Shown: positions 1-64,000 of the stretch, piece by piece
How positions within the stretch are numbered: position 1 is the first letter of the stretch
How the letters are laid out: each line of letters opens with the position of its first letter
Made by a program: the position numbers and the translations under genes
Notes under the pieces: generated by a model
The model's database searches: none
Seen by the model: only the letters and a program-made list of their open reading frames with translations
What the model was told of the DNA's origin: nothing
From: Chitinophaga vietnamensis
Lineage (GTDB): Bacteria > Bacteroidota > Bacteroidia > Chitinophagales > Chitinophagaceae
Length of the DNA stretch: 64,000 bases
NCBI RefSeq assembly: GCF_902167635.1
Contig: NZ_CABHMS010000003.1
Location: forward strand, 62,001 to 126,000
Direction of reading: 5' to 3'

Positions 1-1116
1 GAGCTGCATCAGCAGGGGCTCGCCATTGCAAAGTATGCTGAGGGTGGCCTCGTTCAGTTCCTCCAGTCCGGGGCGGGAGTAGTGCCGCAGCGAGGCGAGC
101 GCGTTGGCGAGGCGTACGGCCTCCATCACATGCGCTACGGACGTATCTTTTTGCTGTTCCCTGAAAAGCTTTGCTACCAGGGCCATCCAGCGGGTGCCAT
201 CATCGCCGGGATAGTGCCAGTTGTGGTCATACCATCCCGGTGAGGGGATGCCGGCGCCATAGCCGCTTTCATAACTGAGACGGCTATACGTCCAGGGTAT
301 CCAGGTGCAATCTACTTTCGCTTTCGGCAGGCCTTTGAGCAGTTCGTTATCGTCTTTGGCTTTGGGCATGGCGGTGAGGGCCGGCGCATGCCAGGCGCCG
401 CATATCACGGCAATGCGCTGGAACATTTCTTTCTCTGCCTGCCGGATCATCTTGCGCATCCAGGCTTCGCGGAGCTGCTCCATATGGCTCTCGCGGGAGG
501 GCAGCTCTTGGCGGAGGGCCGCCATGGCGTCGTGTACGGCATCGAATACCTGCTCCTGCTGCTGGCGGTATTCGAACATATGTTCCCACCATTTTTCGCC
601 GTCGGCATAACCGGCAGCTTCGGCGAGGTACAACATCGGGTCGTGGTAGATCTTCACCGGTGTAAGCGTATCTTCTTGCTGCGTTGCTACCTGCACTGCT
701 TCTGCTTCCATCTCCGTAGGTACGTCCACGTTAGGCGCTTCTTCCGTAGGTGCGTTATCGTTAGCCAGCTGCTCCAGGGCGGCGGCACGTTCATTGTCGA
801 TCCCGAACACATGCGTCAGGGGCAGGTCCATGAAACGCAGGTGGATATTATGTTGGCGGGCATACAGCATGGCTTGCCACTCCGGGGAAAAAGTGGCGAA
901 AGGGTAGAAGGAGGCGCGCTGCGGCTGATCCGGCTGGTAAGTCAGGATCGCCACAGGAGGCTGCAGGCCTTCATGGCCTACCCATTGCGTCAGCGGATCC
1001 GCTTCCGGCGGCCCTTCTACCAGCACAATATCCGGTTGCAGCTCCTCCAGGAATGCTTTCACATTCCTCGCAGAGCCCGGGCCATGGTGCCGGATGCCTA
1101 ATATATGTACAGACAT
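1..1116 (-). CDS. DUF5682 family protein (3' end outside window)
   Basis: An uninterrupted minus-strand frame of 372 codons runs from ATG at 1116 to the left edge, so the C-terminus is missing. The product starts MSVHILGIRHHGPGSARNV and continues with DIVLVEGPP (about residues 29-37), YHDPMLYLAEAAGYADG and ICGAWHAPAL, which I recognise as the DUF5682 family. The biochemical function is unknown. It is the last visible gene of a minus-strand series SWIM-DUF5691-MoxR-DUF5682, a grouping seen in many bacteria that often also carries a von Willebrand A protein, which would lie off the left edge. There is a 121-nt gap to the MoxR gene, so co-transcription is likely but not certain. Confidence 0.8.
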   Translation of the reverse strand, partial: MSVHILGIRHHGPGSARNVKAFLEELQPDIVLVEGPPEADPLTQWVGHEGLQPPVAILTYQPDQPQRASFYPFATFSPEWQAMLYARQHNIHLRFMDLPLTHVFGIDNERAAALEQLANDNAPTEEAPNVDVPTEMEAEAVQVATQQEDTLTPVKIYHDPMLYLAEAAGYADGEKWWEHMFEYRQQQEQVFDAVHDAMAALRQELPSRESHMEQLREAWMRKMIRQAEKEMFQRIAVICGAWHAPALTAMPKAKDDNELLKGLPKAKVDCTWIPWTYSRLSYESGYGAGIPSPGWYDHNWHYPGDDGTRWMALVAKLFREQQKDTSVAHVMEAVRLANALASLRHYSRPGLEELNEATLSILCNGEPLLMQL

Positions 1117-1237
1117 AAAAATTTGGGAATGTAAGAATGTGAGAATGTAAGAATTTGGGAATGTGAGGATTTGGGAATGTGAGAATTTATGCTAACTCAG
1201 TGCGTAACTAAATTCTCCCATTCGTAAATCAATAAAT
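1117..1237. repeat. Low-complexity intergenic repeat (GGGAATGTRAGAATKT words)
   Basis: The spacer between the MoxR and DUF5682 genes is built from repeats of GGGAATGT, AAGAATGT and GAGAATTT (about 1126-1190). These are followed by a partly complementary stretch (AAATTCTCCCATTCG, about 1210-1224), giving an imperfect inverted repeat. No open frame or clear promoter is visible. The word composition resembles the other AT-rich intergenic inverted repeats in this window. Confidence 0.5.
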
Positions 1238-2314
1238 TCACAAATCTCTACAAGCGCGGTACACATCTTTCCAGTCTTCACGCGGTTTCACTACTGTTTC
1301 AAGATATTCCTGCCATACGAGTTTGTCCTGCACGGGATCCTTTACTACTGCGCCGATGATGCCGGCGGCGAGGTCGGCGGCTTTCAGTTGTCCGTCGCCG
1401 AAGTAGGCGGCCAGTGCCAGGCCGTTGTTCACCACGGAGATGGCTTCTGCGGTGCTTAGCGTGCCGCCGGGTGATTTGATTTTTGTTTTGCCATCCAGCG
1501 TTACGCCGCTGCGCAGCTCGCGGAAAATGGTTACGATCCTGCGGATCTCTTCCAGGGCGGGCTTTTCCGCCGGGAGCTCCATCACCTTCTCGAAGCTCTC
1601 TACTCTTCTTCTCACAATATCGATCTCTTCTTCCATGGAATCCGGTACCGGCAGGATCACGGTGTTGAACCTGCGTTTCAGCGCGCTGGATAATTCGTTC
1701 ACGCCTTTGTCGCGGTTGTTGGCCGTAGCGATCACGTTGAAACCTTTGGCAGCCTGCACTTCTGTGTTGAGCTCAGGGACCGGCAATGTTTTTTCCGAGA
1801 GGATGGTGATCAGGGTATCCTGCACATCGGCGCCAATGCGCGTCAGCTCTTCGATGCGGGCGATCTTGCCATCTTTCATGGCGCGCATCACCGGCGTTTC
1901 CACCAACGCATTTTTAGAAGGGCCTTCCGCCAGCAGGCGGGCATAGTTCCAGCCATAGCGGATGCTCTCTTCGCTGGTGCCGGCAGTACCCTGCACGATG
2001 AGCGTAGAGTCGCCGCTGATCGCTGCCGCAAGATGCTCGCTCACCCAGCTTTTGGCGGTACCGGGCAGGCCGTACAGGAGCAGTGCGCGGTCGGTGGCCA
2101 GCGTGGCTACCGCGATCTCCATCAGGCGCTTGTTGCCGATATATTTGGGCGTTACTTCAAATCCATTTTTCAGTTTGCCACCAATCAGGTAGGTGACTAC
2201 CGCCTGCGGGGTTAAGAGCCAGTTGTGCGGGCGTGCGCCGCTATCTTGCTTTTTCAGTTCTTCCAGCTCCTGTGCAAAGAGCTGTTCAGCATGTTGGCGT
2301 AAGATGTCTGACAT
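1238..2314 (-). CDS. MoxR-type AAA+ ATPase
   Basis: 358 aa. Walker A is GLPGTAKS (residues 82-89). The Walker B position reads IARIEE (151-156), with Glu-Glu in place of the usual Asp-Glu. A sensor-1 segment VIATANNRDKG (194-204) and arginine-finger candidates ALKRRF (211-216) follow. This is the MoxR/AAA_5 architecture: ATP-driven remodelling of partner proteins, typically with a von Willebrand A co-chaperone. The gene starts 18 nt after the DUF5691 stop on the same strand, so it is probably translated from the same mRNA as the SWIM and DUF5691 genes. The target is unknown. Confidence 0.88.
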   Translation of the reverse strand: MSDILRQHAEQLFAQELEELKKQDSGARPHNWLLTPQAVVTYLIGGKLKNGFEVTPKYIGNKRLMEIAVATLATDRALLLYGLPGTAKSWVSEHLAAAISGDSTLIVQGTAGTSEESIRYGWNYARLLAEGPSKNALVETPVMRAMKDGKIARIEELTRIGADVQDTLITILSEKTLPVPELNTEVQAAKGFNVIATANNRDKGVNELSSALKRRFNTVILPVPDSMEEEIDIVRRRVESFEKVMELPAEKPALEEIRRIVTIFRELRSGVTLDGKTKIKSPGGTLSTAEAISVVNNGLALAAYFGDGQLKAADLAAGIIGAVVKDPVQDKLVWQEYLETVVKPREDWKDVYRACRDL

Positions 2315-2332
2315 ATCGGATGATTTTTACTT

Positions 2333-3811
2333 TTAGTGATTGGAAAGTTGCAGTTGATTCACCAGCTGCTTCGCATGCAACAAACGCGATAAAGAGTTGC
2401 AGGTAGACTGCCAGTAGCTTTTATACATATCATTGGGCGCTTCGATCTTCGCCAGCTCAGGCTCAATGGCGGCGGGTATCAGCCGGATCCATTCCGCCAG
2501 ATATTGCTGGTTATATTGATAAGGATGCGCGGCGCAGAACTTCATCACTTTCTGCGTAAGCTCCAGGCTCCATTCCTGCTTGAATTGCGGGATGTATTTG
2601 ATCATCTTTTCCGGCAGGTCATCAAAGAACTTGTTGCTGTAAAAAGCCTGTTGATCGGCCGGTAACAAGGGCAAGGTATCGATGTAGAAGATGTGGCTGG
2701 TGTTCATCAGCGTGATGGCCCACTCGCGGTCCTTGAACCTGGTAACGGCGCGCACCAGCGCGGGCAGGTACATTTTAAACGTTTCCTGTTGGAAAGTATT
2801 GATCACGCCTGTTGCATCGACGTTGAAATGCTGCATCCATTTCGAGGGATGCACCCGTTCTATCAGTTGCAGGATGATGACCTGCTCATCGCTGATCTCT
2901 TTGCTGCTGCTTAGTTTCTCGATGCCGGAAGCGAATATGGTTTCATCTATTTCTTTCGGCAGTTCTACGGTGATGGTAGTGCTGCCCAGGAATTTTTTCT
3001 TCAGCTGGAAAGTGGCGGCCAGCACGGCCCAATATTTTTCATGGAGCGTGGTGCCGGGAATGTGCGTCAGCAGCGAGGTAGCGGCTTCTTTCACCTGCTT
3101 GCTTTTTTCGTTGAGCAGTGACTCCAGCCAGGGCGCATCGCCGGCATTGAGGCCGGTATGGAGTGCGGAGAGCAGCTCTGTTTTGGCAGCGGCATTTTCT
3201 TTGGGCCAGGTGGCTTGCAGCCAGGAGAGCGCCTTCGCGGGATCTGTTTCGCGAACGCTGCGGAGCAGTTCCGTACGTTGCGTAGTGGTACCGTTCTCCC
3301 ATTGATCTTCCGGTGATGCTACCACCACCGAAAAATTCCAGTCGTTGTTATATTGCCCGAGCCATTCGCCACGTTTGCCACAAGCCGCTGCCAGCAAGGT
3401 GCGCAGCGATTTATTTTTTACGCCTTTCTCCAATAAGAGAGGCAGGTATTCGGGCAACAGCACGTAACCTGCTTCCACACAGCGTTCCAGCCACATCACC
3501 AGCAGCGTCTGGTTTTGTGTGTCGAGCACTTGTTTCAGTGCGTTTACAAATGCGGGAGGGGTATAAGGTTTGTCGTCTGCTTCGCATACGGTGATGATGG
3601 CGCCTTTCACGGCAGCGGCGCTAACGCCTGCCTGGCGATAGTTCCAGGCAAGGGAGGAAAGCCGCAGGAACTGCTCTTCTTTGTCGAGCGAGGTATCGCC
3701 GAGTATCTTGTCTGCCGCATCCTGCAATGGTCCGCTGAAACCCGTAGTGTCAGCGGGTTTGCGGCCGGTGCCCATCAGGGCGGTATTGATGATGGATTGC
3801 CAGAACTGCAT
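2333..3811 (-). CDS. DUF5691 family protein
   Basis: 492 aa with no signal peptide or membrane segment, so probably cytoplasmic. It is rich in helices and Leu/Ala/Trp-spaced segments of HEAT-like character (for example LLLEKGVKNKSLRTLLAAAC and TELLSALHTGLNAGDAPWL), consistent with a scaffold. The family is DUF5691, recognised from its overall sequence and its place between SWIM and MoxR genes; the function is unknown. Its ATG overlaps the SWIM stop by one base (TAATG at 3809-3813), indicating translational coupling. Confidence 0.75.
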   Translation of the reverse strand: MQFWQSIINTALMGTGRKPADTTGFSGPLQDAADKILGDTSLDKEEQFLRLSSLAWNYRQAGVSAAAVKGAIITVCEADDKPYTPPAFVNALKQVLDTQNQTLLVMWLERCVEAGYVLLPEYLPLLLEKGVKNKSLRTLLAAACGKRGEWLGQYNNDWNFSVVVASPEDQWENGTTTQRTELLRSVRETDPAKALSWLQATWPKENAAAKTELLSALHTGLNAGDAPWLESLLNEKSKQVKEAATSLLTHIPGTTLHEKYWAVLAATFQLKKKFLGSTTITVELPKEIDETIFASGIEKLSSSKEISDEQVIILQLIERVHPSKWMQHFNVDATGVINTFQQETFKMYLPALVRAVTRFKDREWAITLMNTSHIFYIDTLPLLPADQQAFYSNKFFDDLPEKMIKYIPQFKQEWSLELTQKVMKFCAAHPYQYNQQYLAEWIRLIPAAIEPELAKIEAPNDMYKSYWQSTCNSLSRLLHAKQLVNQLQLSNH

Positions 3812-5124
3812 TATAATAACTTATATTCCTGTTGATGCCATACGCCTATCGGCTCGTATTGCGTTTCTTTCCCGGTGACGGCCATTGGCAGCGGGCGCCC
3901 GCCGCTGAGGGCCAGCAGTTTCCAGATGCTGCGGAAACCATCCGCGATGCGCATCAGCTGCTGTTCACTGTCTTGCAGCCACCACTGCCCCTGGTACTGT
4001 ACCGGCTTCAGGTCTTTTATCGTATATACCTGACCGTTATACATCGGTAAGGTAGCCTGTATCTGTGTTTGTGCCGCCGTCACTTCCTGCCAGTTACTAT
4101 AGCCATGGAAGGCCGTTTCGTTGGTAGTGCTGTGTAATTGTCTGATGATAGCGCGCAGTGGTACGGCGGAGGGGAAGAACACCAGTTCGCCCCGGATGCT
4201 GCTGCCAGGCGTGAGCGGCAGCATGGTAGCCGGCTGATTACGTACATAAAATTGCAGTATCAATGCGGCGCGGCGGGTATGAACGCCGTATAGCCAATAC
4301 CGTTCGGTGATGAGACGATCTTCTTCCGTTACCTGTTTGCCCAGTACCTGCCAGGTATCGCTGATACCGGCCTGGTCTCTCAGCTCGTCCTGCTGCTGCG
4401 TAAAGCCGATGAGGCTGCGGATGTCCTGCTGTAGCGCTTCCGGGAGCTGATCGATATGTTGGTAGCCTTGTATGGTGAGATAGATGCGCAGCAGCTGATC
4501 GAGGAAAAGGCTTTGCCAGCCTTCGCGGTAGAAGGGGATATTGCCCAGCTCGCGTACCATGTTGGCAAGACCGGCAGCCTGTGCATCCACCATCCTGCGG
4601 GCCATGTTTTCCCAGAAGGCGCCATCTTTTTCGGGGATGCCCAGCAGGCCGTTACGGATAATATCTTTGATCCACAGCAACAGCTCTGCGGCGCCTTCAC
4701 TTACTTTCTGCTGCCTTGCCTGCTGACGCTTGGCCTGAGCGGCTTCATCTATAGGTTTGGCGGCTTGTGTGGCCTTCTCTGTTTTCTTTTGTTCATTGTC
4801 GGCGCGTTTCGTCAGCCACTCGCTTACCCAGGCGGGAGGCTCCTGCAGGGTAAAGAGCGCCGCCTGCCTGGCGTGCAGCAGTAACAGGCCTAAACCATGT
4901 TTACAAGGGAATTTACGGCTGGGACAACTGCATTTGAATGCAAGGTTGCTGGTATCGATCTGTGTCTGATAAGGTTTGCTGCCGCTGCCCTGGCATTCGC
5001 CCCACAGGGCATTTTCGCTGATACCCATGCTTACCCACTTGCCCGGATTCGCGAGATCCTTACCCGATTTGCGGGAAGAATCATCCGGCGCCATCGCCAG
5101 CACCTGTTCTTCGGATAGATTCAA
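3811..5124 (-). CDS. SWIM zinc-finger protein
   Basis: 437 aa. The SWIM motif CxCx6CxH is complete: C65, C67, C74 and H76 in KCSCPSRKFPCKHGLGLLLL. SWIM modules coordinate zinc and mediate DNA or protein contacts. A basic, Ala/Gln-rich linker (about 110-145, several KKTEK/AKRQQARQQK segments) separates it from a C-terminal half without a recognised domain. It is the first gene of the minus-strand SWIM-DUF5691-MoxR-DUF5682 series. The role in that series is not established; regulation, chaperoning or biological conflict have all been suggested for MoxR-linked sets. Confidence 0.85.
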   Translation of the reverse strand: MNLSEEQVLAMAPDDSSRKSGKDLANPGKWVSMGISENALWGECQGSGSKPYQTQIDTSNLAFKCSCPSRKFPCKHGLGLLLLHARQAALFTLQEPPAWVSEWLTKRADNEQKKTEKATQAAKPIDEAAQAKRQQARQQKVSEGAAELLLWIKDIIRNGLLGIPEKDGAFWENMARRMVDAQAAGLANMVRELGNIPFYREGWQSLFLDQLLRIYLTIQGYQHIDQLPEALQQDIRSLIGFTQQQDELRDQAGISDTWQVLGKQVTEEDRLITERYWLYGVHTRRAALILQFYVRNQPATMLPLTPGSSIRGELVFFPSAVPLRAIIRQLHSTTNETAFHGYSNWQEVTAAQTQIQATLPMYNGQVYTIKDLKPVQYQGQWWLQDSEQQLMRIADGFRSIWKLLALSGGRPLPMAVTGKETQYEPIGVWHQQEYKLL

Positions 5125-5256
5125 TGGATTAACGTTTTAGAGCACAAAATAAAGATTTTTGAATTTTTGAATTTTCGGATTTACGAATTTGTTTCAAATA
5201 AATAAATACTCATCTCCGCAAATTCTTCCATGATCACGCACTGTATTTGCGGAATG

Positions 5257-5291
5257 AAAAAACCCTTCAGGCGCACCAAACGCCTGAAGGG
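5257..5291 (-). terminator. Rho-independent terminator after the suf operon
   Basis: A perfect 11-bp stem (5263-5273 with 5281-5291, CCCTTCAGGCG) has a 7-nt loop. On the minus strand it is followed by six U (A5257-5262 on the plus strand). It lies about 90 nt after the sufT stop and is correctly oriented to end the suf transcript. Confidence 0.8.
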
Positions 5292-5310
5292 CCATATTAA
5301 ATAATTTACG

Positions 5311-5373
5311 GATTTACGGATTTTGGGATTTATGGATTTGAAACAAATTCGTAAATCCGTAAATCAAAAAATC
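5311..5373. repeat. Imperfect long inverted repeat at the sufT 3' end
   Basis: The arms 5311-5340 and 5344-5373 pair over about 30 bp with two small internal mismatch clusters and two G-T wobbles. They are made of the words GGATTTACGGATTT and CGTAAATCCGTAAATC. The element begins seven bases after the sufT stop. It shares words with the longer palindromes at 21820 and 28292, and with a half-copy near 5170-5195. Confidence 0.7.
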
Positions 5374-5379
5374 CCTAAA

Positions 5380-5691
5380 TCACAAAAAGCCTAGTTCTAA
5401 TTTAGCTTCCTCACTCATCATATCTTTGTTCCAGGGTGGATCGAAAGTGAGGTGTACGTCTACATCGGATACGCCTTCTATGTTTCTCACCTTTTCATCT
5501 ACCTCCCGGATGATATCTCCGGCTACCGGGCATCCTGGTGCAGTCAGCGTCATGTCTATGCCGATGCGGTTGTTCTCTTTGATCTTGATGGCGTATACCA
5601 GCCCGAGTTCGAGGATATTCACCGGAATTTCCGGATCGTATACGGTACGGAGCTGTGCTTCTATCTGTTCTCTTAATGTTGCTTCACTCAT
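5380..5691 (-). CDS. sufT: SufT / MIP18-like DUF59 protein
   Basis: 103 aa, a single DUF59 (FeS_assembly_P, MIP18-like) domain: DPEIPVNILELGLVY (19-33) and LTAPGCPVAGD (49-59), with the conserved Cys54. Such proteins help mature or deliver Fe-S clusters. It is the last gene of the suf operon; its ATG overlaps the sufE stop (ATGA at 5688-5691), so the two are translationally coupled. Length and motif are typical of the family. Confidence 0.9.
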   Translation of the reverse strand: MSEATLREQIEAQLRTVYDPEIPVNILELGLVYAIKIKENNRIGIDMTLTAPGCPVAGDIIREVDEKVRNIEGVSDVDVHLTFDPPWNKDMMSEEAKLELGFL

Positions 5692-6116
5692 GACTGATTG
5701 ATTTTAGCCTGGTAGGCGACGGCATACAGTTTCATTTGTTTGAGCATGCTCAATAACCCGTTGGAACGGGTAGGAGAGAGATGACTGCGCAAACCGATGG
5801 CATCGATGAAATAAATGTCTGCTGATGCGATGTCTTGTGGCGTATGACCGGAAAGCACATGGATCATCAGGCTTACCAGTCCTTTAGTGATCACTGCGTC
5901 GCTGTCGCCGCTGAAGAACAGTTTGCCGTCTTTCAGCTCGGTGTGCAGCCACACGCGCGACTGACAGCCTTTGATCAGGTTGTCGTCTGTTTTATATGCT
6001 TCGGAGATGAGTGGCAATTCTTTTCCCAGCTGGATGATATACTCGTATTTATCTTCCCAGTTGCCCATCACGGCAAAATCTGATATGATCTCTTCCTGTA
6101 TTTCCCTGATCGTCAT
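5688..6116 (-). CDS. sufE: SufE sulfur-acceptor protein
   Basis: 142 aa. The sulfur-accepting cysteine is C51 in NLIKGCQSRVW, the hallmark of SufE. It takes persulfide sulfur from SufS and passes it to the SufBCD scaffold. It lies 10 nt after sufS and overlaps sufT by 4 nt, in keeping with one co-transcribed assembly unit. Confidence 0.93.
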   Translation of the reverse strand: MTIREIQEEIISDFAVMGNWEDKYEYIIQLGKELPLISEAYKTDDNLIKGCQSRVWLHTELKDGKLFFSGDSDAVITKGLVSLMIHVLSGHTPQDIASADIYFIDAIGLRSHLSPTRSNGLLSMLKQMKLYAVAYQAKINQS

Positions 6117-6126
6117 TATCGCCTGT

Positions 6127-7380
6127 TTACAGCAGCATGGCAGCGGCCCTTTTGATGCCGGCTACCAGTTTGTCTACTTCTTCTTTCGTATTGTAAAATG
6201 TAAGCGAGGCCCTTACGGTGCCTGGTATCTTGAACCGGTCCATCAGCGGCTCGGTGCAATGATGTCCTGTTCTCACAGCGATCCCTTGCTGGTCCAGCAG
6301 TTCACCCATATCAAAAGGATGGATGTTGTGTACCAGGAAAGAGATGGCGCCGCATCTTTCCGCTGCATCACCGATAAAGCGGATACCGTCTATCTGTCGC
6401 AGTTGTTCCAATGCATAGGCATTGAGTTCCTCTTCCCATTGCTGGATGGCCGGAATGCCTGTCTGTTGCAGGTATTGGATGGCGGCTCCCAAACCGATGG
6501 CGCCTGCGATATTCGGTGTGCCGGCCTCAAATTTATAAGGCAACACATTGTATTCCGTTTTTTCGAAGGTCACGGTTTTGATCATGTCGCCGCCGCCCTG
6601 GTAGGGAGGCAGTTTATTCAGCCACTCGGTGGTGCCGTACAGTACACCGGTGCCGGTAGGAGCGTATATTTTATGACCGGAGAAGACGAGGAAATCGGGT
6701 TTCAGCTCTTGCACGTTTATCGGGATGTGCTGGATGGCCTGTGCGGCGTCCAGCAGCACGGGGATATTTCGTGCATGCGCTAACGTGATGATGTCTTCCA
6801 CCGGGTTGATGGTGCCCATGGTATTGGAAACATAAGTAACGGCTACGATCTTCACAGTATCGTCCAGCATGGCTTCGTAGGCATCCATCAGCAGTTCGCC
6901 ACGGTCGTTGATGGGAATCACCTTGAGGGTGGCGCCATTATCTTCGCAGGCGATCTGCCAGGGTACAATGTTGGAGTGATGTTCCATGGCGGAGATGATC
7001 ACGCTGTCGCCCGCTTTCAGGAAGCGGCGGCTCATGGCGTTGGCCACGAGGTTGATGCCATCGGTGGTGCCTTTTGTGAAGATCACTTCATGGGAATGCG
7101 CTGCGTGGATGAAGCCGGCCACAATATGACGGGCCTGCTCATATGCATCGGTTGCTACCTGGCTGAGGTGATGTACGCCCCGGTGCACATTGCTGTTGTA
7201 AGTTTCGTAATAGCGGGCCTCTGCGTCTATCACTACCTGTGGCTTCTGCGTGGTGGCTCCGTTGTCGAAATACACCAGTGGCTTGCCATGCACCTGTTGT
7301 TGCAGGATCGGGAAATCTTTCCGGATCCTGGCCACATCCAGGGTAGCGGGTACTATGTTAGCAATATGTTCCATCGTCAA
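6127..7380 (-). CDS. sufS: SufS cysteine desulfurase
   Basis: 417 aa, class V aminotransferase fold using PLP. The PLP lysine is K237 in FSGHKIYAPTG, and the catalytic persulfide cysteine is C375 in RTGHHCTEPLM. Both sit where group II (SufS) desulfurases have them. It frees sulfur from L-cysteine for SufE and SufBCD. It starts 3 nt after the sufD stop. Confidence 0.95.
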   Translation of the reverse strand: MTMEHIANIVPATLDVARIRKDFPILQQQVHGKPLVYFDNGATTQKPQVVIDAEARYYETYNSNVHRGVHHLSQVATDAYEQARHIVAGFIHAAHSHEVIFTKGTTDGINLVANAMSRRFLKAGDSVIISAMEHHSNIVPWQIACEDNGATLKVIPINDRGELLMDAYEAMLDDTVKIVAVTYVSNTMGTINPVEDIITLAHARNIPVLLDAAQAIQHIPINVQELKPDFLVFSGHKIYAPTGTGVLYGTTEWLNKLPPYQGGGDMIKTVTFEKTEYNVLPYKFEAGTPNIAGAIGLGAAIQYLQQTGIPAIQQWEEELNAYALEQLRQIDGIRFIGDAAERCGAISFLVHNIHPFDMGELLDQQGIAVRTGHHCTEPLMDRFKIPGTVRASLTFYNTKEEVDKLVAGIKRAAAMLL

Positions 7381-7383
7381 AAA

Positions 7384-8703
7384 TTAGTTGTTCATGATCT
7401 CCGCGATCGTTTCCTGCACATAATGTTGGAGGGCAGGTATTTTAATCTCGTCTGTGATATCATGTGAGAAGGCGTTTACCATCAGCGCTTTGGCAGCTTC
7501 CTCGCCGATACCGCGCGAACGCAGGTAGAACAAGGATTCTTCGCTGAACTGGCCGGCGGTGAAGCCGTGGCTGCATTTCACATCATCTGCATAGATCTCG
7601 AGCTGTGGCTGCGAGTTGATATCTGCTTTGGCGCCGAGCAGCAGGTTGTTGTTCTGCTGGAAAGCGTTTGTTTTCTGTGCTTCCTGGTGCACATGGATAC
7701 GGCCGGTGAACACGCCATTGGCATTGTCCAGCAGCACGCCTTTGTACAGTTCGTTGCTGTTGCAGTTCGGCATGAGGTGATCCATGAAAGTATGGTTATC
7801 TACATGCTGGTTGCCGGTGGCAATGTACAGGCCATTCAGATTGGTTTCCGTATAACTGCCTTGCAGCGCTACGCTCAGGTTGTTACGGGTGAGCGGCGTT
7901 TGCGGCAGGGTGATATTGAAATGGTGGTAGCGGCTGTTGGATTGCTGTTGTGCAGCGGTGGTGTTCACCTGGCGGAAGTTGTCTGCTCCCTGTTGCAGGT
8001 TATAATGCCACAGTTCCGCATTCTCTTCGATCACGGTTTCGGTAACGCTGTTGGCAAAAGCAACGGCCTCTGTGGCTGGATGTACCGTAGTTTCAATGAT
8101 GGTGGCCGCTGCATTTTTATGCAATACCCACAGGTGGCGGGGTTGGATAAAAGCGTGGCGGTCTGTCGTATATACGTGTACGATATGAACCGGTTTGTCG
8201 ATCACGGCATTGGCCTGCAATTCAATATAGAGGCCATCTGCAAACAGGGCGGTGTTGAGGGTCGCGAGCGATTCGCCGGCCAGGTGCTGCTGTTTGTTGA
8301 ACCATGTTTGGAAGCCGGGGGCTTCTGTGTTGGCGCTCAGTGCGCCGGTATTGATACCTTTGCCGGAAGGCAGGGTAGAGAGGTCTGCCTGGAGGTGACC
8401 GTTCACCAGTACTACGCGGTAGCAGTCCAGCCCGGGAATGGCGGCCTTGTCCACGATGGCGGCATCTACGGTGGTAGCGCCGTTCAGCAGTTCATATGGA
8501 TACTCTTTCAGGAAACGTTGAATGTTGGTATAACGCCATGCTTCCGTTTTCAGCGTGGGGAGGCCCAATGCTGAAAAACGTTCCAGTGCCTCGCGGCGGA
8601 TGGCATGCAGGCAGTCCTGTGCGGGTGCCGAAACCTGCGCCGATAAGGCATTTACGTCTTCCGTTATTGCCTGGTAAAAAGGTATCATGATATCGCTTGT
8701 CAT
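7384..8703 (-). CDS. sufD: SufD, Fe-S scaffold subunit
   Basis: 439 aa. The C-terminal half has the SufB/SufD core: CSHGFTAGQFSEESLFYLRS followed by RGIGEEAAKALMVNAF. SufD pairs with SufB and the ATPase SufC to assemble clusters. It lies between sufC and sufS in the usual order. The N-terminal 150 residues are divergent, as is normal in this family. Confidence 0.92.
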   Translation of the reverse strand: MTSDIMIPFYQAITEDVNALSAQVSAPAQDCLHAIRREALERFSALGLPTLKTEAWRYTNIQRFLKEYPYELLNGATTVDAAIVDKAAIPGLDCYRVVLVNGHLQADLSTLPSGKGINTGALSANTEAPGFQTWFNKQQHLAGESLATLNTALFADGLYIELQANAVIDKPVHIVHVYTTDRHAFIQPRHLWVLHKNAAATIIETTVHPATEAVAFANSVTETVIEENAELWHYNLQQGADNFRQVNTTAAQQQSNSRYHHFNITLPQTPLTRNNLSVALQGSYTETNLNGLYIATGNQHVDNHTFMDHLMPNCNSNELYKGVLLDNANGVFTGRIHVHQEAQKTNAFQQNNNLLLGAKADINSQPQLEIYADDVKCSHGFTAGQFSEESLFYLRSRGIGEEAAKALMVNAFSHDITDEIKIPALQHYVQETIAEIMNN

Positions 8704-8751
8704 AATTATTGCCGTAATTCTAAATGCTTAATTCGTAATTCCACAAAAACC

Positions 8752-9516
8752 TTACACCGACTCTTTCAGGTGCTCGGCTTCTTTCAGCCAGTCGTAGCCT
8801 CTTTCTTCCAGTTCCAGTGCGAGCTCTTTGGTGCCGGTTTTGATGATACGGCCATTGTACAGTACATGCACGAAATCAGGGATGATGTATTCAAGCAGGC
8901 GTTGGTAGTGGGTGATCACCACGAAAGATTTTTCGGTATCACGGAGTTTGTTGACGCCGTTGGAAACGATGCGCAGCGCATCGATATCGAGGCCGGAATC
9001 CGTTTCATCCAGGATCGCCAGCTGCGGGTCGAGCATGGCCAGCTGGAATATTTCGTTACGTTTCTTTTCGCCGCCGCTGAAACCTTCATTGAGTGAGCGG
9101 TTCATCAGGTTGGCGTTGAAATCTACGAGTTGTTGTTTTTCTTTGGTCAGTTTCAGGAACTCCCTGGCTTCCAGCGCGGGCTGGCCTTTGTAGGCCCTGA
9201 TCTCGTTCACGGCTGTTTTCAGGAAGTTGATATTGGATACGCCAGGTATTTCTACCGGGTATTGGAAAGCGAGGAATACACCTTCACGAGCACGGTCTTC
9301 AGGAGAGAGATCCAGCAGGTTTTTACCATTGAACCATACTTCCCCTTCAGTAACGGTATAGTTGTCGCGGCCCGCCAGCACGGATGCCAGAGAGCTTTTA
9401 CCGGAACCGTTGGGCCCCATGATGGCATGCATTTCTCCTTTGTTTATTTCGAGGTTGATGCCTTTCAGAATTTTCTTCCCTTCTACTTCTGCGTGCAGAT
9501 TTTTAATCGTCAGCAT
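8752..9516 (-). CDS. sufC: SufC, Fe-S assembly ATPase
   Basis: 254 aa ABC-type ATPase. Walker A is GPNGSGKSS (34-42), the signature is FSGGEKKR, and Walker B is LAILDETDSGLD. The Glu and the TDSGLD tail are SufC-specific. Soluble, it drives the conformational change of SufBD during cluster assembly. 48 nt separate it from sufD and 43 nt from sufB. Confidence 0.95.
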   Translation of the reverse strand: MLTIKNLHAEVEGKKILKGINLEINKGEMHAIMGPNGSGKSSLASVLAGRDNYTVTEGEVWFNGKNLLDLSPEDRAREGVFLAFQYPVEIPGVSNINFLKTAVNEIRAYKGQPALEAREFLKLTKEKQQLVDFNANLMNRSLNEGFSGGEKKRNEIFQLAMLDPQLAILDETDSGLDIDALRIVSNGVNKLRDTEKSFVVITHYQRLLEYIIPDFVHVLYNGRIIKTGTKELALELEERGYDWLKEAEHLKESV

Positions 9517-9559
9517 GATTGATTTATTTCGTTCTGTATGAGTAAACTGGATAAATGAA

Positions 9560-11005
9560 TTATCCTACGCTTCCTTCAAGTGTGATAGATAATAATTTCT
9601 GTGCTTCCACGGCAAACTCCATGGGTAACTGGTTCAGTACTTCTTTTACGTAACCGTTCACGATCAGGGCTACTGCCTTTTCGGTGTCGATACCGCGGGC
9701 GTTCAGATAAAATATCTGGTCTTCCCCGATCTTGGAAGTGGTGGCTTCGTGTTCGATCATGGCGGATTTGTTCCGGGATTCGATATACGGGAACGTGTGT
9801 GATCCGCATTGGTTGCCGATCAGCAGGGAGTCGCACTGGGTGAAGTTACGGGCATTCTCTGCGCGGGGGCCAACGGATACGAGTCCGCGGTAGCTGTTGT
9901 CGCCATGGCCGGCAGAGATACCTTTGGAGATGATGCGGCTTTTGGTGCCTTTACCGATGTGGTGGATCTTGGTACCGGTATCGGCGATCTGTTTGTTGCG
10001 CACTACTGCTACAGAATAGAATTCTCCTTCAGCGTAATCGCCTTGTAAGATCACGCTGGGGTATTTCCAGGTGATGGCAGATCCGGTTTCTACCTGCGTC
10101 CAGGAGATCTTGCTGGCATTGCCTTTACAGATACCGCGCTTGGTCACGAAGTTATAGATACCGCCTTTACCGTCTTTATCGCCGGGGTACCAGTTTTGTA
10201 CGGTGGAGTATTTCACTTCTGCATGATCCAGTGCTACGATTTCCACCACCGCTGCGTGGAGCTGGTTCTCATCGCGCATGGGAGCGGTACATCCTTCGAG
10301 GTAGCTCACATAACTGTTATCATCCGCGATGATGAGCGTGCGTTCAAACTGGCCGGTGTTCTGCGCGTTGATGCGGAAGTAGGTGCTCAGTTCCATCGGG
10401 CAGCGAACGCCTTTGGGAATGTACACGAAAGAGCCGTCGGAGAACACGGCAGCGTTGAGCGCCGCGAAAATATTATCGGAGTGGGGTACTACGCTACCCA
10501 GGTATTTCTTAACGAGTTCGGGATGTTCCTGTACTGCTTCACCGAAGGAGCAGAAGATCACGCCCATTTCTTTCAATTTGCCTTTGAAGGTAGTAGCTAC
10601 GGAAACGCTGTCGAATACGGCGTCTACGGCTACGCCTGTGAGGGCTTTCTGTTCGTTCAGCGGGATGCCCAGCTTTTCGAAGGTGGCCAGCAGTTCAGGG
10701 TCTACTTCATCTAAACTGTTCAGCTGTTTCTTCTTTTTAGGCGCGGCATAGTAGGAGAGTACCTGGAAGTCGATATCCGGCATCTCGAAATGCTGCCATT
10801 GAGGGAACTGCTGTTTCTTGAAGGCCTGGTAACCTTTCAGGCGCCATTCCAGCAGCCATTCCGGTTCATTCTTCTTCGCCGAAATAAAACGGATGATATC
10901 TTCATTCAGCCCGGGAGGCGCTATATCCATTTCAATATCGGTGGTAAAGCCAAACTCATACTCCTTATTGGCTATATCATCTATTATTTCGTTACTGTTC
11001 ATCAT
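9560..11005 (-). CDS. sufB: SufB, Fe-S scaffold subunit
   Basis: 481 aa, full family length. Conserved segments include [38 protein letters not shown] and [20 protein letters not shown], with [10 protein letters not shown] and the C-terminal [19 protein letters not shown]. It is the main scaffold on which the nascent Fe-S cluster forms in the SufBC2D complex. The start MMNSNEI is chosen at the first ATG, 33 nt after the sufA-like gene. Confidence 0.96.
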
Positions 11006-11038
11006 CGCTAGTAGAAATTTTTGAGTGGTGGAAGGCAG

Positions 11039-11365
11039 TTATACTGCGAAACTCTCGCCGCAGCTACAGGTCCGGGTGGCATTCGGGTTGTTGAAGAAAA
11101 GCCCCTTGCCGTTCAGGCCATCGGAATAGTCCAGCTGCGTACCGTACAGGTACAGCAAACTCTTCATCTGTACTACTATCTTCACACCCTTATCTTCAAA
11201 TATCTGATCGCCTTCTTCTTCTGTTGATTCAAATTTCAACACATACTCCAGGCCGGAGCATCCGCCGCCTTTCACGCCTACGCGTACAAAAGTGCCTGGT
11301 GTATGGTGTTCTTTCACCATCAAGTCCTTGATATATTCGCTTGCTTTCTCTGAAACGGTTATCAT
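11039..11365 (-). CDS. SufA/IscA-type Fe-S carrier protein
   Basis: 108 aa, A-type carrier. The three cluster-binding cysteines are present: C36 in GGGCSGLEY, and C100 and C102 in TCSCGESF. It accepts clusters from SufBCD and hands them to apoproteins. As the first gene of the minus-strand suf operon it may be called sufA, but IscA/ErpA-type carriers cannot be separated by sequence alone. The divergent SufR-like gene begins about 190 nt upstream. Confidence 0.92.
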   Translation of the reverse strand: MITVSEKASEYIKDLMVKEHHTPGTFVRVGVKGGGCSGLEYVLKFESTEEEGDQIFEDKGVKIVVQMKSLLYLYGTQLDYSDGLNGKGLFFNNPNATRTCSCGESFAV

Positions 11366-11508
11366 GGTCAGTACTTTTTAAATAACTGTAGCCGGTTGCC
11401 CGGCAGAAATATTGTATCCATCCTTGTTAATAGCAAAGGGTAAGATAATACCCACGTGCTCAATGCTTTAGTTGCGACATTCACGGCGTTGCCGTTTATC
11501 CGGGAGAG

Positions 11509-11516
11509 CAAAGCTA
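11509..11516 (-). promoter_or_regulatory. Candidate -7 element for the suf operon
   Basis: The minus strand reads TAGCTTTG, matching the Bacteroidota -7 consensus TAnnTTTG, about 145 nt before the first suf ATG. No clear -33 TTTG is seen, so support is limited to one element and its position in the divergent region. Confidence 0.35.
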
Positions 11517-11554
11517 CAACCTTTCTACTTAAATAATATGGACGCCTCCTCTGC

Positions 11555-12283
11555 ATGTCAGCACCTTCAAAAATCTTTTTTTTCGCTCTTACAAAAGTAC
11601 GTACATTTGATAATAAAACAAGTAATAACTTGGAAAATTATCCATCACGAACCAGGAATGCCGCAGACAGGTTGTTGACATTGCTCAAGACCCGGGGCCC
11701 GCTGTCCGCTGCTGATCTGGCGCTTGAGTTGGGTATTACCAGCGAGGGCGCACGCCTGCACCTGGTACGATTACAGGAAGAAGGCCTGATACAGGCAGAA
11801 AGCGCCTCCAAAGGCGTAGGCCGCCCCGTACAAATATGGAGCCTTACCCAGATGGGTAACGCCCGCTTCCCCGACACACATACAGAACTCACCCTGCAGC
11901 TCATCCAGACCATCAAAACGGTACTGGGCCCGGAAGCACTGGCCAATGTAGTCAGCGCCCGCGAAAAGAACCAGCAGGACAAATACCATAGCGCCCTCGC
12001 CGGCGTAAACGGACTGGAAGAGCGCCTCGCCGCCTTCGCCGCCATCCGCACCACGGAAGGCTATCTCGCCGAATGGAAAAAAGAAGGGGATATCTATTAT
12101 TTTATTGAGAACCATTGCCCCATCTGCTGTGCTGCCGCCTCCTGCGACAATATCTGCACGTCTGAAATGAACACCTTCGTGAGCATCGTAGGCAACGAAG
12201 TACAGGTAACCCGCCTCGATCACATCATCAACGGCGCCCGCCGTTGCGTGTACAAGATCGTTCCCGCTGCGGTAACGGCGTGA
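11555..12283 (+). CDS. sufR: SufR-like Fe-S-responsive transcriptional repressor
   Basis: 242 aa from this ATG. A winged helix-turn-helix lies at about 45-95 (LLTLLKTRGPLSAADLALEL, ITSEGARLHLVRLQEEGL). A cysteine-rich C-terminal part has C188, C191, C192, C197 and C201, then ARRCVYKI. This matches SufR, the cluster-binding repressor that represses suf when Fe-S is sufficient. The gene is divergent from the suf operon, as expected for autoregulation. The start is uncertain: a TACATTTG promoter element lies inside the first codons (11602-11609), and an in-frame TTG at 11630 would give 217 aa, nearer the usual SufR length. Confidence 0.85.
   Translation: MSAPSKIFFFALTKVRTFDNKTSNNLENYPSRTRNAADRLLTLLKTRGPLSAADLALELGITSEGARLHLVRLQEEGLIQAESASKGVGRPVQIWSLTQMGNARFPDTHTELTLQLIQTIKTVLGPEALANVVSAREKNQQDKYHSALAGVNGLEERLAAFAAIRTTEGYLAEWKKEGDIYYFIENHCPICCAAASCDNICTSEMNTFVSIVGNEVQVTRLDHIINGARRCVYKIVPAAVTA
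11602..11609 (+). promoter_or_regulatory. TAnnTTTG promoter element for sufR
   Basis: TACATTTG is a perfect match to the Bacteroidota -7 consensus. It sits 21 nt before the in-frame TTG at 11630. If used, the ATG at 11555 would not be on the mRNA. Confidence 0.45.
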
Positions 12284-12316
12284 TTGGTTATTTATCTATT
12301 TGTTTATTTATTTATT

Positions 12317-12733
12317 TTATTTCAGGATCAGTACCAGTGCGCCTGAGATGATCAGCAGCGCGCCTATGGCTGTTTTCCAGGTAATGGCTTCATGGAGGAA
12401 CACCGCCGCCAGGATAATGGTAAGCGCCACACTGAGCTTGTCTACCGGCGCCACCTGCGATACCTTGCCCACCTGGATGGCCTTGAAATAAAATATCCAC
12501 GACAAGCCCGTTGCCAGGCCGGAGAGCACCAGGAAAGTGAGGCCATGCCGGGAAATGCCCGTCCATCCTTTATATTCTCCCCTTGCCAGCACAATGCCCC
12601 AGGCCACCACCAATATTACCACAGTGCGGATGGCTGTAGCCAGGTTGGAAGGAATATCCGTTACGCCGATCTTGGCGAAGATGGCCGTGAGCGCGGCAAA
12701 ACCCGCAGATAGCAAAGCATAGATCCACCACAT
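12317..12733 (-). CDS. EamA/DMT-family membrane protein
   Basis: 138 aa with about five hydrophobic helices and the EamA pattern, including SGLATGLSWIFYFKAIQVG and the final LLIISGALVLILK. One EamA repeat is present rather than the two of full-size DMT transporters, so it probably works as a dimer. The substrate is unknown. The gene stands alone between sufR (convergent) and a terminator-like palindrome. Confidence 0.85.
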   Translation of the reverse strand: MWWIYALLSAGFAALTAIFAKIGVTDIPSNLATAIRTVVILVVAWGIVLARGEYKGWTGISRHGLTFLVLSGLATGLSWIFYFKAIQVGKVSQVAPVDKLSVALTIILAAVFLHEAITWKTAIGALLIISGALVLILK

Positions 12734-12773
12734 AGTGTTGTGTTGTTTTGTTTTAAGTAGATATTAAGGTAGA

Positions 12774-12808
12774 AAGCCCTTGAAGTGCTCAAAGCGCTTC
12801 AAGGGCTT
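12774..12808. terminator. Repeated palindromic terminator, copy 1
   Basis: The 16-bp stem 12774-12789 / 12793-12808 has a 3-nt loop and one G-T pair. The core word is AAGCCCTTGAAG. Nearly identical 35-bp copies occur at 30977-31011 and 34008-34042. It lies after the GNAT gene pair on the minus strand. Confidence 0.7.
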
Positions 12809-12822
12809 CTCCGCTTTAATCC

Positions 12823-13320
12823 CTAACGCTTGATTTGATATCCCAATATCTTCAGGCTCCTTTTCACACCATCCAGCACAGCAATATCAGGTAAATGTGC
12901 CCATTCGCTGAAACCCATAGCAGTAAACAGTTTCAGGCTGGGAATGTTGTGTGCGAAAATAAAACCGAGTAAAGTATCGACATGATATTGCGGCGCCACG
13001 TCGATCGCATATTGCAACACCTGCCTGCCAAAGCCTTTGCCACGGACATTTTCATCGAGATAGATGCTCAGTTCCACCGTACCATTATAGGCCGGACGGC
13101 CGTAAAAAGACTGAAAGCTCATCCAGCCGATATTAACGCCTTCCTCGTCGATCATCCACAGGGGCCTGCGTTGCGGATCATGCGCATGGAACCAGGCCTC
13201 CCGGCTTTCAACGCTGACGGGGCTGGTATCGGCCGTTACCATGCGGCCGGCAATAGTGGTGTTATAAATGTCGACGATCCTTGGAAGATCCTGTATCCTT
13301 GCGAGCCTGAATGCCAGCAT
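12823..13320 (-). CDS. GNAT N-acetyltransferase
   Basis: 165 aa, one GNAT domain. The acetyl-CoA pyrophosphate loop is VRGKGFGRQ (about 94-102), followed by HNIPSLKLFTAMGF, the motif B region. Overall similarity is to phosphinothricin/methionine-sulfoximine-type acetyltransferases (DIYNTTIAG near the N-terminus), but the substrate cannot be assigned. The second GNAT gene lies 24 nt upstream on the same strand, suggesting a two-gene operon. Confidence 0.85.
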   Translation of the reverse strand: MLAFRLARIQDLPRIVDIYNTTIAGRMVTADTSPVSVESREAWFHAHDPQRRPLWMIDEEGVNIGWMSFQSFYGRPAYNGTVELSIYLDENVRGKGFGRQVLQYAIDVAPQYHVDTLLGFIFAHNIPSLKLFTAMGFSEWAHLPDIAVLDGVKRSLKILGYQIKR

Positions 13321-13344
13321 AATTTTTACGTTTGATATTTTAAT

Positions 13345-13902
13345 TTATTGCCAGATCGCTTCCCTGGCATGTTCCTGCTTCAACAGGCTATAGATTTCCG
13401 CATCCACAAATTTACCTTTCTCAAAAAAAGCATCCCGCAGCAGGCCTTCCAGGCTGAAGCCCAGTTTGCCCAGGAGCCTTGCTGAAGCCACATTCAAAGG
13501 ATCTACAAATGCTTCCACGCGGTTAAGTTGCATCTCGTTGAAGCCGTACGACAGCAAGGCGGTAATGGCTTCTGTCATAATACCTTTGCCCCACAATGAA
13601 GGTTGCAGGTCATAGCCGATTTCGGCTTTGAAATGATTTTTCTTCCAGTTGTGAAACCCGCAAGTGCCGATCAGCTCCCGTTCTCCACGGAAGGTGATGG
13701 CCCAGCGCATGCCGTCCTGTTTCTCCAGGCTCTCGCGAAAGAAAGCAATGATCTGCGTGGCTTCACTGATATGTGTGAAGGCATCGATGTCCATAAACCG
13801 TGTCACTGCCTGATCGGAAAAATGCCTGAACAGGGCCGCTGCGTCGCTGTCTTCGACAGGCCGCAACGTTAATAAATCAGTGCTGATAACGGGTAAGTAC
13901 AT
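13345..13902 (-). CDS. RimJ/RimL-type GNAT N-acetyltransferase
   Basis: 185 aa from the ATG at 13902 (MYLPVISTDLLTLRPVEDSD, the usual N-terminus of this family). An upstream in-frame start at 13971 adds 23 residues not expected in the family. Motifs are the acetyl-CoA loop PSLWGKGIMTEAI and NVASARLLGKLGF. The family acetylates protein N-termini or small molecules; the substrate is unknown. It precedes the other GNAT gene by 24 nt. Confidence 0.85.
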   Translation of the reverse strand: MYLPVISTDLLTLRPVEDSDAAALFRHFSDQAVTRFMDIDAFTHISEATQIIAFFRESLEKQDGMRWAITFRGERELIGTCGFHNWKKNHFKAEIGYDLQPSLWGKGIMTEAITALLSYGFNEMQLNRVEAFVDPLNVASARLLGKLGFSLEGLLRDAFFEKGKFVDAEIYSLLKQEHAREAIWQ

Positions 13903-14002
13903 GATGGATAGCCCTTTTAAGTAGATGTGCAAAGCTAATTGTTCTTGCGAAATTGTTAGGTAGAAATACAACCCGCACGCCTCTACGAAGCAAGGTATTT
14001 GA

Positions 14003-14020
14003 TTTTAATCTACCTTTAAT
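14003..14020 (+). promoter_or_regulatory. Candidate response-regulator box upstream of the first regulator gene
   Basis: Two heptamers, TTTTAAT (14003-14009) and CTTTAAT (14014-14020), are spaced exactly 11 bp apart, the geometry of OmpR/PhoB-type tandem sites. The same heptamer recurs in 11-bp phase before the outer-membrane efflux gene at 16239. They lie about 25 nt before the -7 element at 14043. Confidence 0.45.
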
Positions 14021-14042
14021 CATCATCTCTGTAAACAATACT

Positions 14043-14050
14043 TAATTTTG
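14043..14050 (+). promoter_or_regulatory. TAnnTTTG promoter element for the efflux regulator
   Basis: TAATTTTG fits the Bacteroidota -7 consensus, 35 nt before the regulator ATG at 14086. Confidence 0.5.
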
Positions 14051-14085
14051 CGGGTGAGTAAAACAGCTTATTATATTTATTCCTT

Positions 14086-14769
14086 ATGAAGATACTGGTT
14101 ATTGAAGATGAAGCCAAAGTAGGCGCTTTTATTAAAAGGGGTCTGGAAGAGCATCATCACCAGGTAGAGATCGTGACAGACGGTCTTTCCGGCCAGAAAG
14201 CAGCCATGGAAGAGGATTACGAGCTGATTATCCTCGACGTTATGCTACCTGGGGTCAATGGATTGACCATCTGTAAAAACCTGCGGGCGCAGGATGTGCA
14301 AACCCCCATCCTGATGCTCACTGCACTGAACGGCATCCATGATATTGTTGACGGCCTCAATTCAGGCGCTGACGATTATCTGGCGAAACCCTTCCATTTT
14401 TCTGAACTGGTAGCGCGCGTGAATGCACTCTCGCGCCGCAAACATCATTTCAGGCAGGAGAAAGCGATCCTTTCCCTGGCCGACCTGCAACTGGACACGA
14501 ACACCAAAACTGCCAACCGTGAAGGGCAGGAGATCATCCTCACCGCAAAAGAATACGCGCTGCTGGAACTCTTTTTGAAAAATACCGGCAAGGTATTGTC
14601 GCGCGCACTCATCTCGGAAGCCGTATGGGGCCTGGAGTTCGACACCGGCACCAACACCATCGACGTGTATGTGAACTATCTCCGTAACAAAATCGAAAAG
14701 GGCTTCTCCGGCGAAAAACTGATCCACACGGTAGTGGGCATGGGCTATGTGATGAAGGTGAAATCGTAA
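14086..14769 (+). CDS. OmpR-family response regulator
   Basis: 227 aa. The receiver domain (1-115) is canonical: acidic pair E7/D8, phosphoacceptor D51 in IILDVMLPG, T79, and K101 in AKPF. A winged-helix DNA-binding domain follows (about 130-225, ending DVYVNYLRNKIEKGF and HTVVGMGYVMK). The kinase gene begins 3 nt after its stop, and the CzcCBA genes come next, so it probably controls metal efflux in the CopR/CusR/CzcR manner. It likely autoregulates through the 11-bp-phased boxes at 14003-14020. Confidence 0.93.
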   Translation: MKILVIEDEAKVGAFIKRGLEEHHHQVEIVTDGLSGQKAAMEEDYELIILDVMLPGVNGLTICKNLRAQDVQTPILMLTALNGIHDIVDGLNSGADDYLAKPFHFSELVARVNALSRRKHHFRQEKAILSLADLQLDTNTKTANREGQEIILTAKEYALLELFLKNTGKVLSRALISEAVWGLEFDTGTNTIDVYVNYLRNKIEKGFSGEKLIHTVVGMGYVMKVKS

Positions 14770-14772
14770 GCC

Positions 14773-16140
14773 ATGAAGATCCGGCACCGTTTATCATTGC
14801 AGTTCACGTTGATATCAGGTATCATCCTCATCGCCGTATTTGCGCTGATATATGCGTTGTCTGCCCAGTACATCCGCAACAGCTTCTACAAGCTGCTGCA
14901 GGTGCGCGCCATGGCCACGGCGCAGGTATACCTGGAAAAAGATGAGGTGACCAAAAAGAAATTCCTGGAACTCGAAAAGAGCTACCGCCAGAGCATCCCG
15001 GATGAAGCCAGCAATATTTATGATAAAGACAACAAGCCCGCCTTTATCGAAAAAGTAAAATACAACTGGCCGGGAACCCTGCTGGACGCCATCCGCGTGC
15101 ATAAAGAGTACCGCTTCCGTTTCCAGGATAAGTATGGTATCGGCATCTTTTACCCGGACAACCAGGGCGATTTTGTTGTGATAGTAACCGCCCGCAATAC
15201 AGCCGGCGCACAGCAATTGCAATACCTGCTCTGGATACTGGTGATCGTGTTGTGCGTAGCGTTGCTGGTCACCTACCTGGTAGGCCAATGGTACGCCCGC
15301 AGGGCTTTACAGCCGATCAAGAGTATCAACAGGCAGGTGAAGCGCATCCGCTTCAGCAACCTGCATATGCGCGTGCGCCGCGGCAAGAACAACGACGAGA
15401 TCGACGAACTGGCCACCAACTTCAACGAGCTGCTCGAACGCATGGAGCATGCCTTCGAAATGCAACGCTCCTTTGTTTCCAACGCTTCGCACGAACTGCG
15501 CACGCCGCTCACCACCATCATCGGCGAAATAGAAGTGACCCTCCACAAAGAACGCTCCTCCCAGGAATATATGACCACTCTCAGCACCGTGCTGGATGAA
15601 TCGGAAAAGCTCAAGATCATTACCGACGGCCTGTTACAGCTCACCCGTGTAGACATCCTCACTACCGGCAATACCGACGAGATCCGCCTGGATGAACTGT
15701 TGTGGGAGATACAGGAACACTGGCAGCAGAAACAACCGCCCCTTACATTGGATGTGCAGCTGCTCAATATGCCCGAAGATGCGACCCGCCTCGGCATCCC
15801 GGGGAACAAACCCATGCTGCACCTCGCGCTGGATAACATCGTCCGCAACGCCTTCAAATTTTCGTATAACCGCCCCGTTAGTTGCCGCCTGAACTACTCG
15901 CCCGATGGTGTCACCTTGTCTATAAGCGATACGGGCGTGGGCATTGCGCCGGCCGACCTGGAAAAAATATTCCTGCCCTTATACCGTGGCAACAATGCCC
16001 ATTCATTCGGTGGCTATGGCATAGGACTGGCCATGAGCAAGAAGATCATACAACTGCATCATGCAGGCATTACTGTTAGCAGCGTGTTGGGCGAAGGCAC
16101 TACTTTCAATATTTTCTTCCCGACCACACATAAATTCTAA
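14773..16140 (+). CDS. HAMP sensor histidine kinase of the efflux operon
   Basis: 455 aa inner-membrane kinase. TM1 is about residues 9-32, a periplasmic sensor domain spans 33-145, TM2 is about 150-175, followed by HAMP, then HisKA with H240 in SNASHELRTPLTT. The HATPase domain has NIVRNAFKFS, SDTGVGI and GGYGIGLAMSKK. No metal-binding cluster of His/Met is obvious in the sensor part. It is paired with the regulator upstream and followed, after 98 nt, by the efflux genes. Confidence 0.92.
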   Translation: MKIRHRLSLQFTLISGIILIAVFALIYALSAQYIRNSFYKLLQVRAMATAQVYLEKDEVTKKKFLELEKSYRQSIPDEASNIYDKDNKPAFIEKVKYNWPGTLLDAIRVHKEYRFRFQDKYGIGIFYPDNQGDFVVIVTARNTAGAQQLQYLLWILVIVLCVALLVTYLVGQWYARRALQPIKSINRQVKRIRFSNLHMRVRRGKNNDEIDELATNFNELLERMEHAFEMQRSFVSNASHELRTPLTTIIGEIEVTLHKERSSQEYMTTLSTVLDESEKLKIITDGLLQLTRVDILTTGNTDEIRLDELLWEIQEHWQQKQPPLTLDVQLLNMPEDATRLGIPGNKPMLHLALDNIVRNAFKFSYNRPVSCRLNYSPDGVTLSISDTGVGIAPADLEKIFLPLYRGNNAHSFGGYGIGLAMSKKIIQLHHAGITVSSVLGEGTTFNIFFPTTHKF

Positions 16141-16162
16141 TTTCCTGCTAATATTTCTCTAA

Positions 16163-16202
16163 TTTTAATCTCATTTTAATTTCATTCTAATATTTCACTA
16201 AT
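16163..16202 (+). promoter_or_regulatory. 11-bp-phased heptamer array before the CzcC-like gene
   Basis: TTTTAAT (16163-16169), TTTTAAT (16174-16180), TTCTAAT (16185-16191) and CACTAAT (16196-16202) are exactly 11 bp apart, with additional CTAAT words at 16148 and 16159. This is the spacing of OmpR/PhoB-class regulator sites and matches the pair at 14003-14020. CATCTTTG at 16213-16220 is a near match to the -7 consensus. Confidence 0.5.
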
Positions 16203-16238
16203 AGCCTATTGTCATCTTTGCAGCGAAAATTTAGTTGT

Positions 16239-17531
16239 ATGATCAATAGACTAGCTACCAGCTTATTTCTTGTACTGTTTGCGGCCGTTTTCAGGCTTTC
16301 TGCCACGGCTCAATCAGTGCCCGGCATTCAGAACGATACCTTGCATCTTACGCTCGACAGCGCGGAAAATATATTCCTGCGGCAGAATCTCCTGCTGCTC
16401 GCCCAGCGCTATAATATAGAAGCACAGAAGGCACTGATCATACAAGCCAGGCTTTATGCCAACCCTAACCTGAACGTGGCGCACGGCATCTATAACCAGG
16501 AAGCCAAAACATTCTTTGCGTTCGGCGACAAAGGAGAAACCTCCGCGCAATTATCACAGCTGATCTACCTGGCAGGCAAAAGGAACAAACAGATCAAGAT
16601 GGCCCAGGCCAACGCCAGGCTCTCTGAATACCAGTTCTACGACCTGTTGCGTACCTTGAAATATACCCTCCGCTCTGATTTTTATAATATCTATTTCCTG
16701 CAACAATCTGCCAAAACCTACAACGATGAGATCACATCGCTGGAAACAGTAGTAAAAGCGTATGACGAACAAAAAGGCAAAGGCTATATTTCAGAGAAAG
16801 AATTAGTGAGAATCAAAGCGCAGCTATACAGCCTGCGCAGCGAATACCAGGGCCTGCTGGAACAGATCAACGACCAGCAGAGCGAAATGCGCCTCGTATT
16901 GCAGGTGAAGCCCGTGTACATTGATCCCATCGTGAATGAAGCCACCATCGCGGCGCTCAACCCTTCGCAATACCCGCTGCCTACGCTGCTGGACTCTGCT
17001 TACAACAGGCGCAGCGACCTGATGATCGCCAAAGCAAATACCGACATCAGCAAATTGAACTATAATTATCAGAAAGCGCTGGCCGTGCCGGATATCACGC
17101 TGGGCCTCGCATACGACCAACAAGGCAGCTATGTGAAAAATTTCAACTCGCTTGGCGTAGGCATCGACCTGCCGGTTTTTAACCGCAACCAGGGTAATAT
17201 CAAATCTGCCAAAGCGATGATCGCGCTGAACGCCGCTACACAGAAAAGTACCGAAGCCACCGTGGAAGAACAGGTGTATCGCGGCGTACAACGCGCCATA
17301 GCAGCCGATAAACTCTATAAAGGCATCGATCTCTCGTTCTCAAAAGATTTTCAACGCCTGGCGCATGAAGTATTGATCAACTACCAGCGAAGGAATATCA
17401 GCATGCTCGATTTCCTGGATTTCTACGACTCATACAAGCAGAATACCCTGCAATTAAACTCGATTCAATACAACCGCATCAACGCACTTGAGGAACTCAA
17501 CTTTGTTACGGGAACCAACTTTTTTAATTAA
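16239..17531 (+). CDS. czcC: TolC/CzcC-like outer-membrane efflux protein
   Basis: 430 aa from ATG 16239, which gives a clean signal peptide (MINRLATSLFLVLFAAVF, cleavage near ATAQS). An upstream start at 16209 would bury it. It has the two-repeat, coiled-coil-rich TolC pattern (LTLDSAENIFLRQNLLLLAQ, then AYNRRSDLMIAKAN) and forms the outer-membrane channel of the tripartite pump. The paralogue at 46080 shares many segments, such as NFNSLGVGIDLPVFNRNQGN. Confidence 0.88.
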   Translation: MINRLATSLFLVLFAAVFRLSATAQSVPGIQNDTLHLTLDSAENIFLRQNLLLLAQRYNIEAQKALIIQARLYANPNLNVAHGIYNQEAKTFFAFGDKGETSAQLSQLIYLAGKRNKQIKMAQANARLSEYQFYDLLRTLKYTLRSDFYNIYFLQQSAKTYNDEITSLETVVKAYDEQKGKGYISEKELVRIKAQLYSLRSEYQGLLEQINDQQSEMRLVLQVKPVYIDPIVNEATIAALNPSQYPLPTLLDSAYNRRSDLMIAKANTDISKLNYNYQKALAVPDITLGLAYDQQGSYVKNFNSLGVGIDLPVFNRNQGNIKSAKAMIALNAATQKSTEATVEEQVYRGVQRAIAADKLYKGIDLSFSKDFQRLAHEVLINYQRRNISMLDFLDFYDSYKQNTLQLNSIQYNRINALEELNFVTGTNFFN

Positions 17532-17550
17532 GAATAAATCTACAGATTGT

Positions 17551-18660
17551 ATGCAAAACTTCGTGAAGATAAGTTGCACCAGCAGTTTCATCTTTTTATT
17601 AGCCGGCGCTTTTTTTATCCAGAGCTGCGATGCTCCATCACAATCAGCCGCCAATGAAAAGCAGAAATATGTGATTCCCGACTCCGTGCTACGTACCCTT
17701 GAAATTGACACCGTACAAAACTGTCAGTTAGTGAATGCACTCACGCTTACCGGTAAGGTGACTTTCAACGACGACAACGTTTCCAAGATATTCCCGATGG
17801 TGAGTGGCAAGATCGAAGATATAAAAGTGATGCTGGGTGATTATGTAGAGAAAGGCCAAACCCTCGCCGTGATGAAAAGCTCTGAGATGGCGGGTTTCAG
17901 CTCCGACCTCGTGAACGCACAGGAAGGCCTGAAAGTAGCCAAGAAAAATATGGACGCTACGCAGGATATGTACAACAGCGGCATCGCGTCGCAGAAAGAC
18001 CTGCTGTCTGCACAGGCCGACTACCAAAAAGCGACCGCAGAATTGAGCCGCGTCAATAAAGTGCTCAACATCAACGGCGGTAACACACAAGGCGCTTACC
18101 TCGTGAAAACACCGATCAGTGGCTTTGTGGTGGAAAAACAGGTGACCAACAATACCATGGTGAGGGCAGATAATTCTTCCAGCCTCTTCACCATCTCCGA
18201 TCTTAAAAATGTATGGGTAATGGCCAATGTATACGAATCCAACATCGGACAAGTGCACCTAGGCGATAATGTAGATGTGACCACTTTATCCTATCCCGGA
18301 AAAGTGTTCCATGGTAAAGTAGACAAGATACTGAATGTGCTGGACCCTACGAATAAAGTGATGAAGGTAAGGATCGTTTTACCGAACGATGATTACGCAC
18401 TGAAGCCGGAAATGTTCACCAGCGTGCAGGTAGTGTACAAAGATGGCGGACAGGCACTGTGCATTCCTTCCAAGGCGCTCATCTTCGATCACAGCCAGAA
18501 CTATGTGCTGGTGTACAACAGCAAGTCTGATGTGAAGATCACGCCTGTTCAGGTGCAGAGCGCTATTGGCGACAAAACATATATTTCTTCAGGCGTGAAA
18601 GCCGGCGATAAAGTGATCGCTTCCCAGGCGATCCTGATTTATGATGCATTAAACAACTAG
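17551..18660 (+). CDS. czcB: CzcB-like periplasmic adaptor lipoprotein
   Basis: 369 aa from ATG 17551, which gives a lipoprotein signal with lipobox FIQSC (C26); earlier in-frame starts overlap the CzcC-like gene. A barrel-sandwich hybrid and alpha-hairpin follow: GKIEDIKVMLGDYVEKGQTL, NAQEGLKVAKKNMDATQD, then PISGFVVEKQV. It links the RND pump to the outer-membrane channel. The short spacing (19 nt after the CzcC-like gene, 5 nt before the RND gene) shows one operon. Confidence 0.9.
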   Translation: MQNFVKISCTSSFIFLLAGAFFIQSCDAPSQSAANEKQKYVIPDSVLRTLEIDTVQNCQLVNALTLTGKVTFNDDNVSKIFPMVSGKIEDIKVMLGDYVEKGQTLAVMKSSEMAGFSSDLVNAQEGLKVAKKNMDATQDMYNSGIASQKDLLSAQADYQKATAELSRVNKVLNINGGNTQGAYLVKTPISGFVVEKQVTNNTMVRADNSSSLFTISDLKNVWVMANVYESNIGQVHLGDNVDVTTLSYPGKVFHGKVDKILNVLDPTNKVMKVRIVLPNDDYALKPEMFTSVQVVYKDGGQALCIPSKALIFDHSQNYVLVYNSKSDVKITPVQVQSAIGDKTYISSGVKAGDKVIASQAILIYDALNN

Positions 18661-18665
18661 CGTAG

Positions 18666-21600
18666 ATGAATAAGTTTCTCAGAAAGATCATAGGCTTTTC
18701 GCTGAAGAATAGATATTTCATCTTCTTCGCCACATTTATTTTGCTGGTGTCGGGTATCATATGTTTCAAGAATATGCCCATTGAAGCATTCCCCGATGTC
18801 ACCAATACAGAGATCAGTATCATTACCCAATGGCCGGGCCGAAGTGCAGAAGAGGTAGAGAAATTCGTGACGATCCCGATCGAGATTGCGATGAACCCGG
18901 TGCAGAAAAAAACGAGCCTGCGTTCTACCAGTATCTTCGGGCTGTCGTTCATCAAACTGATCTTTGAAGATAAGATAACAGATAATGAAGCCAGGATACA
19001 AGTCAATAACCTGCTGGCCAATGCCAATCTCCCCGATGGGGTAAATCCCTCTGTGCAGCCACCAACGGGGCCTACAGGGGAGATCTACCGTTATACATTA
19101 AAGAGTTCTTTCCGGGATGTGAGAGAACTGAAAACCACGCAGGATTGGGTGATCGACCGCCAGATCAGGTCAGTGCCCGGCGTAGCGGATGTGGTGAGCT
19201 TCGGCGGTATGGTAAAAACTTATGAGATCCGCGTAGATCCCGGAAAGCTTACCACACTGGGCATTACGCCGCTGGATGTTTATAATGCCGTTGGCAAAAG
19301 CAATATCAATATCGGTGGCGATGTGGTTATCAAAAATGACCAGGCCTATGTAGTACGTGGTATTGGTTTGTTGAATGATATCAACGAGATCAAAAATATT
19401 ATCATTCAGAATGTAAACGGCATTCCTGTATTGGTGAAAGATGTGGCGCAGGTGGAGATTTCCAACCTGCCCAGGCTGGGCCATGTAGGCCGCTCCGACG
19501 CGATCGTGGATGCGAACGGCCGCCGTACCATCACCGATGAAGATGATGTGGTGCAGGCCATCATCATCATGCGTAAAGGAGAAAACCCTTCCGAAGTAGT
19601 GCAGGCAGTGAAGGAGAAGATCAAGAAGCTCAACAGCACCGTACTGCCGGCTGATACGAAGATCATTCCGTTCTATGACCGTGAAGACCTGATACATTAT
19701 GCTACCGAAACGGTGATGCACAACCTGATAGAAGGTATTCTGCTGGTAACATTGCTGGTATCGATATTCATGTTCAACTGGCGCACCACGCTGATCGTAT
19801 CTATCGTGATTCCTTTGTCGCTCCTGTTTGCCTTTATCTGCCTGCGTTTGATGGGAATGTCCGCTAACCTGCTCTCATTGGGTGCGGTGGATTTTGGTAT
19901 CATCATCGATGGCGCAGTGGTGATGGTGGAAGGGCTATTCGTCGTCCTTGACCACCAGGCGCGGGATGTAGGGATGGAGCGTTTCAACAAGATGGCCAAG
20001 ATGGGACTGATCCGCAAGAACGGCGCCCAGCTGGCCAAAGCGATCTTCTTCGCCAAAGTGATCATCATCACTGGTCTGATGCCCATCTTCGCCTTCCAGA
20101 AAGTAGAAGGTAAAATGTTCTCGCCGCTGGCTTATACACTGGGCTTTGCATTGCTTGGCGCTTTGATCATCACGCTCACGCTGGTGCCGGTGCTGATCAA
20201 CCTCCTGCTGAGAAAGAACGTGCATGAAAAACATAACCCGATCCTGCATTTCCTCACCGCCGTGATGTTGGGCGCTTTCGCGTTCACTTACAAGCACAAG
20301 AAAACAGCGGTATTTACGTCTTTCATCATCATTGGTATCGGCCTCTATTCCTTCAAGTTCCTGGGCACGGAGTTCCTGCCGGAGCTGAATGAAGGCTCTA
20401 TCTGGCTGAGGGTGCAGTTGCCGTACAGCGTATCGCTGGACAAATCGGTGGAAACATCAAAGCTGGTGCGTGCCTCGCTCATGTCCTTCCCGCAGGTGAA
20501 GAATATCGTATCTCAAACCGGCCGCCCGGACGATGGTACCGACGTTGCCGGTTTCTATAATAACGAGTTTGACGTAATGCTGTACCCGGAGAAATCCTGG
20601 AAACCGCATATCACCAAGGAAGAGCTGATAGAGCAGATGAATGCTAAACTATCTGTGATACCCGGCGCCTCGCTCAACTTTTCACAGCCGATCATGGATA
20701 ACATCGAGGAAGCTGTTTCCGGTGTGAAGGGCTCGATTTGCGTGAAAATATTTGGCGACTCGCTCAATTATATGGAAAGCCAGGTAGCCCGTGTGCACGA
20801 TATCCTGCGGACGGTAAGAGGTATTGAAGATCTGGGCGTGATCAAAAATACGGGCCAGCCGGAACTCAATATAGACCTGGATCAGCAGAAGATGGCGCTT
20901 TACGGTGTAGCCACTGCCGATGCCAATGCTGTTATTGAAATGGCCATTGGTGGTAAAGCAGCTACCACGCTCTATGAAGGTATCCGCAAATTTGATATCC
21001 GTTTGCGCTTCCCGGAAGAGTACCGTAAAACGGCTGATGATATCGGCAACCTGATGGTGCCTACGCAAAGCGGCTCCAAAGTACCGGTGAAAGAGATCGC
21101 GAAGATCGTGATGAAAACAGGTCCCTGCCTGATCTTCCGCGATGCGAACGAACGTTATTCCGCTGTGAAGTTTTCCGTGCGCGGCAGGGATATGGGTAGC
21201 ACCATTGCAGAAGCGCAGGAGAAAGTAAATAAAGTGGTGAAGCTGAAAAACGGCTACACGATGGTATGGCAGGGCGATTTCGAGAACGAGCAGCGCGCTA
21301 CCAAACGTTTGCAACAGGTAGTGCCTATCAGTTTGCTCCTCATATTTTTACTGCTCTTCGTGATGTTTGGTAACCTGATGGATGCGGGGCTGGTGTTCCT
21401 CAACGTGCCATTTGCCATCATTGGCGGCTTGCTGGCGCTGCATCTTACGGGCACTAACTTCAGTATCTCCGCAGGTATCGGCTTCATCGCCTTGTTCGGT
21501 ATCTGTATACAGGACGGGGTGCTGCTGATCACGGTGTTCAAACAAAACCTGGAAAAGATGCGGGGGCAGAATGCTTCCCTGTATACCGCGATCCGCTTAG

Positions 21601-21821
21601 GGGTGAACTCCCGTATCCGCCCGGTGATGATGACCGCGCTGATGGCGGCGATCGGCCTTTTCCCGGCAGCTATCTCACATGGTATCGGTTCCGAAAGTTC
21701 CAGGCCGCTGGCCAGGGTCGTGATCGGCGGTATCCTCTGCGCGATGGTGTTCTCCCTGTTGATCTTCCCGCTGATCTTCGGATGGGCATACCGGAAGTTT
21801 GATACAAAACATCCTGATTAA
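18666..21821 (+). CDS. czcA: CzcA-type heavy-metal RND efflux pump
   Basis: 1051 aa with 12 transmembrane helices and two large periplasmic loops. The proton-relay helix reads DFGIIIDGAVVMVEG with D409, D415 and E422. This DFGxxxDGA pattern is that of Zn/Co/Ni/Cd exporters (CzcA, HME1/2) rather than the Cu/Ag pump CusA, so a divalent cation is the likelier substrate. It takes metal from the periplasm or inner membrane and exports it through the CzcC-like channel. Its stop codon lies inside a 46-bp-arm palindrome. Confidence 0.93.
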   Translation: MNKFLRKIIGFSLKNRYFIFFATFILLVSGIICFKNMPIEAFPDVTNTEISIITQWPGRSAEEVEKFVTIPIEIAMNPVQKKTSLRSTSIFGLSFIKLIFEDKITDNEARIQVNNLLANANLPDGVNPSVQPPTGPTGEIYRYTLKSSFRDVRELKTTQDWVIDRQIRSVPGVADVVSFGGMVKTYEIRVDPGKLTTLGITPLDVYNAVGKSNINIGGDVVIKNDQAYVVRGIGLLNDINEIKNIIIQNVNGIPVLVKDVAQVEISNLPRLGHVGRSDAIVDANGRRTITDEDDVVQAIIIMRKGENPSEVVQAVKEKIKKLNSTVLPADTKIIPFYDREDLIHYATETVMHNLIEGILLVTLLVSIFMFNWRTTLIVSIVIPLSLLFAFICLRLMGMSANLLSLGAVDFGIIIDGAVVMVEGLFVVLDHQARDVGMERFNKMAKMGLIRKNGAQLAKAIFFAKVIIITGLMPIFAFQKVEGKMFSPLAYTLGFALLGALIITLTLVPVLINLLLRKNVHEKHNPILHFLTAVMLGAFAFTYKHKKTAVFTSFIIIGIGLYSFKFLGTEFLPELNEGSIWLRVQLPYSVSLDKSVETSKLVRASLMSFPQVKNIVSQTGRPDDGTDVAGFYNNEFDVMLYPEKSWKPHITKEELIEQMNAKLSVIPGASLNFSQPIMDNIEEAVSGVKGSICVKIFGDSLNYMESQVARVHDILRTVRGIEDLGVIKNTGQPELNIDLDQQKMALYGVATADANAVIEMAIGGKAATTLYEGIRKFDIRLRFPEEYRKTADDIGNLMVPTQSGSKVPVKEIAKIVMKTGPCLIFRDANERYSAVKFSVRGRDMGSTIAEAQEKVNKVVKLKNGYTMVWQGDFENEQRATKRLQQVVPISLLLIFLLLFVMFGNLMDAGLVFLNVPFAIIGGLLALHLTGTNFSISAGIGFIALFGICIQDGVLLITVFKQNLEKMRGQNASLYTAIRLGVNSRIRPVMMTALMAAIGLFPAAISHGIGSESSRPLARVVIGGILCAMVFSLLIFPLIFGWAYRKFDTKHPD

Positions 21822-21917
21822 TAATTACGGATTACGAATTAATAATTACGGATTTGTGGGGAGATCATTTCATCTCCCCACAAATCCGTAATTATTAATT
21901 CGTAATCCGTAATTATT
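21820..21917. terminator. Perfect palindrome with 46-base arms, bidirectional terminator
   Basis: Arms 21820-21865 and 21872-21917 are perfectly complementary around a 6-nt loop (CATTTC). Each arm contains two copies of TAATTACGGATT. The element covers the stop codons of both convergent genes: CzcA TAA at 21819-21821 and AI-2E TAA at 21913-21915. Transcript from either strand would fold into a very long hairpin. Confidence 0.85.
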
Positions 21918-22998
21918 CTTTGGGCGCCGGTACTTTTTTCTCTTTCTTCGTTTTAGCTTCTTCTCCCAACAATATCGCCCAGGGCTGCATCACGTCTATA
22001 TTCTCGAACATGATCTTCAGGATGGCGATGATCGGGATGGCGAGGAACATGCCCGGGATACCCCATAACATATTACCCAGTACTACGCCGATAATAGTTA
22101 CCAGTGCATTGATCTTTACTTTGGAGCCTACAATGCGCGGCAGCAGCACGTTGCTGTCCAGCAGGTGCACGAGGAACAACGCAATGCCCACCTGCAAAGC
22201 GGCAATGGGCGTGCCCGTTGTGAGCGTTACCAGCATGCTTAATATCAGCGCCGTGAAGATGCCGATATAAGGAATGATATTGAAGATCGCGGCCATGATA
22301 CCCAGCAGGGTGGCGTATTTGATACCCAGTATCCAGAACACGCTGCAGTTGAGGACGGCCACTACCAGCATTTCTATCATCAGTCCGCCTACATAGCTTT
22401 TGATAATGTAACGGGTGCTTGAGATCACGCCCAGTAACTTCTCCCGGTGCTTTTCCTGGAACACCCGCACCAGGAAGCTGATGAGCAAACGGCGGTACAG
22501 TAAGATGAAGAAAGAATACAACAACACAAAAACAATGAAGATCAGGAGAGAGGAGAGGGAGAGGAAAGTTTGGCTGATGAAGGTGGTGGCAGTGCCCAAA
22601 GTGCCCATGGCAGCCTTTTCCACATAGTTCAGCTGCATGCTGCTGTTGATGTGGAACTTTTCGTATATCCATGCCTGTAAGGAGTCGATTGTTAGCAGCA
22701 GTTTCTTTTGCAGCTGCGGAAAATCGGAGATAAACGATTCCATTTGCTTCGTCAGCAGCAATAGCAAGGATAGCAGCAGGATAATAAATACCAGCACGGA
22801 CACGAATGCTGCAAGTCCGCGGGGAAAGCGCCAGCGTTCCAGCAAATGCGCTACCGGCAACAGCATGATCGCGATCAGGAACGCGAAGATCAGCGGGATA
22901 AGTATCTCGCTGCCAATGCGCGCGATATACACGATCAATACAATCGAGAACAGCGTATACGTTAGCCTTGCATTGAACGGAAGTTTGATCTCACTCAT
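21913..22998 (-). CDS. AI-2E family transporter
   Basis: 361 aa with about seven to eight hydrophobic helices in the AI-2E/PerM pattern: FAFLIAIMLLPVAHLLERW near the N-terminus, IPYIGIFTALILSMLV, and the C-terminal GNMLWGIPGMFLAIPIIAIL. Members export AI-2 or act as Na+/H+ antiporters; the substrate here is unknown. The last codons and stop lie in the palindrome shared with the RND gene. Confidence 0.9.
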   Translation of the reverse strand: MSEIKLPFNARLTYTLFSIVLIVYIARIGSEILIPLIFAFLIAIMLLPVAHLLERWRFPRGLAAFVSVLVFIILLLSLLLLLTKQMESFISDFPQLQKKLLLTIDSLQAWIYEKFHINSSMQLNYVEKAAMGTLGTATTFISQTFLSLSSLLIFIVFVLLYSFFILLYRRLLISFLVRVFQEKHREKLLGVISSTRYIIKSYVGGLMIEMLVVAVLNCSVFWILGIKYATLLGIMAAIFNIIPYIGIFTALILSMLVTLTTGTPIAALQVGIALFLVHLLDSNVLLPRIVGSKVKINALVTIIGVVLGNMLWGIPGMFLAIPIIAILKIMFENIDVMQPWAILLGEEAKTKKEKKVPAPKE

Positions 22999-23094
22999 GG
23001 ATATGATGTTTTAATCAAATTTATAAAAAGAAATGATGGTGGTTGTTGCCAACATTTATTATTTTGTTTGTCTCCTGATTTAAAACCCGCAATT

Positions 23095-24177
23095 ATGAAA
23101 AAAATATTTCCGCTGTGTTTCATACTGCTATTCATCTCCATTACTGGTAAAGCCGCATTACCACTGGATTCCCTGCCGGTGAGAGGATTTTGCATTGCGG
23201 CGCCGCAAGCCTCGCACCTGGCGCCTTTCATCCGGTTCATCAAAGAGGAGCTGGCGCCCCGTCATATCAATACGCTGGTGCTGCGCGTCGATTTCAATTA
23301 CCAGTATCAATCGCACCCTGAGCTGCGGGATTCGGGCGCTTTATCGCAGCAGCAGGTAAAGGAGATCGTAAGAGTATGTAAGGAACATCATATCCGTTTG
23401 ATCCCGCAGATCAATCTACTGGGGCATCAGTCCTGGGCCGGTTTCACAACGGCCCTGCTGCGCGTGTACCCCGACTTTGACGAAACGCCCTGGGTGAAGA
23501 TGCCGGCGAAATATGTATGGCCCAATGCCGATGGCCTCTATTGCAAAAGCTATTGCCCCTTGCATCCGGGTGTACATAAAGTGGTGTTTGATTTGGTAGA
23601 TGAGATCTGTGATGTATTTGAAACGGATGCCTTCCATGCCGGGATGGATGAGGTATTTTATATCGGTGAAGATAAATGCCCGCGCTGTGGCGGCCGCGAC
23701 AAGGCCGAACTGTATGCCGGCGAAGTGTGGACGATCCGCAATCACCTCGCGCAAAAAGGCCGTGAGCTCTGGATCTGGGGAGATCGCCTGCTGGATGGCA
23801 AAACTACCGGACTCGGTATGTGGGAGGCCAGCTTCAACAATACGCATCGTGCTATTGACCTGGTGCCGAAAGATATTATGATCTGCGACTGGCACTACGA
23901 ACGCCCGGATAAAACGCCGGCCTACTTTGCGATCAAAGGCCTCCGTGTGATCACCTGCCCCTGGCGGATGCCCGCCAATGCTGTGTCTCAGCTGAAGGAT
24001 ATGTATGAATACCGCCGCTCTGCCACCGCAGAAATGAAGCCCCGCTACCAGGGCATGATGCAAACCGTTTGGTCTGGTGCCGAATATTTCCTCGACGAAT
24101 TTTATGGCCGCGGCAAACCGCAAAAAGATACAGTGAATACCAGCGCCAACTGCTTCCGTGCTGTGTTTGAGCGTTAA
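23095..24177 (+). CDS. Secreted GH20-like glycoside hydrolase
   Basis: 360 aa from ATG 23095, giving a signal peptide (MKKIFPLCFILLFISITG, cleavage near KAA). The TIM-barrel pattern resembles family 20 beta-N-acetylhexosaminidases: NTLVLRVDFNYQ, LIPQINLLGHQSWAG, then FHAGMDEVFYIGEDKCPRCGG. The Asp-Glu in AGMDE is at the place of the GH20 catalytic pair (normally GGDE). It is shorter than classic GH20 enzymes and lacks their N-terminal domain. It probably acts on amino-sugar glycans in the periplasm. Confidence 0.72.
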   Translation: MKKIFPLCFILLFISITGKAALPLDSLPVRGFCIAAPQASHLAPFIRFIKEELAPRHINTLVLRVDFNYQYQSHPELRDSGALSQQQVKEIVRVCKEHHIRLIPQINLLGHQSWAGFTTALLRVYPDFDETPWVKMPAKYVWPNADGLYCKSYCPLHPGVHKVVFDLVDEICDVFETDAFHAGMDEVFYIGEDKCPRCGGRDKAELYAGEVWTIRNHLAQKGRELWIWGDRLLDGKTTGLGMWEASFNNTHRAIDLVPKDIMICDWHYERPDKTPAYFAIKGLRVITCPWRMPANAVSQLKDMYEYRRSATAEMKPRYQGMMQTVWSGAEYFLDEFYGRGKPQKDTVNTSANCFRAVFER

Positions 24178-25100
24178 TAATGTTTCCTTAGCAGGGGAAT
24201 AAATATCTCGCAATACCGCGGTTGTGCCAGCGAAATAAAGAAATGATTGCCGCTCATCTTGAAGATGCCTTCTTTACAATTGCGCGAAATGAAATCGTAC
24301 ATGGGGATGCCGGCTGTGGCAAAGTCCATAGGCACGGGCAGTTTCAGGTAGCTGCCTCCGGGCATACGTTTGCTCATGAGATAGGAGAAATTGTTGCGCA
24401 GCTGCTCATGCGCATGGACGGCCGTATTGGGAATACAGATGCCGGCATACATCGACAGTTTTTCGTAGTCGGTAACCGGTACAGAGTCCAGCGTGCCGGT
24501 AATGATGCGGCTTTGCGGCAGGTCAAAGAGCGTGCGCATCTTCTGAAAGATGCCAAAGAAATGCGTCATCTTCGCGATCATTTCACCGATAGGATTCTGT
24601 CCGCGGGAGATGAGGGAATAATACAATATGCTATCTCCTACGGTTACCCTTTCGCAGCGTTCATAGCTGAAGAAGCTGCTGATAAGGTCAGCGCCGGCGC
24701 CGGCGGTGATCGTTTGTGTGATCTGTAAGGTGCGCTTTTCGTTGGGTAGTTCCAGTATGCGGCGGAAGCTGAGCGGGCTTTCGCCGAAATGCTGTTTGAA
24801 AGCTTTGCTCAAAGCGGCGGTGGTGGCGTATCCGCACATTTCGCTGATCTCGCCGATATTGTAACCGCTGTGCCGTAGCAGGCCTGCTGCAAGTTCCAGC
24901 CGGTGCCGCTTCACATAGTGCCAGAACGGCTCGCCCATGAAATCAGAAAAATTGTGGTAAAAGTAAGAGTAGGAGATACCCAGCCGCTCTGCTACTTCTT
25001 TGATGCTGAATTGGTCGCCGACGTGGTCGTCAGCAAAGCTGAGACCCTGCAAGGCAAGATTCTCCAGCTGCTCTTTAGTTAGACTGGCTGACTTGAACAT
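24174..25100 (-). CDS. AraC-family regulator with GyrI-like effector domain
   Basis: 308 aa. The AraC DNA-binding domain is N-terminal (about 10-115: FSIKEVAERLGISYSYFYHN, then IGEISEMCGYATTAALSKAF). The C-terminal half resembles the GyrI/Rob small-molecule-binding fold (ITGTLDSVPVTDYEKLSMYA, FDFISRN). Reversed domain order of this kind is found in Bacteroidota. The 3' end overlaps the GH20-like gene by 4 nt (convergent). The target is unknown. Confidence 0.85.
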   Translation of the reverse strand: MFKSASLTKEQLENLALQGLSFADDHVGDQFSIKEVAERLGISYSYFYHNFSDFMGEPFWHYVKRHRLELAAGLLRHSGYNIGEISEMCGYATTAALSKAFKQHFGESPLSFRRILELPNEKRTLQITQTITAGAGADLISSFFSYERCERVTVGDSILYYSLISRGQNPIGEMIAKMTHFFGIFQKMRTLFDLPQSRIITGTLDSVPVTDYEKLSMYAGICIPNTAVHAHEQLRNNFSYLMSKRMPGGSYLKLPVPMDFATAGIPMYDFISRNCKEGIFKMSGNHFFISLAQPRYCEIFIPLLRKHY

Positions 25101-25535
25101 AATTCCTTTTTTGGTTATTTCACGGGGATCAGGTACGATAAATTGCTTTCCAAGGGGCTTTCCCTGAACATCTCTACTACTTACAATATAGATTTTTTCA
25201 TCTTCATAACAATAAATTTTTAATAATCATTTTTTCATATTGATAATCATAGATATATAATTATAATTTAAATATAAGACTGGGGGAGCGAGCGCTTTTT
25301 TTCAGGAAAAATGAAAAAAAGCTGAAATGGACAAATTCGTTTCAAGCCGATTGAATAACTTTAGTCAACAACCTTTCCAGATGTAATCAACGGATTTACC
25401 TGATTGTTATGTGATCCTGTTAATGTGAGTGATCAGCCATTTTATTTAAAGAGATTTAGTCCTATCAAATCCTATTTGTGGTGTTGCGGTGGCCGCAACA
25501 CCATTTTTGCCAGAAAACACCACAATTGGAAAATT
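25101..25535. other. Intergenic region with three hairpins
   Basis: AT-rich spacer between the divergent AraC gene and the 84-aa membrane protein. It holds an 11-bp stem at 25294-25304 / 25312-25322 (GCTTTTTTTCA). Further on are two mutually exclusive 10-bp stems: 25480-25489 with 25493-25502, followed by ATTTTT, and 25476-25485 with 25516-25525. No gene is seen besides a longer in-frame extension of the downstream ORF, which I do not favour. Confidence 0.5.
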
Positions 25536-25790
25536 ATGTCAGATACGATTTATTATTTGATTGGATTGATGATCATTGCGGCTTTCGCGAGCCTGTTTTA
25601 CCTGGGTTGGCAGGTATTGATGCGGCTCCGCAAACAGTTGCAGATAGCGCATGTGAGCCTGTTGCAACAGGAGATGAAAGAGATGACCTTACTACAACGC
25701 CTGCACGATGTGAATGAGCGGTACCGCAAGCTGGAAGATAAGTTGCGGGAAGCGCAGGGAGAGCTGCGCCGCCGCCAGGAGCAGGCATAA
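25536..25790 (+). CDS. Small membrane-anchored coiled-coil protein
   Basis: 84 aa. One N-terminal transmembrane helix (about 5-28, YYLIGLMIIAAFASLFYLGW) is followed by a charged heptad-rich tail (LLQRLHDVNERYRKLEDKLR and EAQGELRRRQEQA) that should form a cytoplasmic coiled coil. ATG 25536 is chosen over the longer frame from 25404, because the extra 44 residues cross the terminator-like hairpin and resemble non-coding sequence. No family is recognised. Confidence 0.6.
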   Translation: MSDTIYYLIGLMIIAAFASLFYLGWQVLMRLRKQLQIAHVSLLQQEMKEMTLLQRLHDVNERYRKLEDKLREAQGELRRRQEQA

Positions 25791-25850
25791 CAGCCCATTT
25801 TATCCCTATTGCCTGCCTGTTGATACCGTTGTTTCCCCTATATTTACAGC

Positions 25851-26198
25851 ATGCAAGTTGTTTTTCAGATCACATCTGCAGAAGCGGATGCACATAAAGC
25901 CATGCTGGGACAATTGTTTAACCTCCTTGCAGATTTCAACAGCCGCCAACAACGTATAGCCGTGGAAGTGGTAGTACATGGCCTGGCTTTTCCCTTGTTA
26001 TATCACGCCCCTCATCCTTTTGCGGAGAAGGTTGTTGCTTTGCAGCAGCAGGCCGTCCGGTGGCTGATCTGCCGCAATACCATGGATAGTCATGACATCA
26101 AGGCGTCGCAGCTGTTTCCTTTTGTGGAAGTGGTGCCTGCTGCCATTGCGCACCTGGTCACACGCCAGCACGAAGGATGGGCCTATATCCGCTGTTGA
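25851..26198 (+). CDS. DsrE-like small protein
   Basis: 115 aa, single domain with the DsrE/DsrF-like Rossmann pattern (VVFQITSAEADAHKAMLGQL, then VEVVVHGLAFPLL and ICRNTMDSHDIKASQLFP). Relatives take part in sulfur relay or bind small ligands. A cysteine is present (C76, in LICRNTM), but a catalytic role cannot be shown. It lies alone on the plus strand 60 nt after the coiled-coil protein. Confidence 0.65.
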   Translation: MQVVFQITSAEADAHKAMLGQLFNLLADFNSRQQRIAVEVVVHGLAFPLLYHAPHPFAEKVVALQQQAVRWLICRNTMDSHDIKASQLFPFVEVVPAAIAHLVTRQHEGWAYIRC

Positions 26199-26361
26199 TG
26201 AATTGTTGATACAGAATCCATTTATTATTTTATTTTTACATTTTAATAATAAAAATTTATACGGGAAACGTATATGGATGCGCGTTACCGGGCATCGTTA
26301 CCAAATAAAAACGGGAGTATAAACGTTTAATACAGGACTAACCTCTTAAAAAACAGAAACC

Positions 26362-27234
26362 TTGAAAATCAGAAAATCTACCGGAATACTGTTGTTATTC
26401 ATGGCAGTTCCTTTTATCAGCCTTGCCCAGGATTGGCACGTGGGCGCTTTCCTTGGTATCAGTAACTACAGCGGAGATCTTACCGAAAAAAGAGTAGACC
26501 TCAGGTACACCCGTCCCGCGCTGGGACTGTTGGTGAGAAAGGATGTTAACCGTTATCTGACTATACGCGCCGCATTGACCTGGGGCATATTGACCGGCGC
26601 AGACAGCACCGCGACCGACAAATCGCTGAGAGCCCGCAACCTCAGCTTCCGCACCAATGTACTGGAAGGCAGCCTCATTGCAGAACTGAACTTTTTTGAC
26701 ATGGATGAAAGAGGATATACTCCCTACGTATTTCTCGGCGTAGGCGGTTTCGGCTTTGATCCGATGGGGAAAGACCGCTCCGGCAACTGGGTGCGTTTAC
26801 GCCCGCTGGGTACGGAAGGACAAGGCCTCCCGCAGTATCCCAGCCGGCAGCCTTATGATCTCTTTACTTTTTCCTTTCCTTTCGGCGCCGGTGTAAAGGC
26901 CAAGCTCAACGACCGCTGGACCCTCGGCTTCGAGATAGGCCTGCGGCCTACGCTCACCGATTACCTCGATGATGTGAGCACCACTTACGTAGATAAAAAT
27001 ACCTTGCTGGCTTATCGCGGCCAGGAGTCGGTAGATATGGCCTATCGTGGCGACCAAGTGAACAGCAAAGACATTCCGCCCGGCACCTATCCGCCTGATG
27101 GAACGATACGCGGTTCCTCCAAACATAAGGACTGGTACTCTTTCTCGGGCTTTACGATCACCTATCGCTTTGGCGGCGATGGCGGCAACAGGTGGGGTAA
27201 ACAGAAATCCCTGCGCTGCCCGGTGCTGAGATAA
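26362..27234 (+). CDS. DUF6089-type outer-membrane beta-barrel protein
   Basis: 290 aa starting at a TTG codon (26362). That start gives a proper signal peptide (KIRKSTGILLLFMAVPFISL, cleavage after AQ), while the first ATG would remove most of it. Alternating aromatic/hydrophobic strands, PYVFLGVGGFGF and FGAGVKAKLNDRWTLGFEIG, fit an eight-strand-like barrel. It matches the DUF6089 family of Bacteroidota outer-membrane proteins of unknown role. Confidence 0.75.
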   Translation: MKIRKSTGILLLFMAVPFISLAQDWHVGAFLGISNYSGDLTEKRVDLRYTRPALGLLVRKDVNRYLTIRAALTWGILTGADSTATDKSLRARNLSFRTNVLEGSLIAELNFFDMDERGYTPYVFLGVGGFGFDPMGKDRSGNWVRLRPLGTEGQGLPQYPSRQPYDLFTFSFPFGAGVKAKLNDRWTLGFEIGLRPTLTDYLDDVSTTYVDKNTLLAYRGQESVDMAYRGDQVNSKDIPPGTYPPDGTIRGSSKHKDWYSFSGFTITYRFGGDGGNRWGKQKSLRCPVLR

Positions 27235-27547
27235 CCGATACGGCTTTTTTCAAATAATTAATTTGAAATATCTAAATAGAAATTAACGAATTGGCATAGT
27301 GTTTGGGCCAATGGGCCCAAATTCAAGCCCCCGATAAAGTCCATTTATAAATTGTATCCCTCCGCGCATGCGGGGGGATTTTTATTGGCACAGTTGTTGA
27401 AATTGACTGTTTAAACAGGTATTGATGCAGCCACCAGCTTAATACTGGCGCGGATTTTACGAATCGCGGAGAGGAGTGAAGGAGCAACAAACCAGCACAT
27501 TAAGTTGGTGTGCAACAACCTGTAGGTTTCACGAAAAATATAGTGCC
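27235..27547. other. Intergenic region with hairpins and a sigma-54-like site
   Basis: 313 nt without a convincing gene. It contains a hairpin TTTGGGCC/GGCCCAAA near 27302-27320 and a strong terminator at 27358-27385. TTGGCATAGTGTTTGG (27291-27306) resembles a -24/-12 promoter. The rest is AT-rich leader of the His/Pro-rich protein. A short in-frame extension of that protein (from 27476) begins with GTG and lacks a signal peptide, so I reject it. Confidence 0.4.
27358..27385 (+). terminator. Rho-independent terminator
   Basis: The 8-bp GC-rich stem CCCTCCGC (27358-27365) pairs with GCGGGGGG (27370-27377) across a GCAT loop, with one T-G pair, and is followed by ATTTTTATT. It is oriented for plus-strand transcripts, ending either the DUF6089 mRNA or a short RNA from the site at 27291. 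Confidence 0.75.
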
Positions 27548-27886
27548 ATGAAGAAGATACTAGCTTTGGCCGCTGTTATTCTGATAGCTGGAACCCTTGC
27601 AGTGAACGCACAACATAGACCGCCAGCACCGCCATTACCGCCGGCGCCACCACATCCGGCGCATTTACCACATCCGCCGTTACCACCTCATCCACCGTTT
27701 CCTCCAAGACCTCCAAGGCCGCCACGTCCCTGGCATCACCATGGAAGACATTACAGGCCTTATCACCCAAGACATCATCAACACTACAGGAGGCACCATC
27801 GATATGCCATCAACAATAGCATGGTACCATTCCCGGGAGCAGAAATGACCACAGCAGCCGCACATCAGCTGTTTGTACTGTCTTGA
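27548..27886 (+). CDS. Secreted proline/histidine-rich small protein
   Basis: 112 aa. Signal peptide 1-21 (MKKILALAAVILIAGTLAVN, cleavage after AQ). The mature part begins with a proline run (PPAPPLPPAPPHP and similar, about 25-60) followed by a His/Arg/Tyr-rich run (WHHHGRHYRPYHPRHHQHYR, about 63-82). Such composition suggests metal binding or interaction with cell-wall polymers, but no family is recognised. It is followed by another small secreted basic protein. Confidence 0.6.
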   Translation: MKKILALAAVILIAGTLAVNAQHRPPAPPLPPAPPHPAHLPHPPLPPHPPFPPRPPRPPRPWHHHGRHYRPYHPRHHQHYRRHHRYAINNSMVPFPGAEMTTAAAHQLFVLS

Positions 27887-27944
27887 TAAAATAAACACGA
27901 TTTGATTTTTTAACCAACCAATCTTGAACTAAAAACCACACAAC

Positions 27945-28280
27945 ATGAAAAAAGTACTGCTGATGATGTTGCTGATGGGTGGAGCCGTACTCACCACCTA
28001 TGCGCAAAGAGGATATGACCGTGGCTGGCATGGCCGTGGCAACGGATGGGGCCATTATAAACACGGGGATTATGATGATGACGACAGATGGGAAAGACGC
28101 CGCTGCGAACGGGAACGTTATCGCGACTGGGATGATTGCGAGCGCCCGAGAAGAGTAGTGTATTACAGAAGGCCCTACTACGCGCCTGTAGTGCCCGTAC
28201 CGGTTCCCGTTCCTGGCCCGGTATATTACCCGTCCAGGCCAAGAGTAGCCTTCCATGCAGGTGTTAGCATCGTGAACTAA
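27945..28280 (+). CDS. Secreted Arg/Tyr/Asp-rich small protein
   Basis: 111 aa. Signal peptide MKKVLLMMLLMGGAVLTTYA, cleaved before QRGYDRG. The mature part is Gly/His/Asp-rich (YDRGWHGRGNGWGHYKHGDY), then Arg-rich with two cysteines (RRRCERERYRDWDDCERPRR), then a Pro/Val segment. No family is recognised. It ends just before the palindrome at 28292. Confidence 0.6.
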   Translation: MKKVLLMMLLMGGAVLTTYAQRGYDRGWHGRGNGWGHYKHGDYDDDDRWERRRCERERYRDWDDCERPRRVVYYRRPYYAPVVPVPVPVPGPVYYPSRPRVAFHAGVSIVN

Positions 28281-28291
28281 TAAAGAAGGAC

Positions 28292-28403
28292 ACAATAAAT
28301 AATTTGGGGATTTTTTGATTGACGGATTTTTGAATTTAATAGCGGACTTGGTAGTCCAAATTCGAAAATCCGTCAATCAAAAAATCCCCAAATTATTTAT
28401 TGT
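28292..28403. terminator. Near-perfect palindrome with 46-base arms
   Basis: Arms 28292-28337 and 28358-28403 are complementary over 46 bases with a single G-T pair, around a 20-nt loop that itself holds the stem GGACT/AGTCC. It shares the word ACGGATTT with the palindrome at 21820. It lies 12 nt after the preceding stop and 33 nt before the UbiD ATG. Confidence 0.8.
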
Positions 28404-28436
28404 ACTTTTGTTGATTGGTTAACAACTCAACGAACA

Positions 28437-30359
28437 ATGGCTTATAAAAATCTGAGGCATTTTATAGATACACTGGAACAGGCCGGAGAACTGGTGCGCA
28501 TCAAAACCTACGTAGATCCGAAACTGGAGATCGCCGAGATCACCGACAGGATCAGCAAATCACCCGGCGGCGGAAAGGCCCTGCTGTTTGAGAATACGGG
28601 CTACGACTTTCCCGTGCTCATCAACTCCATGGGCAGCTATCGCCGCATGTGCATGGCACTCGGCGTACAGGAACTGGACGATGTAGCCCGTGACATTGAA
28701 GCCTTGTTCAAGCTGCTCTCAAAGCCGAAAGAAAGCATCCTCGACAAACTGGCCATGCTGCCCAAACTGGGACAGTTCGCCTCCTGGATGCCCAAAGTGA
28801 TCAGCGGAAGAGGCGCCTGCCAGGAAGTAGTGATGAGCCATCCCGACCTCGGCAAACTGCCGGTCATGCAATGCTGGCCTAAAGATGGCGGCCCCTTCAT
28901 CACGCTGCCGGTAATCCACACCAAAGACCCGCTGGCCGGCACCCGCAACGTAGGCATGTACCGCATGCAGGTATTTGAAAAAGACCTCACCGGCATGCAT
29001 TGGCATAAACATAAAGTATCCGCCAAACACTTCATGGAATACAAGAAGCTGAATAAACGTATGCCCGTTGCCGTTATACTCGGCGGCGATCCGGTATATA
29101 CTTATTCCGCTACCGCGCCCTTGCCTGAAAACGTAGATGAATACATGCTCGCCGGCTTCCTCCGCAAGAAGAAAGTAGAATTGGTGAAATGTATCACCCA
29201 GCCCGAGATAGAAGTGCCCGCAGATGCGGACTTCGTAATAGAGGGATATGTTGATCCTTCGGAAGACCTTATCTGGGAAGGACCCTTCGGCGATCATACC
29301 GGCTATTATTCCCTGGCCGACTGGTACCCGAAATTTCATGTTACTGCCATCACACACCGTAAAGATGCCGTATATCCGTCAACGATAGTAGGCATCCCTC
29401 CGCAGGAGGATGCCTGGATAGGAAAGGCTACCGAACGCATTTTCCTGGCGCCCATCAAAATGACGCTGGTGCCGGAGATCATTGATATGGAAATGCCCGT
29501 GGAAGGCGTATTCCACAACCTCGTGATCGCGCAGATCAAAAAAGATTACCCCGGCCAGGCACAGAAAGTGATGAACGCCATGTGGGGCGCCGGACAGATG
29601 ATGTTCAATAAAATACTGGTGGTGAGCGACGAAGGCGAAAACATCAACGACTACCGCAAGCTGGCGCAGTATGTTTTCCGCAACCTGAACCCCGCCACAG
29701 ATATCTATCTCAGCCAGGGGCCGATGGATGTATTGGACCACTCCTGCTCCAAAATGGGCTTCGGCGGCAAAATGTGCATCGACGGTACCCGCAAGCACGA
29801 TGAAGAAACTGATAACCATTACCTGCAAACGCCCGCGCCGAAAACATTGGATACCGCCGCCATCCGGCAACAGTTTCCCGAGATCAAAGATATCAATGCC
29901 AGTTTGCTCGCCATGGATATTTCCTGCATACTGGTGGCGGTAGAGAAGAACCGGCCCTTCCATGTGAAAGAACTTACCGAACAACTCTACACCTTGCCCG
30001 TGCTGGCAGGGGTGAAGATGATCCTCTTCGTAGAACATACGGTGGATGTAACAGACCTTGCGTCTGCTCTCTGGCGCTTCTGCAATAACCTCGATCCCAA
30101 ACGCGACAGCTTTGTGATCAACAAGCCGGATGCCGCCAGCGGCAAGTATATCGGCGGCATCGGTATGGACGGTACGCTCAAAACCAGGCTGCTGGACAAT
30201 TTCGAGCGCGACTGGCCCAACATCATCGTAGCAGACGACGACACCATCCGCAAGATCGACGCCAAGTGGCAGGACCTGGGCCTGGGGCCCTTCCTGGCAT
30301 CTCCTTCATTGAAATATAAACAACAGATCTATGGCGAAGAAGCAGTGGTGGAACAGTAG
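28437..30359 (+). CDS. UbiD-family decarboxylase (menaquinone type)
   Basis: 640 aa. UbiD-type motifs are visible: RNVGMYRMQVF, EGPFGDHTGYYSLADWYPKF, IPPQEDAWIGKATERIFLAP and KDYPGQAQKVMNAMWGAGQ. UbiD enzymes use prenylated FMN to decarboxylate aromatic acids. The length and sequence resemble the menaquinone-linked UbiD-like group of Bacteroidota, but the exact substrate cannot be fixed from sequence. Its 3' end overlaps the next gene by 29 nt. Confidence 0.88.
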   Translation: MAYKNLRHFIDTLEQAGELVRIKTYVDPKLEIAEITDRISKSPGGGKALLFENTGYDFPVLINSMGSYRRMCMALGVQELDDVARDIEALFKLLSKPKESILDKLAMLPKLGQFASWMPKVISGRGACQEVVMSHPDLGKLPVMQCWPKDGGPFITLPVIHTKDPLAGTRNVGMYRMQVFEKDLTGMHWHKHKVSAKHFMEYKKLNKRMPVAVILGGDPVYTYSATAPLPENVDEYMLAGFLRKKKVELVKCITQPEIEVPADADFVIEGYVDPSEDLIWEGPFGDHTGYYSLADWYPKFHVTAITHRKDAVYPSTIVGIPPQEDAWIGKATERIFLAPIKMTLVPEIIDMEMPVEGVFHNLVIAQIKKDYPGQAQKVMNAMWGAGQMMFNKILVVSDEGENINDYRKLAQYVFRNLNPATDIYLSQGPMDVLDHSCSKMGFGGKMCIDGTRKHDEETDNHYLQTPAPKTLDTAAIRQQFPEIKDINASLLAMDISCILVAVEKNRPFHVKELTEQLYTLPVLAGVKMILFVEHTVDVTDLASALWRFCNNLDPKRDSFVINKPDAASGKYIGGIGMDGTLKTRLLDNFERDWPNIIVADDDTIRKIDAKWQDLGLGPFLASPSLKYKQQIYGEEAVVEQ

Positions 30360-30828
30360 CATCTTATTTTTCCTGCTGATAGCGTGCAGTAGCCTCCAGG
30401 CTGCGGCGCAGGCCAGGACAGCGGATTTCAACTATCTCGACCGGCTGGAGGGCACCTGGAAGATGGAGACCAAACGCAGCACCGTAGTTGAAACCTGGAC
30501 ACGCGTGAACGACTCCACCTGGCATGGTCGCACCTGGCGCGTAGTGGGCGCCGACAGCGCCTTGCAGCAATCAATACAGCTGGTGCGTCATTACGATGGC
30601 ATCTACTTTATTCCTGCTTATACCGGCAGGGAAACGTTTGCACCTATACGATTAAAACTGCGCGTACTCAAGCCCGTTGGCTTTGTGGCGGAAGACCTGC
30701 AAAATGATTTCCCGCAGAAGATCACGTACCGCTTTGTTTCGGGCAGTCAGCTCGATGCGCGCGTACAGGGCAAGCGCGATGGTACTATTGAAGAATATAT
30801 CTTCCATTATACGGCGGATAAAAAATAG
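30331..30828 (+). CDS. Secreted DUF6265-like protein
   Basis: 165 aa. Signal peptide about 1-27 (NSSILFFLLIACSSLQAAAQ). The mature domain begins FNYLDRLEGTWKMET and has VVETWTRVNDSTWHGRTWRV, a small beta-rich lipocalin-like pattern as in DUF6265. The function is unknown. The ATG lies inside the end of the UbiD gene (29-nt overlap in another frame), implying translational coupling despite unrelated locations of the products. Confidence 0.75.
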   Translation: MAKKQWWNSSILFFLLIACSSLQAAAQARTADFNYLDRLEGTWKMETKRSTVVETWTRVNDSTWHGRTWRVVGADSALQQSIQLVRHYDGIYFIPAYTGRETFAPIRLKLRVLKPVGFVAEDLQNDFPQKITYRFVSGSQLDARVQGKRDGTIEEYIFHYTADKK

Positions 30829-30883
30829 ACCAGGATTTAACGGATTAAAAGGATTAGCCTGATTTAACGCGGAGGTTATTTAA

Positions 30884-30976
30884 GCGAAGATTATTTAACG
30901 CGAAGATCAGCAGCAGTAGCGGATTTAAGCGAAGGTTATTTAACGCGAAGATCAGCGGTAGCGGATTTAAGCGAAG
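30884..30976. repeat. Tandem repeat of about 45 bp
   Basis: Unit A (30884-30928) and unit B (30929-30970) begin GCGAAGRTTATTTAACGCG and end TAGCGGATTTAA, differing by one substitution and a 3-nt indel. A third unit begins at 30971 (GCGAAG) but passes straight into the terminator palindrome at 30977. A partial unit (GCGGAGGTTATTTAA) precedes at about 30869. No coding potential is seen. Confidence 0.7.
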
Positions 30977-31011
30977 AAGCCCTTGAAGCGCTCATAGCGC
31001 TTCAAGGGCTT
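30977..31011. terminator. Repeated palindromic terminator, copy 2
   Basis: A perfect 16-bp stem (30977-30992 / 30996-31011) with a 3-nt loop is followed by TTTTGAG on the plus strand. It sits between the convergent DUF6265-like gene and prfC, and has the same sequence family as 12774 and 34008. Confidence 0.75.
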
Positions 31012-31034
31012 TTGAGTTTAAAGCGCCTATGTTT

Positions 31035-32621
31035 TTATTGTTTGTGTATCTCTGATGTGAAGTTGAATTGTATATCCGGATTGTTGGTACGTTCGGTATT
31101 GAGGTACCATTCTGATTGCGCGAGATATACGAGGTGGCCGTCTTTATCTTCCACGATGTTGGCGGATTTGAAGCGGATGAAGTCTTCCACTTTATTTTTT
31201 GGTCCGGTGATCCAGCAGGCTTTGTAGAAGGGCAAGGTATTGAACGCGCAGGCGGCGCCATACTCTTGCAGGAGGCGGTACTGGATTACTTCAAACTGGA
31301 GGTCGCCCACGCAACCGATGATCTTGCGGTTACCGCCATGCTGCGTGAAGAGCTGCGCTACGCCTTCATCAGTGAGCTGGCGGATACCTTTTTCCAGTTG
31401 TTTTGTTTTCATCGGGTCTTTGTTCACCAGCTCCTTGAAGAGTTCGGGAGAGAAGCTGGGGATGCCGGTGAAATAGAAGTTCTCGCCTTCGGTGAGGGTA
31501 TCGCCGATCTTGAAGTTGCCGGTATCGAAGAGGCCTACTACGTCGCCGGGGAAGGCATCGTCTACCACGTTCTTTTCGCGGGCGAGGAAGCTGTAAGGGT
31601 TGCTGAACCTAACGTCCTTGTCTAAACGAACATGATGATAGAACTTGTTGCGTTCAAATTTGCCGGAGCATACGCGCAGGAAGGCGATACGGTCGCGGTG
31701 GCGCGGATCGAGGTTGGCGTGTATCTTGAAGATGAAGCCGCTGAATTTATCTTCCTGCACATCGATCTCGCGGGTGCTGCTTTCGCGGTTGCGAGGAGTT
31801 GGCGCAATATCTACGAAAGTATCGAGCAGGTCTTTCACGCCGAAGTTGTTCACTGCGGAGCCGAAGAAAACGGGCGCCAGCTGGCCTTTCAGGTAGGCTT
31901 CATTATCGAAGGTATCGTATACGCCTTCGATCAGTTCTACGTCGTTGCGCAGCTGTGCGGCATCCTGTGCGTTGAAGTGCTCATCAATATAGCTGCTGCT
32001 GAGATCTGCGAGCGGCACTACATCTTCGTCGGTTGCTTTTTTATTGGGGAGGAAGTTAACCAGGCTTTTATCGTAGAGATTATAAACGCCTTTGAAATCC
32101 TTACCCATATTGATCGGCCAGCTGAGGGGCCTTACGCGGATGCTGAGTTTTTCTTCCAGTTCATCGAGGAGGTCGAAGGGGTTTTTACCGTCGCGGTCCA
32201 TTTTATTGACGAAGATGATCACGGGAGTGTCGCGCATGCGGCATACTTCCATGAGCTTTTCGGTTTGTGTTTCCACCCCTTTTACACAGTCGATCACCAG
32301 TACAACGCTGTCTACCGCGGTGAGGGTGCGGTAGGTATCTTCAGCAAAGTCTTTGTGGCCGGGGGTATCGAGGAGGTTCACGAGGGTATCGCGGTATTCG
32401 AAGGTCATTACCGAAGTGGCTACGGAGATACCTCTCTGCCTCTCGATCTCCATGAAGTCGGAAGTCGTATGTTTCTTGATCTTATTGGATTTCACCGCAC
32501 CGGCAGTCTGGATGGCGCCGCCGAACAGGAGGAATTTCTCCGTGAGCGTGGTTTTACCGGCATCCGGGTGCGCGATGATGGCGAAGGATTTTCTTTTATT
32601 GATTTCGTTAGCGTACTTCAT
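31035..32621 (-). CDS. prfC: Peptide chain release factor 3 (RF3)
   Basis: 528 aa translational GTPase. G1 is AHPDAGKTT (17-25), the switch region is RQRGISV, G3 is DTPGHKDF and G4 is NKMD. RF3-type domains II and III follow. RF3 recycles RF1/RF2 from the ribosome. The length is normal. A CAAAGGTA on the plus strand (TACCTTTG on the minus) at 32647-32654 is a good -7 promoter element 26 nt upstream. Confidence 0.95.
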
Positions 32622-32646
32622 AATTGTAATGTCCGAAAAATGGCAG

Positions 32647-32654
32647 CAAAGGTA
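32647..32654 (-). promoter_or_regulatory. TAnnTTTG promoter element for prfC
   Basis: The minus strand reads TACCTTTG, a perfect match to the Bacteroidota -7 consensus, 25 nt before the prfC ATG. Confidence 0.5.
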
Positions 32655-32716
32655 ACTAAATTTTTTATCCGGCTATATTTCGTGTTTATTGGTGCAGGAG
32701 ATGGGCTTAAATACGC

Positions 32717-32724
32717 TAAATTTG
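32717..32724 (+). promoter_or_regulatory. TAnnTTTG element at the permease start
   Basis: TAAATTTG matches the -7 consensus but ends only 4 nt before the ATG at 32729. A transcript from it would be leaderless or start inside the gene. Confidence 0.35.
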
Positions 32725-32728
32725 GAAT

Positions 32729-33979
32729 ATGATAGCTACCCTGAAAATTTTATGGAATAGTCTGAAGATGGCGCTGCAAGAGCTGCGAGTGAACAAGCTG
32801 CGTACTTTTTTGTCGCTGCTTGGCGTCACCATCGGTATCTTCTGCGTGATCGCGGTGTTTACCCTTACGAATAGCCTGGAACGTAACGTGCGTAATAGTT
32901 TGGCCGACCTCGGCGAAGACGTGATCTATCTTCAAAAATGGCCCTGGGGTGGCAATGGCGAATATGCGTGGTGGAAATATATGAACCGTCCCGAGCCGGA
33001 ATACAAGGAGCTGAAGATCATCCAGGAGAAGGTGCAGAGCGCCAGCTATGCTTCATTCAACTTTGAATCGGGCGGCAGAAAAGTGGAATACCGGGATGAT
33101 TATATGGAAGGGGTGACGATGATGGCGGTGACCAATGATTTTGACCAGATACAGGCCTTGCAGATACTGGACGGCCGTTTCTTTGCCAATACAGAAAGCA
33201 ATGCCGGTACGAATGTATGTATCCTGGGAGCTACCGTATGGGATGGCTTGTTCGCCAGCCCGGAAGCCGCTATAGGCAAGATTGTGAAGGTAGCGGGCCG
33301 CGATACCAAAGTGATCGGCGTGCTGAAAAAGAAAGGGGAGAGCATGATCGGCGCCAGCAGCTACGACAATGCCATCATCCTGCCTTATAAATATGCACGT
33401 ACTTTGATCGACGAGCGCCGTTTCGCCGATCCGTATATGCTCATCAAAGCCAAGCCCAACGTATCGCTCGAGCAGCTGAAAGATGAGCTGCGTGGCGTGA
33501 TGCGCGCGGCGCACCGGCTGAAGCCCCGCGAGGAAGACGATTTCGCGCTCAACGAGATCAGCTCGGCCAATGAGAACCTGAACGCTATGTTCGGCGCCAT
33601 CAACGTGGGTGGCGGCTTCATCGGGGTATTTGCGCTGATCATCGGGGCCTTCGGCATTGCCAATATTATGTTTGTGACCGTAAAGGAAAGAACAGCGATA
33701 ATCGGGCTGAAAAAGGCCATCGGCGCGCGCCGCGGCATTATCCTCATGGAATTTCTGATAGAGGCGATACTGCTTTGCCTTATCGGCGGCTCTTTGGGTT
33801 TGTTGCTGGTATACCTGGTGACGATCGTGATCAGCTCCTCCGGTTTTCAGATATTGCTTTCTTTGAACAATATTGTCATGGGACTAAGCATATCCGCCGT
33901 GGTAGGGATATTGGCGGGTTTCATCCCGGCGTATTCCGCAAGTAAGCTGGACCCCGTGGTGGCGATCAGGAGTAATTAA
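32729..33979 (+). CDS. MacB/FtsX-type ABC transporter permease
   Basis: 416 aa. An N-terminal helix (TFLSLLGVTIGIFCVIAVFT) is followed by a large periplasmic MacB-PCD domain (about 50-280) and three C-terminal helices (GGGFIGVFALIIGAFGIANI, then the FtsX loop ERTAIIGLKKAIGARRG). The final stretch SKLDPVVAIRS is typical. It needs a separate ATPase, which is not adjacent. The substrate is unknown; peptide or lipoprotein export is typical. Confidence 0.9.
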   Translation: MIATLKILWNSLKMALQELRVNKLRTFLSLLGVTIGIFCVIAVFTLTNSLERNVRNSLADLGEDVIYLQKWPWGGNGEYAWWKYMNRPEPEYKELKIIQEKVQSASYASFNFESGGRKVEYRDDYMEGVTMMAVTNDFDQIQALQILDGRFFANTESNAGTNVCILGATVWDGLFASPEAAIGKIVKVAGRDTKVIGVLKKKGESMIGASSYDNAIILPYKYARTLIDERRFADPYMLIKAKPNVSLEQLKDELRGVMRAAHRLKPREEDDFALNEISSANENLNAMFGAINVGGGFIGVFALIIGAFGIANIMFVTVKERTAIIGLKKAIGARRGIILMEFLIEAILLCLIGGSLGLLLVYLVTIVISSSGFQILLSLNNIVMGLSISAVVGILAGFIPAYSASKLDPVVAIRSN

Positions 33980-34007
33980 AAGAAGCAAAGAAAGATATTA
34001 AGGAAGG

Positions 34008-34042
34008 AAGCCCTTGAAGCGCTCAAAGCGCTTCAAGGGCTT
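34008..34042. terminator. Repeated palindromic terminator, copy 3
   Basis: A perfect 16-bp stem (34008-34023 / 34027-34042) with a CAA loop. The 3' flank TCTCCACTTTAAT also matches that of copy 1 (TCTCCGCTTTAAT), so the repeat extends beyond the hairpin. Confidence 0.75.
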
Positions 34043-34071
34043 CTCCACTTTAATTCGTAATTTCGCAGGTT

Positions 34072-35076
34072 ATGGCAGTAAAAATATTAGCGATAGAGTC
34101 GTCGTGTGATGATACAGGTGCGGCAGTATTGGTAGATGGAAAGATATTATCAAACCAGATCGCCGGGCAGAAGGTGCACGAGCAATATGGCGGCGTAGTG
34201 CCGGAACTGGCTTCCCGCGCGCATCAGGAGAACATTGTACCGGTAGTAGATATTGCCCTCAGGCAGGCGGGCATCCGGAAGGAGGAGCTGAGTGCTATTG
34301 CCTTCACGCAATCTCCGGGGCTGATCGGTTCTCTGCTGGTGGGCAGCTGCTTCGCCAAATCGATGGCGATGGCACTGAATATCCCGCTGATAGGCGTGCA
34401 TCACATGCAGGCGCACGTGCTGGCCAACTTCATCGACGATCCCAAACCTGATTTTCCTTTTCTTTGTTTGACCGTTTCCGGCGGCCATACGCAGATCGTG
34501 CTGTGCGAAAGCCCCTTGCAGATGCGCGTGATCGGCGAAACGCTGGACGACGCCGCTGGCGAGGCTTTTGACAAAAGCGCCAAATTGCTTGGATTGCCTT
34601 ATCCTGGCGGTCCTCTGATCGACAAATACGCGAAAGAAGGCGATCCGCATCGTTTTAAATTCCCGGAGCCGCGTATCCCCGAGCTGAACTTCAGCTTCAG
34701 TGGCCTGAAAACAGCCATCCTGTATTTTCTGCAGGAGCATCAGCAACAAGATCCTGATTTCATCAAAAATAATCTCGCCGATATCTGCGCTTCTATACAA
34801 TACCGTATTATCAGTATCCTGCTGAATAAAGTGCTGAAAGCCGCGCAGGAAACGGGTATCCGGGATATTGCCATCGCTGGCGGCGTGAGCGCCAACAGCG
34901 GACTGCGTAAGATGCTGGAAGAATATGGCGCAAAATATCACTGGCGCACCTTCATCCCTAAATTTGAATATTGCACAGACAATGCCGCCATGATCGCGAT
35001 CACGGCGTATTATAAATACCTTCATGGCGATTTCGCAGGACTGGATGCAGTGCCTACGGCAAGAGCAGCGTTTTAG
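34072..35076 (+). CDS. tsaD: TsaD, tRNA threonylcarbamoyltransferase
   Basis: 334 aa, ASKHA fold. IESSCDDTGAAV lies at the N-terminus and the metal site HHMQAH is in IGVHHMQAHVLANF. VSGGHTQIVLCES, DDAAGEAFDKSAKLLGLPYP and AIAGGVSANSGLR follow. It transfers threonylcarbamoyl to A37 of ANN-decoding tRNAs. Length and motifs are normal. TAATTTCG (34058-34065) is a near-match -7 promoter element. Confidence 0.96.
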   Translation: MAVKILAIESSCDDTGAAVLVDGKILSNQIAGQKVHEQYGGVVPELASRAHQENIVPVVDIALRQAGIRKEELSAIAFTQSPGLIGSLLVGSCFAKSMAMALNIPLIGVHHMQAHVLANFIDDPKPDFPFLCLTVSGGHTQIVLCESPLQMRVIGETLDDAAGEAFDKSAKLLGLPYPGGPLIDKYAKEGDPHRFKFPEPRIPELNFSFSGLKTAILYFLQEHQQQDPDFIKNNLADICASIQYRIISILLNKVLKAAQETGIRDIAIAGGVSANSGLRKMLEEYGAKYHWRTFIPKFEYCTDNAAMIAITAYYKYLHGDFAGLDAVPTARAAF

Positions 35077-35208
35077 ATTTGGGGATTTTCGGATTTTCGA
35101 TTTTGGAATTTGAGTGTTTGAGATTTGTGCGGATGGAAATTACCCGGCATGATCGATCAATCATAAATAACAAAATAATAAAATAAATAAATAAAACGAT
35201 TTAGTTTT

Positions 35209-35238
35209 ATGCCATTCACGTAATGGCATTTTTTATTT
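35209..35238 (+). terminator. Terminator-like hairpin directly before the fucosidase start
   Basis: The 8-bp stem ATGCCATT (35209-35216) / AATGGCAT (35222-35229) with a CACGT loop is followed by TTTTTTATT. The U-tract ends at about 35238, and the GH29 ATG is at 35240. It could end tsaD transcription (133 nt downstream of its stop) or act as a leader hairpin for the fucosidase. Confidence 0.6.
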
Positions 35239-35239
35239 T

Positions 35240-37333
35240 ATGAAGAAGATATTGATGGCTATACTGGCCGCAGGCTTGATATCCGGCGCCAGCGCACAAG
35301 AGACGGCTTCCCTTAGCGCCTGGAAGAACCAGAAATATTCCATGTTCATACATTGGGGCGCGATCTATTCCACGCTGGGAGGCGTATGGAAAGGCAAACC
35401 GGTGACGGTGGGTTATAGTGAGCAGATACAGGCGCATGCCGGCATTTACAGTGATGTGTATGGAGAAGTAGCAGCACAATTCAATCCTGCTCACTGGAAC
35501 GCAGATTCCATCGTATTGCTGGCAAAGGCCGCAGGCATGAAGTCTGTGGTGATGACTTCCAAGCATCATGATGGCTTTTGCATGTTCCATACCGCTTATA
35601 CTGATTATAATGTAGTAGATGCCACGCCGTTTAAAAGAGATGTGCTCAAGGAATTGTCTGATGCCTGCCAGCGGCATGGCCTCAAGTTCGGGATGTATTT
35701 TTCGCTGATCGACTGGCACTTTCCGCAGGCCTACCCGATATCCAGTACCAATAGCGATCCTATTACGCCGGAGCATCATGAGTTTAACAAGAAGCAGGTG
35801 GCCGAGCTGATGACCAACTACGGCCCGGTGTCGGAGATATGGTTTGATATGGGCTCCCTCACGGCGCAACAGAGCCGCGAGCTGGCCGATGTGGTGCATC
35901 GCCTGCAACCCGGTTGTATGGTGAGCGGCCGCCTCGGTAACGATGCCGGCGATTTCTGCGTGATGGGGGATAACCAATACCCTGATTACAAAATAGCTTC
36001 GCCCTGGCAAACGCCAGCCTCCGTATACGATGAAACCTGGGGCTACCGCTCCTGGCAAAAACACGGCAAGGCCGAAGATAAAGCCCATGAAAAACTGGAA
36101 GGCCTCATCAAAGTGGTGAGCCGCGGCGGTAACTATCTGCTTAATATCGGTCCGCGTGGCGATGGCTCCGTAGTAGATTTTGAAAAAGAAGTGCTGCTGC
36201 TCAATGGCCAATGGCTGCAACGCAATGGCGACGCCATTTACAGCGCCCATGCCAATCCATTTGATACCACCTTCGCCTGGGGAGAAGTAACTTCCAAGCC
36301 CGGTAAACTGTACCTGCATCTGCTGAAAGCGCCCGCGCAAAATACCATCGTGCTGCCGGGATTGAACAGCCAGATAGCGCAGATCAATCTGTTAGGAGAT
36401 AAAAAGAAACTGGCCTGCAAAGTAAGTTACCGGGACGGTGCGGCTGTAATACAGCTCCCTGGCGGTTTCCAGGTAGATGAGCATATCCCTGTGCTGGAAG
36501 TGATATGTAAAAAAGAGCTGGACATCACGCCGCTGCACCTGCTGCAACGAGCCACGGTGCTCAACCGGGACAATGCCACCAGTTTGTATAGTTTCTCCGG
36601 GGTAGATTATGAAAGCTATTATCGCAGTAATGTAGGCGAGAAATGGGCCTTCACTGCGCCTGCTGACGCAAAACTGCAATTGGTATATAGCGCCGCTGAA
36701 AAAGGCCGCAGCATTACGTTTGCGCTGGATGGCGTTAGTAAGGAGATCAAGCTGGATGGCGCGGCACAGGCGCTTAGTCGTCAGCCTGGCGCATTGCAAT
36801 GGGGCGCCATTTACAGTGCAGGCCCTTATCGTGCCGCCCTGGCCGATGAGCCGCTGGATGCCGCCCGTATCGATCTTTCCAGCGGATGGACCGCACATCC
36901 GGAGTGGCATAACGGGCAGGTATATACGCTCGACAAGAACAAGAACATTACCTATCTCTACCAGGAGATCACGGCTGCGCAGGCAGGCGATTACCTCATT
37001 GGCCTGACCAGCGGAGATGGTACTGCCGTATATTTAAATGGCGAACAGCAGTTGTTGCATAATAACCCGGAAAGAGGCGCTACACAATCGGAAGTATTGT
37101 TGCTGCCGCTGAAGCAAGGTAAGAACCAATTGGTAGTGAAACTGTACAACCGTTTTGGCAAACAGCTGCAATGGGCCATCAACAAGGATGTGGAGCAAAC
37201 GATGTACACGCAAACGGTACCTGTTGCCCTCACTAACGCCAAGGTACATACGCTGGTGGTGAGAGAAGCGAACCCGGTATCGGAGCATCGCAATCTCAGG
37301 ATGCCTAACCTCTCTGTGCAAATATCAAAATAA
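35240..37333 (+). CDS. Secreted alpha-L-fucosidase (GH29)
   Basis: 697 aa. Signal peptide 1-19 (cleavage after SGASAQ). The GH29 barrel spans about 25-345: KYSMFIHWGAIYSTLGG, SVVMTSKHHDGFCMF, KFGMYFSLIDWH, and the nucleophile D203 in SEIWFDMGS. RGGNYLLNIGPRGDG closes the barrel. The region from about 430 on is a second beta-rich part, probably a carbohydrate-binding or accessory domain. It hydrolyses alpha-L-fucosides; the start is 2 nt after the terminator-like U-tract. Confidence 0.92.
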   Translation: MKKILMAILAAGLISGASAQETASLSAWKNQKYSMFIHWGAIYSTLGGVWKGKPVTVGYSEQIQAHAGIYSDVYGEVAAQFNPAHWNADSIVLLAKAAGMKSVVMTSKHHDGFCMFHTAYTDYNVVDATPFKRDVLKELSDACQRHGLKFGMYFSLIDWHFPQAYPISSTNSDPITPEHHEFNKKQVAELMTNYGPVSEIWFDMGSLTAQQSRELADVVHRLQPGCMVSGRLGNDAGDFCVMGDNQYPDYKIASPWQTPASVYDETWGYRSWQKHGKAEDKAHEKLEGLIKVVSRGGNYLLNIGPRGDGSVVDFEKEVLLLNGQWLQRNGDAIYSAHANPFDTTFAWGEVTSKPGKLYLHLLKAPAQNTIVLPGLNSQIAQINLLGDKKKLACKVSYRDGAAVIQLPGGFQVDEHIPVLEVICKKELDITPLHLLQRATVLNRDNATSLYSFSGVDYESYYRSNVGEKWAFTAPADAKLQLVYSAAEKGRSITFALDGVSKEIKLDGAAQALSRQPGALQWGAIYSAGPYRAALADEPLDAARIDLSSGWTAHPEWHNGQVYTLDKNKNITYLYQEITAAQAGDYLIGLTSGDGTAVYLNGEQQLLHNNPERGATQSEVLLLPLKQGKNQLVVKLYNRFGKQLQWAINKDVEQTMYTQTVPVALTNAKVHTLVVREANPVSEHRNLRMPNLSVQISK

Positions 37334-37336
37334 GTC

Positions 37337-38059
37337 ATGGCTAATTCCTATTTCAGGTTTAAGGAGTTTACCGTTCACCAGGAACATTGCGCTATGAAGG
37401 TGTGCACGGACGCATGCATCCAGGGTGCCTTCACGGCGCAATACCTGGCGTCTGGCGATCTAACGGTAAGGGCTATACTGGATATAGGCGCCGGTACGGG
37501 GCTGTTGAGCCTGATGCTGGCGCAGCAGGTAGCCGCGGCCATCACGGCCGTGGAGCTGGATGCCGGAGCCGCCTTGCAGGCACGGGAGAATTTTGCTGCG
37601 TCGCCCTGGGCGGCGCGGCTGACGCTGCGCGAGCAGGATATACGCAGCATGGCGGCCAGCGAGCAATATGATGTTATTATTACCAACCCGCCGTTCTACG
37701 AAGCGGCCCTGAAGAGCGGTGATACACAGAAAGACCAGGCCATGCATGCGACCACCCTCAGCTACCGGGAGCTGATCACCGCGATAGCGGCGCATCTGAA
37801 GCCGGAAGGGGTTTTCTCGGTGTTGTTACCCTATGTGCAGTTCGGGGAGTTCCGCCAGCTGGCGGAGGCCGCAGGATTTCACCTGCGCCGCTTGCTGGAG
37901 CTGCGGCAAAGCGTAAAGCATGGCTATTTCCGGGCGGTAGGCATCTTCTCAAAAACAGGCGGGGAAACGGATCGCTCGGAGTTGTCTGTTTATGATGAAA
38001 ATAACGTGTATACGTTACCGTTCGTACATCTCTTACAACCTTATTATTTATACCTCTGA
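37337..38059 (+). CDS. TrmN6-like tRNA1(Val) adenine-N6 methyltransferase
   Basis: 240 aa class I methyltransferase. The SAM loop is LDIGAGTGLLSLML, the N6-adenine motif is TNPPFYE, and the N-terminus FKEFTVHQEHCAMKVCTDAC is characteristic of the YfiC/TrmN6 family, which methylates A37 of tRNA1(Val). It starts 3 nt after the fucosidase, so it is probably co-transcribed despite an unrelated role. Its 3' end overlaps the next, convergent gene by 12 nt. Confidence 0.85.
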   Translation: MANSYFRFKEFTVHQEHCAMKVCTDACIQGAFTAQYLASGDLTVRAILDIGAGTGLLSLMLAQQVAAAITAVELDAGAALQARENFAASPWAARLTLREQDIRSMAASEQYDVIITNPPFYEAALKSGDTQKDQAMHATTLSYRELITAIAAHLKPEGVFSVLLPYVQFGEFRQLAEAAGFHLRRLLELRQSVKHGYFRAVGIFSKTGGETDRSELSVYDENNVYTLPFVHLLQPYYLYL

Positions 38060-39262
38060 ATCTACATAATCTTGCAGATAGCTGAATTTCTCTGTGAGCT
38101 TGCCATTGCTGGCGATGGTGGCGTTGATGATCATCTCGCTATCTCCCTTTAATAATTCTTCGAAAACATATTTCATCAACTGATCGCCGAAATACTGGGA
38201 AGCGTCGCGGGGCAGCTCATTCGGGAGGTTGCTGACGCACATCATATCTACGGTACCGGGGAGATAGGGTTCGGTGCGCGTCATATCTGATTTTATCACC
38301 CCATAGACCGGGTCTTCGATGGTGCTGTCGCCCAGGTTGCAGGGCACAGAGCCGTGTGTATCGTCGGTGATATCGGCGATCACCTGTATACGGAAATTGT
38401 CTTTTTGCAGGTCTTTCGGCGTGAACAGCGGCGGGATATTATGATCCCAGTAGATGCCGTTCATGAGGATATCGCTGACGGCCACATAGGGCAGGAAGCG
38501 GCATTCGTAATTTTCGGGATGTGCGTGAAAATCAGTACGGCTGTAGGTTTTATCGTTTTTCCGGAGATAAAGTTCACCCGCTTTGAGCTGTGTGTAAACA
38601 GGGTAGCCGTATTGGTTCATGAGATATTCTTCCGGGGGCATGTATTTGATGCCGAGCAATCCCATGATTTCGAGCACGCCTGCGGCCACGCGGCCGGAGC
38701 CGGTGATCACGATCTTGAGCGGCGGCAGTTTTACGCCGAAGTAATGCGTGATGAGTTCCTGGAAATCGTGACAGGTATGAACGGGCTTGAAAGAAAACTC
38801 TCCTGTTTTGCGGCCATAGGCCTGTAATCCGTTGTGGGCGCCCACTACACCGGCAAAGAAGCCAAAGCCGAGGATGCGTTGCCCGTCGGGATGCACGAGG
38901 CATTCGTAATCCACGAGGGTGATTTGTTTTTCGAGGATAGTCTGCAACATATGGCGGTTATGCGGCTGCTTCTTTTTCGTATGACTGAAAAAGAGATAGG
39001 TTTTGCCCGGCAGCAGCTGATCCGCCGGCACTTCCTTGATGCCCAGCAGGATGCTGCAATGTCCGAGATCTTCTTCCAGTGTAACACCGGCTTTTACATA
39101 TTCTTCATCCTTGAAACACCGGTGGGGCGAGGGTTGTACGTGTATGCGCACCTGCGGGAAATGATGCATGATCCACAGGCATTGTTTGGGGGTAAAGGCC
39201 ACGCGGTTGTCGTGGGGATGTTTTTCTTCCCGTATCAATCCAATATGCGTAGTGATTTCCAT
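38048..39262 (-). CDS. Saccharopine-dehydrogenase-like NAD(P) oxidoreductase
   Basis: 404 aa. The N-terminal alanine-dehydrogenase/transhydrogenase-like domain (IGLIREEKHPHDNRVAFTP) resembles LYS1-type saccharopine dehydrogenase; VDYECLV and FGFFAGVVGAHNGLQAYG fit that family too. The dinucleotide loop is VITGSGRVAAGVLEIMG. A lysine pathway role is not certain, because many Bacteroidota carry this protein outside such pathways. Confidence 0.75.
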   Translation of the reverse strand: MEITTHIGLIREEKHPHDNRVAFTPKQCLWIMHHFPQVRIHVQPSPHRCFKDEEYVKAGVTLEEDLGHCSILLGIKEVPADQLLPGKTYLFFSHTKKKQPHNRHMLQTILEKQITLVDYECLVHPDGQRILGFGFFAGVVGAHNGLQAYGRKTGEFSFKPVHTCHDFQELITHYFGVKLPPLKIVITGSGRVAAGVLEIMGLLGIKYMPPEEYLMNQYGYPVYTQLKAGELYLRKNDKTYSRTDFHAHPENYECRFLPYVAVSDILMNGIYWDHNIPPLFTPKDLQKDNFRIQVIADITDDTHGSVPCNLGDSTIEDPVYGVIKSDMTRTEPYLPGTVDMMCVSNLPNELPRDASQYFGDQLMKYVFEELLKGDSEMIINATIASNGKLTEKFSYLQDYVDSEV

Positions 39263-39365
39263 CTTTCAATTTACTGTATATTTTTCAAATGGATTATTTT
39301 ACAGCCCGACTGTATCGCCCAAAAAACGAAGGAATAGAGCATGCAAATACCGTAGCCGCCGATGC

Positions 39366-39530
39366 GTGCACGACTATACGAAATTTTTATACAAGCAAGG
39401 GGAGATACACATTTTCAGCGATGTGGACGACGATGAAGCAGCATTCGAATATACAGGTAATTATATCGAAGGAGTGAAGAAGAAGGGCGCTGCGCCTGAA
39501 TTGGGTGAGATATTACAGATGATGACGTAG
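39366..39530 (+). CDS. Small ORF or gene remnant
   Basis: 54 aa from a GTG start: HDYTKFLYKQGEIHIFSDVD, then AAFEYTGNYIEGVKKKG and a C-terminal ELGEILQMMT. The acidic, regular composition looks coding, but no ATG precedes it in frame and the upstream part lies in another frame (ATG 39289). It may be a small protein or the tail of a decayed gene. Low certainty. Confidence 0.3.
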   Translation: MHDYTKFLYKQGEIHIFSDVDDDEAAFEYTGNYIEGVKKKGAAPELGEILQMMT

Positions 39531-39585
39531 TGCGGGAGCATTGCAGGGGAAGAGAATATATTAGTTGGTATATCCCTTATACCTT

Positions 39586-40056
39586 ATGCAAACCTATCAT
39601 ATTCCTTTTATATCAACGTGGAACTCTGCATTGGCGATACTAGTGGTGCCGCAAATTATATTATTAATCATGGTTTTTCATATACATCTTCCGGATTCTG
39701 CTATTTTATTTACCGGGATTTTCCTGGTCTGGGCGGCGTTGTGCTATTATATATTCATCGTACTATCCGTTGGAAAAACTGTCTGGACGGCTGATGACGA
39801 GGGTTTGCGCTTGTATTGGGCGAGGCGGTTTCCTTTTCATTCCCGTAAAAGGGAGTTCTATTTCAAATGGACAGACATCAAGCAGTTCAGTAGTAGTAGT
39901 GACGGGCGCGGTAACAAGTTTCTGAAAATATGGTCGGTGGCTGGTGAGCATTTGAAGCTGCTTCATGTAGATTTGATAGGCTATAGGGATGACTATGCAG
40001 CATTTATTGAGATGTTGAAGCAGCGGGTTCGTTGTATCGATTATAAATGGAAATAG
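39586..40056 (+). CDS. Hypothetical two-helix membrane protein
   Basis: 156 aa from ATG 39586 (an alternative TTG at 39565 adds seven residues). Two hydrophobic helices near the N-terminus (SALAILVVPQIILLIMVFHI, then ALCYYIFIVLSVG) are followed by a soluble beta-rich domain (WTADDEGLRLYWARRFPF, FYFKWTDIKQF) resembling the PH-like domains of small membrane proteins. No family is recognised with confidence. Confidence 0.6.
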   Translation: MQTYHIPFISTWNSALAILVVPQIILLIMVFHIHLPDSAILFTGIFLVWAALCYYIFIVLSVGKTVWTADDEGLRLYWARRFPFHSRKREFYFKWTDIKQFSSSSDGRGNKFLKIWSVAGEHLKLLHVDLIGYRDDYAAFIEMLKQRVRCIDYKWK

Positions 40057-40062
40057 TATGAA

Positions 40063-40086
40063 AAAGGCTGCAGGAATGCAGCCTTT
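40063..40086 (+). terminator. Rho-independent terminator
   Basis: A perfect 10-bp stem AAAGGCTGCA (40063-40072) / TGCAGCCTTT (40077-40086) with a GGAA loop lies 6 nt after the preceding stop. Confidence 0.75.
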
Positions 40087-40159
40087 GTTATTCTCAGTCA
40101 TTTTTAATTTAAAACCCCTTTTCTAGCGATCATAAAAGCGTTATTAGTAAATATATTCA

Positions 40160-40180
40160 ATTTGCAACAATGTTGCAAAT
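40160..40180. promoter_or_regulatory. Operator-like palindrome TTTGCAAC-n3-GTTGCAAA
   Basis: ATTTGCAAC (40160-40168) and GTTGCAAAT (40172-40180) form a perfect 9-bp dyad with a 3-nt centre. The TTGCAAC-n3-GTTGCAA pattern is like metalloregulator boxes. It lies between two convergent genes, where no obvious target promoter exists. Confidence 0.4.
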
Positions 40181-40230
40181 ATATTTTTTGTACAAGAGAC
40201 CTGCTGTGGTAGGGCGGCAGCCGGAACTGG

Positions 40231-40734
40231 TTATTCCGGCTTGCTGTAGGCGGCCACTTCTTCGGAGGTGAGACCGAAGATGGGTGGTGTGGTAACGCCG
40301 ATCATGTTAAGGTAAAGATAGATTTGCGCGCGATGATGTATTTCATGTTCTACCATAGCGCGCAGCCATTTCCAGGTGGGAATGAGTGCGTTGCCGGGTG
40401 TGAGGCATTTACGTTGGAGGTCGTTGTTGGAGAGCGCGTGGAAAATGGCCAGTGATTCTTCGTGTTTGAGATCGAACCAGGTCATGACGGCATCGTATCC
40501 ATCGGCGAGGTCTTTGCCGCAGCCGCGGTAGCAGCTGGGCTTTCCGGCGATAGTTTCTGCAAACATATATCGTTCGATGGCGGCGATATGCCGTATCTGA
40601 TCTGCGATGGTGAATTTACCCGGCATGTAGGCCCAATCGAGTTGCTCTTTGGGTATAACGGCAAGCAGCCGTTTGGTACGTTCCCTGATATTGTGATAGT
40701 AGGAGAGGAAGCTGTCTATATTTGTGATTTCCAT
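40231..40734 (-). CDS. DinB-like four-helix protein
   Basis: 167 aa, DinB superfamily. The metal-binding histidines are in IADQIRHIAAIERYMF (H48 or H49 region) and MVEHEIHHRAQIYLYLN near residue 135. The family includes damage-inducible proteins and bacillithiol S-transferases; the activity of this member is unknown. The thioesterase gene lies 2 nt upstream on the same strand, with the HEAT gene before it, so all three may be co-transcribed. Confidence 0.85.
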   Translation of the reverse strand: MEITNIDSFLSYYHNIRERTKRLLAVIPKEQLDWAYMPGKFTIADQIRHIAAIERYMFAETIAGKPSCYRGCGKDLADGYDAVMTWFDLKHEESLAIFHALSNNDLQRKCLTPGNALIPTWKWLRAMVEHEIHHRAQIYLYLNMIGVTTPPIFGLTSEEVAAYSKPE

Positions 40735-40736
40735 GT

Positions 40737-41171
40737 TTATCTTTTATTTATTCTCATCATTGTCACCAATGCGGTGGCGGCATGCGTTTCCTGTTCACCG
40801 TTGCGGGTGAAGATGTCGGCCTGCACGATAGTGAGCGTGGCGCCGGCTTTGATCACTTTTCCTTTTCCGATGAGGAGCTCGCCTTTGGCCTGGTTGAGGA
40901 AGTTGATCTTAAATTCTACCGTAACGAAGTATGGATCTTCTGCGGGGATGGTGGTGGCGCTGTATCCGGCCACTACATCGGTGACGCCGGCGATGGCGCT
41001 GCCGTGGAAGATGCCGGATGGCCGCAAGGTGATATCACTGGGTGGCATACTGATTTCGAAATATCCTTTCCCTATGCCGGTGATGGTGGCGCCATACATG
41101 GCCATTAGTTTTTGTCGCCCGAAGCTGTCTCTTACCCTTTGTTCTATTTCCGGTGCCAGCGGTGTTGTCAT
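40737..41171 (-). CDS. Hotdog-fold thioesterase (PaaI/DUF4442 type)
   Basis: 144 aa from ATG 41171, which overlaps the stop of the HEAT-repeat gene (ATGA), a usual coupling pattern; a longer ORF from 41222 is less likely. Hotdog motifs: PSGIFHGSAIAGVTDVVAGY and VEFKINFLNQAKGELLIGKG. It hydrolyses acyl-CoA or acyl-thioesters, substrate unknown. Confidence 0.82.
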   Translation of the reverse strand: MTTPLAPEIEQRVRDSFGRQKLMAMYGATITGIGKGYFEISMPPSDITLRPSGIFHGSAIAGVTDVVAGYSATTIPAEDPYFVTVEFKINFLNQAKGELLIGKGKVIKAGATLTIVQADIFTRNGEQETHAATALVTMMRINKR

Positions 41172-42139
41172 GTATTGTAATGTTTGATCGTTTCGAAATG
41201 ATGCCGGTAGGTATGCAGCCATTTTTTCTCGTTATCCCATAGCAGGTCATATTTCTGATGGCGCAACAGTTCGTACAGTTTTTTGATGGGAGGGTGTTCA
41301 GGAGCGTATCGTACCAGAAATTCCAGTGCGATGATGATCTCCGTTTTACCGCTGCTGTCGATGGCTTCTACTGCGCGTTGCTTTGCCAGCAATTGTTTCA
41401 CCCGTTTGATGATGGGAGCGATGGCGCTTTCATTGCCGTATCTGACAACGCCGGTTAGTGCGGTGAATTTATTTTTGCCTTGTTCCAGTTGACTGGTGAA
41501 GAAGGGCAGCAGTGAGTCGTCTGACAAGGCGAGGATGGCATGGAGCGCTGTGCCGGACACTGCTTGCTTTTTATGGTCTACTAATTTCATCAGAGCGGGG
41601 ATACACGCTTTGTTACCGCTGGTGGCGATGGCGGCATTGGCGTATATCAGGTCGTATTCGTCGTGACTGTTTTCGATAATTTCCAGTAGCGCTTGTGTAG
41701 CTTCATCGCTGTTACAGTTGCCCAATGCTTTGATGGCGCTCTGCCGTACTTGCCAGGTGCTACTTTGGGTGGCATTGATCAGCGGTGAGAGATCAGTGCC
41801 GGCGGGCTTTTCCAGTGGCGCGATCATATCCAGCAGGGTGGCGCAGACATATCTGTTATCTTCCTTCACTATGCGGCTGATCAGAAAGGTAGTGATATCA
41901 GTATTGCCGGTATTCCTGGCGATATGCCCGAGTATGAAATAGGCCCGGTCCCTCTTTTGTGCTGTTTTCTCTGACCCGATGAAATGTGTCAGCAGCGGGA
42001 TAAAGTTAGTATCGCTTATTTGCTCTGCTTCCCGGAATGCTGCCCAGGAGGCGCTCTCCGAGCTGCTATGCCCGGGCGCCAGGGGGAGGTCGCGGCTACC
42101 ATTCATGCGATCGATAAGGTCCTGTAAATAATCTTCCAT
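41168..42139 (-). CDS. HEAT-repeat protein
   Basis: 323 aa from ATG 42139 (MEDYLQDLIDRMNGSRD); the frame extends upstream to 42277 but the extra sequence is Cys-rich and non-conserved in look. Helical repeats of the HEAT/PBS-lyase type are visible (QVRQSAIKALGNCNSDEATQ, DLIYANAAIATSGNKACIPA, KQAVSGTALHAILALSDDSL). It is probably a protein-interaction scaffold. The stop overlaps the thioesterase start. Confidence 0.8.
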   Translation of the reverse strand: MEDYLQDLIDRMNGSRDLPLAPGHSSSESASWAAFREAEQISDTNFIPLLTHFIGSEKTAQKRDRAYFILGHIARNTGNTDITTFLISRIVKEDNRYVCATLLDMIAPLEKPAGTDLSPLINATQSSTWQVRQSAIKALGNCNSDEATQALLEIIENSHDEYDLIYANAAIATSGNKACIPALMKLVDHKKQAVSGTALHAILALSDDSLLPFFTSQLEQGKNKFTALTGVVRYGNESAIAPIIKRVKQLLAKQRAVEAIDSSGKTEIIIALEFLVRYAPEHPPIKKLYELLRHQKYDLLWDNEKKWLHTYRHHFETIKHYNT

Positions 42140-42191
42140 TATCTTCAAATATAAGGGGATAACATGGCATACAGAAAAAATGATACATAGA

Positions 42192-42336
42192 AGACGAGGC
42201 GTTTGGCAACGCCAACAGCTGCCCGCTGTTTTTTTGTAACGAGTAAAACTGTTGCAAAGCAGCGTCCACACATACAAGCGACGTTATGTTGAACAAGCGC
42301 CATTGTTTCTCTACACGGCGCTGCCGTGCCTCGTCT
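42192..42336. repeat. Short inverted repeat enclosing about 127 bp
   Basis: AGACGAGGC (42192-42200) and GCCTCGTCT (42328-42336) are perfect inverted copies, with further partial pairing inward (GGCAACGCC near 42205 and GGCGCTGCC near 42318). Inside is AACAGC-TGCCC-GCTGTT (42214-42230) followed by TTTTT. It could be a MITE-like insertion or a structured RNA. Confidence 0.4.
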
Positions 42337-42375
42337 ATTTCACTTGGAGTTTTATGGTTGGTTTGACAATAATTG

Positions 42376-42486
42376 TTAAGGGTTATTAATGTCATCATTA
42401 TTTATATACTTCCAGACGTGGAGGCCGAGGAAGATCAATACTCCAACCAGGTTTAAGAGATACATTGTCACCATTGCTAGTTCCAT
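42376..42486 (-). CDS. Possible 36-aa single-helix membrane peptide
   Basis: ATG at 42486 begins MELAMVTMYLLNLVGVLIFL, followed by GLHVWKYINNDDINNP. One hydrophobic helix of about 18 residues is followed by a polar tail, which is a typical small membrane protein design. No Shine-Dalgarno site is seen, and similar ORFs can arise by chance. Confidence 0.3.
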   Translation of the reverse strand: MELAMVTMYLLNLVGVLIFLGLHVWKYINNDDINNP

Positions 42487-42607
42487 GATATACAGGTTAA
42501 TTAATTGATCATGTAACAAAGCTACGGGTGTTATTAATGTTTTCGGGAGAAAGTAGCCAGAAAGGGAAATGCTCGGTACAAACAGGCTTTTGCTCGGTAA
42601 ATTTGTG

Positions 42608-43309
42608 CTAAAACATCTTGTGTTTCATTTGTGAAAGGAAGTGTTCTCTGTAGTGATAACCGATCGGTATCTGCGACATCCCTTCACCCAGATTTGCCGT
42701 TTCTGCATCGATTGATATGATCTTTTCTGTAGCGATGATAAAAGACCGGTGAATGCGCAGGAAGGCCGGCTGCGGCAATTTAGGTTCGAAATCCGCAATG
42801 CTTCCGGCTACCAGTGTCTTTTGTGTACCATGATGGATTATCACATAGTTCTTGACGTTCTCCAGGTAAAATATCTCATGCAGGAAAACCTTTATCATCC
42901 GGCCTTTGGCGCCACTCTTTACCAGGAAGAACTTTCCTTCTCCGCTCCGCGGCGTATTTAACAGATCCCGTATCCGCTCCATCGCCTTCAGGAACCTCGG
43001 CAGCGAAATGGGCTTCAGCAGGAAATCAAGTACGCCAAATTCGTAACCGTCGAAGGCGTATTCCATGTGGGCAGTCGTGAATATGATCTTACATTTGTTA
43101 TTGATAAGACGGGCCATTTCCAGCCCGGTAATGTCCGGCATCTGGATATCGAGGAATACCAGGTCGATCTGCTCCCGCCGGATGATGTCCAGCCCTTCGA
43201 TAGAGTTTTGCGTGGCAGCTATCAGGGATATATAATCCACTTTTTTCACATGGTGCTGCAGTACTTCAATAGCTGATATTTCATCATCAATAATTAGGCT
43301 CTTGATCAT
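42608..43309 (-). CDS. LytTR-family response regulator
   Basis: 233 aa. The receiver is canonical: acidic D8/D9 region (IIDDEISAIEVL), phosphoacceptor in VFLDIQMPDITGLE. The LytTR DNA-binding domain is C-terminal (FFLVKSGAKGRMIKVFLHEI, PAFLRIHRSFII). It is paired with the LytS-like kinase gene 23 nt upstream on the same strand, forming a two-component system. No target operon is adjacent. Confidence 0.92.
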   Translation of the reverse strand: MIKSLIIDDEISAIEVLQHHVKKVDYISLIAATQNSIEGLDIIRREQIDLVFLDIQMPDITGLEMARLINNKCKIIFTTAHMEYAFDGYEFGVLDFLLKPISLPRFLKAMERIRDLLNTPRSGEGKFFLVKSGAKGRMIKVFLHEIFYLENVKNYVIIHHGTQKTLVAGSIADFEPKLPQPAFLRIHRSFIIATEKIISIDAETANLGEGMSQIPIGYHYREHFLSQMKHKMF

Positions 43310-43332
43310 GTTGTATGGTTTTTGGTTTTAAC

Positions 43333-44343
43333 TTAACAGGGGATTGAAACATCGATGCTGAAATTGTCGGCCTCATCACGTACGTACAGGTTGTAATTGC
43401 TGCCGTATTCGATGGATAACCGTTTCCGGACATCGGCGAGACCGATGCCTTGTGAGCGCCAGTTGGGTTTGGGGGCTTTTTTGTTGGAGACCTGCATCCT
43501 CACTTTGCTCCCTTCTGAAAGAGACAAGTTAATGACGAGTGGGCTGTGTCTCCTGATTTCACCGTGTTTGAAAGCATTTTCCACCAATGTTATAAGGATG
43601 AATGGGATGATCCTTTTATCATGACAATCAGGCGCTGATTGAAAGTCTACGTCTATATCATGCCGGAATCTCAATTTGTTGATAGCAATTAAATTGTTTA
43701 TTTGTTCAATTTCTTTCCTTACCAGCACCTTGCCATCTGAATCAGGTTCGGCAACAGAATATCTCATTACATCTGCAAGTATTATTATGTTATCCGCCAA
43801 ATCTTCTGATACCGATAAAGCCCTTGAATAGAATATGTTGAGAACATTATGCAGAAAGTGCGGATCCACTTTGGCTTTGAGGTAAGCATATTCAGTTTTT
43901 AGCTGTTCGTTTTCTAAACTAACTCGCCTGTTTTCAATTCGAACTGCTTCTTTCGTATACCAGAATCCAAAAGCATAAAATGTGTAGTGAAGCCACCACC
44001 AAAAATTCATGGCAAAAAATGCCGGGTATCCGTAGTAGAGCGGAGGAAGACCAAAATGAGGAGATATCTGAGTGTAAAATACTACCTTAATTGCAAAGGA
44101 TAAAATAAGTACCAGTATTAGCAGTGTTGCAAATACAATATATTTTTTGGGCGAATAGAATTTAGGGAGAATGAAGTAGGCAGTGCTATAGAAAATTGCT
44201 GCTGCGACAGAATATTTTCCGAATGTATCCGCCAGATATACATTTTCTCCTTCGTTTTGAATATAGAAGATCGAATAGTTTATTGCAACGAATACAATCC
44301 AGAAAATTAGGTGGTAGAATAATTTGGGGACATAGAGTTTCAT
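43333..44343 (-). CDS. LytS-like sensor histidine kinase
   Basis: 336 aa. Several N-terminal transmembrane segments are seen (LIFWIVFVAINYSIFYIQ, VFATLLILVLILSFAIKVVF) and a long coiled linker follows. The His-kinase motif is LKAKVDPHFLHNVLN, and the HATPase part has LVENAFKHGE and SQGIGLADVRKRL. It matches the YehU/LytS class, which pairs with LytTR regulators. The 7TM_5TMR extracellular part is not obvious, so the signal is unknown. Confidence 0.9.
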   Translation of the reverse strand: MKLYVPKLFYHLIFWIVFVAINYSIFYIQNEGENVYLADTFGKYSVAAAIFYSTAYFILPKFYSPKKYIVFATLLILVLILSFAIKVVFYTQISPHFGLPPLYYGYPAFFAMNFWWWLHYTFYAFGFWYTKEAVRIENRRVSLENEQLKTEYAYLKAKVDPHFLHNVLNIFYSRALSVSEDLADNIIILADVMRYSVAEPDSDGKVLVRKEIEQINNLIAINKLRFRHDIDVDFQSAPDCHDKRIIPFILITLVENAFKHGEIRRHSPLVINLSLSEGSKVRMQVSNKKAPKPNWRSQGIGLADVRKRLSIEYGSNYNLYVRDEADNFSIDVSIPC

Positions 44344-44696
44344 AGCTTTAACTTGGAATATTGATTTCTGGCTTTCATATGGTTCAGAATTGAGGGTTAA
44401 AAATGATAATTTTATTTACAAAATAAAGCTACAGATTCATCTCAACCCCTCCTGAAAAACTAGCTAAAAAAGGTTTTGCGCATGCCAGAAAGGCATATTC
44501 TCAGTAATTATCCCTCCCTTCAGCATCCCGGTTCATACTAATATAAAGAAATTTTTAATAAGCCTCCACCGAAAAGGGGAAGGATACCATCAATACGCTA
44601 TCCATGCTCTATACAGGGAGCAAACAGGGAGCAAACAGGAAGCAAACAGGAAGTAAACAGGAAGCAAACAGGAAGCAAACAGGCAGCATCCCCTCA
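44344..44696. other. Intergenic region upstream of the kinase, with tandem repeat
   Basis: About 350 nt between the DinB-like gene and the LytS-like kinase gene. It is AT-rich with no convincing coding frame. Its left end (higher coordinates) holds the 11-bp tandem repeat at 44616-44687. The kinase promoter must lie near 44344-44450, but no clear -7 consensus was found. Confidence 0.4.
44616..44687. repeat. 11-bp tandem repeat, 6.5 copies
   Basis: Consecutive units GGGAGCAAACA, GGGAGCAAACA, GGAAGCAAACA, GGAAGTAAACA, GGAAGCAAACA, GGAAGCAAACA, then GGCAGC. The unit length does not keep reading frame, and the array lies in the 3' region of the DinB-like gene at 44697. Confidence 0.9.
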
Positions 44697-45206
44697 CTAC
44701 TCCTTCGCCGCCGGCACCCAATCCGGCGCTGCGCCGATCGCCTGCCGCAGCATCATATTCAACTGCCCTGCATGATGCTGCACATGCCGCATATTATATA
44801 ACAGCAATTCCAGCATGGCGAAAGTTTTGTCGCCATCGATCTCTATCCATTTGTCGGCAAGGATTTCGGGGTTGAGGCTCATGATCAGCTGATGGCATTT
44901 CTCACGGCTGGATTGCAGGTAAGCGAGCAGCTCCTTTTTGGTGTAGATACGGTTCGGCACAATATCGTCGACGGCTTCTGCCGGGATCGCGCTTTCAGCG
45001 CAGAGCGTGAAAGACAGGGGAGAGGAAAGTGCTTGCGCAGGATAGCTAAGGTAGTAATCCAGGAATATAAGGGTATGATAGGCGATATAAAAAAATCTCC
45101 TGCGGGTATCCCAATGTTCATCGGGGTACATGGCGATGGCGTTGCCAAGCATATCTATGCTGGCGCCAAATTGTTTCCAGAGGGTTTCTTTGAGGAACGT
45201 GATCAT
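44697..45206 (-). CDS. DinB-superfamily protein
   Basis: 169 aa four-helix protein. The histidines of the metal site are in FFYIAYHTLIFLDYYL (near residue 44) and YNMRHVQHHAGQLNMML (about 139-155). Relation to the DinB-like protein at 40231 is only at superfamily level. Function unknown; some relatives are thiol S-transferases. It is divergent from the response-regulator gene at 45389. Confidence 0.82.
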   Translation of the reverse strand: MITFLKETLWKQFGASIDMLGNAIAMYPDEHWDTRRRFFYIAYHTLIFLDYYLSYPAQALSSPLSFTLCAESAIPAEAVDDIVPNRIYTKKELLAYLQSSREKCHQLIMSLNPEILADKWIEIDGDKTFAMLELLLYNMRHVQHHAGQLNMMLRQAIGAAPDWVPAAKE

Positions 45207-45263
45207 ATTTCATGGAATTATTACACGTAGAAGATAGCTCATTTCACCCGTATTTGGCCTGTT

Positions 45264-45303
45264 TTTAAAGAAAGATTAAAACGGGATAATGACGAAATTA
45301 ATA
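45264..45303 (-). promoter_or_regulatory. 11-bp-phased heptamers upstream of the second efflux set
   Basis: TTTAAAG (45264-45270), ATTAAAA (45275-45281), ATAATGA (45286-45292) and ATTAATA (45297-45303) are spaced 11 bp; ATTAAAA is the reverse complement of the TTTTAAT unit seen at 14003 and 16163. This may be a site for the same regulator in opposite orientation. It lies about 60-100 nt before the -7 element at 45362. Confidence 0.35.
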
Positions 45304-45361
45304 AGCAGTTAGAAAACGGTTATAATTCTTTTAATGTTTATTAAGCATTATTCAATCCTTC

Positions 45362-45369
45362 TAGTTTTG
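45362..45369 (+). promoter_or_regulatory. TAnnTTTG promoter element for the second efflux operon
   Basis: TAGTTTTG is a perfect match to the -7 consensus, 19 nt before the regulator ATG at 45389. Confidence 0.5.
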
Positions 45370-45388
45370 TGTCGAATTCATTACTGAT

Positions 45389-46054
45389 ATGAATATTTTA
45401 TTGCTGGAGGGAAAGCTCAATCTCGCCGAGTCTATTATCAAAAAATTGGAGGCGCAAGGCTACAGCGTTGATTTTGCCCGTGATGGCATCAACGGCAAGA
45501 AGATGGCTTTAACCAATAAATACAACCTGATCATTTTAAATGCCGAACTGCCCGGCATCAGCGGGCTTGAAGTGTATAAGAGCATTCGCAGACTGAAAAT
45601 TGAAAGCCCTGTGCTCGTGCTTTCCGACAGACAAAAAGAACATCTCAGCATGTTGCAACATATCAGCGAACCGGATAACTACCTCGTCAGACCGTTTCAC
45701 CTGGACGACCTGCTGATGCGGGTGAGCATCGCCTGTAAAACGCAGCCACCGGAAGATGCAGACAAGAGCGCACACCTGGAAATCAACCGGCAAAGCCGCT
45801 CCGTGATAAGATCCGGCGTTGAAATATTCCTGACCAATACCGAACTGGCTTTATTGAAATGTTTCCTGGCCAATAGAAACAAAGTGCTTTCCCGCGAAGA
45901 GATAGCACGGAATGTTTGGGGGGCAGACTTCGATAACCGTACCAACCGGGTGGGCGTATATATAAAATACCTGCGGGATAAGATAGATCGCGGATTTCCG
46001 CAGCACTTTATCCATACCGTTGTAGGAATGGGATACATCTTGAAAGACGATTGA
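45389..46054 (+). CDS. OmpR-type regulator with degenerate receiver
   Basis: 221 aa. A receiver-like domain (1-110) aligns residue for residue with the regulator at 14086. The phosphoacceptor is N51 (IILNAELPG) rather than Asp, the acidic pair reads E7-G8, and the conserved Lys is R101 (VRPF). The winged-helix domain (about 125-220, ending DKIDRGFPQHFIHTVVGMG) is intact. No kinase gene is next to it; the CzcC-like gene begins 25 nt later. It probably binds DNA independently of phosphorylation or by another signal. Confidence 0.9.
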   Translation: MNILLLEGKLNLAESIIKKLEAQGYSVDFARDGINGKKMALTNKYNLIILNAELPGISGLEVYKSIRRLKIESPVLVLSDRQKEHLSMLQHISEPDNYLVRPFHLDDLLMRVSIACKTQPPEDADKSAHLEINRQSRSVIRSGVEIFLTNTELALLKCFLANRNKVLSREEIARNVWGADFDNRTNRVGVYIKYLRDKIDRGFPQHFIHTVVGMGYILKDD

Positions 46055-46079
46055 TACTTCGTTTCATTATTTATTTTTT

Positions 46080-47396
46080 ATGCTGATATCTAAGAGAATG
46101 ATGTCGGGCGGTAACCTCTTGTCAGTGGGCTGCCTGATAATGATCATGCTATTACCTGTGAAAAGGGCCACTGCACAGGATTTAAAGCAACAAGACCTGA
46201 CACTGACGCTCTCCCAGGCAGAAAGCATGTTCCTGCAAAAGAACCTGCTGCTGCTCGCCCAGAAATATAATGTAGATGCCGCCAAGGCACTCATTTTACA
46301 GGCACGCCTGTGGCCCAACCCGAACTTCAACATCGCACAGGGCGCCTACAACACCAACACTAAAAAGTGGTTCGAGACCGATAGCGCCAATGGCGAAACG
46401 GCCATCCAGCTGCAACAACAGATACTGCTGGCCCGTAAGATCAACAAACAGGTGAAGATCGCCAAAACCAATTATGAGCTGGCTCAGTACAATCTCTTCG
46501 ATCTCCTTCGTACTTTGAAATATGTGCTCCGCAGCGATTTCTTCAACATCTATTATTTACAGCAATCGCTCAAAGTATATGATGAAGAGATCAATGGATT
46601 GATGAGAGTAGATACCGCCTTCTTACAACAGAAGAGCAAAGGTTATATCGCGGAAACAGAAGTGATACGCATCCGCGCGCAACTCTACAGCCTGCAAAGC
46701 GAGAAGAATGATCTGGTGAACCAGATAGAAGATAAACAGAGCGAGATGCGCGTGATGCTGCTGCTGCCGCCTACTGCGCACATCGTGCCCACGCTGGATT
46801 CGGAAACCGTGATCCGCCAGAACCCGATGGGATATCCGCTGGCCACCCTGCTCGATTCTGCACGTCAGAACCGTACCGACCTGATGATCGCCCGCACCAC
46901 CCTTACGCTCAGCGAACAACAGTACGCCTATCAAAAAGCGCTGGCTGTTCCGGACCTCACGCTGGGACTGGCTTATGACAAGAACGGCAGCTATATCCAT
47001 AACTTCAACTCAGTGGGCGTAGGATTCAATATCCCCATCTTCAACCGTAACCAGGGGAATATCCGTGCTGCAAAAGCTACCATCGAAAATAGTAAAACAC
47101 TGTTGGAGAATACCGAGAAAACGCTGGATGAACAGATATTCCGGGCCATGCAGAAAGCCATCGCTTCAGACAAGCTGTACACCGGCATGGACGCCTCTTT
47201 CCAGAAAGATTTCTCCCGCTTGTCGAAAGCCGTTTATGAGAACTATGTGAAACGCAATGTGCAGCTGATCGACTTCCTCAACTTCTATGATTCATACAAA
47301 CAGAACATCGTTCAACTGAATTATATATCATTTAACAAGGTCAATGCCCTGGAGAATCTCAACTTTCTCACCGGCACTAATTTCTATAACAAATAG
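46080..47396 (+). CDS. czcC: TolC/CzcC-like outer-membrane efflux protein (second copy)
   Basis: 438 aa. N-terminal signal-type segment (LLSVGCLIMIMLLPV, cleavage near ATAQD). TolC-type coiled-coil repeats are shared with the protein at 16239: LTLSQAESMFLQKNLLLLAQ, and VGVGFNIPIFNRNQGNI. ATG 46080 is used; in-frame ATGs at 46098 and 46101 remain possible. It forms the outer-membrane channel of the second metal pump. Confidence 0.88.
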   Translation: MLISKRMMSGGNLLSVGCLIMIMLLPVKRATAQDLKQQDLTLTLSQAESMFLQKNLLLLAQKYNVDAAKALILQARLWPNPNFNIAQGAYNTNTKKWFETDSANGETAIQLQQQILLARKINKQVKIAKTNYELAQYNLFDLLRTLKYVLRSDFFNIYYLQQSLKVYDEEINGLMRVDTAFLQQKSKGYIAETEVIRIRAQLYSLQSEKNDLVNQIEDKQSEMRVMLLLPPTAHIVPTLDSETVIRQNPMGYPLATLLDSARQNRTDLMIARTTLTLSEQQYAYQKALAVPDLTLGLAYDKNGSYIHNFNSVGVGFNIPIFNRNQGNIRAAKATIENSKTLLENTEKTLDEQIFRAMQKAIASDKLYTGMDASFQKDFSRLSKAVYENYVKRNVQLIDFLNFYDSYKQNIVQLNYISFNKVNALENLNFLTGTNFYNK

Positions 47397-47417
47397 CTAC
47401 TTCAAAAGACGGAACAT

Positions 47418-48524
47418 ATGAAAACGTTATACCAGGCAGCCGTTATTGTTTGCACGCTCGCAGGAATGGCCAGCTGCAGATCCGGTGAAAAAGCGGATAA
47501 CAACAGCAACGCAGGATTTACGCTGTCAGACTCCCTTTACAAAACGCTCAACATCTACACGGCGCAATCAGTGGAAACAGAGAACCTCTTGCAACTGAAT
47601 GGAAAGGTCACTTTTAACGACGATAAGGTGATCCGCGTGTACCCGCTCATCAGTGGCACCGTGGAGTCAGTGAAAGTGCAACTAGGCGATATCGTTCACA
47701 AAGGACAGGTGCTCGCCGTGATGCAAAGTACAGAGCTGGCGGGCTTCAGCAACGATCTCGTGAATGCCAGAACCTCCCTGAGCGACGCCAAGAAAAACCT
47801 GGACGCAACAGAAGATCTGTATAAAAGCGGTATCGAATCCGCCAAAGACCTCCTCGCTGCGCAGAACGCCTATGCCAAAGCGCAATCAGAACTGCAACGC
47901 GTGGAAAGAGTATTACAGGTGAATGGCACCAACGGCAATACTTCACAGTTTGAAGTGAAAGCTCCCTGCGATGGCTTCATTGTTGAAAAATTCGTGACAG
48001 ATAATATGAAGATCAGGCCCGACAACGGTAATAATCTCTTCACCATCTCCGACCTTAAAAAAGTGTGGATCATCGCTAATGCTTACGAATCCGATATCGC
48101 AAAGGTGAAGATGGGAGATAAGGCCAACATCACCACGCTCACTTATCCTGATAAAACATTTCCAGGCACGGTAGACAAGATCTTCAACGCATTGGACCCG
48201 GTGAATAAAGTGATGAAAGTGAGAATGCAACTGGATAATCCAGGATACCTGCTTAAACCGGAGATGTACACCAACATCATGCTGGCCAGCTCCGTGAGCA
48301 GGGTGAAACTGCCCGCTGTTCCATCTAAAGCCATCATCTTCGATAACAGCAGGAACTATGTATTGGTGATAAAAGACAAGAGCAATATACAGATCAGGGA
48401 AGTGAGAACCGGGCAGACGATCGATGGCAGCACCGTGATCGTCAGCGGCGTGGCCGACGGAGAAAAAGTGATCACCAATAATCAACTCTATATCTACCAG
48501 GCATTGAATATAAACGGTCGTTAA
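47418..48524 (+). CDS. czcB: CzcB-like periplasmic adaptor lipoprotein (second copy)
   Basis: 368 aa. Lipobox LAGMASC with C20, giving a lipoprotein. The same adaptor architecture as at 17551: GTVESVKVQLGDIVHKGQVL, ARTSLSDAKKNLDATEDLYK, and CDGFIVEKFVTDNMKI. It links inner-membrane pump and outer-membrane channel, and lies 21 nt after the CzcC-like gene in the same operon. Confidence 0.9.
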   Translation: MKTLYQAAVIVCTLAGMASCRSGEKADNNSNAGFTLSDSLYKTLNIYTAQSVETENLLQLNGKVTFNDDKVIRVYPLISGTVESVKVQLGDIVHKGQVLAVMQSTELAGFSNDLVNARTSLSDAKKNLDATEDLYKSGIESAKDLLAAQNAYAKAQSELQRVERVLQVNGTNGNTSQFEVKAPCDGFIVEKFVTDNMKIRPDNGNNLFTISDLKKVWIIANAYESDIAKVKMGDKANITTLTYPDKTFPGTVDKIFNALDPVNKVMKVRMQLDNPGYLLKPEMYTNIMLASSVSRVKLPAVPSKAIIFDNSRNYVLVIKDKSNIQIREVRTGQTIDGSTVIVSGVADGEKVITNNQLYIYQALNINGR

Positions 48525-48560
48525 TGGCTGCGAATTACCTGAAACTATTAATGGCTCTTT

Positions 48561-51500
48561 ATGAAAAAGATTGTTGGACGGCTGATAGCGCTGTCGCTAA
48601 AAAATAAGGTCTTCATTTTCTTCTGTGTGGCGGTGCTCGTGGCGGCTGGCATCTACAGCTTCAAAAGCACGCCCATAGAGGCATTCCCGGATGTGACCAA
48701 TACGGAGATCACCATCATCACCCAATGGCCGGGCAAGAGCGCGGAAGAAGTAGAGCGCTTCGTGACCGTCCCTATCGAGGTGGCGATGAATACCGTGCAG
48801 AAGAAAACAGATGTACGTTCTACCACGCTCTTTGGCTTGTCGGTAGTGAAGCTGATCTTTGAAGATGATGTACAGGATTTCTTCGCACGGCAACAGGTGG
48901 TGAACGCATTGCAGAGCGTAAGCTTGCCGGATAATATCAACCCGCAGGTACAGCCGCCTACCGGCCCTACGGGCGAGATCTATCGCTTCACGCTGCGCAG
49001 TAAAACACATTCGGTGCGCGAGCTGAAAACATTGGAAGACTGGGTCGTGGAACGGCAGGTGCTTTCCGTGCCTGGCGTAGCCGATATCGTGAGCTTCGGC
49101 GGCGAGGCAAAAACTTATGAAGTAAGCGTAAACCCCAAGAAGCTCGCGGACCTCAATATCACGCCCTTGCAGGTGTATGCAGCATTGTCGCGCACGAACC
49201 TCAATGTGGGCGGGGATATCATCGAAAAAAATTCGCAGGCGTATGTGGTACGTGGTATCGGTCTGCTGAACAATATACAGGAGATCGAAAATGTGATCGT
49301 CGATAACCAGAACGGTATTCCTATCCTGGTGAAGAACGTGGCAGAGGTGTCGGAATCGCACCTGCCGCGGCTTGGGCAGGTGGGCCGCGATACCGCGGAT
49401 AATGTGGTGGAAGGTATCATCCTGCAAAGAAAAGGAGAGAACCCCAGCGAAGTAGTGAAGAATGTGGTAGAGAAAGTGAAAGAGCTGAATGAAAGCATCC
49501 TTCCGAAAGATGTGCGGCTTGATACTTACTACAATCGTCAGAACCTGATCGATTATGCCACACACACGGTGTTGCATAACATGATCGAAGGTATTATCCT
49601 GGTAACGGTAGTGGTGTTCCTCTTCATGGCCGACTGGCGCACCACGCTGATCGTGGGCCTCATCATTCCTTTGTCGCTCTTGTTTGCCTTTATCTGCCTG
49701 CGTTTGAAAGGAATGAACGCTAACCTGCTATCGATGGGGGCGGTAGATTTTGGTATCATCATAGATGGAGCGGTGGTGATGGTAGAAGGGATATTCGTAG
49801 CCCTGGACGAACTGGCGCATCGCGTGGGCATGGAGCGTTTCAATAAATTATCGAAACTGGGCCTCATCAAGAAAACGGCTGCCGATTCCGGTAAATCTAT
49901 CTTCTTCGCCAAACTGATCATCATCACTGGCCTGATCCCCATCTTTTCTTTCCAGAAAGTAGAAGGAAAAGTATTCTCTCCTTTGGCTTATACGCTGGGC
50001 TTTGCCTTGCTGGGCGCGCTTTTGCTCACGCTCACATTTGTGCCGGTGATGACCAGCATTCTGTTGAACAAAAATGTAAAAGAGAAACACAATCCTTTTG
50101 TGGAGTATGTGGTGAAGGGGCGTTTGTCGATGTTCGACTGGGCGCAGCGGCATAAGCGGCTCTCTTTGCTGATCTCGGGATTTGCATTGTTGGGCGGCCT
50201 CTTCGCCTTCCGTTTCCTGGGCACGGAGTTCCTGCCGCAACTCAATGAAGGCGCTCTCTGGGTGCGCGCTACGCTGCCCATGAGCGTTTCGCTGGACGAG
50301 TCGGTACAGGCAGCCAACCGGATGCGCGGCATTCTCAGGGAGTTCGATGAAGTGAAACAGGTGGTATCACAAACAGGGCGACCGGATGATGGTACAGATG
50401 CTACCGGTTTTTATAACATAGAGTTTGCGGTGGATCTTTATCCGAAAGATGAGTGGAAGCGGAAAGAAACGAAAGAAGACATCATTGCACGGATGCAGCA
50501 ACGCCTCGCGATCTATCCCGGCGTAGTGCTGAACTTCTCGCAGCCTATCATGGATAACGTAGAGGAAGCGGCGTCGGGTGTGAAAGGTTCCATCGCAGTG
50601 AAGGTGTTTGGTGAGAATATCGATACCATCGCCAACCGTGCTACGCAGGTTTACAACCAGTTGAAGACAGTAAAAGGTATCGAAGATCTTGGCGTGATAC
50701 AGAATATCGGTCAGCCGGAACTCAGGGTGGAGCTGGACGAGAACAAGATGGCTACTTACGGCGTTGCCACTGCCGATGCGCAGGCCGTGATCGAGATGGC
50801 GATCGGTGGTAAAGCGGCTACGCAGATATATGAAGGCAACCGTAAGTTCGACCTGCGGGTGCGCTACATGCCGGAATACCGCAAAACGGAAGTGGAGATC
50901 GGCAAGTTGATGGTGCCTACCTTGCGCGGCACACAGGTGCAGTTGAAAGAGATCTCGCGCATCACGATGAAAACAGGTCCTATCCTCATCTTCCGCGAAA
51001 AGAACAGACGTTATGCCGCTGTGAAATTCTCTGTGCGCGGCAGGGATATGGGTGGCGCCATTGCGGAGGCGCAGGAGAAAGTGAATAGTCATGTGAAACT
51101 GCCGCCAGGCTATCAATACAAATGGGCGGGCGATTTCGAGAACCAGCAACGCGCCACGGCCCGATTGCAGGTGGTGGTGCCGATTACGCTGGTCATCATC
51201 TTTGTGTTGCTGTTCATTCTCTTCGGTAATATCAAGGATTGCAGCCTGGTATTGCTGAATGTGCCTTTCGCTACCATTGGCGGTATCCTGCTGTTGCTGA
51301 TGCGCGATATGAACTTCAGTATCTCTGCCGGTATTGGTTTTGTGGCCTTGTTCGGTATCAGTGTGCAGAACGGGGTGATACTGATCACGAAGTTCAAGAG
51401 TAATATGCAGATCAAGGGGATGTCGTTCCCGGAGGCGATACGAAACGGTGTGCAGTCGAGGATCAGGCCTGTTATCATGACGGCAATGATGGGCGCCATT

Positions 51501-51668
51501 GGTTTGATACCAGCGGCTTTATCGACCGGCATTGGTTCCGAAACCTCCCGGCCGCTGGCTACCGTGGTGATCGCAGGTTTGATAACGGATATCATCTTCG
51601 ACCTCTTTGCGTTGCCGGTGATCTTCTATTATGCTTACCGCAATACTGATAAAAAACGATTATCATAA
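48561..51668 (+). CDS. czcA: CzcA-type heavy-metal RND efflux pump (second copy)
   Basis: 1035 aa with the same 12-helix RND architecture. The relay helix DFGIIIDGAVVMVEG has D396, D402 and E409, again the divalent-cation type rather than the CusA type. It is about 16 residues shorter than the first pump, mainly through loss of a loop segment near residue 280 (the first has SDAIVDANGRRTITDEDD where this one has RDTADN). Substrate ranges may therefore differ. Confidence 0.93.
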   Translation: MKKIVGRLIALSLKNKVFIFFCVAVLVAAGIYSFKSTPIEAFPDVTNTEITIITQWPGKSAEEVERFVTVPIEVAMNTVQKKTDVRSTTLFGLSVVKLIFEDDVQDFFARQQVVNALQSVSLPDNINPQVQPPTGPTGEIYRFTLRSKTHSVRELKTLEDWVVERQVLSVPGVADIVSFGGEAKTYEVSVNPKKLADLNITPLQVYAALSRTNLNVGGDIIEKNSQAYVVRGIGLLNNIQEIENVIVDNQNGIPILVKNVAEVSESHLPRLGQVGRDTADNVVEGIILQRKGENPSEVVKNVVEKVKELNESILPKDVRLDTYYNRQNLIDYATHTVLHNMIEGIILVTVVVFLFMADWRTTLIVGLIIPLSLLFAFICLRLKGMNANLLSMGAVDFGIIIDGAVVMVEGIFVALDELAHRVGMERFNKLSKLGLIKKTAADSGKSIFFAKLIIITGLIPIFSFQKVEGKVFSPLAYTLGFALLGALLLTLTFVPVMTSILLNKNVKEKHNPFVEYVVKGRLSMFDWAQRHKRLSLLISGFALLGGLFAFRFLGTEFLPQLNEGALWVRATLPMSVSLDESVQAANRMRGILREFDEVKQVVSQTGRPDDGTDATGFYNIEFAVDLYPKDEWKRKETKEDIIARMQQRLAIYPGVVLNFSQPIMDNVEEAASGVKGSIAVKVFGENIDTIANRATQVYNQLKTVKGIEDLGVIQNIGQPELRVELDENKMATYGVATADAQAVIEMAIGGKAATQIYEGNRKFDLRVRYMPEYRKTEVEIGKLMVPTLRGTQVQLKEISRITMKTGPILIFREKNRRYAAVKFSVRGRDMGGAIAEAQEKVNSHVKLPPGYQYKWAGDFENQQRATARLQVVVPITLVIIFVLLFILFGNIKDCSLVLLNVPFATIGGILLLLMRDMNFSISAGIGFVALFGISVQNGVILITKFKSNMQIKGMSFPEAIRNGVQSRIRPVIMTAMMGAIGLIPAALSTGIGSETSRPLATVVIAGLITDIIFDLFALPVIFYYAYRNTDKKRLS

Positions 51669-51692
51669 CATAGGCTAGCAGAATAACCCCGG

Positions 51693-51722
51693 GGAGGCAT
51701 GTGCTGGTCACGTGCCTCCTTT
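51693..51722 (+). terminator. Terminator after the second efflux operon
   Basis: Stem GGAGGCATGTG (51693-51703) / CACGTGCCTCC (51709-51719), 11 bp with one T-G pair and a CTGGT loop, followed by TTTGTTATTTT. It lies 24 nt after the RND stop. Confidence 0.7.
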
Positions 51723-51788
51723 GTTATTTTAAAGATGCAACCATTTTCTATGGTGGGTGTCTTTGGTGTATTTTAGTAGATTCGCGCC

Positions 51789-53324
51789 ATGAGAAAAATA
51801 TTTTTTTTGTTACTGTTAGCACACCAGGGCTGGGCACAACCCATGATGAAACCCGCTGGCGACAGTCTTGTTACTTTTAACCGGCAGCTTCAGCCCAACG
51901 AAATGAAGCAGGACCTGCAAGTACTCCTTGATATTCGTAAACAGGCCAATTCCGGTTTGTATACCTACCGGAGTAAAAAGGAGATCGATAGTATTTACAA
52001 ATGGGCTTTCGGGCAGGTACGGCGGCCGATGGGGACCATCGACTTTTTTAAGATCATTTTGCAGTTGACAGATTTTGAGGGCAGCTGCCATAACTACACG
52101 GAGCCATCGGCCGAGCTGGTGGCGTATCTCAACCGCCAGCGTGCTTTCTTTCCTTTTGCGATGAAGTATATCGAAGGGCAGATGATCTTCAACAGCAAAA
52201 CTGACCAGATACCGGCAGGATCACGGGTGCTGAGCATCAATGGAGTAACCGATAAGGAACTGATGTCATCTTTTTATAAATACAACACCACAGACGGTTA
52301 TAACCAGACGCAGAAATGGTCTGCCAGTGTAAACCGGAGCTATGGCCTGCGTTACCTTTATGAGTATGGTTTGCAGGATAGTTTTGCAATCCGTTTCACG
52401 GCGCCGGGGGCTACGAAGGTGCAAACGGTAACCGTGCCAGCGGTGTCGCTGGACCAGCGGAACAAGAACCTGCTAGCGCGTTACAGTGCACCGGTGGACA
52501 GTCTGATCGATTACAAGGTGCAGCCTAAATATAGTTTCAAAATGGTGAACCCTTCCACGGGCTTGTTGAGCCTGCGGATATTTACCATGGCCGATGATGC
52601 TAATGATCCTGCTTTCCCGGTATACGTATCGTTTATCGACAGCGTATTCAAACTGCTGGATACTAACCATGTTCCTCACCTGGTACTGGATATCCGCGGT
52701 AATCCCGGTGGCAGTGATCCCAATTTTGAGCAACCAATGATGTACCTCACAGATACCAGTTTCAAAGAGAACGTGATGGCCTATACGATTTTTGGTAATG
52801 ATATTCCTTATGAAACATATTTCTGGGGCACTGCTACTGCTACAAAGATGGATTCTGCTGCCAAGGCAGAGGGGAAGCGGACTTTGAAAGATTATTTTCC
52901 CGCATTCCACGATGGCCGGAGCATACAGGATATTAAACACAACCCGGTGTATCAGCCCAAACGCCCGGGCTTCAAAGGAAAGCTGTACCTGCTGATCGAT
53001 GAAGACGTAGCTTCTGCGGCATCGCACCTGGCTTCATTAGTGAAGGCCTATGCACGCAATGTGACTATTGTGGGCGTGGAAACGACAGGAGGGTACTATC
53101 GCCACAACGGGCATATGCCATTGGTATATGAACTGCCGCATTCAAGGATAAAAACGAAGTTCTCCATTGTGAACGTAACGCAGGATGCGCCGCTGAAGCC
53201 TGATCAGCCGCAAGGAAGGGGCATTATTCCGGACTATACGGTATGGCCATCCTTCACCGATTTTATGCAGCAACGTGATACACAGATGGAGTATGTGTTG
53301 AAGCTGATTGCTGAGAAACCATAA
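51789..53324 (+). CDS. S41-family secreted peptidase
   Basis: 511 aa. Signal peptide about 1-17 (MRKIFFLLLLAHQGW, cleavage after AQ). A PDZ-like part near residues 130-160 (AGSRVLSINGVTDKELM) precedes the S41 catalytic domain: LVLDIRGNPGGSDPNFE, then DEDVASAASHLASLVK holding the catalytic Ser. S41 enzymes are C-terminal processing or tricorn-type proteases. The function is general; no partner genes are adjacent. Confidence 0.88.
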   Translation: MRKIFFLLLLAHQGWAQPMMKPAGDSLVTFNRQLQPNEMKQDLQVLLDIRKQANSGLYTYRSKKEIDSIYKWAFGQVRRPMGTIDFFKIILQLTDFEGSCHNYTEPSAELVAYLNRQRAFFPFAMKYIEGQMIFNSKTDQIPAGSRVLSINGVTDKELMSSFYKYNTTDGYNQTQKWSASVNRSYGLRYLYEYGLQDSFAIRFTAPGATKVQTVTVPAVSLDQRNKNLLARYSAPVDSLIDYKVQPKYSFKMVNPSTGLLSLRIFTMADDANDPAFPVYVSFIDSVFKLLDTNHVPHLVLDIRGNPGGSDPNFEQPMMYLTDTSFKENVMAYTIFGNDIPYETYFWGTATATKMDSAAKAEGKRTLKDYFPAFHDGRSIQDIKHNPVYQPKRPGFKGKLYLLIDEDVASAASHLASLVKAYARNVTIVGVETTGGYYRHNGHMPLVYELPHSRIKTKFSIVNVTQDAPLKPDQPQGRGIIPDYTVWPSFTDFMQQRDTQMEYVLKLIAEKP

Positions 53325-53355
53325 AAAAGAGCTGACCATTGTTCAGCTCTTTTTT
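53323..53355. terminator. Bidirectional terminator
   Basis: AGAGCTGA (53328-53335) pairs with TCAGCTCT (53343-53350) and is flanked by runs of A and T on the two sides, so it can act on both strands. It follows the S41 stop and also lies beyond the 3' end of the minus-strand gene at 53406. Confidence 0.8.
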
Positions 53356-53405
53356 AACGGACAAACAGGATGGAGAACGCATGCTCTCCCTCCTGTTGTG
53401 AAGAT

Positions 53406-54146
53406 TTAATAAGTTATTTTTTTGTGCACAGTACCATTTTCATCGTAGAACAAGATCTCTGGTTCATTTTTGTCGTTCACGATCATCTCCAGTCTTAATT
53501 TCCCTTTGTTGTCGCGCAGGAAAACGCCCGTACGTTTGTTGTATTGCCCGGCAACCATACGAACCGTGCCGAATACGCCTTCTTGTATCAGTTTGTCAAA
53601 TGCTTTGCTTTGTTGGGCGGAATCTTTTATATGGGCGCGAATGGAGTCGATGGTGGTCATGGTGATATCAATCGGGTAGTCAGCACGGTCATAGACAGTT
53701 AGCCCCTTGTATTCATTTCCATTCTGTTGCTCGTAGGCGAGCTTGACGGTCTGGTCCTGGTTGTATTTGTCCAGGGTCATGCCCAGGTCGCTTTCACCAT
53801 TGCCATCTTTTCCTTTTTTGCCTGAGAAGGTAAGGCCACCGCATTCTATACCTTCTGTGTTGTAGAACATCAAGCCGGCGCCAGTTGCTCCCTCGCGGCT
53901 TAGTTTTTTGCCCCTAACGATAGCCGGTGGTATGTTTTTGCTGTTGAACAGCGCAAGACGGACGGTGCCATCTGCTTCTACAATATCAATTTTCTCAGCG
54001 CGTAAACTTTTAACGATATCATCTTGCGATTTGCGAAAGCCGAAGCCGATAAAGGCAAAGATCAGTACAGATGAGACAATGGCGTATATACGAAAATAAT
54101 TCATCTGGCGACGAAGCTGCAGTACTTCTTGCTGTAATTGTTGCAT
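53406..54146 (-). CDS. Hypothetical membrane-anchored protein
   Basis: 246 aa from ATG 54146 (MQQLQQEVLQLRRQ, a heptad-rich start); an upstream in-frame start at 54182 is possible. One transmembrane helix near residues 20-38 (IYAIVSSVLIFAFIGFGF) is followed by a soluble domain with repeated VRLALFNSKN, KLRLEMIVNDKNEPEILFYD motifs. No family is recognised. It is divergent from the LicC-like gene. Confidence 0.65.
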   Translation of the reverse strand: MQQLQQEVLQLRRQMNYFRIYAIVSSVLIFAFIGFGFRKSQDDIVKSLRAEKIDIVEADGTVRLALFNSKNIPPAIVRGKKLSREGATGAGLMFYNTEGIECGGLTFSGKKGKDGNGESDLGMTLDKYNQDQTVKLAYEQQNGNEYKGLTVYDRADYPIDITMTTIDSIRAHIKDSAQQSKAFDKLIQEGVFGTVRMVAGQYNKRTGVFLRDNKGKLRLEMIVNDKNEPEILFYDENGTVHKKITY

Positions 54147-54404
54147 GGTGAGGATAAGTGTTTTTAATGAAAGGTCCGGCAAGTTACAGCATGACTATAT
54201 TTTCGGCAAAGGCGACATGAAAAATCACGTTTTTCCGTTAGAAAAACAACTAGAATAGTTGAGTGGATATTGCCGAAGATGCCCCGGATGCCTGTATGGC
54301 CGAAAATTGAAACATTTTTTTATCCCGCAATAAAAAAATTGTATTTTAGAAACAACGACAATGAAAATATTTGTTTGCAGCCTTCAACACGTTAACTCAA
54401 ACCC

Positions 54405-55148
54405 ATGAACGCTATTATCCTGGCGGCAGGGAAAGGAAGCAGGTTATTGCCCCTGACCACGCACACGCCGAAACCCTTGGTAAAAGTAGGTGGCCAGCCT
54501 ATCATTGAAAGACAAATTGAATTTCTACTGGCAAGAGACGTTTCAGAAATATATATTGTGACGGGCTATATGCACGAACGGTTTTCTTATCTGAAAGAGA
54601 AGTACGGGGTACATCTGGTGTATAATGATGCCTATGAACAATGCAACAACATCTACTCGCTCTGGTTGTGCCGGGAGTATCTTTATGAAACTTATATTAT
54701 AGAAGGTGACGTTTATCTGAATAAAAATTTCCTTCAGCAGCATCTTACTGGATCGGCTTATTTCACGGGTATTAAACAAGATATTGCCAGGGAGTGGGTG
54801 ATTGAATTTGATAATCACGTTTATAATATTATCAATGGTAATCTCACCGAACTCGGCGAAGCCCGGTGTAATGCAGGAGATTATATTATGTCGGGTATAT
54901 CGTTTTGGAATGCGGAAGCTACCGCTTTTATAAAGAAAGAGCTGACGGACAGGATAACCGCCTATTTGAGCGGGGTTGCTCCTGATATCGGAAATCAGTA
55001 CTGGGACCAGATTGTGATAGATAATATTCTCCTGTTACATATCGCAGTGATAAAAATTGCCTCTGATGATTGGTTTGAAGTGGATAAAATAGATGACCTC
55101 AAATTGGCAGAAAATAATCGAATCACATCAGTTGTAACGCTTAAGTAG
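54405..55148 (+). CDS. licC: LicC-like CTP:phosphocholine cytidylyltransferase
   Basis: 247 aa nucleotidyltransferase. The nucleotide motif LAAGKGSRL lies at the N-terminus, TPKPLVKVGGQPI follows, and the acceptor region has NNIYSLWLCREYL, typical of LicC rather than sugar nucleotidyltransferases. It makes CDP-choline from phosphocholine and CTP. It leads the plus-strand cluster with two glycosyltransferase genes and a GT10 gene, and sits 6 nt before the tandem glycosyltransferase. Confidence 0.8.
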   Translation: MNAIILAAGKGSRLLPLTTHTPKPLVKVGGQPIIERQIEFLLARDVSEIYIVTGYMHERFSYLKEKYGVHLVYNDAYEQCNNIYSLWLCREYLYETYIIEGDVYLNKNFLQQHLTGSAYFTGIKQDIAREWVIEFDNHVYNIINGNLTELGEARCNAGDYIMSGISFWNAEATAFIKKELTDRITAYLSGVAPDIGNQYWDQIVIDNILLLHIAVIKIASDDWFEVDKIDDLKLAENNRITSVVTLK

Positions 55149-55154
55149 TTTCCC

Positions 55155-56453
55155 ATGCAATACCCGTTTCCTATTCCAACGTATATTATTCTCAACGAAA
55201 AAAAGTATCCTGGTATTGAGGCATATGCCAGAAATACATTCGCCGACCGCAACGAGTTTGCAGTGACGTTTTGCAACGAGCGTGAGAGTGAAGGGTGGTG
55301 GAACACCGTAGCCCGTATCCTTCGCGGCTTGCCGGACGATGGACCTGAACTGGTGCTGATAGGCGAAGGCGATCATCTATTTACTGCCGATTATTCTCCA
55401 GCATACCTGGCTGAGAGTATCAATGCTGCAAAGCATATGGATGCCGATATTCTGATTGGCGGCGCCAGCAGCTTTGATAATGCGATAAGGGTGGCAGAAC
55501 ATTTATATTGGGTAGATGGTTTTGATGGTTTTCAGTTTATTATCTTCTTTCGAAAATTCTTTCAACCGGTATTGGCAGCTACCGGCGGAAGTGGCGATGA
55601 TGTTAACTTGAAAGCATACAGGCCTCAGGGACGCAAGCTGCTCGTTCATCCATTTGTGTCTATTCGCCGCGATACAATAGACGCAGGAATAGCCCGCAAC
55701 ATGTTTGAACACAGCGCCGCCAAGGTAGATAGCATTAACAAGATTTCCAATTATTACAGGCTCTTATCACGTACTCCGATCGGACTGAGTACAGAAGATA
55801 TGGAGCAGGTTTGTATCCCTACATATGTTATCAACCTTCCCGAAAGAGTAGAAAGGCGAGAACATATCAGGAATGAATTCAATGGAAGAGACGAATTTGA
55901 AGTGACGATCGTTCCAGCCTGCAAACACAAGATCGGCGCTGTTGGCCTATGGCAGACCATCAGGAAAATATTGGAGATCGCTTCAGCTGGCGATGACGAC
56001 ATCATTATTATTTGTGAAGATGATCATCAGTTCACAGAATCCTATTCGAAAGAACTTTTTCTCCGGAATGTGGCAGAGGCCTATAGTCAGGGCGCCGGGC
56101 TGCTGATAGGAGGGATCGGACACTTTACACAGGCGATACCTGTTACCACCACCCGTTACTGGATTGATGTTTTTTGGTCAACACAGTTCCTCGTGCTTTT
56201 CCGAAAGAGCTTCGACAAGATTTTATCCAGTGAGTTTGACGACACCGTAACCGCAGACGATTTTCTTTCTGAAATCATCGATGAGAAAATGGTCTTTTTC
56301 CCCTTTATATCCATTCAGAAAGACTTTGGGTATTCCGATATTAGCAACAGGAATGAAATAAGGGAAACTCCAGATATTTTTACGCGTTGCGAAAACCGTT
56401 TAAGACATACGGTACATATTCACGAAAAGCATGGATTCGTTCCGGAAACATAA
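55155..56453 (+). CDS. Tandem glycosyltransferase with two GT-A-like domains
   Basis: 432 aa made of two homologous halves (about 1-220 and 221-432). Both begin IPTY[IV]I and carry the pattern VLIGEGDHLF / IIICEDDHQF, LLIGG-like DILIGGASSF / LLIGGIGHFT, and FFRKFF / LFRKSF. The second half keeps the acidic EDD expected of a GT25-type DxD site; the first has EGD and may be inactive. Such proteins transfer sugars to lipopolysaccharide-like glycans. It lies 6 nt after licC. Confidence 0.75.
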   Translation: MQYPFPIPTYIILNEKKYPGIEAYARNTFADRNEFAVTFCNERESEGWWNTVARILRGLPDDGPELVLIGEGDHLFTADYSPAYLAESINAAKHMDADILIGGASSFDNAIRVAEHLYWVDGFDGFQFIIFFRKFFQPVLAATGGSGDDVNLKAYRPQGRKLLVHPFVSIRRDTIDAGIARNMFEHSAAKVDSINKISNYYRLLSRTPIGLSTEDMEQVCIPTYVINLPERVERREHIRNEFNGRDEFEVTIVPACKHKIGAVGLWQTIRKILEIASAGDDDIIIICEDDHQFTESYSKELFLRNVAEAYSQGAGLLIGGIGHFTQAIPVTTTRYWIDVFWSTQFLVLFRKSFDKILSSEFDDTVTADDFLSEIIDEKMVFFPFISIQKDFGYSDISNRNEIRETPDIFTRCENRLRHTVHIHEKHGFVPET

Positions 56454-56487
56454 ATACCCGGTTGATCCTCCAGGAATTTTGAACATT

Positions 56488-57702
56488 ATGCTTATATATA
56501 AAATACGTCAGGAGCGTGTAGATGGCTTGTCCCCTATACCGATTCATGGAATCAAGTTGATTGATGTAAACAAAGTAGCGTTTGTTCCGGATGATCCGCT
56601 TCACTTGGATCGCGATTTCATGCGCAGCAAGTATGGATTCAGTATCTCGGGATATGAATGCGAATTATTTGCTACTCATTATCATATCTGGCAGCAGTTT
56701 GAACAAACAGATGCCCCCTATTGCCTGGTGATGGAAGATACAGCACACTTCGCTGAAACGTTTGGTGAACAGTTGAACAACATCCGTGAGATGCTTGAAG
56801 AAGACGGAGAATGGGATGTGCTTTTCCCATTTGAACCGGGTGAAGAGGGGAAAGTACCTAATCCACATTATCTGCTCGGATATTACTGGGGCCTGCAAGC
56901 CTATTTTATAAGCAGAAAGGGAGTGGCTGGATTGCTTGGCATTAAAGAGATCAGGCAGCCTGTTGATGAAGAGATATTGACAATGTCAATGGAAGGCAGA
57001 CTGGAAGTGGATTGTACGCAGTTGGATTGTTTTGTTTACTCGGAAAATACACATCAGCTGAAGCAGAGGAATGATGCACTGAGAGAAGCGGCATTTATGA
57101 TGGATGGGTGGTCGGTGTTGCATAAGCAGCAGATAAGGGAGATGATGCAGATCATCAGCCGTATTGCCATGGATCATTCAATAGATCTGGTTTTAAGTGA
57201 TGGCTCTTTGCTTGGGCATATCCGGCACAACGGCATTATGCCATGGGATGATGATGTAGACCTGGCTCTGGACAAGGCTGCCTATGAGAAACTGCAGGCT
57301 TTGATAGCAGCCACGAGTGTTTTGAGGACAGGTTTCTTTTTTTGGGGAGATGAGCAAGTGAGATATGCAAAGATATGGTCTGATGAGGGAGAAGATATAC
57401 CAGGTTTTTCCTATAAATTTCCTTTTGTAGACATCTGGTTTTATGAAGAAAGAGAGAAACAGATTATTTTTGAAAGCGGAACGGTTTATCCCCAAGAGAT
57501 ATATAAACCATTTAGTACAGCGGTGTTTGAAGGCGCCAGCTTTAAAATACCGCAAGATCCGTTGAAGTGTCTTGATATCAGCTATTCTCATTGGAGAACT
57601 AAAATTATTGTGTACCCATGGTCTCACCGGTTAGAGCGGGAAGACTTCAATCCCTTGCTGGTAGATATCTCTACAGACAGCTCGGGGAGAATGATATGGT
57701 AG
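56488..57702 (+). CDS. licD: Glycosyltransferase-LicD fusion (phosphocholine transferase)
   Basis: 404 aa from ATG 56488 (MLIYKIRQERVDGLSPIP); a frame from 56431 would overlap the previous gene. The N-terminal part (about 1-205) resembles GT25-type glycosyltransferases (CLVMEDTAHFAETF near 85, YYWGLQAYFISRKG). The C-terminal LicD domain (about 215-404) has SDGSLLGHIRHNGIMPWDDD. LicD transfers phosphocholine from CDP-choline to a sugar, so one protein may both extend and decorate a glycan. Confidence 0.8.
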   Translation: MLIYKIRQERVDGLSPIPIHGIKLIDVNKVAFVPDDPLHLDRDFMRSKYGFSISGYECELFATHYHIWQQFEQTDAPYCLVMEDTAHFAETFGEQLNNIREMLEEDGEWDVLFPFEPGEEGKVPNPHYLLGYYWGLQAYFISRKGVAGLLGIKEIRQPVDEEILTMSMEGRLEVDCTQLDCFVYSENTHQLKQRNDALREAAFMMDGWSVLHKQQIREMMQIISRIAMDHSIDLVLSDGSLLGHIRHNGIMPWDDDVDLALDKAAYEKLQALIAATSVLRTGFFFWGDEQVRYAKIWSDEGEDIPGFSYKFPFVDIWFYEEREKQIIFESGTVYPQEIYKPFSTAVFEGASFKIPQDPLKCLDISYSHWRTKIIVYPWSHRLEREDFNPLLVDISTDSSGRMIW

Positions 57703-57705
57703 GTT

Positions 57706-58578
57706 ATGAAGCATGCAAAGATCAAAGTAAAAGTAACTTGTTTCTGGGAAGATAGCGTATCGCTGATGGAGGCTATCAAGCTCTTTTCCTTTGGCACTGG
57801 TAGCTGGAAGAACATCGAATTTGTGACGCACGACAACTATGATCGTCTGATTATATTAACCCATCCTTATCCCGGCTACGATTACGACCCTGCCCGGGCT
57901 ATCACGGTATTAACGGAGCCACCGGATTCCAGTCATCATATTCCGCATGCTTCATCGGCGGTATTACCTGTGTACCTGGCGCTTCCATTCTGGAGTTGCA
58001 TAGCGGCCAGACATCGCAATAAAATTGAGCGCTTGGGCTTGCGCAAACGGGAATTGTTTTCTGCTGTAACGAGTGAGCTGTACACGATGGAAGGGCATAA
58101 GCGGCGCCTGGAGCTGGTGTGTTTGCTGGATCATGCCATAGCGGCTGGTTTTAGCTTGTGGGGACGACCTTGCGGCATGGGACTGTTACCTCGCCTGCAG
58201 GCATATAAAGGTGAAATTATTGATAAGTATCAGGCATTATGGAATTATAAATATCATTTTGCGTGTGAAAACTCTTTCATCGATAATTATTTTACCGAGA
58301 AGTTTGTTGATCCTGTTATTGCTGAGTGCCTGTGTTTTTACGACGGATGCACCAACCTGGAATCTTTTGTTGATTCGAGAGCCTTTGTACGGATAGATGT
58401 GAGAAATCCGGAACAGGCGCTGGACGTGATAATCAGATCGATCAGGGATGGTGAGCGCGCTAAGAGGATCAGGTTTGTGAGAGAACAAAAGACACGGTTA
58501 TTGTATCATTTAAATCCTTTGAATATTATTTGGATGGTAATAAATGAGCAGGATGTTTATAAAGCTTGTTTGCTCTGA
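57706..58578 (+). CDS. GT10 alpha-fucosyltransferase-like protein
   Basis: 290 aa. The C-terminal signature YKYHFACENSFIDNYFTEKF is the GT10 fucosyltransferase motif (acidic residue, ENS, then YxTEK), followed by AFVRIDVRNPEQALDVI. It would use GDP-fucose to fucosylate a surface glycan. It begins 3 nt after the LicD-type gene and its 3' end overlaps the convergent hydrolase gene by 22 nt. Confidence 0.8.
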   Translation: MKHAKIKVKVTCFWEDSVSLMEAIKLFSFGTGSWKNIEFVTHDNYDRLIILTHPYPGYDYDPARAITVLTEPPDSSHHIPHASSAVLPVYLALPFWSCIAARHRNKIERLGLRKRELFSAVTSELYTMEGHKRRLELVCLLDHAIAAGFSLWGRPCGMGLLPRLQAYKGEIIDKYQALWNYKYHFACENSFIDNYFTEKFVDPVIAECLCFYDGCTNLESFVDSRAFVRIDVRNPEQALDVIIRSIRDGERAKRIRFVREQKTRLLYHLNPLNIIWMVINEQDVYKACLL

Positions 58579-59621
58579 TCTGCTTGCAGCCACCATTTAT
58601 TTGTTGGCAGCTGCCCGGAGATTGGCGTTCTCTTTCCGATAACCGGATGCAGTATTTTGATCACCGTATATTGGAGCGCTTTTTCCAGTCTGAGTATAGG
58701 CTCCTGCCACGGATGGAGTGCCAGTGAAAATCGTCCCCAATGAACAGGAAGCAGTATCTTGCTTTTCAGGTCTGCGGCGGCCATGGCCATTTGTTCAGGA
58801 CTCATGTGAATATCTGGCCAGTTATTTCCATATTGTCCGCATTCAAGCGCCGCCAGGTCAAAGCTGCCAAATTGCTTTCCAATTTCCTTGAAATGGTTGG
58901 CGTATCCGGAGTCGCCACCAACAAAGATCTTATAGCCATGTATTTCAAGTACAAAAGAGGCCCAAAGTGTTTTGTTATTCGTGAGCCCTCTGCCTGAATT
59001 ATGCCTTGCCGGTGTAGCGGTAAGTTTGATCTCCGGGGAGTGCACAGCTTTTTCCCACCAATCCAGCTCTATGATCCTACCAGGTGGAATTTTTAATCGT
59101 TCAAGGTAGGCGCCAACACCCAGCGGCATATAGAAGCTGGGGCCACTCTTAGCTAATCTCTTGATGGTGTTGAGGTCCAGGTGATCCTGGTGGTCGTGTG
59201 TGATAATCACCACATCAATAGAGGGTAAGTCATCAATATTTATTGAATCAGTTCCTGCAAATTCTCTGATCCTTAAAAGAGGAAAGAAAAAAAGGTTGTT
59301 GCTAAAAACTGGATCTACTAACACATGGCGTCCGTTCACGCTGATCAGGTACGATGAATGACCAAACCAGGTGATTTCCGGATCATGATGACCGTGTGTA
59401 GCAAGATCTTCCCGGACACGCAGGATAGGGTATGCCGGTTTTCTTGACTGGTGTTTTTTCAGGTACAGATAAATGAGAGAAAAAAAATTGGTGCCTTTAA
59501 TATAAGTGTCAGTGGGGATCAGGTTCTGGAAGCGGTTATGCCGAAAGTTGCGGGAATTGTTTATTCGCTGCTGCCTTTCCCGTCTGGACTGAGTCGTATA
59601 ATTGGAAACTATTCTAAGCAT
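58557..59621 (-). CDS. NAPE-PLD-like metallo-beta-lactamase-fold hydrolase
   Basis: 354 aa. Metal-binding motif THDHQDHLDL, upstream substrate segment WFGHSSYLISVNGRHVLVD, PARHNSGRGL, GGDSGYANHFKEIG and LLPVHWGRFSLALHPWQEP all match the NAPE-PLD/UlaG-type group (COG2220). NAPE-PLD cleaves the phosphodiester bond of N-acyl phosphatidylethanolamines. In this context it may act on other phospholipid head groups, such as releasing choline from phosphatidylcholine, but that is inference. It is the last gene of the minus-strand set. Confidence 0.8.
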   Translation of the reverse strand: MLRIVSNYTTQSRRERQQRINNSRNFRHNRFQNLIPTDTYIKGTNFFSLIYLYLKKHQSRKPAYPILRVREDLATHGHHDPEITWFGHSSYLISVNGRHVLVDPVFSNNLFFFPLLRIREFAGTDSINIDDLPSIDVVIITHDHQDHLDLNTIKRLAKSGPSFYMPLGVGAYLERLKIPPGRIIELDWWEKAVHSPEIKLTATPARHNSGRGLTNNKTLWASFVLEIHGYKIFVGGDSGYANHFKEIGKQFGSFDLAALECGQYGNNWPDIHMSPEQMAMAAADLKSKILLPVHWGRFSLALHPWQEPILRLEKALQYTVIKILHPVIGKRTPISGQLPTNKWWLQADQSKQAL

Positions 59622-59630
59622 GAAGATTAT

Positions 59631-60158
59631 TTATTTTAAACAGAAATAGAGCACCGCCGGGGGAATGCCTATTACTGCAAATTCTGTGCGTACGGAATTG
59701 AATACGCCATTGAAATATTGTGGAAAGTACAGAAAAGAAAGCTGGCGGAAGATGCCATCCTCTTTCAGCGCAGTATGGCAATCCATGATGAGATGGTTTC
59801 TTTCTTCAGGTTTGATAAATGAAAGCGGCAAGGTAGAAATAATCAGGTCAACAGAATTTTTTTCGACATAGCGAAGTAAGTGTACAGCCGAGTCATTGAT
59901 GATTTGCAGCCTGGGATCATTGATCTTGTGCAGTACGTTGGCAAATCCCGGTTGGATCTCAAAGCATAGAAGTGAAGCGTCTGGCTGCATTTTTGAGAGG
60001 ATACGCCTGGATACTTTTCCTGTTCCTCCTCCAAGTTCCACAATTGTTTTAGCTCTTTTGAAAGTATCATCATTAGTAAGTTTGTTAATTGCAGTTCGTG
60101 ATGAGCTGATGAATGTGCCAGAAGTGCTGTAGCTCTTTAAGTACTTAATAAGGGACAT
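59631..60158 (-). CDS. PmtA-like phospholipid N-methyltransferase
   Basis: 175 aa class I methyltransferase. The SAM loop is TIVELGGGTGKVSRRIL, preceded by the lipid-type start GTFISSSRTAINKL; LLCFEIQPGFAN and STLPLSFIKPEERN resemble the COG3963 phospholipid methyltransferases, which methylate phosphatidylethanolamine to phosphatidylcholine. It follows the kinase gene and precedes the metallo-hydrolase gene by 9 nt. rRNA-type methyltransferases are a less likely alternative. Confidence 0.78.
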   Translation of the reverse strand: MSLIKYLKSYSTSGTFISSSRTAINKLTNDDTFKRAKTIVELGGGTGKVSRRILSKMQPDASLLCFEIQPGFANVLHKINDPRLQIINDSAVHLLRYVEKNSVDLIISTLPLSFIKPEERNHLIMDCHTALKEDGIFRQLSFLYFPQYFNGVFNSVRTEFAVIGIPPAVLYFCLK

Positions 60159-61062
60159 AGTTGTGTAATTTGAATTTGATTAAATGCAGTAATATGCTGA
60201 GATTGCCGAGCCCTCGATGGTACCTGTTTGCGCCGTAGTTACCGAAGTTGGCGCCGAAGTGTACTTTCACTGCAGACCATAATGACCACAGAATATCCTG
60301 AAGCGCCTTGAAGAGCAGCATATTTTGCAGGTCTACATCTGCTATCGGCCTTGAGAGATATATATACAGGAATATTTCTTCTTCTTCTGTACTCAGATTG
60401 TTTTCTATACAATAAGAGGCGAGATCCCAGAACACATGGTTCATGCCTGCGTATTCCCAATCGATCAGATATGCTTTGCCGCGTGGTGTTAGCAGGATAT
60501 TCTCAGGCACAATATCATTATGACACGGTACCAGCTCGGCAGAAGATGTAGGGAGAAGATGGCGGCAGATAGATGCAAGCTGCTGTTTGACGATCGGGAA
60601 ATCATGGAAGAAAGGGATGTGATAATCGATCAGTACACTTTCGTAGAAGGATATCCTTTCCATAGGGTCAAATGTGTTTTTGAAAGTAATTCCGGATGCA
60701 TGAAGGCGTTGCAACATTCCAGCTACGAGCTGCGATCTTTCTATAAAAGGACAACTTGATAGGGGGATGTTTTCTACGAACCTTGTTAGTTTAATACCGG
60801 AGATGGATTCATAATATATCGTCTCTACGTCAATACCAAGAGAGGAAATCTGCTGCAGCACATCTTTCTCTTCTTTCCGATCAATCAATAAGTTGGCGCC
60901 ACCACCAGGAATTCTGTAAACATATGCGTCCTGTATAGTACATATTTTATAATTGAAATTGGTCATGCCATGCGGAAGCCTATCACAACTTACTACTTCT
61001 TCCAGCAGTATTGATTGTACCCGCGTGATAATGGTATCGGGGGAGAATGTGTTTGTAGTCAT
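60145..61062 (-). CDS. licA: LicA-like choline kinase
   Basis: 305 aa aminoglycoside phosphotransferase-fold kinase. The catalytic and metal motifs are PCHNDIVPENILLTPRGKAY and LIDWEYAGMN, closely like LicA choline kinases; the N-terminal part has MTNFNYKICTIQDAYVYRIP. It phosphorylates choline to phosphocholine. Its 3' end overlaps the methyltransferase ATG by 14 nt, so the two are coupled. It begins the minus-strand set of the phosphocholine cluster. Confidence 0.82.
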   Translation of the reverse strand: MTTNTFSPDTIITRVQSILLEEVVSCDRLPHGMTNFNYKICTIQDAYVYRIPGGGANLLIDRKEEKDVLQQISSLGIDVETIYYESISGIKLTRFVENIPLSSCPFIERSQLVAGMLQRLHASGITFKNTFDPMERISFYESVLIDYHIPFFHDFPIVKQQLASICRHLLPTSSAELVPCHNDIVPENILLTPRGKAYLIDWEYAGMNHVFWDLASYCIENNLSTEEEEIFLYIYLSRPIADVDLQNMLLFKALQDILWSLWSAVKVHFGANFGNYGANRYHRGLGNLSILLHLIKFKLHNYVPY

Positions 61063-61639
61063 AGGAGATATCTGTTTTCGTGGGTTTCATTGTTCTGATT
61101 TGCGGGTGATCTGGGCTAATTACAACAATTTTTTTGGGTAAAACGTGCTTTATAAAAATAGAAAAATTAATGAATAGTTTTCCGTTTTTTTTTGCTTCTT
61201 ATCTTACATCATTCACATGTGATTTCCCTGTAACCATTGATTTATATGGTGTTTGACAGATCAATTTTCCTTGAAAAAAAAATCAGCGCCAAAAATGAAA
61301 TTTCAATATTATTTCACTAATTTCATTTTACTATCATGAAATAAAGATAAACCCGAAGAATCAAACCCTTAAAGAAATCAAATTTTATTTTTGACTTAAA
61401 AAATTGAAGTTGTCTTGTTACGAGCCCTGTGAAGACTGTAATCCATGCAGAGTGACCATTGAGACGGACCTTGTATAACCCGATCTACTTCATTAATAAT
61501 ATCATTAAAGCAGGTGATCGCACATTGTTCCTGAAAGTAAAGATAGCCGAACAGTGAAAATAAATAGTGAGGATAAGAAGGCCTTTGCATTATAACCTTT
61601 TGCCTGTTTTCATTTTCTTGTTTTAAATATTGTTTACGC
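61063..61639. other. AT-rich intergenic region between the cluster and the next peptidase
   Basis: 577 nt of AT-rich sequence between the licA-like gene (divergent) and the S41 gene. It contains runs such as a T9 near 61188 and repeats of ATGAAAT around 61295-61345. The 81-codon minus-strand frame at 61396-61641 overlaps the S41 start and has no good start or family, so I do not call it. I see no terminator or RNA gene here. Confidence 0.4.
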
Positions 61640-63553
61640 ATGAAGCGTCTCAGAAGCTATGCCTTATTGGTAAGTACATTGCTGTGGTCGACGTATGCCT
61701 GTGCACAATGGGATGTGCGCGTAAAGAAGGTAAGTCGGGAGACGGCAATAGACTTGACACATTTTCTGAAGTGGCCGTCAGGTAAAGGTTTTACCTTCTT
61801 TGGGCCTGCTTTTGATCTGCATGAGCAGGTTGAAACAACCGGCTACTATCCGGAGAGATCTTCTTTTCCTGGTGCAATGGACGATACTATATGTAAGGCT
61901 TCCTTACCAAATTGTATCCATCTGGATAAAAGAAATTCATTCCTGTATATTAATTGTTATACAGACAATATTTCGGAATACACCATCGGGTTTGAGGATG
62001 AGAGGGGGCAAGTGTATGCCCGGTCGGTTAAGGTGACATGGGATCAGTATCAACAACCATTGGAAATACCTTTGATGCAACAAGGAGCTGATAGTGTTGC
62101 TGTTAGCAGGCTGTTTGTGAGTATAAAGAAAAAGCAAGCACATGACCCCTGGTCGTTTGTTGTTGGCGAGTTAAGGTTGTATACGCACCGGGTACAGGAT
62201 GAACCAGCGAAAGGATGCTTTTTCTACCAGTTAACAGGTGATGCCGCAAATGCGGCGCCTTCCTATACTATTGCTGAAATAGGCAACTGTTATCCCTTGT
62301 CAGCGTTCACTATCTTCAGAGATACCTACGCGCAGGCATTTGCTTTTCAACCAGCATTTCCGTTATCAGGAGAGCATCTTGAAGATAGCGTTATTGCATT
62401 GTTGCAGCTGATTATTCATAAATATCCATATTATAAAGAACATCACCTGGATAAAAAGCGAATTGTGTCTTTTCTCGATACGCTGGGGAAATCAGGCGTG
62501 TCTTTTGACCGGAAGCTATCTGTAATTGACAGCCTGGCTAGCTCTTTTTCTGATGGACATTTTTATTTAGAGAAAAAATCTCCTGCGCTTAACAGTGGCC
62601 CTGTTTACGTCAAGAGAATCAATGGGCGCCTGGAAGTCATTGCTGTATTTGATCAGGCGCTGCAGGGTAAAGTGAAGCCCGGTGATGAACTTTTGTCGGT
62701 AGATGGCGTACCTGCCAACAGCTATATGAAAACCATCTCCATGCGTTATTATGGTGGCGAACAGGAGCGGGAGAATATGGCGGTATCGCGGCTGTTGTAT
62801 AAAGCGCAGGGCGATTCTACTACTATAGAAGTGATGGATGAAGGGCAAAGAAAGATGGTTAGTTATTATTACAATAAAGCGATTGCTATCCCTGATAATT
62901 TCAAGCCGGTGCATAGAAAGATATCCTGGAAAGATGATGCGTGCTATTACCGCCTGAATAGATGGGATGCGGGCGATTGGCTCTACTTTTATAATCACCG
63001 CGAGCGTATTAGTAAAGCCGGCGCTATCATTTTCGACCTCAGAGGTAATAGCGGAGGACTGGAGGTAGAAGCATTTAAAATGCTCTCCTGTTTTCTGAAA
63101 CAGCCTATATTGATATCCAGGAGCTCCTATGCTTACAGCGACAGTTGTGAAGTGGAAGGCCCTAATGTAGTAGTCCCGAATCAGTTTTTGAATCTTTCAG
63201 ATAAGAAGGTGCTCATACTCGTAGATAATAACACTGCCTGCGCATCGGAAATTTTTACCAGCACACTCAGGAACTATGCCCGGGCAACAGTGATCGGCAA
63301 TGAGAAAACTGCTGGCTCCTATGCAAGTGGCGATATATTCTATCTCCCTTTGAATATTACTATGCACGTGAATATCCTGAACAAATTTTCGCTCAATAAC
63401 AAGATGGGTGGAAGTATAGAAATGAGAGGGATCAACCCGGATGTCCAGGTTCCTCTGGAAAGTTACCGGGACCTTTATCCTTATGATGATAAAATACTCA
63501 GCGTAGCATACAGCTTGCTCTCAAAAGAGCGCCAGGCGACCGTTCATAGATGA
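61640..63553 (+). CDS. S41-family peptidase next to a putative RiPP gene
   Basis: 637 aa. Signal peptide about 1-22 (ALLVSTLLWSTYACA). A long N-terminal region (20-330) is followed by a PDZ-like segment (GKVKPGDELLSVDGVPANSY) and the S41 domain: IIFDLRGNSGGLEVEAFKM, then VDNNTACASEIFTSTLRNYA with the catalytic Ser, and EKTAGSYASGDI. Its stop is only 89 nt before the putative RiPP precursor, on the same strand, so a processing role is conceivable. Confidence 0.85.
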   Translation: MKRLRSYALLVSTLLWSTYACAQWDVRVKKVSRETAIDLTHFLKWPSGKGFTFFGPAFDLHEQVETTGYYPERSSFPGAMDDTICKASLPNCIHLDKRNSFLYINCYTDNISEYTIGFEDERGQVYARSVKVTWDQYQQPLEIPLMQQGADSVAVSRLFVSIKKKQAHDPWSFVVGELRLYTHRVQDEPAKGCFFYQLTGDAANAAPSYTIAEIGNCYPLSAFTIFRDTYAQAFAFQPAFPLSGEHLEDSVIALLQLIIHKYPYYKEHHLDKKRIVSFLDTLGKSGVSFDRKLSVIDSLASSFSDGHFYLEKKSPALNSGPVYVKRINGRLEVIAVFDQALQGKVKPGDELLSVDGVPANSYMKTISMRYYGGEQERENMAVSRLLYKAQGDSTTIEVMDEGQRKMVSYYYNKAIAIPDNFKPVHRKISWKDDACYYRLNRWDAGDWLYFYNHRERISKAGAIIFDLRGNSGGLEVEAFKMLSCFLKQPILISRSSYAYSDSCEVEGPNVVVPNQFLNLSDKKVLILVDNNTACASEIFTSTLRNYARATVIGNEKTAGSYASGDIFYLPLNITMHVNILNKFSLNNKMGGSIEMRGINPDVQVPLESYRDLYPYDDKILSVAYSLLSKERQATVHR

Positions 63554-63642
63554 ATTGCATGCGGTACGCAGGTTTATCCATTGGTATATATCATGTCGAT
63601 ATATAGTAAATACCTATTCTTTCACCATTCAATGTTTTCTTT

Positions 63643-63870
63643 ATGGACAACCAGAAAAAAGAAAATCAAAAGAAAAAAATGAGGGACCTGATCAAACCCC
63701 AAAGAATTGATCTGACCCTCACAGGTTCAAATGAGTACAGGAATCTGGTGATTCCTTATTGCAACAGCGGCTACAGCAACACCAGCAGTGGCAGGACCTG
63801 CGAAACAGGCTACTCTTCAAATGCCTGGTGCGTAACCAGCCCCACAGGTGGAGATGAAGTGCTGTTCTGA
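63643..63870 (+). CDS. Putative RiPP precursor peptide
   Basis: 75 aa (ATG 63643). The N-terminus is basic and leader-like (MDNQKKENQKKKMRDLIKPQ). From about residue 37 the sequence is rich in Ser, Thr, Gly, Asn and has three Cys: C40, C53, C63 (YCNSGYSNTSSGRTCETGY, then SSNAWCVTSPTGGDEVLF). The alternation of Cys with Ser/Thr suits lanthionine, sactionine or related modification. No double-Gly leader cleavage site is seen upstream of the core. It is followed by a terminator and the start of another gene. Class is uncertain. Confidence 0.6.
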   Translation: MDNQKKENQKKKMRDLIKPQRIDLTLTGSNEYRNLVIPYCNSGYSNTSSGRTCETGYSSNAWCVTSPTGGDEVLF

Positions 63871-63884
63871 TGTGTTTTACCAAG

Positions 63885-63923
63885 GGTCATTGCGGAGCTT
63901 TCTGTTCCGTAATGGCCTTTTTT
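63885..63923 (+). terminator. Terminator between the putative precursor and the next gene
   Basis: A 12-bp stem (63885-63896 / 63906-63917) with two G-T pairs and a 9-nt loop, followed by six T (63918-63923). It would stop most transcripts after the small gene, keeping precursor mRNA more abundant than the downstream gene, as is common in RiPP operons. Confidence 0.75.
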
Positions 63924-63944
63924 CTCACGCCACAAAGTTCTGTT

Positions 63945-64000
63945 ATGATACCCGATCTTAAATTAAGCTATTATAATTTCTTTATTCCGCACCCGACAAG
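63945..64000 (+). CDS. Start of a further gene, possibly a peptide maturase (cut by the right edge)
   Basis: ATG 63945 gives MIPDLKLSYYNFFIPHPT before the window ends. The xxSxYNxxIP start resembles the N-termini of radical-SAM/SPASM peptide maturases of Bacteroidota RiPP loci, but 18 residues are too few for assignment. It is the first thing to check to class the precursor at 63643. Confidence 0.4.
   Translation, partial: MIPDLKLSYYNFFIPHPT

Follow-up and report, generated by a model that had tools for sequence, protein, structure and literature searches.

A lic-type phosphocholine gene cluster in Chitinophaga vietnamensis with a plausible built-in choline supply

The decoration of bacteria with phosphocholine by Lic enzymes is described, in an excerpt of PMC10434233, as dependent on outside choline. 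A 64,000-nucleotide stretch of the Chitinophaga vietnamensis genome (the window) raises the question of whether such a pathway could be supplied from within. Here two lipid-type genes sit in a position often taken by the gene of a choline importer, and the phosphocholine tags may come from the cell's own lipids.

The gene set and its phosphocholine chemistry

The first-pass annotation had described four plus-strand genes that converge, with a 22-nt overlap, on three minus-strand genes. An ORF check confirmed all seven coordinates and strands, with the overlap at 58557-58578, and the Pfam, NCBIfam and PDB matches agree with the gene names given earlier. The features of the region, up to the end of the window, are the following:

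54405..55148, plus strand: licC-like CTP:phosphocholine cytidylyltransferase, 247 aa (PDB 1jyk)
55155..56453, plus strand: tandem GT25-like glycosyltransferase, 432 aa, halves homologous (self-comparison, Pfam GT25)
56431..57702, plus strand: GT25-LicD fusion, 423 aa, likely phosphocholine transferase (LicD and GT25 matches)
57706..58578, plus strand: GT10-like glycosyltransferase (borderline), 290 aa (Pfam GT10)
58557..58578: convergent overlap of both gene runs, 22 nt
58557..59621, minus strand: NAPE-PLD-like metallo-beta-lactamase-fold hydrolase, 354 aa (PDB 4qn9)
59631..60158, minus strand: OlsG/PmtA-type small SAM methyltransferase, 175 aa (NCBIfam OlsG, PmtA)
60145..61062, minus strand: licA-like choline kinase, 305 aa (PDB 4r77)
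61063..61639: divergent intergenic region between licA and a peptidase gene, AT-rich (31.5% GC)
61640..63553, plus strand: S41-family peptidase of 637 aa, which opens the next plus-strand run (Pfam S41, 3.9e-20)
63643..63870, plus strand: 75-aa ORF bearing Cys, Ser and Thr, candidate RiPP precursor (FlmA family RiPP, E 0.21)
63870..64000, plus strand: 5′ part of a gene for a radical SAM/SPASM maturase; the gene ends at 65393, outside the window (FlmE/OhkG family)

The licA and methyltransferase genes share 14 nt (60145-60158), and the hydrolase start follows the methyltransferase stop after a gap of 9 nt; the three genes are one tightly packed operon. Scans for promoters (18 found, 18.8 expected) and terminators (10 found, 6.0 expected, sd 2.8) gave results near chance. 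TTTG...TANNTTTG, which we take to be the Bacteroidota-type promoter motif, has one match in the window (1.57 expected), and TANNTTTG alone has 51 (40.3 expected).

The identities of LicA and LicC are convincing on homology. Pneumococcal LicA (4r77) is the best solved relative of the LicA-like protein (5.8e-53), which also matches the choline kinase family (1e-15) and keeps all 11 of the choline and catalytic residues checked. Pneumococcal LicC (1jyk) holds the same place for the LicC-like protein (2.3e-49, residues 2-236), which has a Pfam NTP_transferase match as well (2.5e-14). In the fusion protein a LicD domain (2.7e-18, 67.3 bits against a cut-off of 22.6; best stretch residues 248-293) is found together with a GT25 match (8.7e-7). 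The separate GT25-like protein scores 23.4 bits with Pfam GT25, slightly below the cut-off of 24; its two halves are 33% identical (1.3e-16), and it is therefore taken as a tandem. The GT10-like enzyme is borderline (24.1 bits against a cut-off of 23.9).

Lic-type activation and transfer of phosphocholine, as proposed in the first-pass annotation, is thus borne out by the homology and residues of LicA, LicC and LicD. We consider this predicted function of the locus well supported, and expect the gene set to place phosphocholine on a sugar or a peptide. By their families, LicA would phosphorylate choline, LicC would convert the product to CDP-choline, the tandem GT25 and GT10-like enzymes would lay down sugar, and the GT25-LicD fusion would move phosphocholine onto that sugar.

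Choline made at home or imported

Among the seven ORFs, neither an importer family match nor LicB was found. A built-in choline supply is plausible from the structure of the operon, because the licA, methyltransferase and hydrolase genes overlap or abut. Going by operon structure and family, the methyltransferase would turn the cell's own phosphatidylethanolamine (PE) into an N-methylated lipid, and the hydrolase would free choline or methylated ethanolamine from it for LicA. A PS decarboxylase is encoded in the genome, and PE is therefore expected. We tentatively regard the cluster as a lic-type module, probably transferred, that draws choline or methylated ethanolamine from lipids of the cell itself and has a glycan or peptide as acceptor.

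The hydrolase matches Pfam Lactamase_B_2 (6.4e-41) and human NAPE-PLD (PDB 4qn9, 1.5e-40). Eight positions of the human enzyme are kept (D147, H185, H187, D189, H190, H253, D284 and H343), presumably all metal-binding or essential; W218, Q320 and H331, which we take to be pocket residues, differ. Homologues occur in 144 of the 244 genomes of the bacterial family, commonly without lic genes, and none of 20 sampled copies had a LicA, LicC or methyltransferase match in the surrounding stretch. The cluster hydrolase shares the low GC3 of the lic genes, and the genome's other paralogue has a GC3 of 0.574. AlphaFold2 models made without alignments had a mean pLDDT of 30 for the hydrolase and 34 for the methyltransferase and were set aside. 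The supply reading is weakened because the hydrolase family is so widespread without lic genes, and also because animal NAPE-PLD is reported, in an excerpt of PMC4244089, to have no activity on other phospholipids.

Few of the 244 family genomes match the methyltransferase (5) or LicA (7), and this genome alone belongs to both sets. No two of LicA, LicC, the methyltransferase and GT-LicD were found together in any of the 243 other family genomes. The arrangement turned up in no other genome searched, so the unit has no backing from conserved synteny. In plasmids, LicA had matches in 107 records, the methyltransferase in 28, the hydrolase in 228 and the radical SAM enzyme in 161, and the tandem GT had none; the four plasmid neighbourhoods examined held no second cluster gene by annotation. 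Among the open-licence papers listed in full-text searches, none showed a system in which LicA is coupled to lipid methylation and headgroup release or phosphocholine is put on a RiPP.

Ordinary lic chemistry on imported choline is a serious possibility, if short of probable. In that case a ChoX-like or other importer elsewhere in the genome would serve LicA, LicC and LicD in decorating a glycan. The methyltransferase and hydrolase would then have other uses, e.g., in producing PC for the membrane or in lipid remodelling. The commonness of the hydrolase family outside lic loci fits such a division. The first-pass annotation had seen no importer, which holds for the locus, for BCCT transporters (none found in the genome) and for close relatives of LicB. 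The genome as a whole, however, has OpuAC matches at three places. One of these, the C7 OpuAC-family lipoprotein, is matched best, among NCBIfam families, by the choline ABC binding protein TIGR03414 (2.7e-39) and also matches ProX (4.3e-15); this find weighs the import reading up, and the supply reading and the choline-autonomous peptide product described below down. Nevertheless, its 135.2 bits are below the TIGR03414 cut-off of 379, and no permease or ATPase gene is present beside it in the 14 kb around. The C10 match, in which a permease and a binding protein are fused, lies beside EgtB and histidine-methyltransferase genes and is therefore more likely to serve ergothioneine, an assignment for which we take EgtUV as the basis. 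The second copy of the C7 lipoprotein lies in an identical, inverted 13.8-kb stretch.

The LicB query had one EamA-family match in the genome, at C4:291057, which may be LicB but was not accepted as such: the identity is 27%, and the best NCBIfam match is a general amine/amino-acid transporter. The adjoining gene encodes an APH-type kinase that matches APH(2'') families below their cut-offs.

The earlier contention that classical lic loci carry an importer needs qualifying, as 14 of 63 LicC-bearing lic loci have no LicB match; an importer gene need not lie next to the others, which favors import from elsewhere. Against import, it leaves two lipid-type genes in the licA operon unexplained. The claim of a built-in supply keeps the packing of the operon and the expected PE on its side, and has the broad occurrence of the hydrolase family, the NAPE-PLD substrate report, the possible importer protein and the lic loci without LicB against it. 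If LicA is indeed coupled with lipid methylation and headgroup release, the locus would be a self-sufficient version of Lic decoration and could account for decoration where choline is scarce.

The low-GC3 island and the acceptor

The seven cluster genes have GC3 values of 0.43-0.48, compared with a mean of 0.61 in the 37 other ORFs of the window, two of which are as low. The lic gene set was probably acquired by transfer. In a LicA tree the branch of the window protein is long and unresolved, and its shortest paths lead to Eubacterium tenue and Bacillota sequences; we therefore name no donor. The low-GC3 island spans 54405-77556, past the window end, and runs into a RiPP-type locus, which reopens the question of the acceptor: candidates are a surface glycan or the peptide of this adjoining locus.

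The S41-family peptidase gene is similarly low in GC3 (0.453), and a comparison with 12 other Chitinophaga genomes gave no match to its product at E<=1e-30. The RiPP-type locus comprises the precursor-like ORF, the radical SAM/SPASM enzyme, a subtilisin-like protease (QhpE, 2.7e-36), an ABC exporter, a halogenase-family flavoprotein (QhpG, 1.4e-8) and a second tandem GT25 (75522-76877). The FlmA family RiPP (NF052472) is the sole NCBIfam match of the precursor-like ORF at E<=1, and its 11.7 bits miss the cut-off of 30; the maturase matches the FlmE/OhkG family (NF052473; 9e-89) with 298.4 bits, short of the 500 required.

That this peptide rather than a cell-surface glycan is the acceptor, with the tandem GTs glycosylating it and GT-LicD adding phosphocholine, is a rather doubtful reading and compatible with either choline source. 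It draws on the common island of the lic and RiPP genes, on the second tandem GT25 beyond the RiPP genes, which matches the cluster's tandem GT at 35% over 400 aa, and on the location in an NRPS locus of the sole other near-full-length GT-LicD match in the 244 genomes. However, neither LicA nor LicC has a match in the genome of that NRPS locus, the licA run is on the opposite strand and divergent from the RiPP run, and nothing observed ties the lic genes to the peptide. Were the peptide the acceptor, phosphocholine chemistry would extend to RiPP natural products. The fullest version, a radical-SAM-cross-linked RiPP-type peptide glycosylated by the two tandem GT25s and capped with phosphocholine by GT-LicD, its choline made from PE in the locus to give a choline-autonomous zwitterionic product, strikes us as quite improbable.

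Enzyme substrates and the nearest known systems

The methyltransferase had been called PmtA-like. The broad PmtA/OlsG kind stands: the SAM motif and the LP and PP motifs are common to the protein and its six relatives, and 16 columns are invariant across the seven sequences. The narrower name is less secure: OlsG (NF041658; 1.4e-19, 70.6 of 350 bits) scores above PmtA (NF045881; 7.1e-7, 28.9 of 250 bits) and neither cut-off is reached; KsgA gives 25.4 bits. Two motif residues are missing from the protein: the P of xPSS, which five of the six relatives have, and the N of NxPPA, which all six have. The supply reading is further weakened because the enzyme reaches no curated cut-off and misses these two motif residues. 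With OlsG as the top NCBIfam match, the enzyme might act on ornithine lipid or another substrate, which would make the methyltransferase/hydrolase pair unrelated to choline. We hold this unlikely, given that both scores are far below cut-off, that OlsG and PmtA score within about 10 bits of each other in four of the six relatives, and that the gene overlaps licA. Still less probable by far is activation of 2-aminoethylphosphonate instead of phosphocholine by the LicC-like enzyme, in which Glu replaces LicC Asp105 as in PntC: Asp192 is kept, the same Glu occurs in 5 of 52 LicC matches within 3 kb of LicB, LicA is present in the cluster, and none of the seven genes belongs to a phosphonate family.

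In closing, we compare the locus with what is known. With the Lic-1 (licABCD) pathway it shares the LicA, LicC and LicD families and the CDP-choline logic, but it lacks licB, has LicD fused to GT25, carries a methyltransferase and a hydrolase in the licA run, and is laid out as two convergent gene runs. With the PmtA route to phosphatidylcholine it shares a broadly similar small SAM methyltransferase; here, however, that gene adjoins a choline kinase gene and its product is below the PmtA and OlsG cut-offs. Lic-1 and PmtA are handled as separate routes in an excerpt of PMC10434233. The cluster hydrolase has the fold family of NAPE-PLD and the eight residues noted above, but is bacterial and differs at the three presumed pocket positions. 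The Qhp maturation set and the FlmE/OhkG-type RiPP loci have in common with the adjoining locus a radical SAM/SPASM enzyme, a subtilisin-like protease, an ABC exporter, a flavoprotein and a small Cys-bearing ORF, whereas here lic genes and tandem GT25s lie alongside and all matches are below curated cut-offs.

Gene layout and the lic enzymes

The seven open reading frames (ORFs) lie where the first-pass annotation placed them, with coordinates and strands in agreement, and the 22-nt tail-to-tail overlap that it claimed between the plus and minus runs is borne out.

Confirmed ORFs of the cluster
54405-55148, +, licC-like
55155-56453, +, tandem glycosyltransferase (GT)
56431-57702, +, GT-LicD
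57706-58578, +, GT10-like
58557-59621, -, NAPE-PLD-like hydrolase
59631-60158, -, OlsG/PmtA-like methyltransferase
60145-61062, -, licA-like

In the minus run, the licA-like and methyltransferase genes overlap by 14 nt, and the hydrolase start lies 9 nt beyond the methyltransferase stop; this packing is what a single operon would be expected to show. By eye, the AT-rich divergent gap holds a TTG-start ORF of 24 codons with four cysteines (LKLSCYEPCEDCNPC...; 61404-61478, +), either a relic precursor or a chance occurrence.

The core phosphocholine chemistry can be assigned to the lic genes with considerable confidence. The window LicA matches pneumococcal LicA (4r77) at E 5.8e-53 and is identical at 11 of 11 choline-binding or catalytic residues listed in an extract of PMC4364537 (Thr29, Asp176, Val178, Asn181, Asp194, Glu196, Tyr197, Glu213, Trp251, Trp254, Tyr268); of eight other nucleotide- or MES-contact positions (31, 32, 43, 45, 89, 90, 91, 96), one is identical. 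LicC matches its pneumococcal counterpart (1jyk) at E 2.3e-49. An extract of PMC6697681 sets Asp105 and Asp192 of LicC against Glu in PntC; the window protein has Glu at the first position and Asp at the second. Since 5 of 52 LicC hits located within 3 kb of LicB also carry Glu at position 105, this residue is compatible with phosphocholine. The GT-LicD protein scores 67.3 bits for LicD and 29.4 bits for GT25, the halves of the tandem GT share 33% identity, and the GT10-like assignment is borderline.

Rarity of the combination

LicA loci were retrieved with patterns derived from the window protein, and we compared the best 80 of 181, nearly all from Bacillota and at least 19 kb long in 47 cases. 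A LicC hit was present in 63, LicB in 58 and both in 49; the methyltransferase and the hydrolase were each found in 0/80. As 14 of the 63 LicC-bearing loci have no LicB hit, lack of such a hit is not uncommon, and it is the two lipid-type genes that are unusual.

Among 244 family genomes, the present one included, matches were found to GT-LicD in 3, LicA in 7 and the methyltransferase in 5 (E<=1e-10), and to LicC in 3 (E<=1e-15); the present genome is the sole member common to these sets. The six other LicA matches are 24-31% identical to the window protein, and five adjoin a gene for 814-836 aa and a permease-like gene. These five genomes (loci L102-L106) share a recurrent unit with the LicA-like kinase gene between the other two; the large product scanned in L102 has DAO and GCV_T domains. 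At E<=1e-20, LicA occurs in one of 395 phylum genomes, again the present one. In these samples (244 family genomes; 395 phylum genomes for LicA; best 80 of 181 LicA loci) the combination turned up in no other genome, and the finding rests on one genome. The matches listed in full-text literature searches showed no description of this combination.

Source of the choline

Whether the methyltransferase and hydrolase supply choline from the cell's own lipids is a tentative proposition, somewhat more doubtful than not. In its favor are the tight packing of licA with the two genes and a PS decarboxylase encoded in the genome (2.9e-43), because of which PE is expected in the cell.

The hydrolase is NAPE-PLD-like (E 1.5e-40). 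It keeps all eight positions of the human enzyme that we take to be metal-binding or essential; W218, Q320 and H331, presumably pocket residues, are not kept. Homologues occur in 144/244 family genomes, and the present genome encodes a second one (both at E<=1e-30). No methyltransferase, LicA, LicC or LicB hit was found around hydrolase copies in 20 fetched stretches. The window hydrolase is 37-48% identical to those copies (median 46), which share 36-73% identity with one another (median 49); the window copy is therefore no clear outlier. By eye, it is without the hydrophobic N-terminus of several other copies. In the extracts consulted, NAPE-PLD is given no activity on other phospholipids (PMC4244089), and is contrasted with PC-using PLDs while accepting many N-aldehyde-modified PEs (PMC12214272).

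The label "PmtA-like" for the methyltransferase holds in part. It shares 16 invariant columns (7/7) with six relatives scoring 74-121 with OlsG and 59-74 with PmtA. Its own OlsG score (70.6 bits) exceeds that for PmtA (28.9) and KsgA (25.4), all far under cut-off; by these scores it stands furthest from PmtA among the seven proteins. rRNA seems a less likely target than lipid. On an Enterobacter plasmid (NZ_CP094842.1, locus L150), an OlsG/PmtA-like methyltransferase gene is flanked by annotated undecaprenyl-diphosphatase and DedA genes.

The earlier view that no choline importer is visible in the cluster stands. Also in favor of a home-made supply, BCCT has no match in the genome and the LicB query found a single EamA-family protein (27% identity, 1.8e-9). 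Against it, PF04069 (OpuAC) has four matches at three places. Two are one lipoprotein gene on contig C7, present twice in 13.8-kb stretches that are identical but inverted (within L157, C7:23000-37000, and L158, C7:88000-102000), an assembly error or a real duplication. Among NCBIfam families the lipoprotein matches that of the choline ABC binding protein (TIGR03414) most strongly (2.7e-39; 135.2 of 379 bits), more so than ProX (4.3e-15); by eye, no permease or ATPase gene adjoins it in the fetched stretch. The other two matches are one permease-binding-protein fusion gene on contig C10, with an ATPase gene. Because EgtB (545 bits, cut-off 360) and histidine-specific methyltransferase genes adjoin, the fusion is probably an ergothioneine importer (EgtUV) and the locus (L159, C10:87000-101000) likely serves ergothioneine synthesis and uptake. 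An extract of PMC10434233 gives Lic-1 and PmtA as separate routes; the terms "phospholipase" and "Bacteroid" are absent from its main text.

The acceptor and the low-GC3 island

The seven genes have a GC3 of 0.426-0.481. Over the 37 remaining window ORFs of 170 aa or more, the mean is 0.609 (sd 0.060), and two of them fall as low. For 48 ORFs drawn from six further loci of the genome, one of which (L101) is the downstream part of the island itself, it is 0.591, with one ORF as low. Plus-strand ORFs from an S41 peptidase gene (GC3 0.453; unmatched in 12 congeneric genomes) to about 77556 range over 0.41-0.57, and the next two large ORFs have 0.61-0.62.

Genes of the island downstream of the cluster (window numbering)
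61640-63553, +, S41 peptidase, RiPP-type locus
63643-63870, +, small ORF, 75 aa, three Cys, many Ser/Thr/Tyr
ends 65393, +, radical SAM/SPASM enzyme, FlmE/OhkG-like (9e-89)
65387-67174, +, subtilase, QhpE-like (2.7e-36)
67119-68933, +, ABC exporter, RiPP-type locus
68958-70553, +, tryptophan-halogenase-family flavoprotein (6.7e-111)
beyond 70553, +, sigma-factor-like, outer-membrane-protein and Porph_ging genes
75522-76877, +, second tandem GT25, matching the first tandem GT at 35% across 400 aa
further on in the stretch, small GT2-looking gene (by eye; no Pfam match)

The phosphocholine acceptor could be a peptide rather than a surface glycan. We consider this less likely than not, but the RiPP-type neighbor and a GT-LicD homologue in an NRPS locus make peptide tailoring a real alternative. 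The RiPP-type locus shares the low-GC3 stretch with the lic genes, including the second tandem GT25. The sole other near-full-length GT-LicD match among the 244 family genomes (G209; 34% over residues 54-422) lies at the end of a contig (L100, G209:C248) with genes for an NRPS (condensation, adenylation and thioesterase domains), a cupin/JmjC protein and a CmlA-type diiron hydroxylase; that genome, however, has no LicA or LicC match.

For the 75-aa ORF, the one match is to FlmA precursors and is weak (E 0.21); together with the adjoining FlmE-like enzyme this is a hint, not proof, that it may be a RiPP precursor. In the system described in an extract of PMC7876137, one small peptide is served by a radical SAM enzyme, a subtilisin-like protease, an ABC exporter and a flavoprotein. 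The island has radical SAM/SPASM, subtilase, ABC exporter and flavoprotein genes in common with that system.
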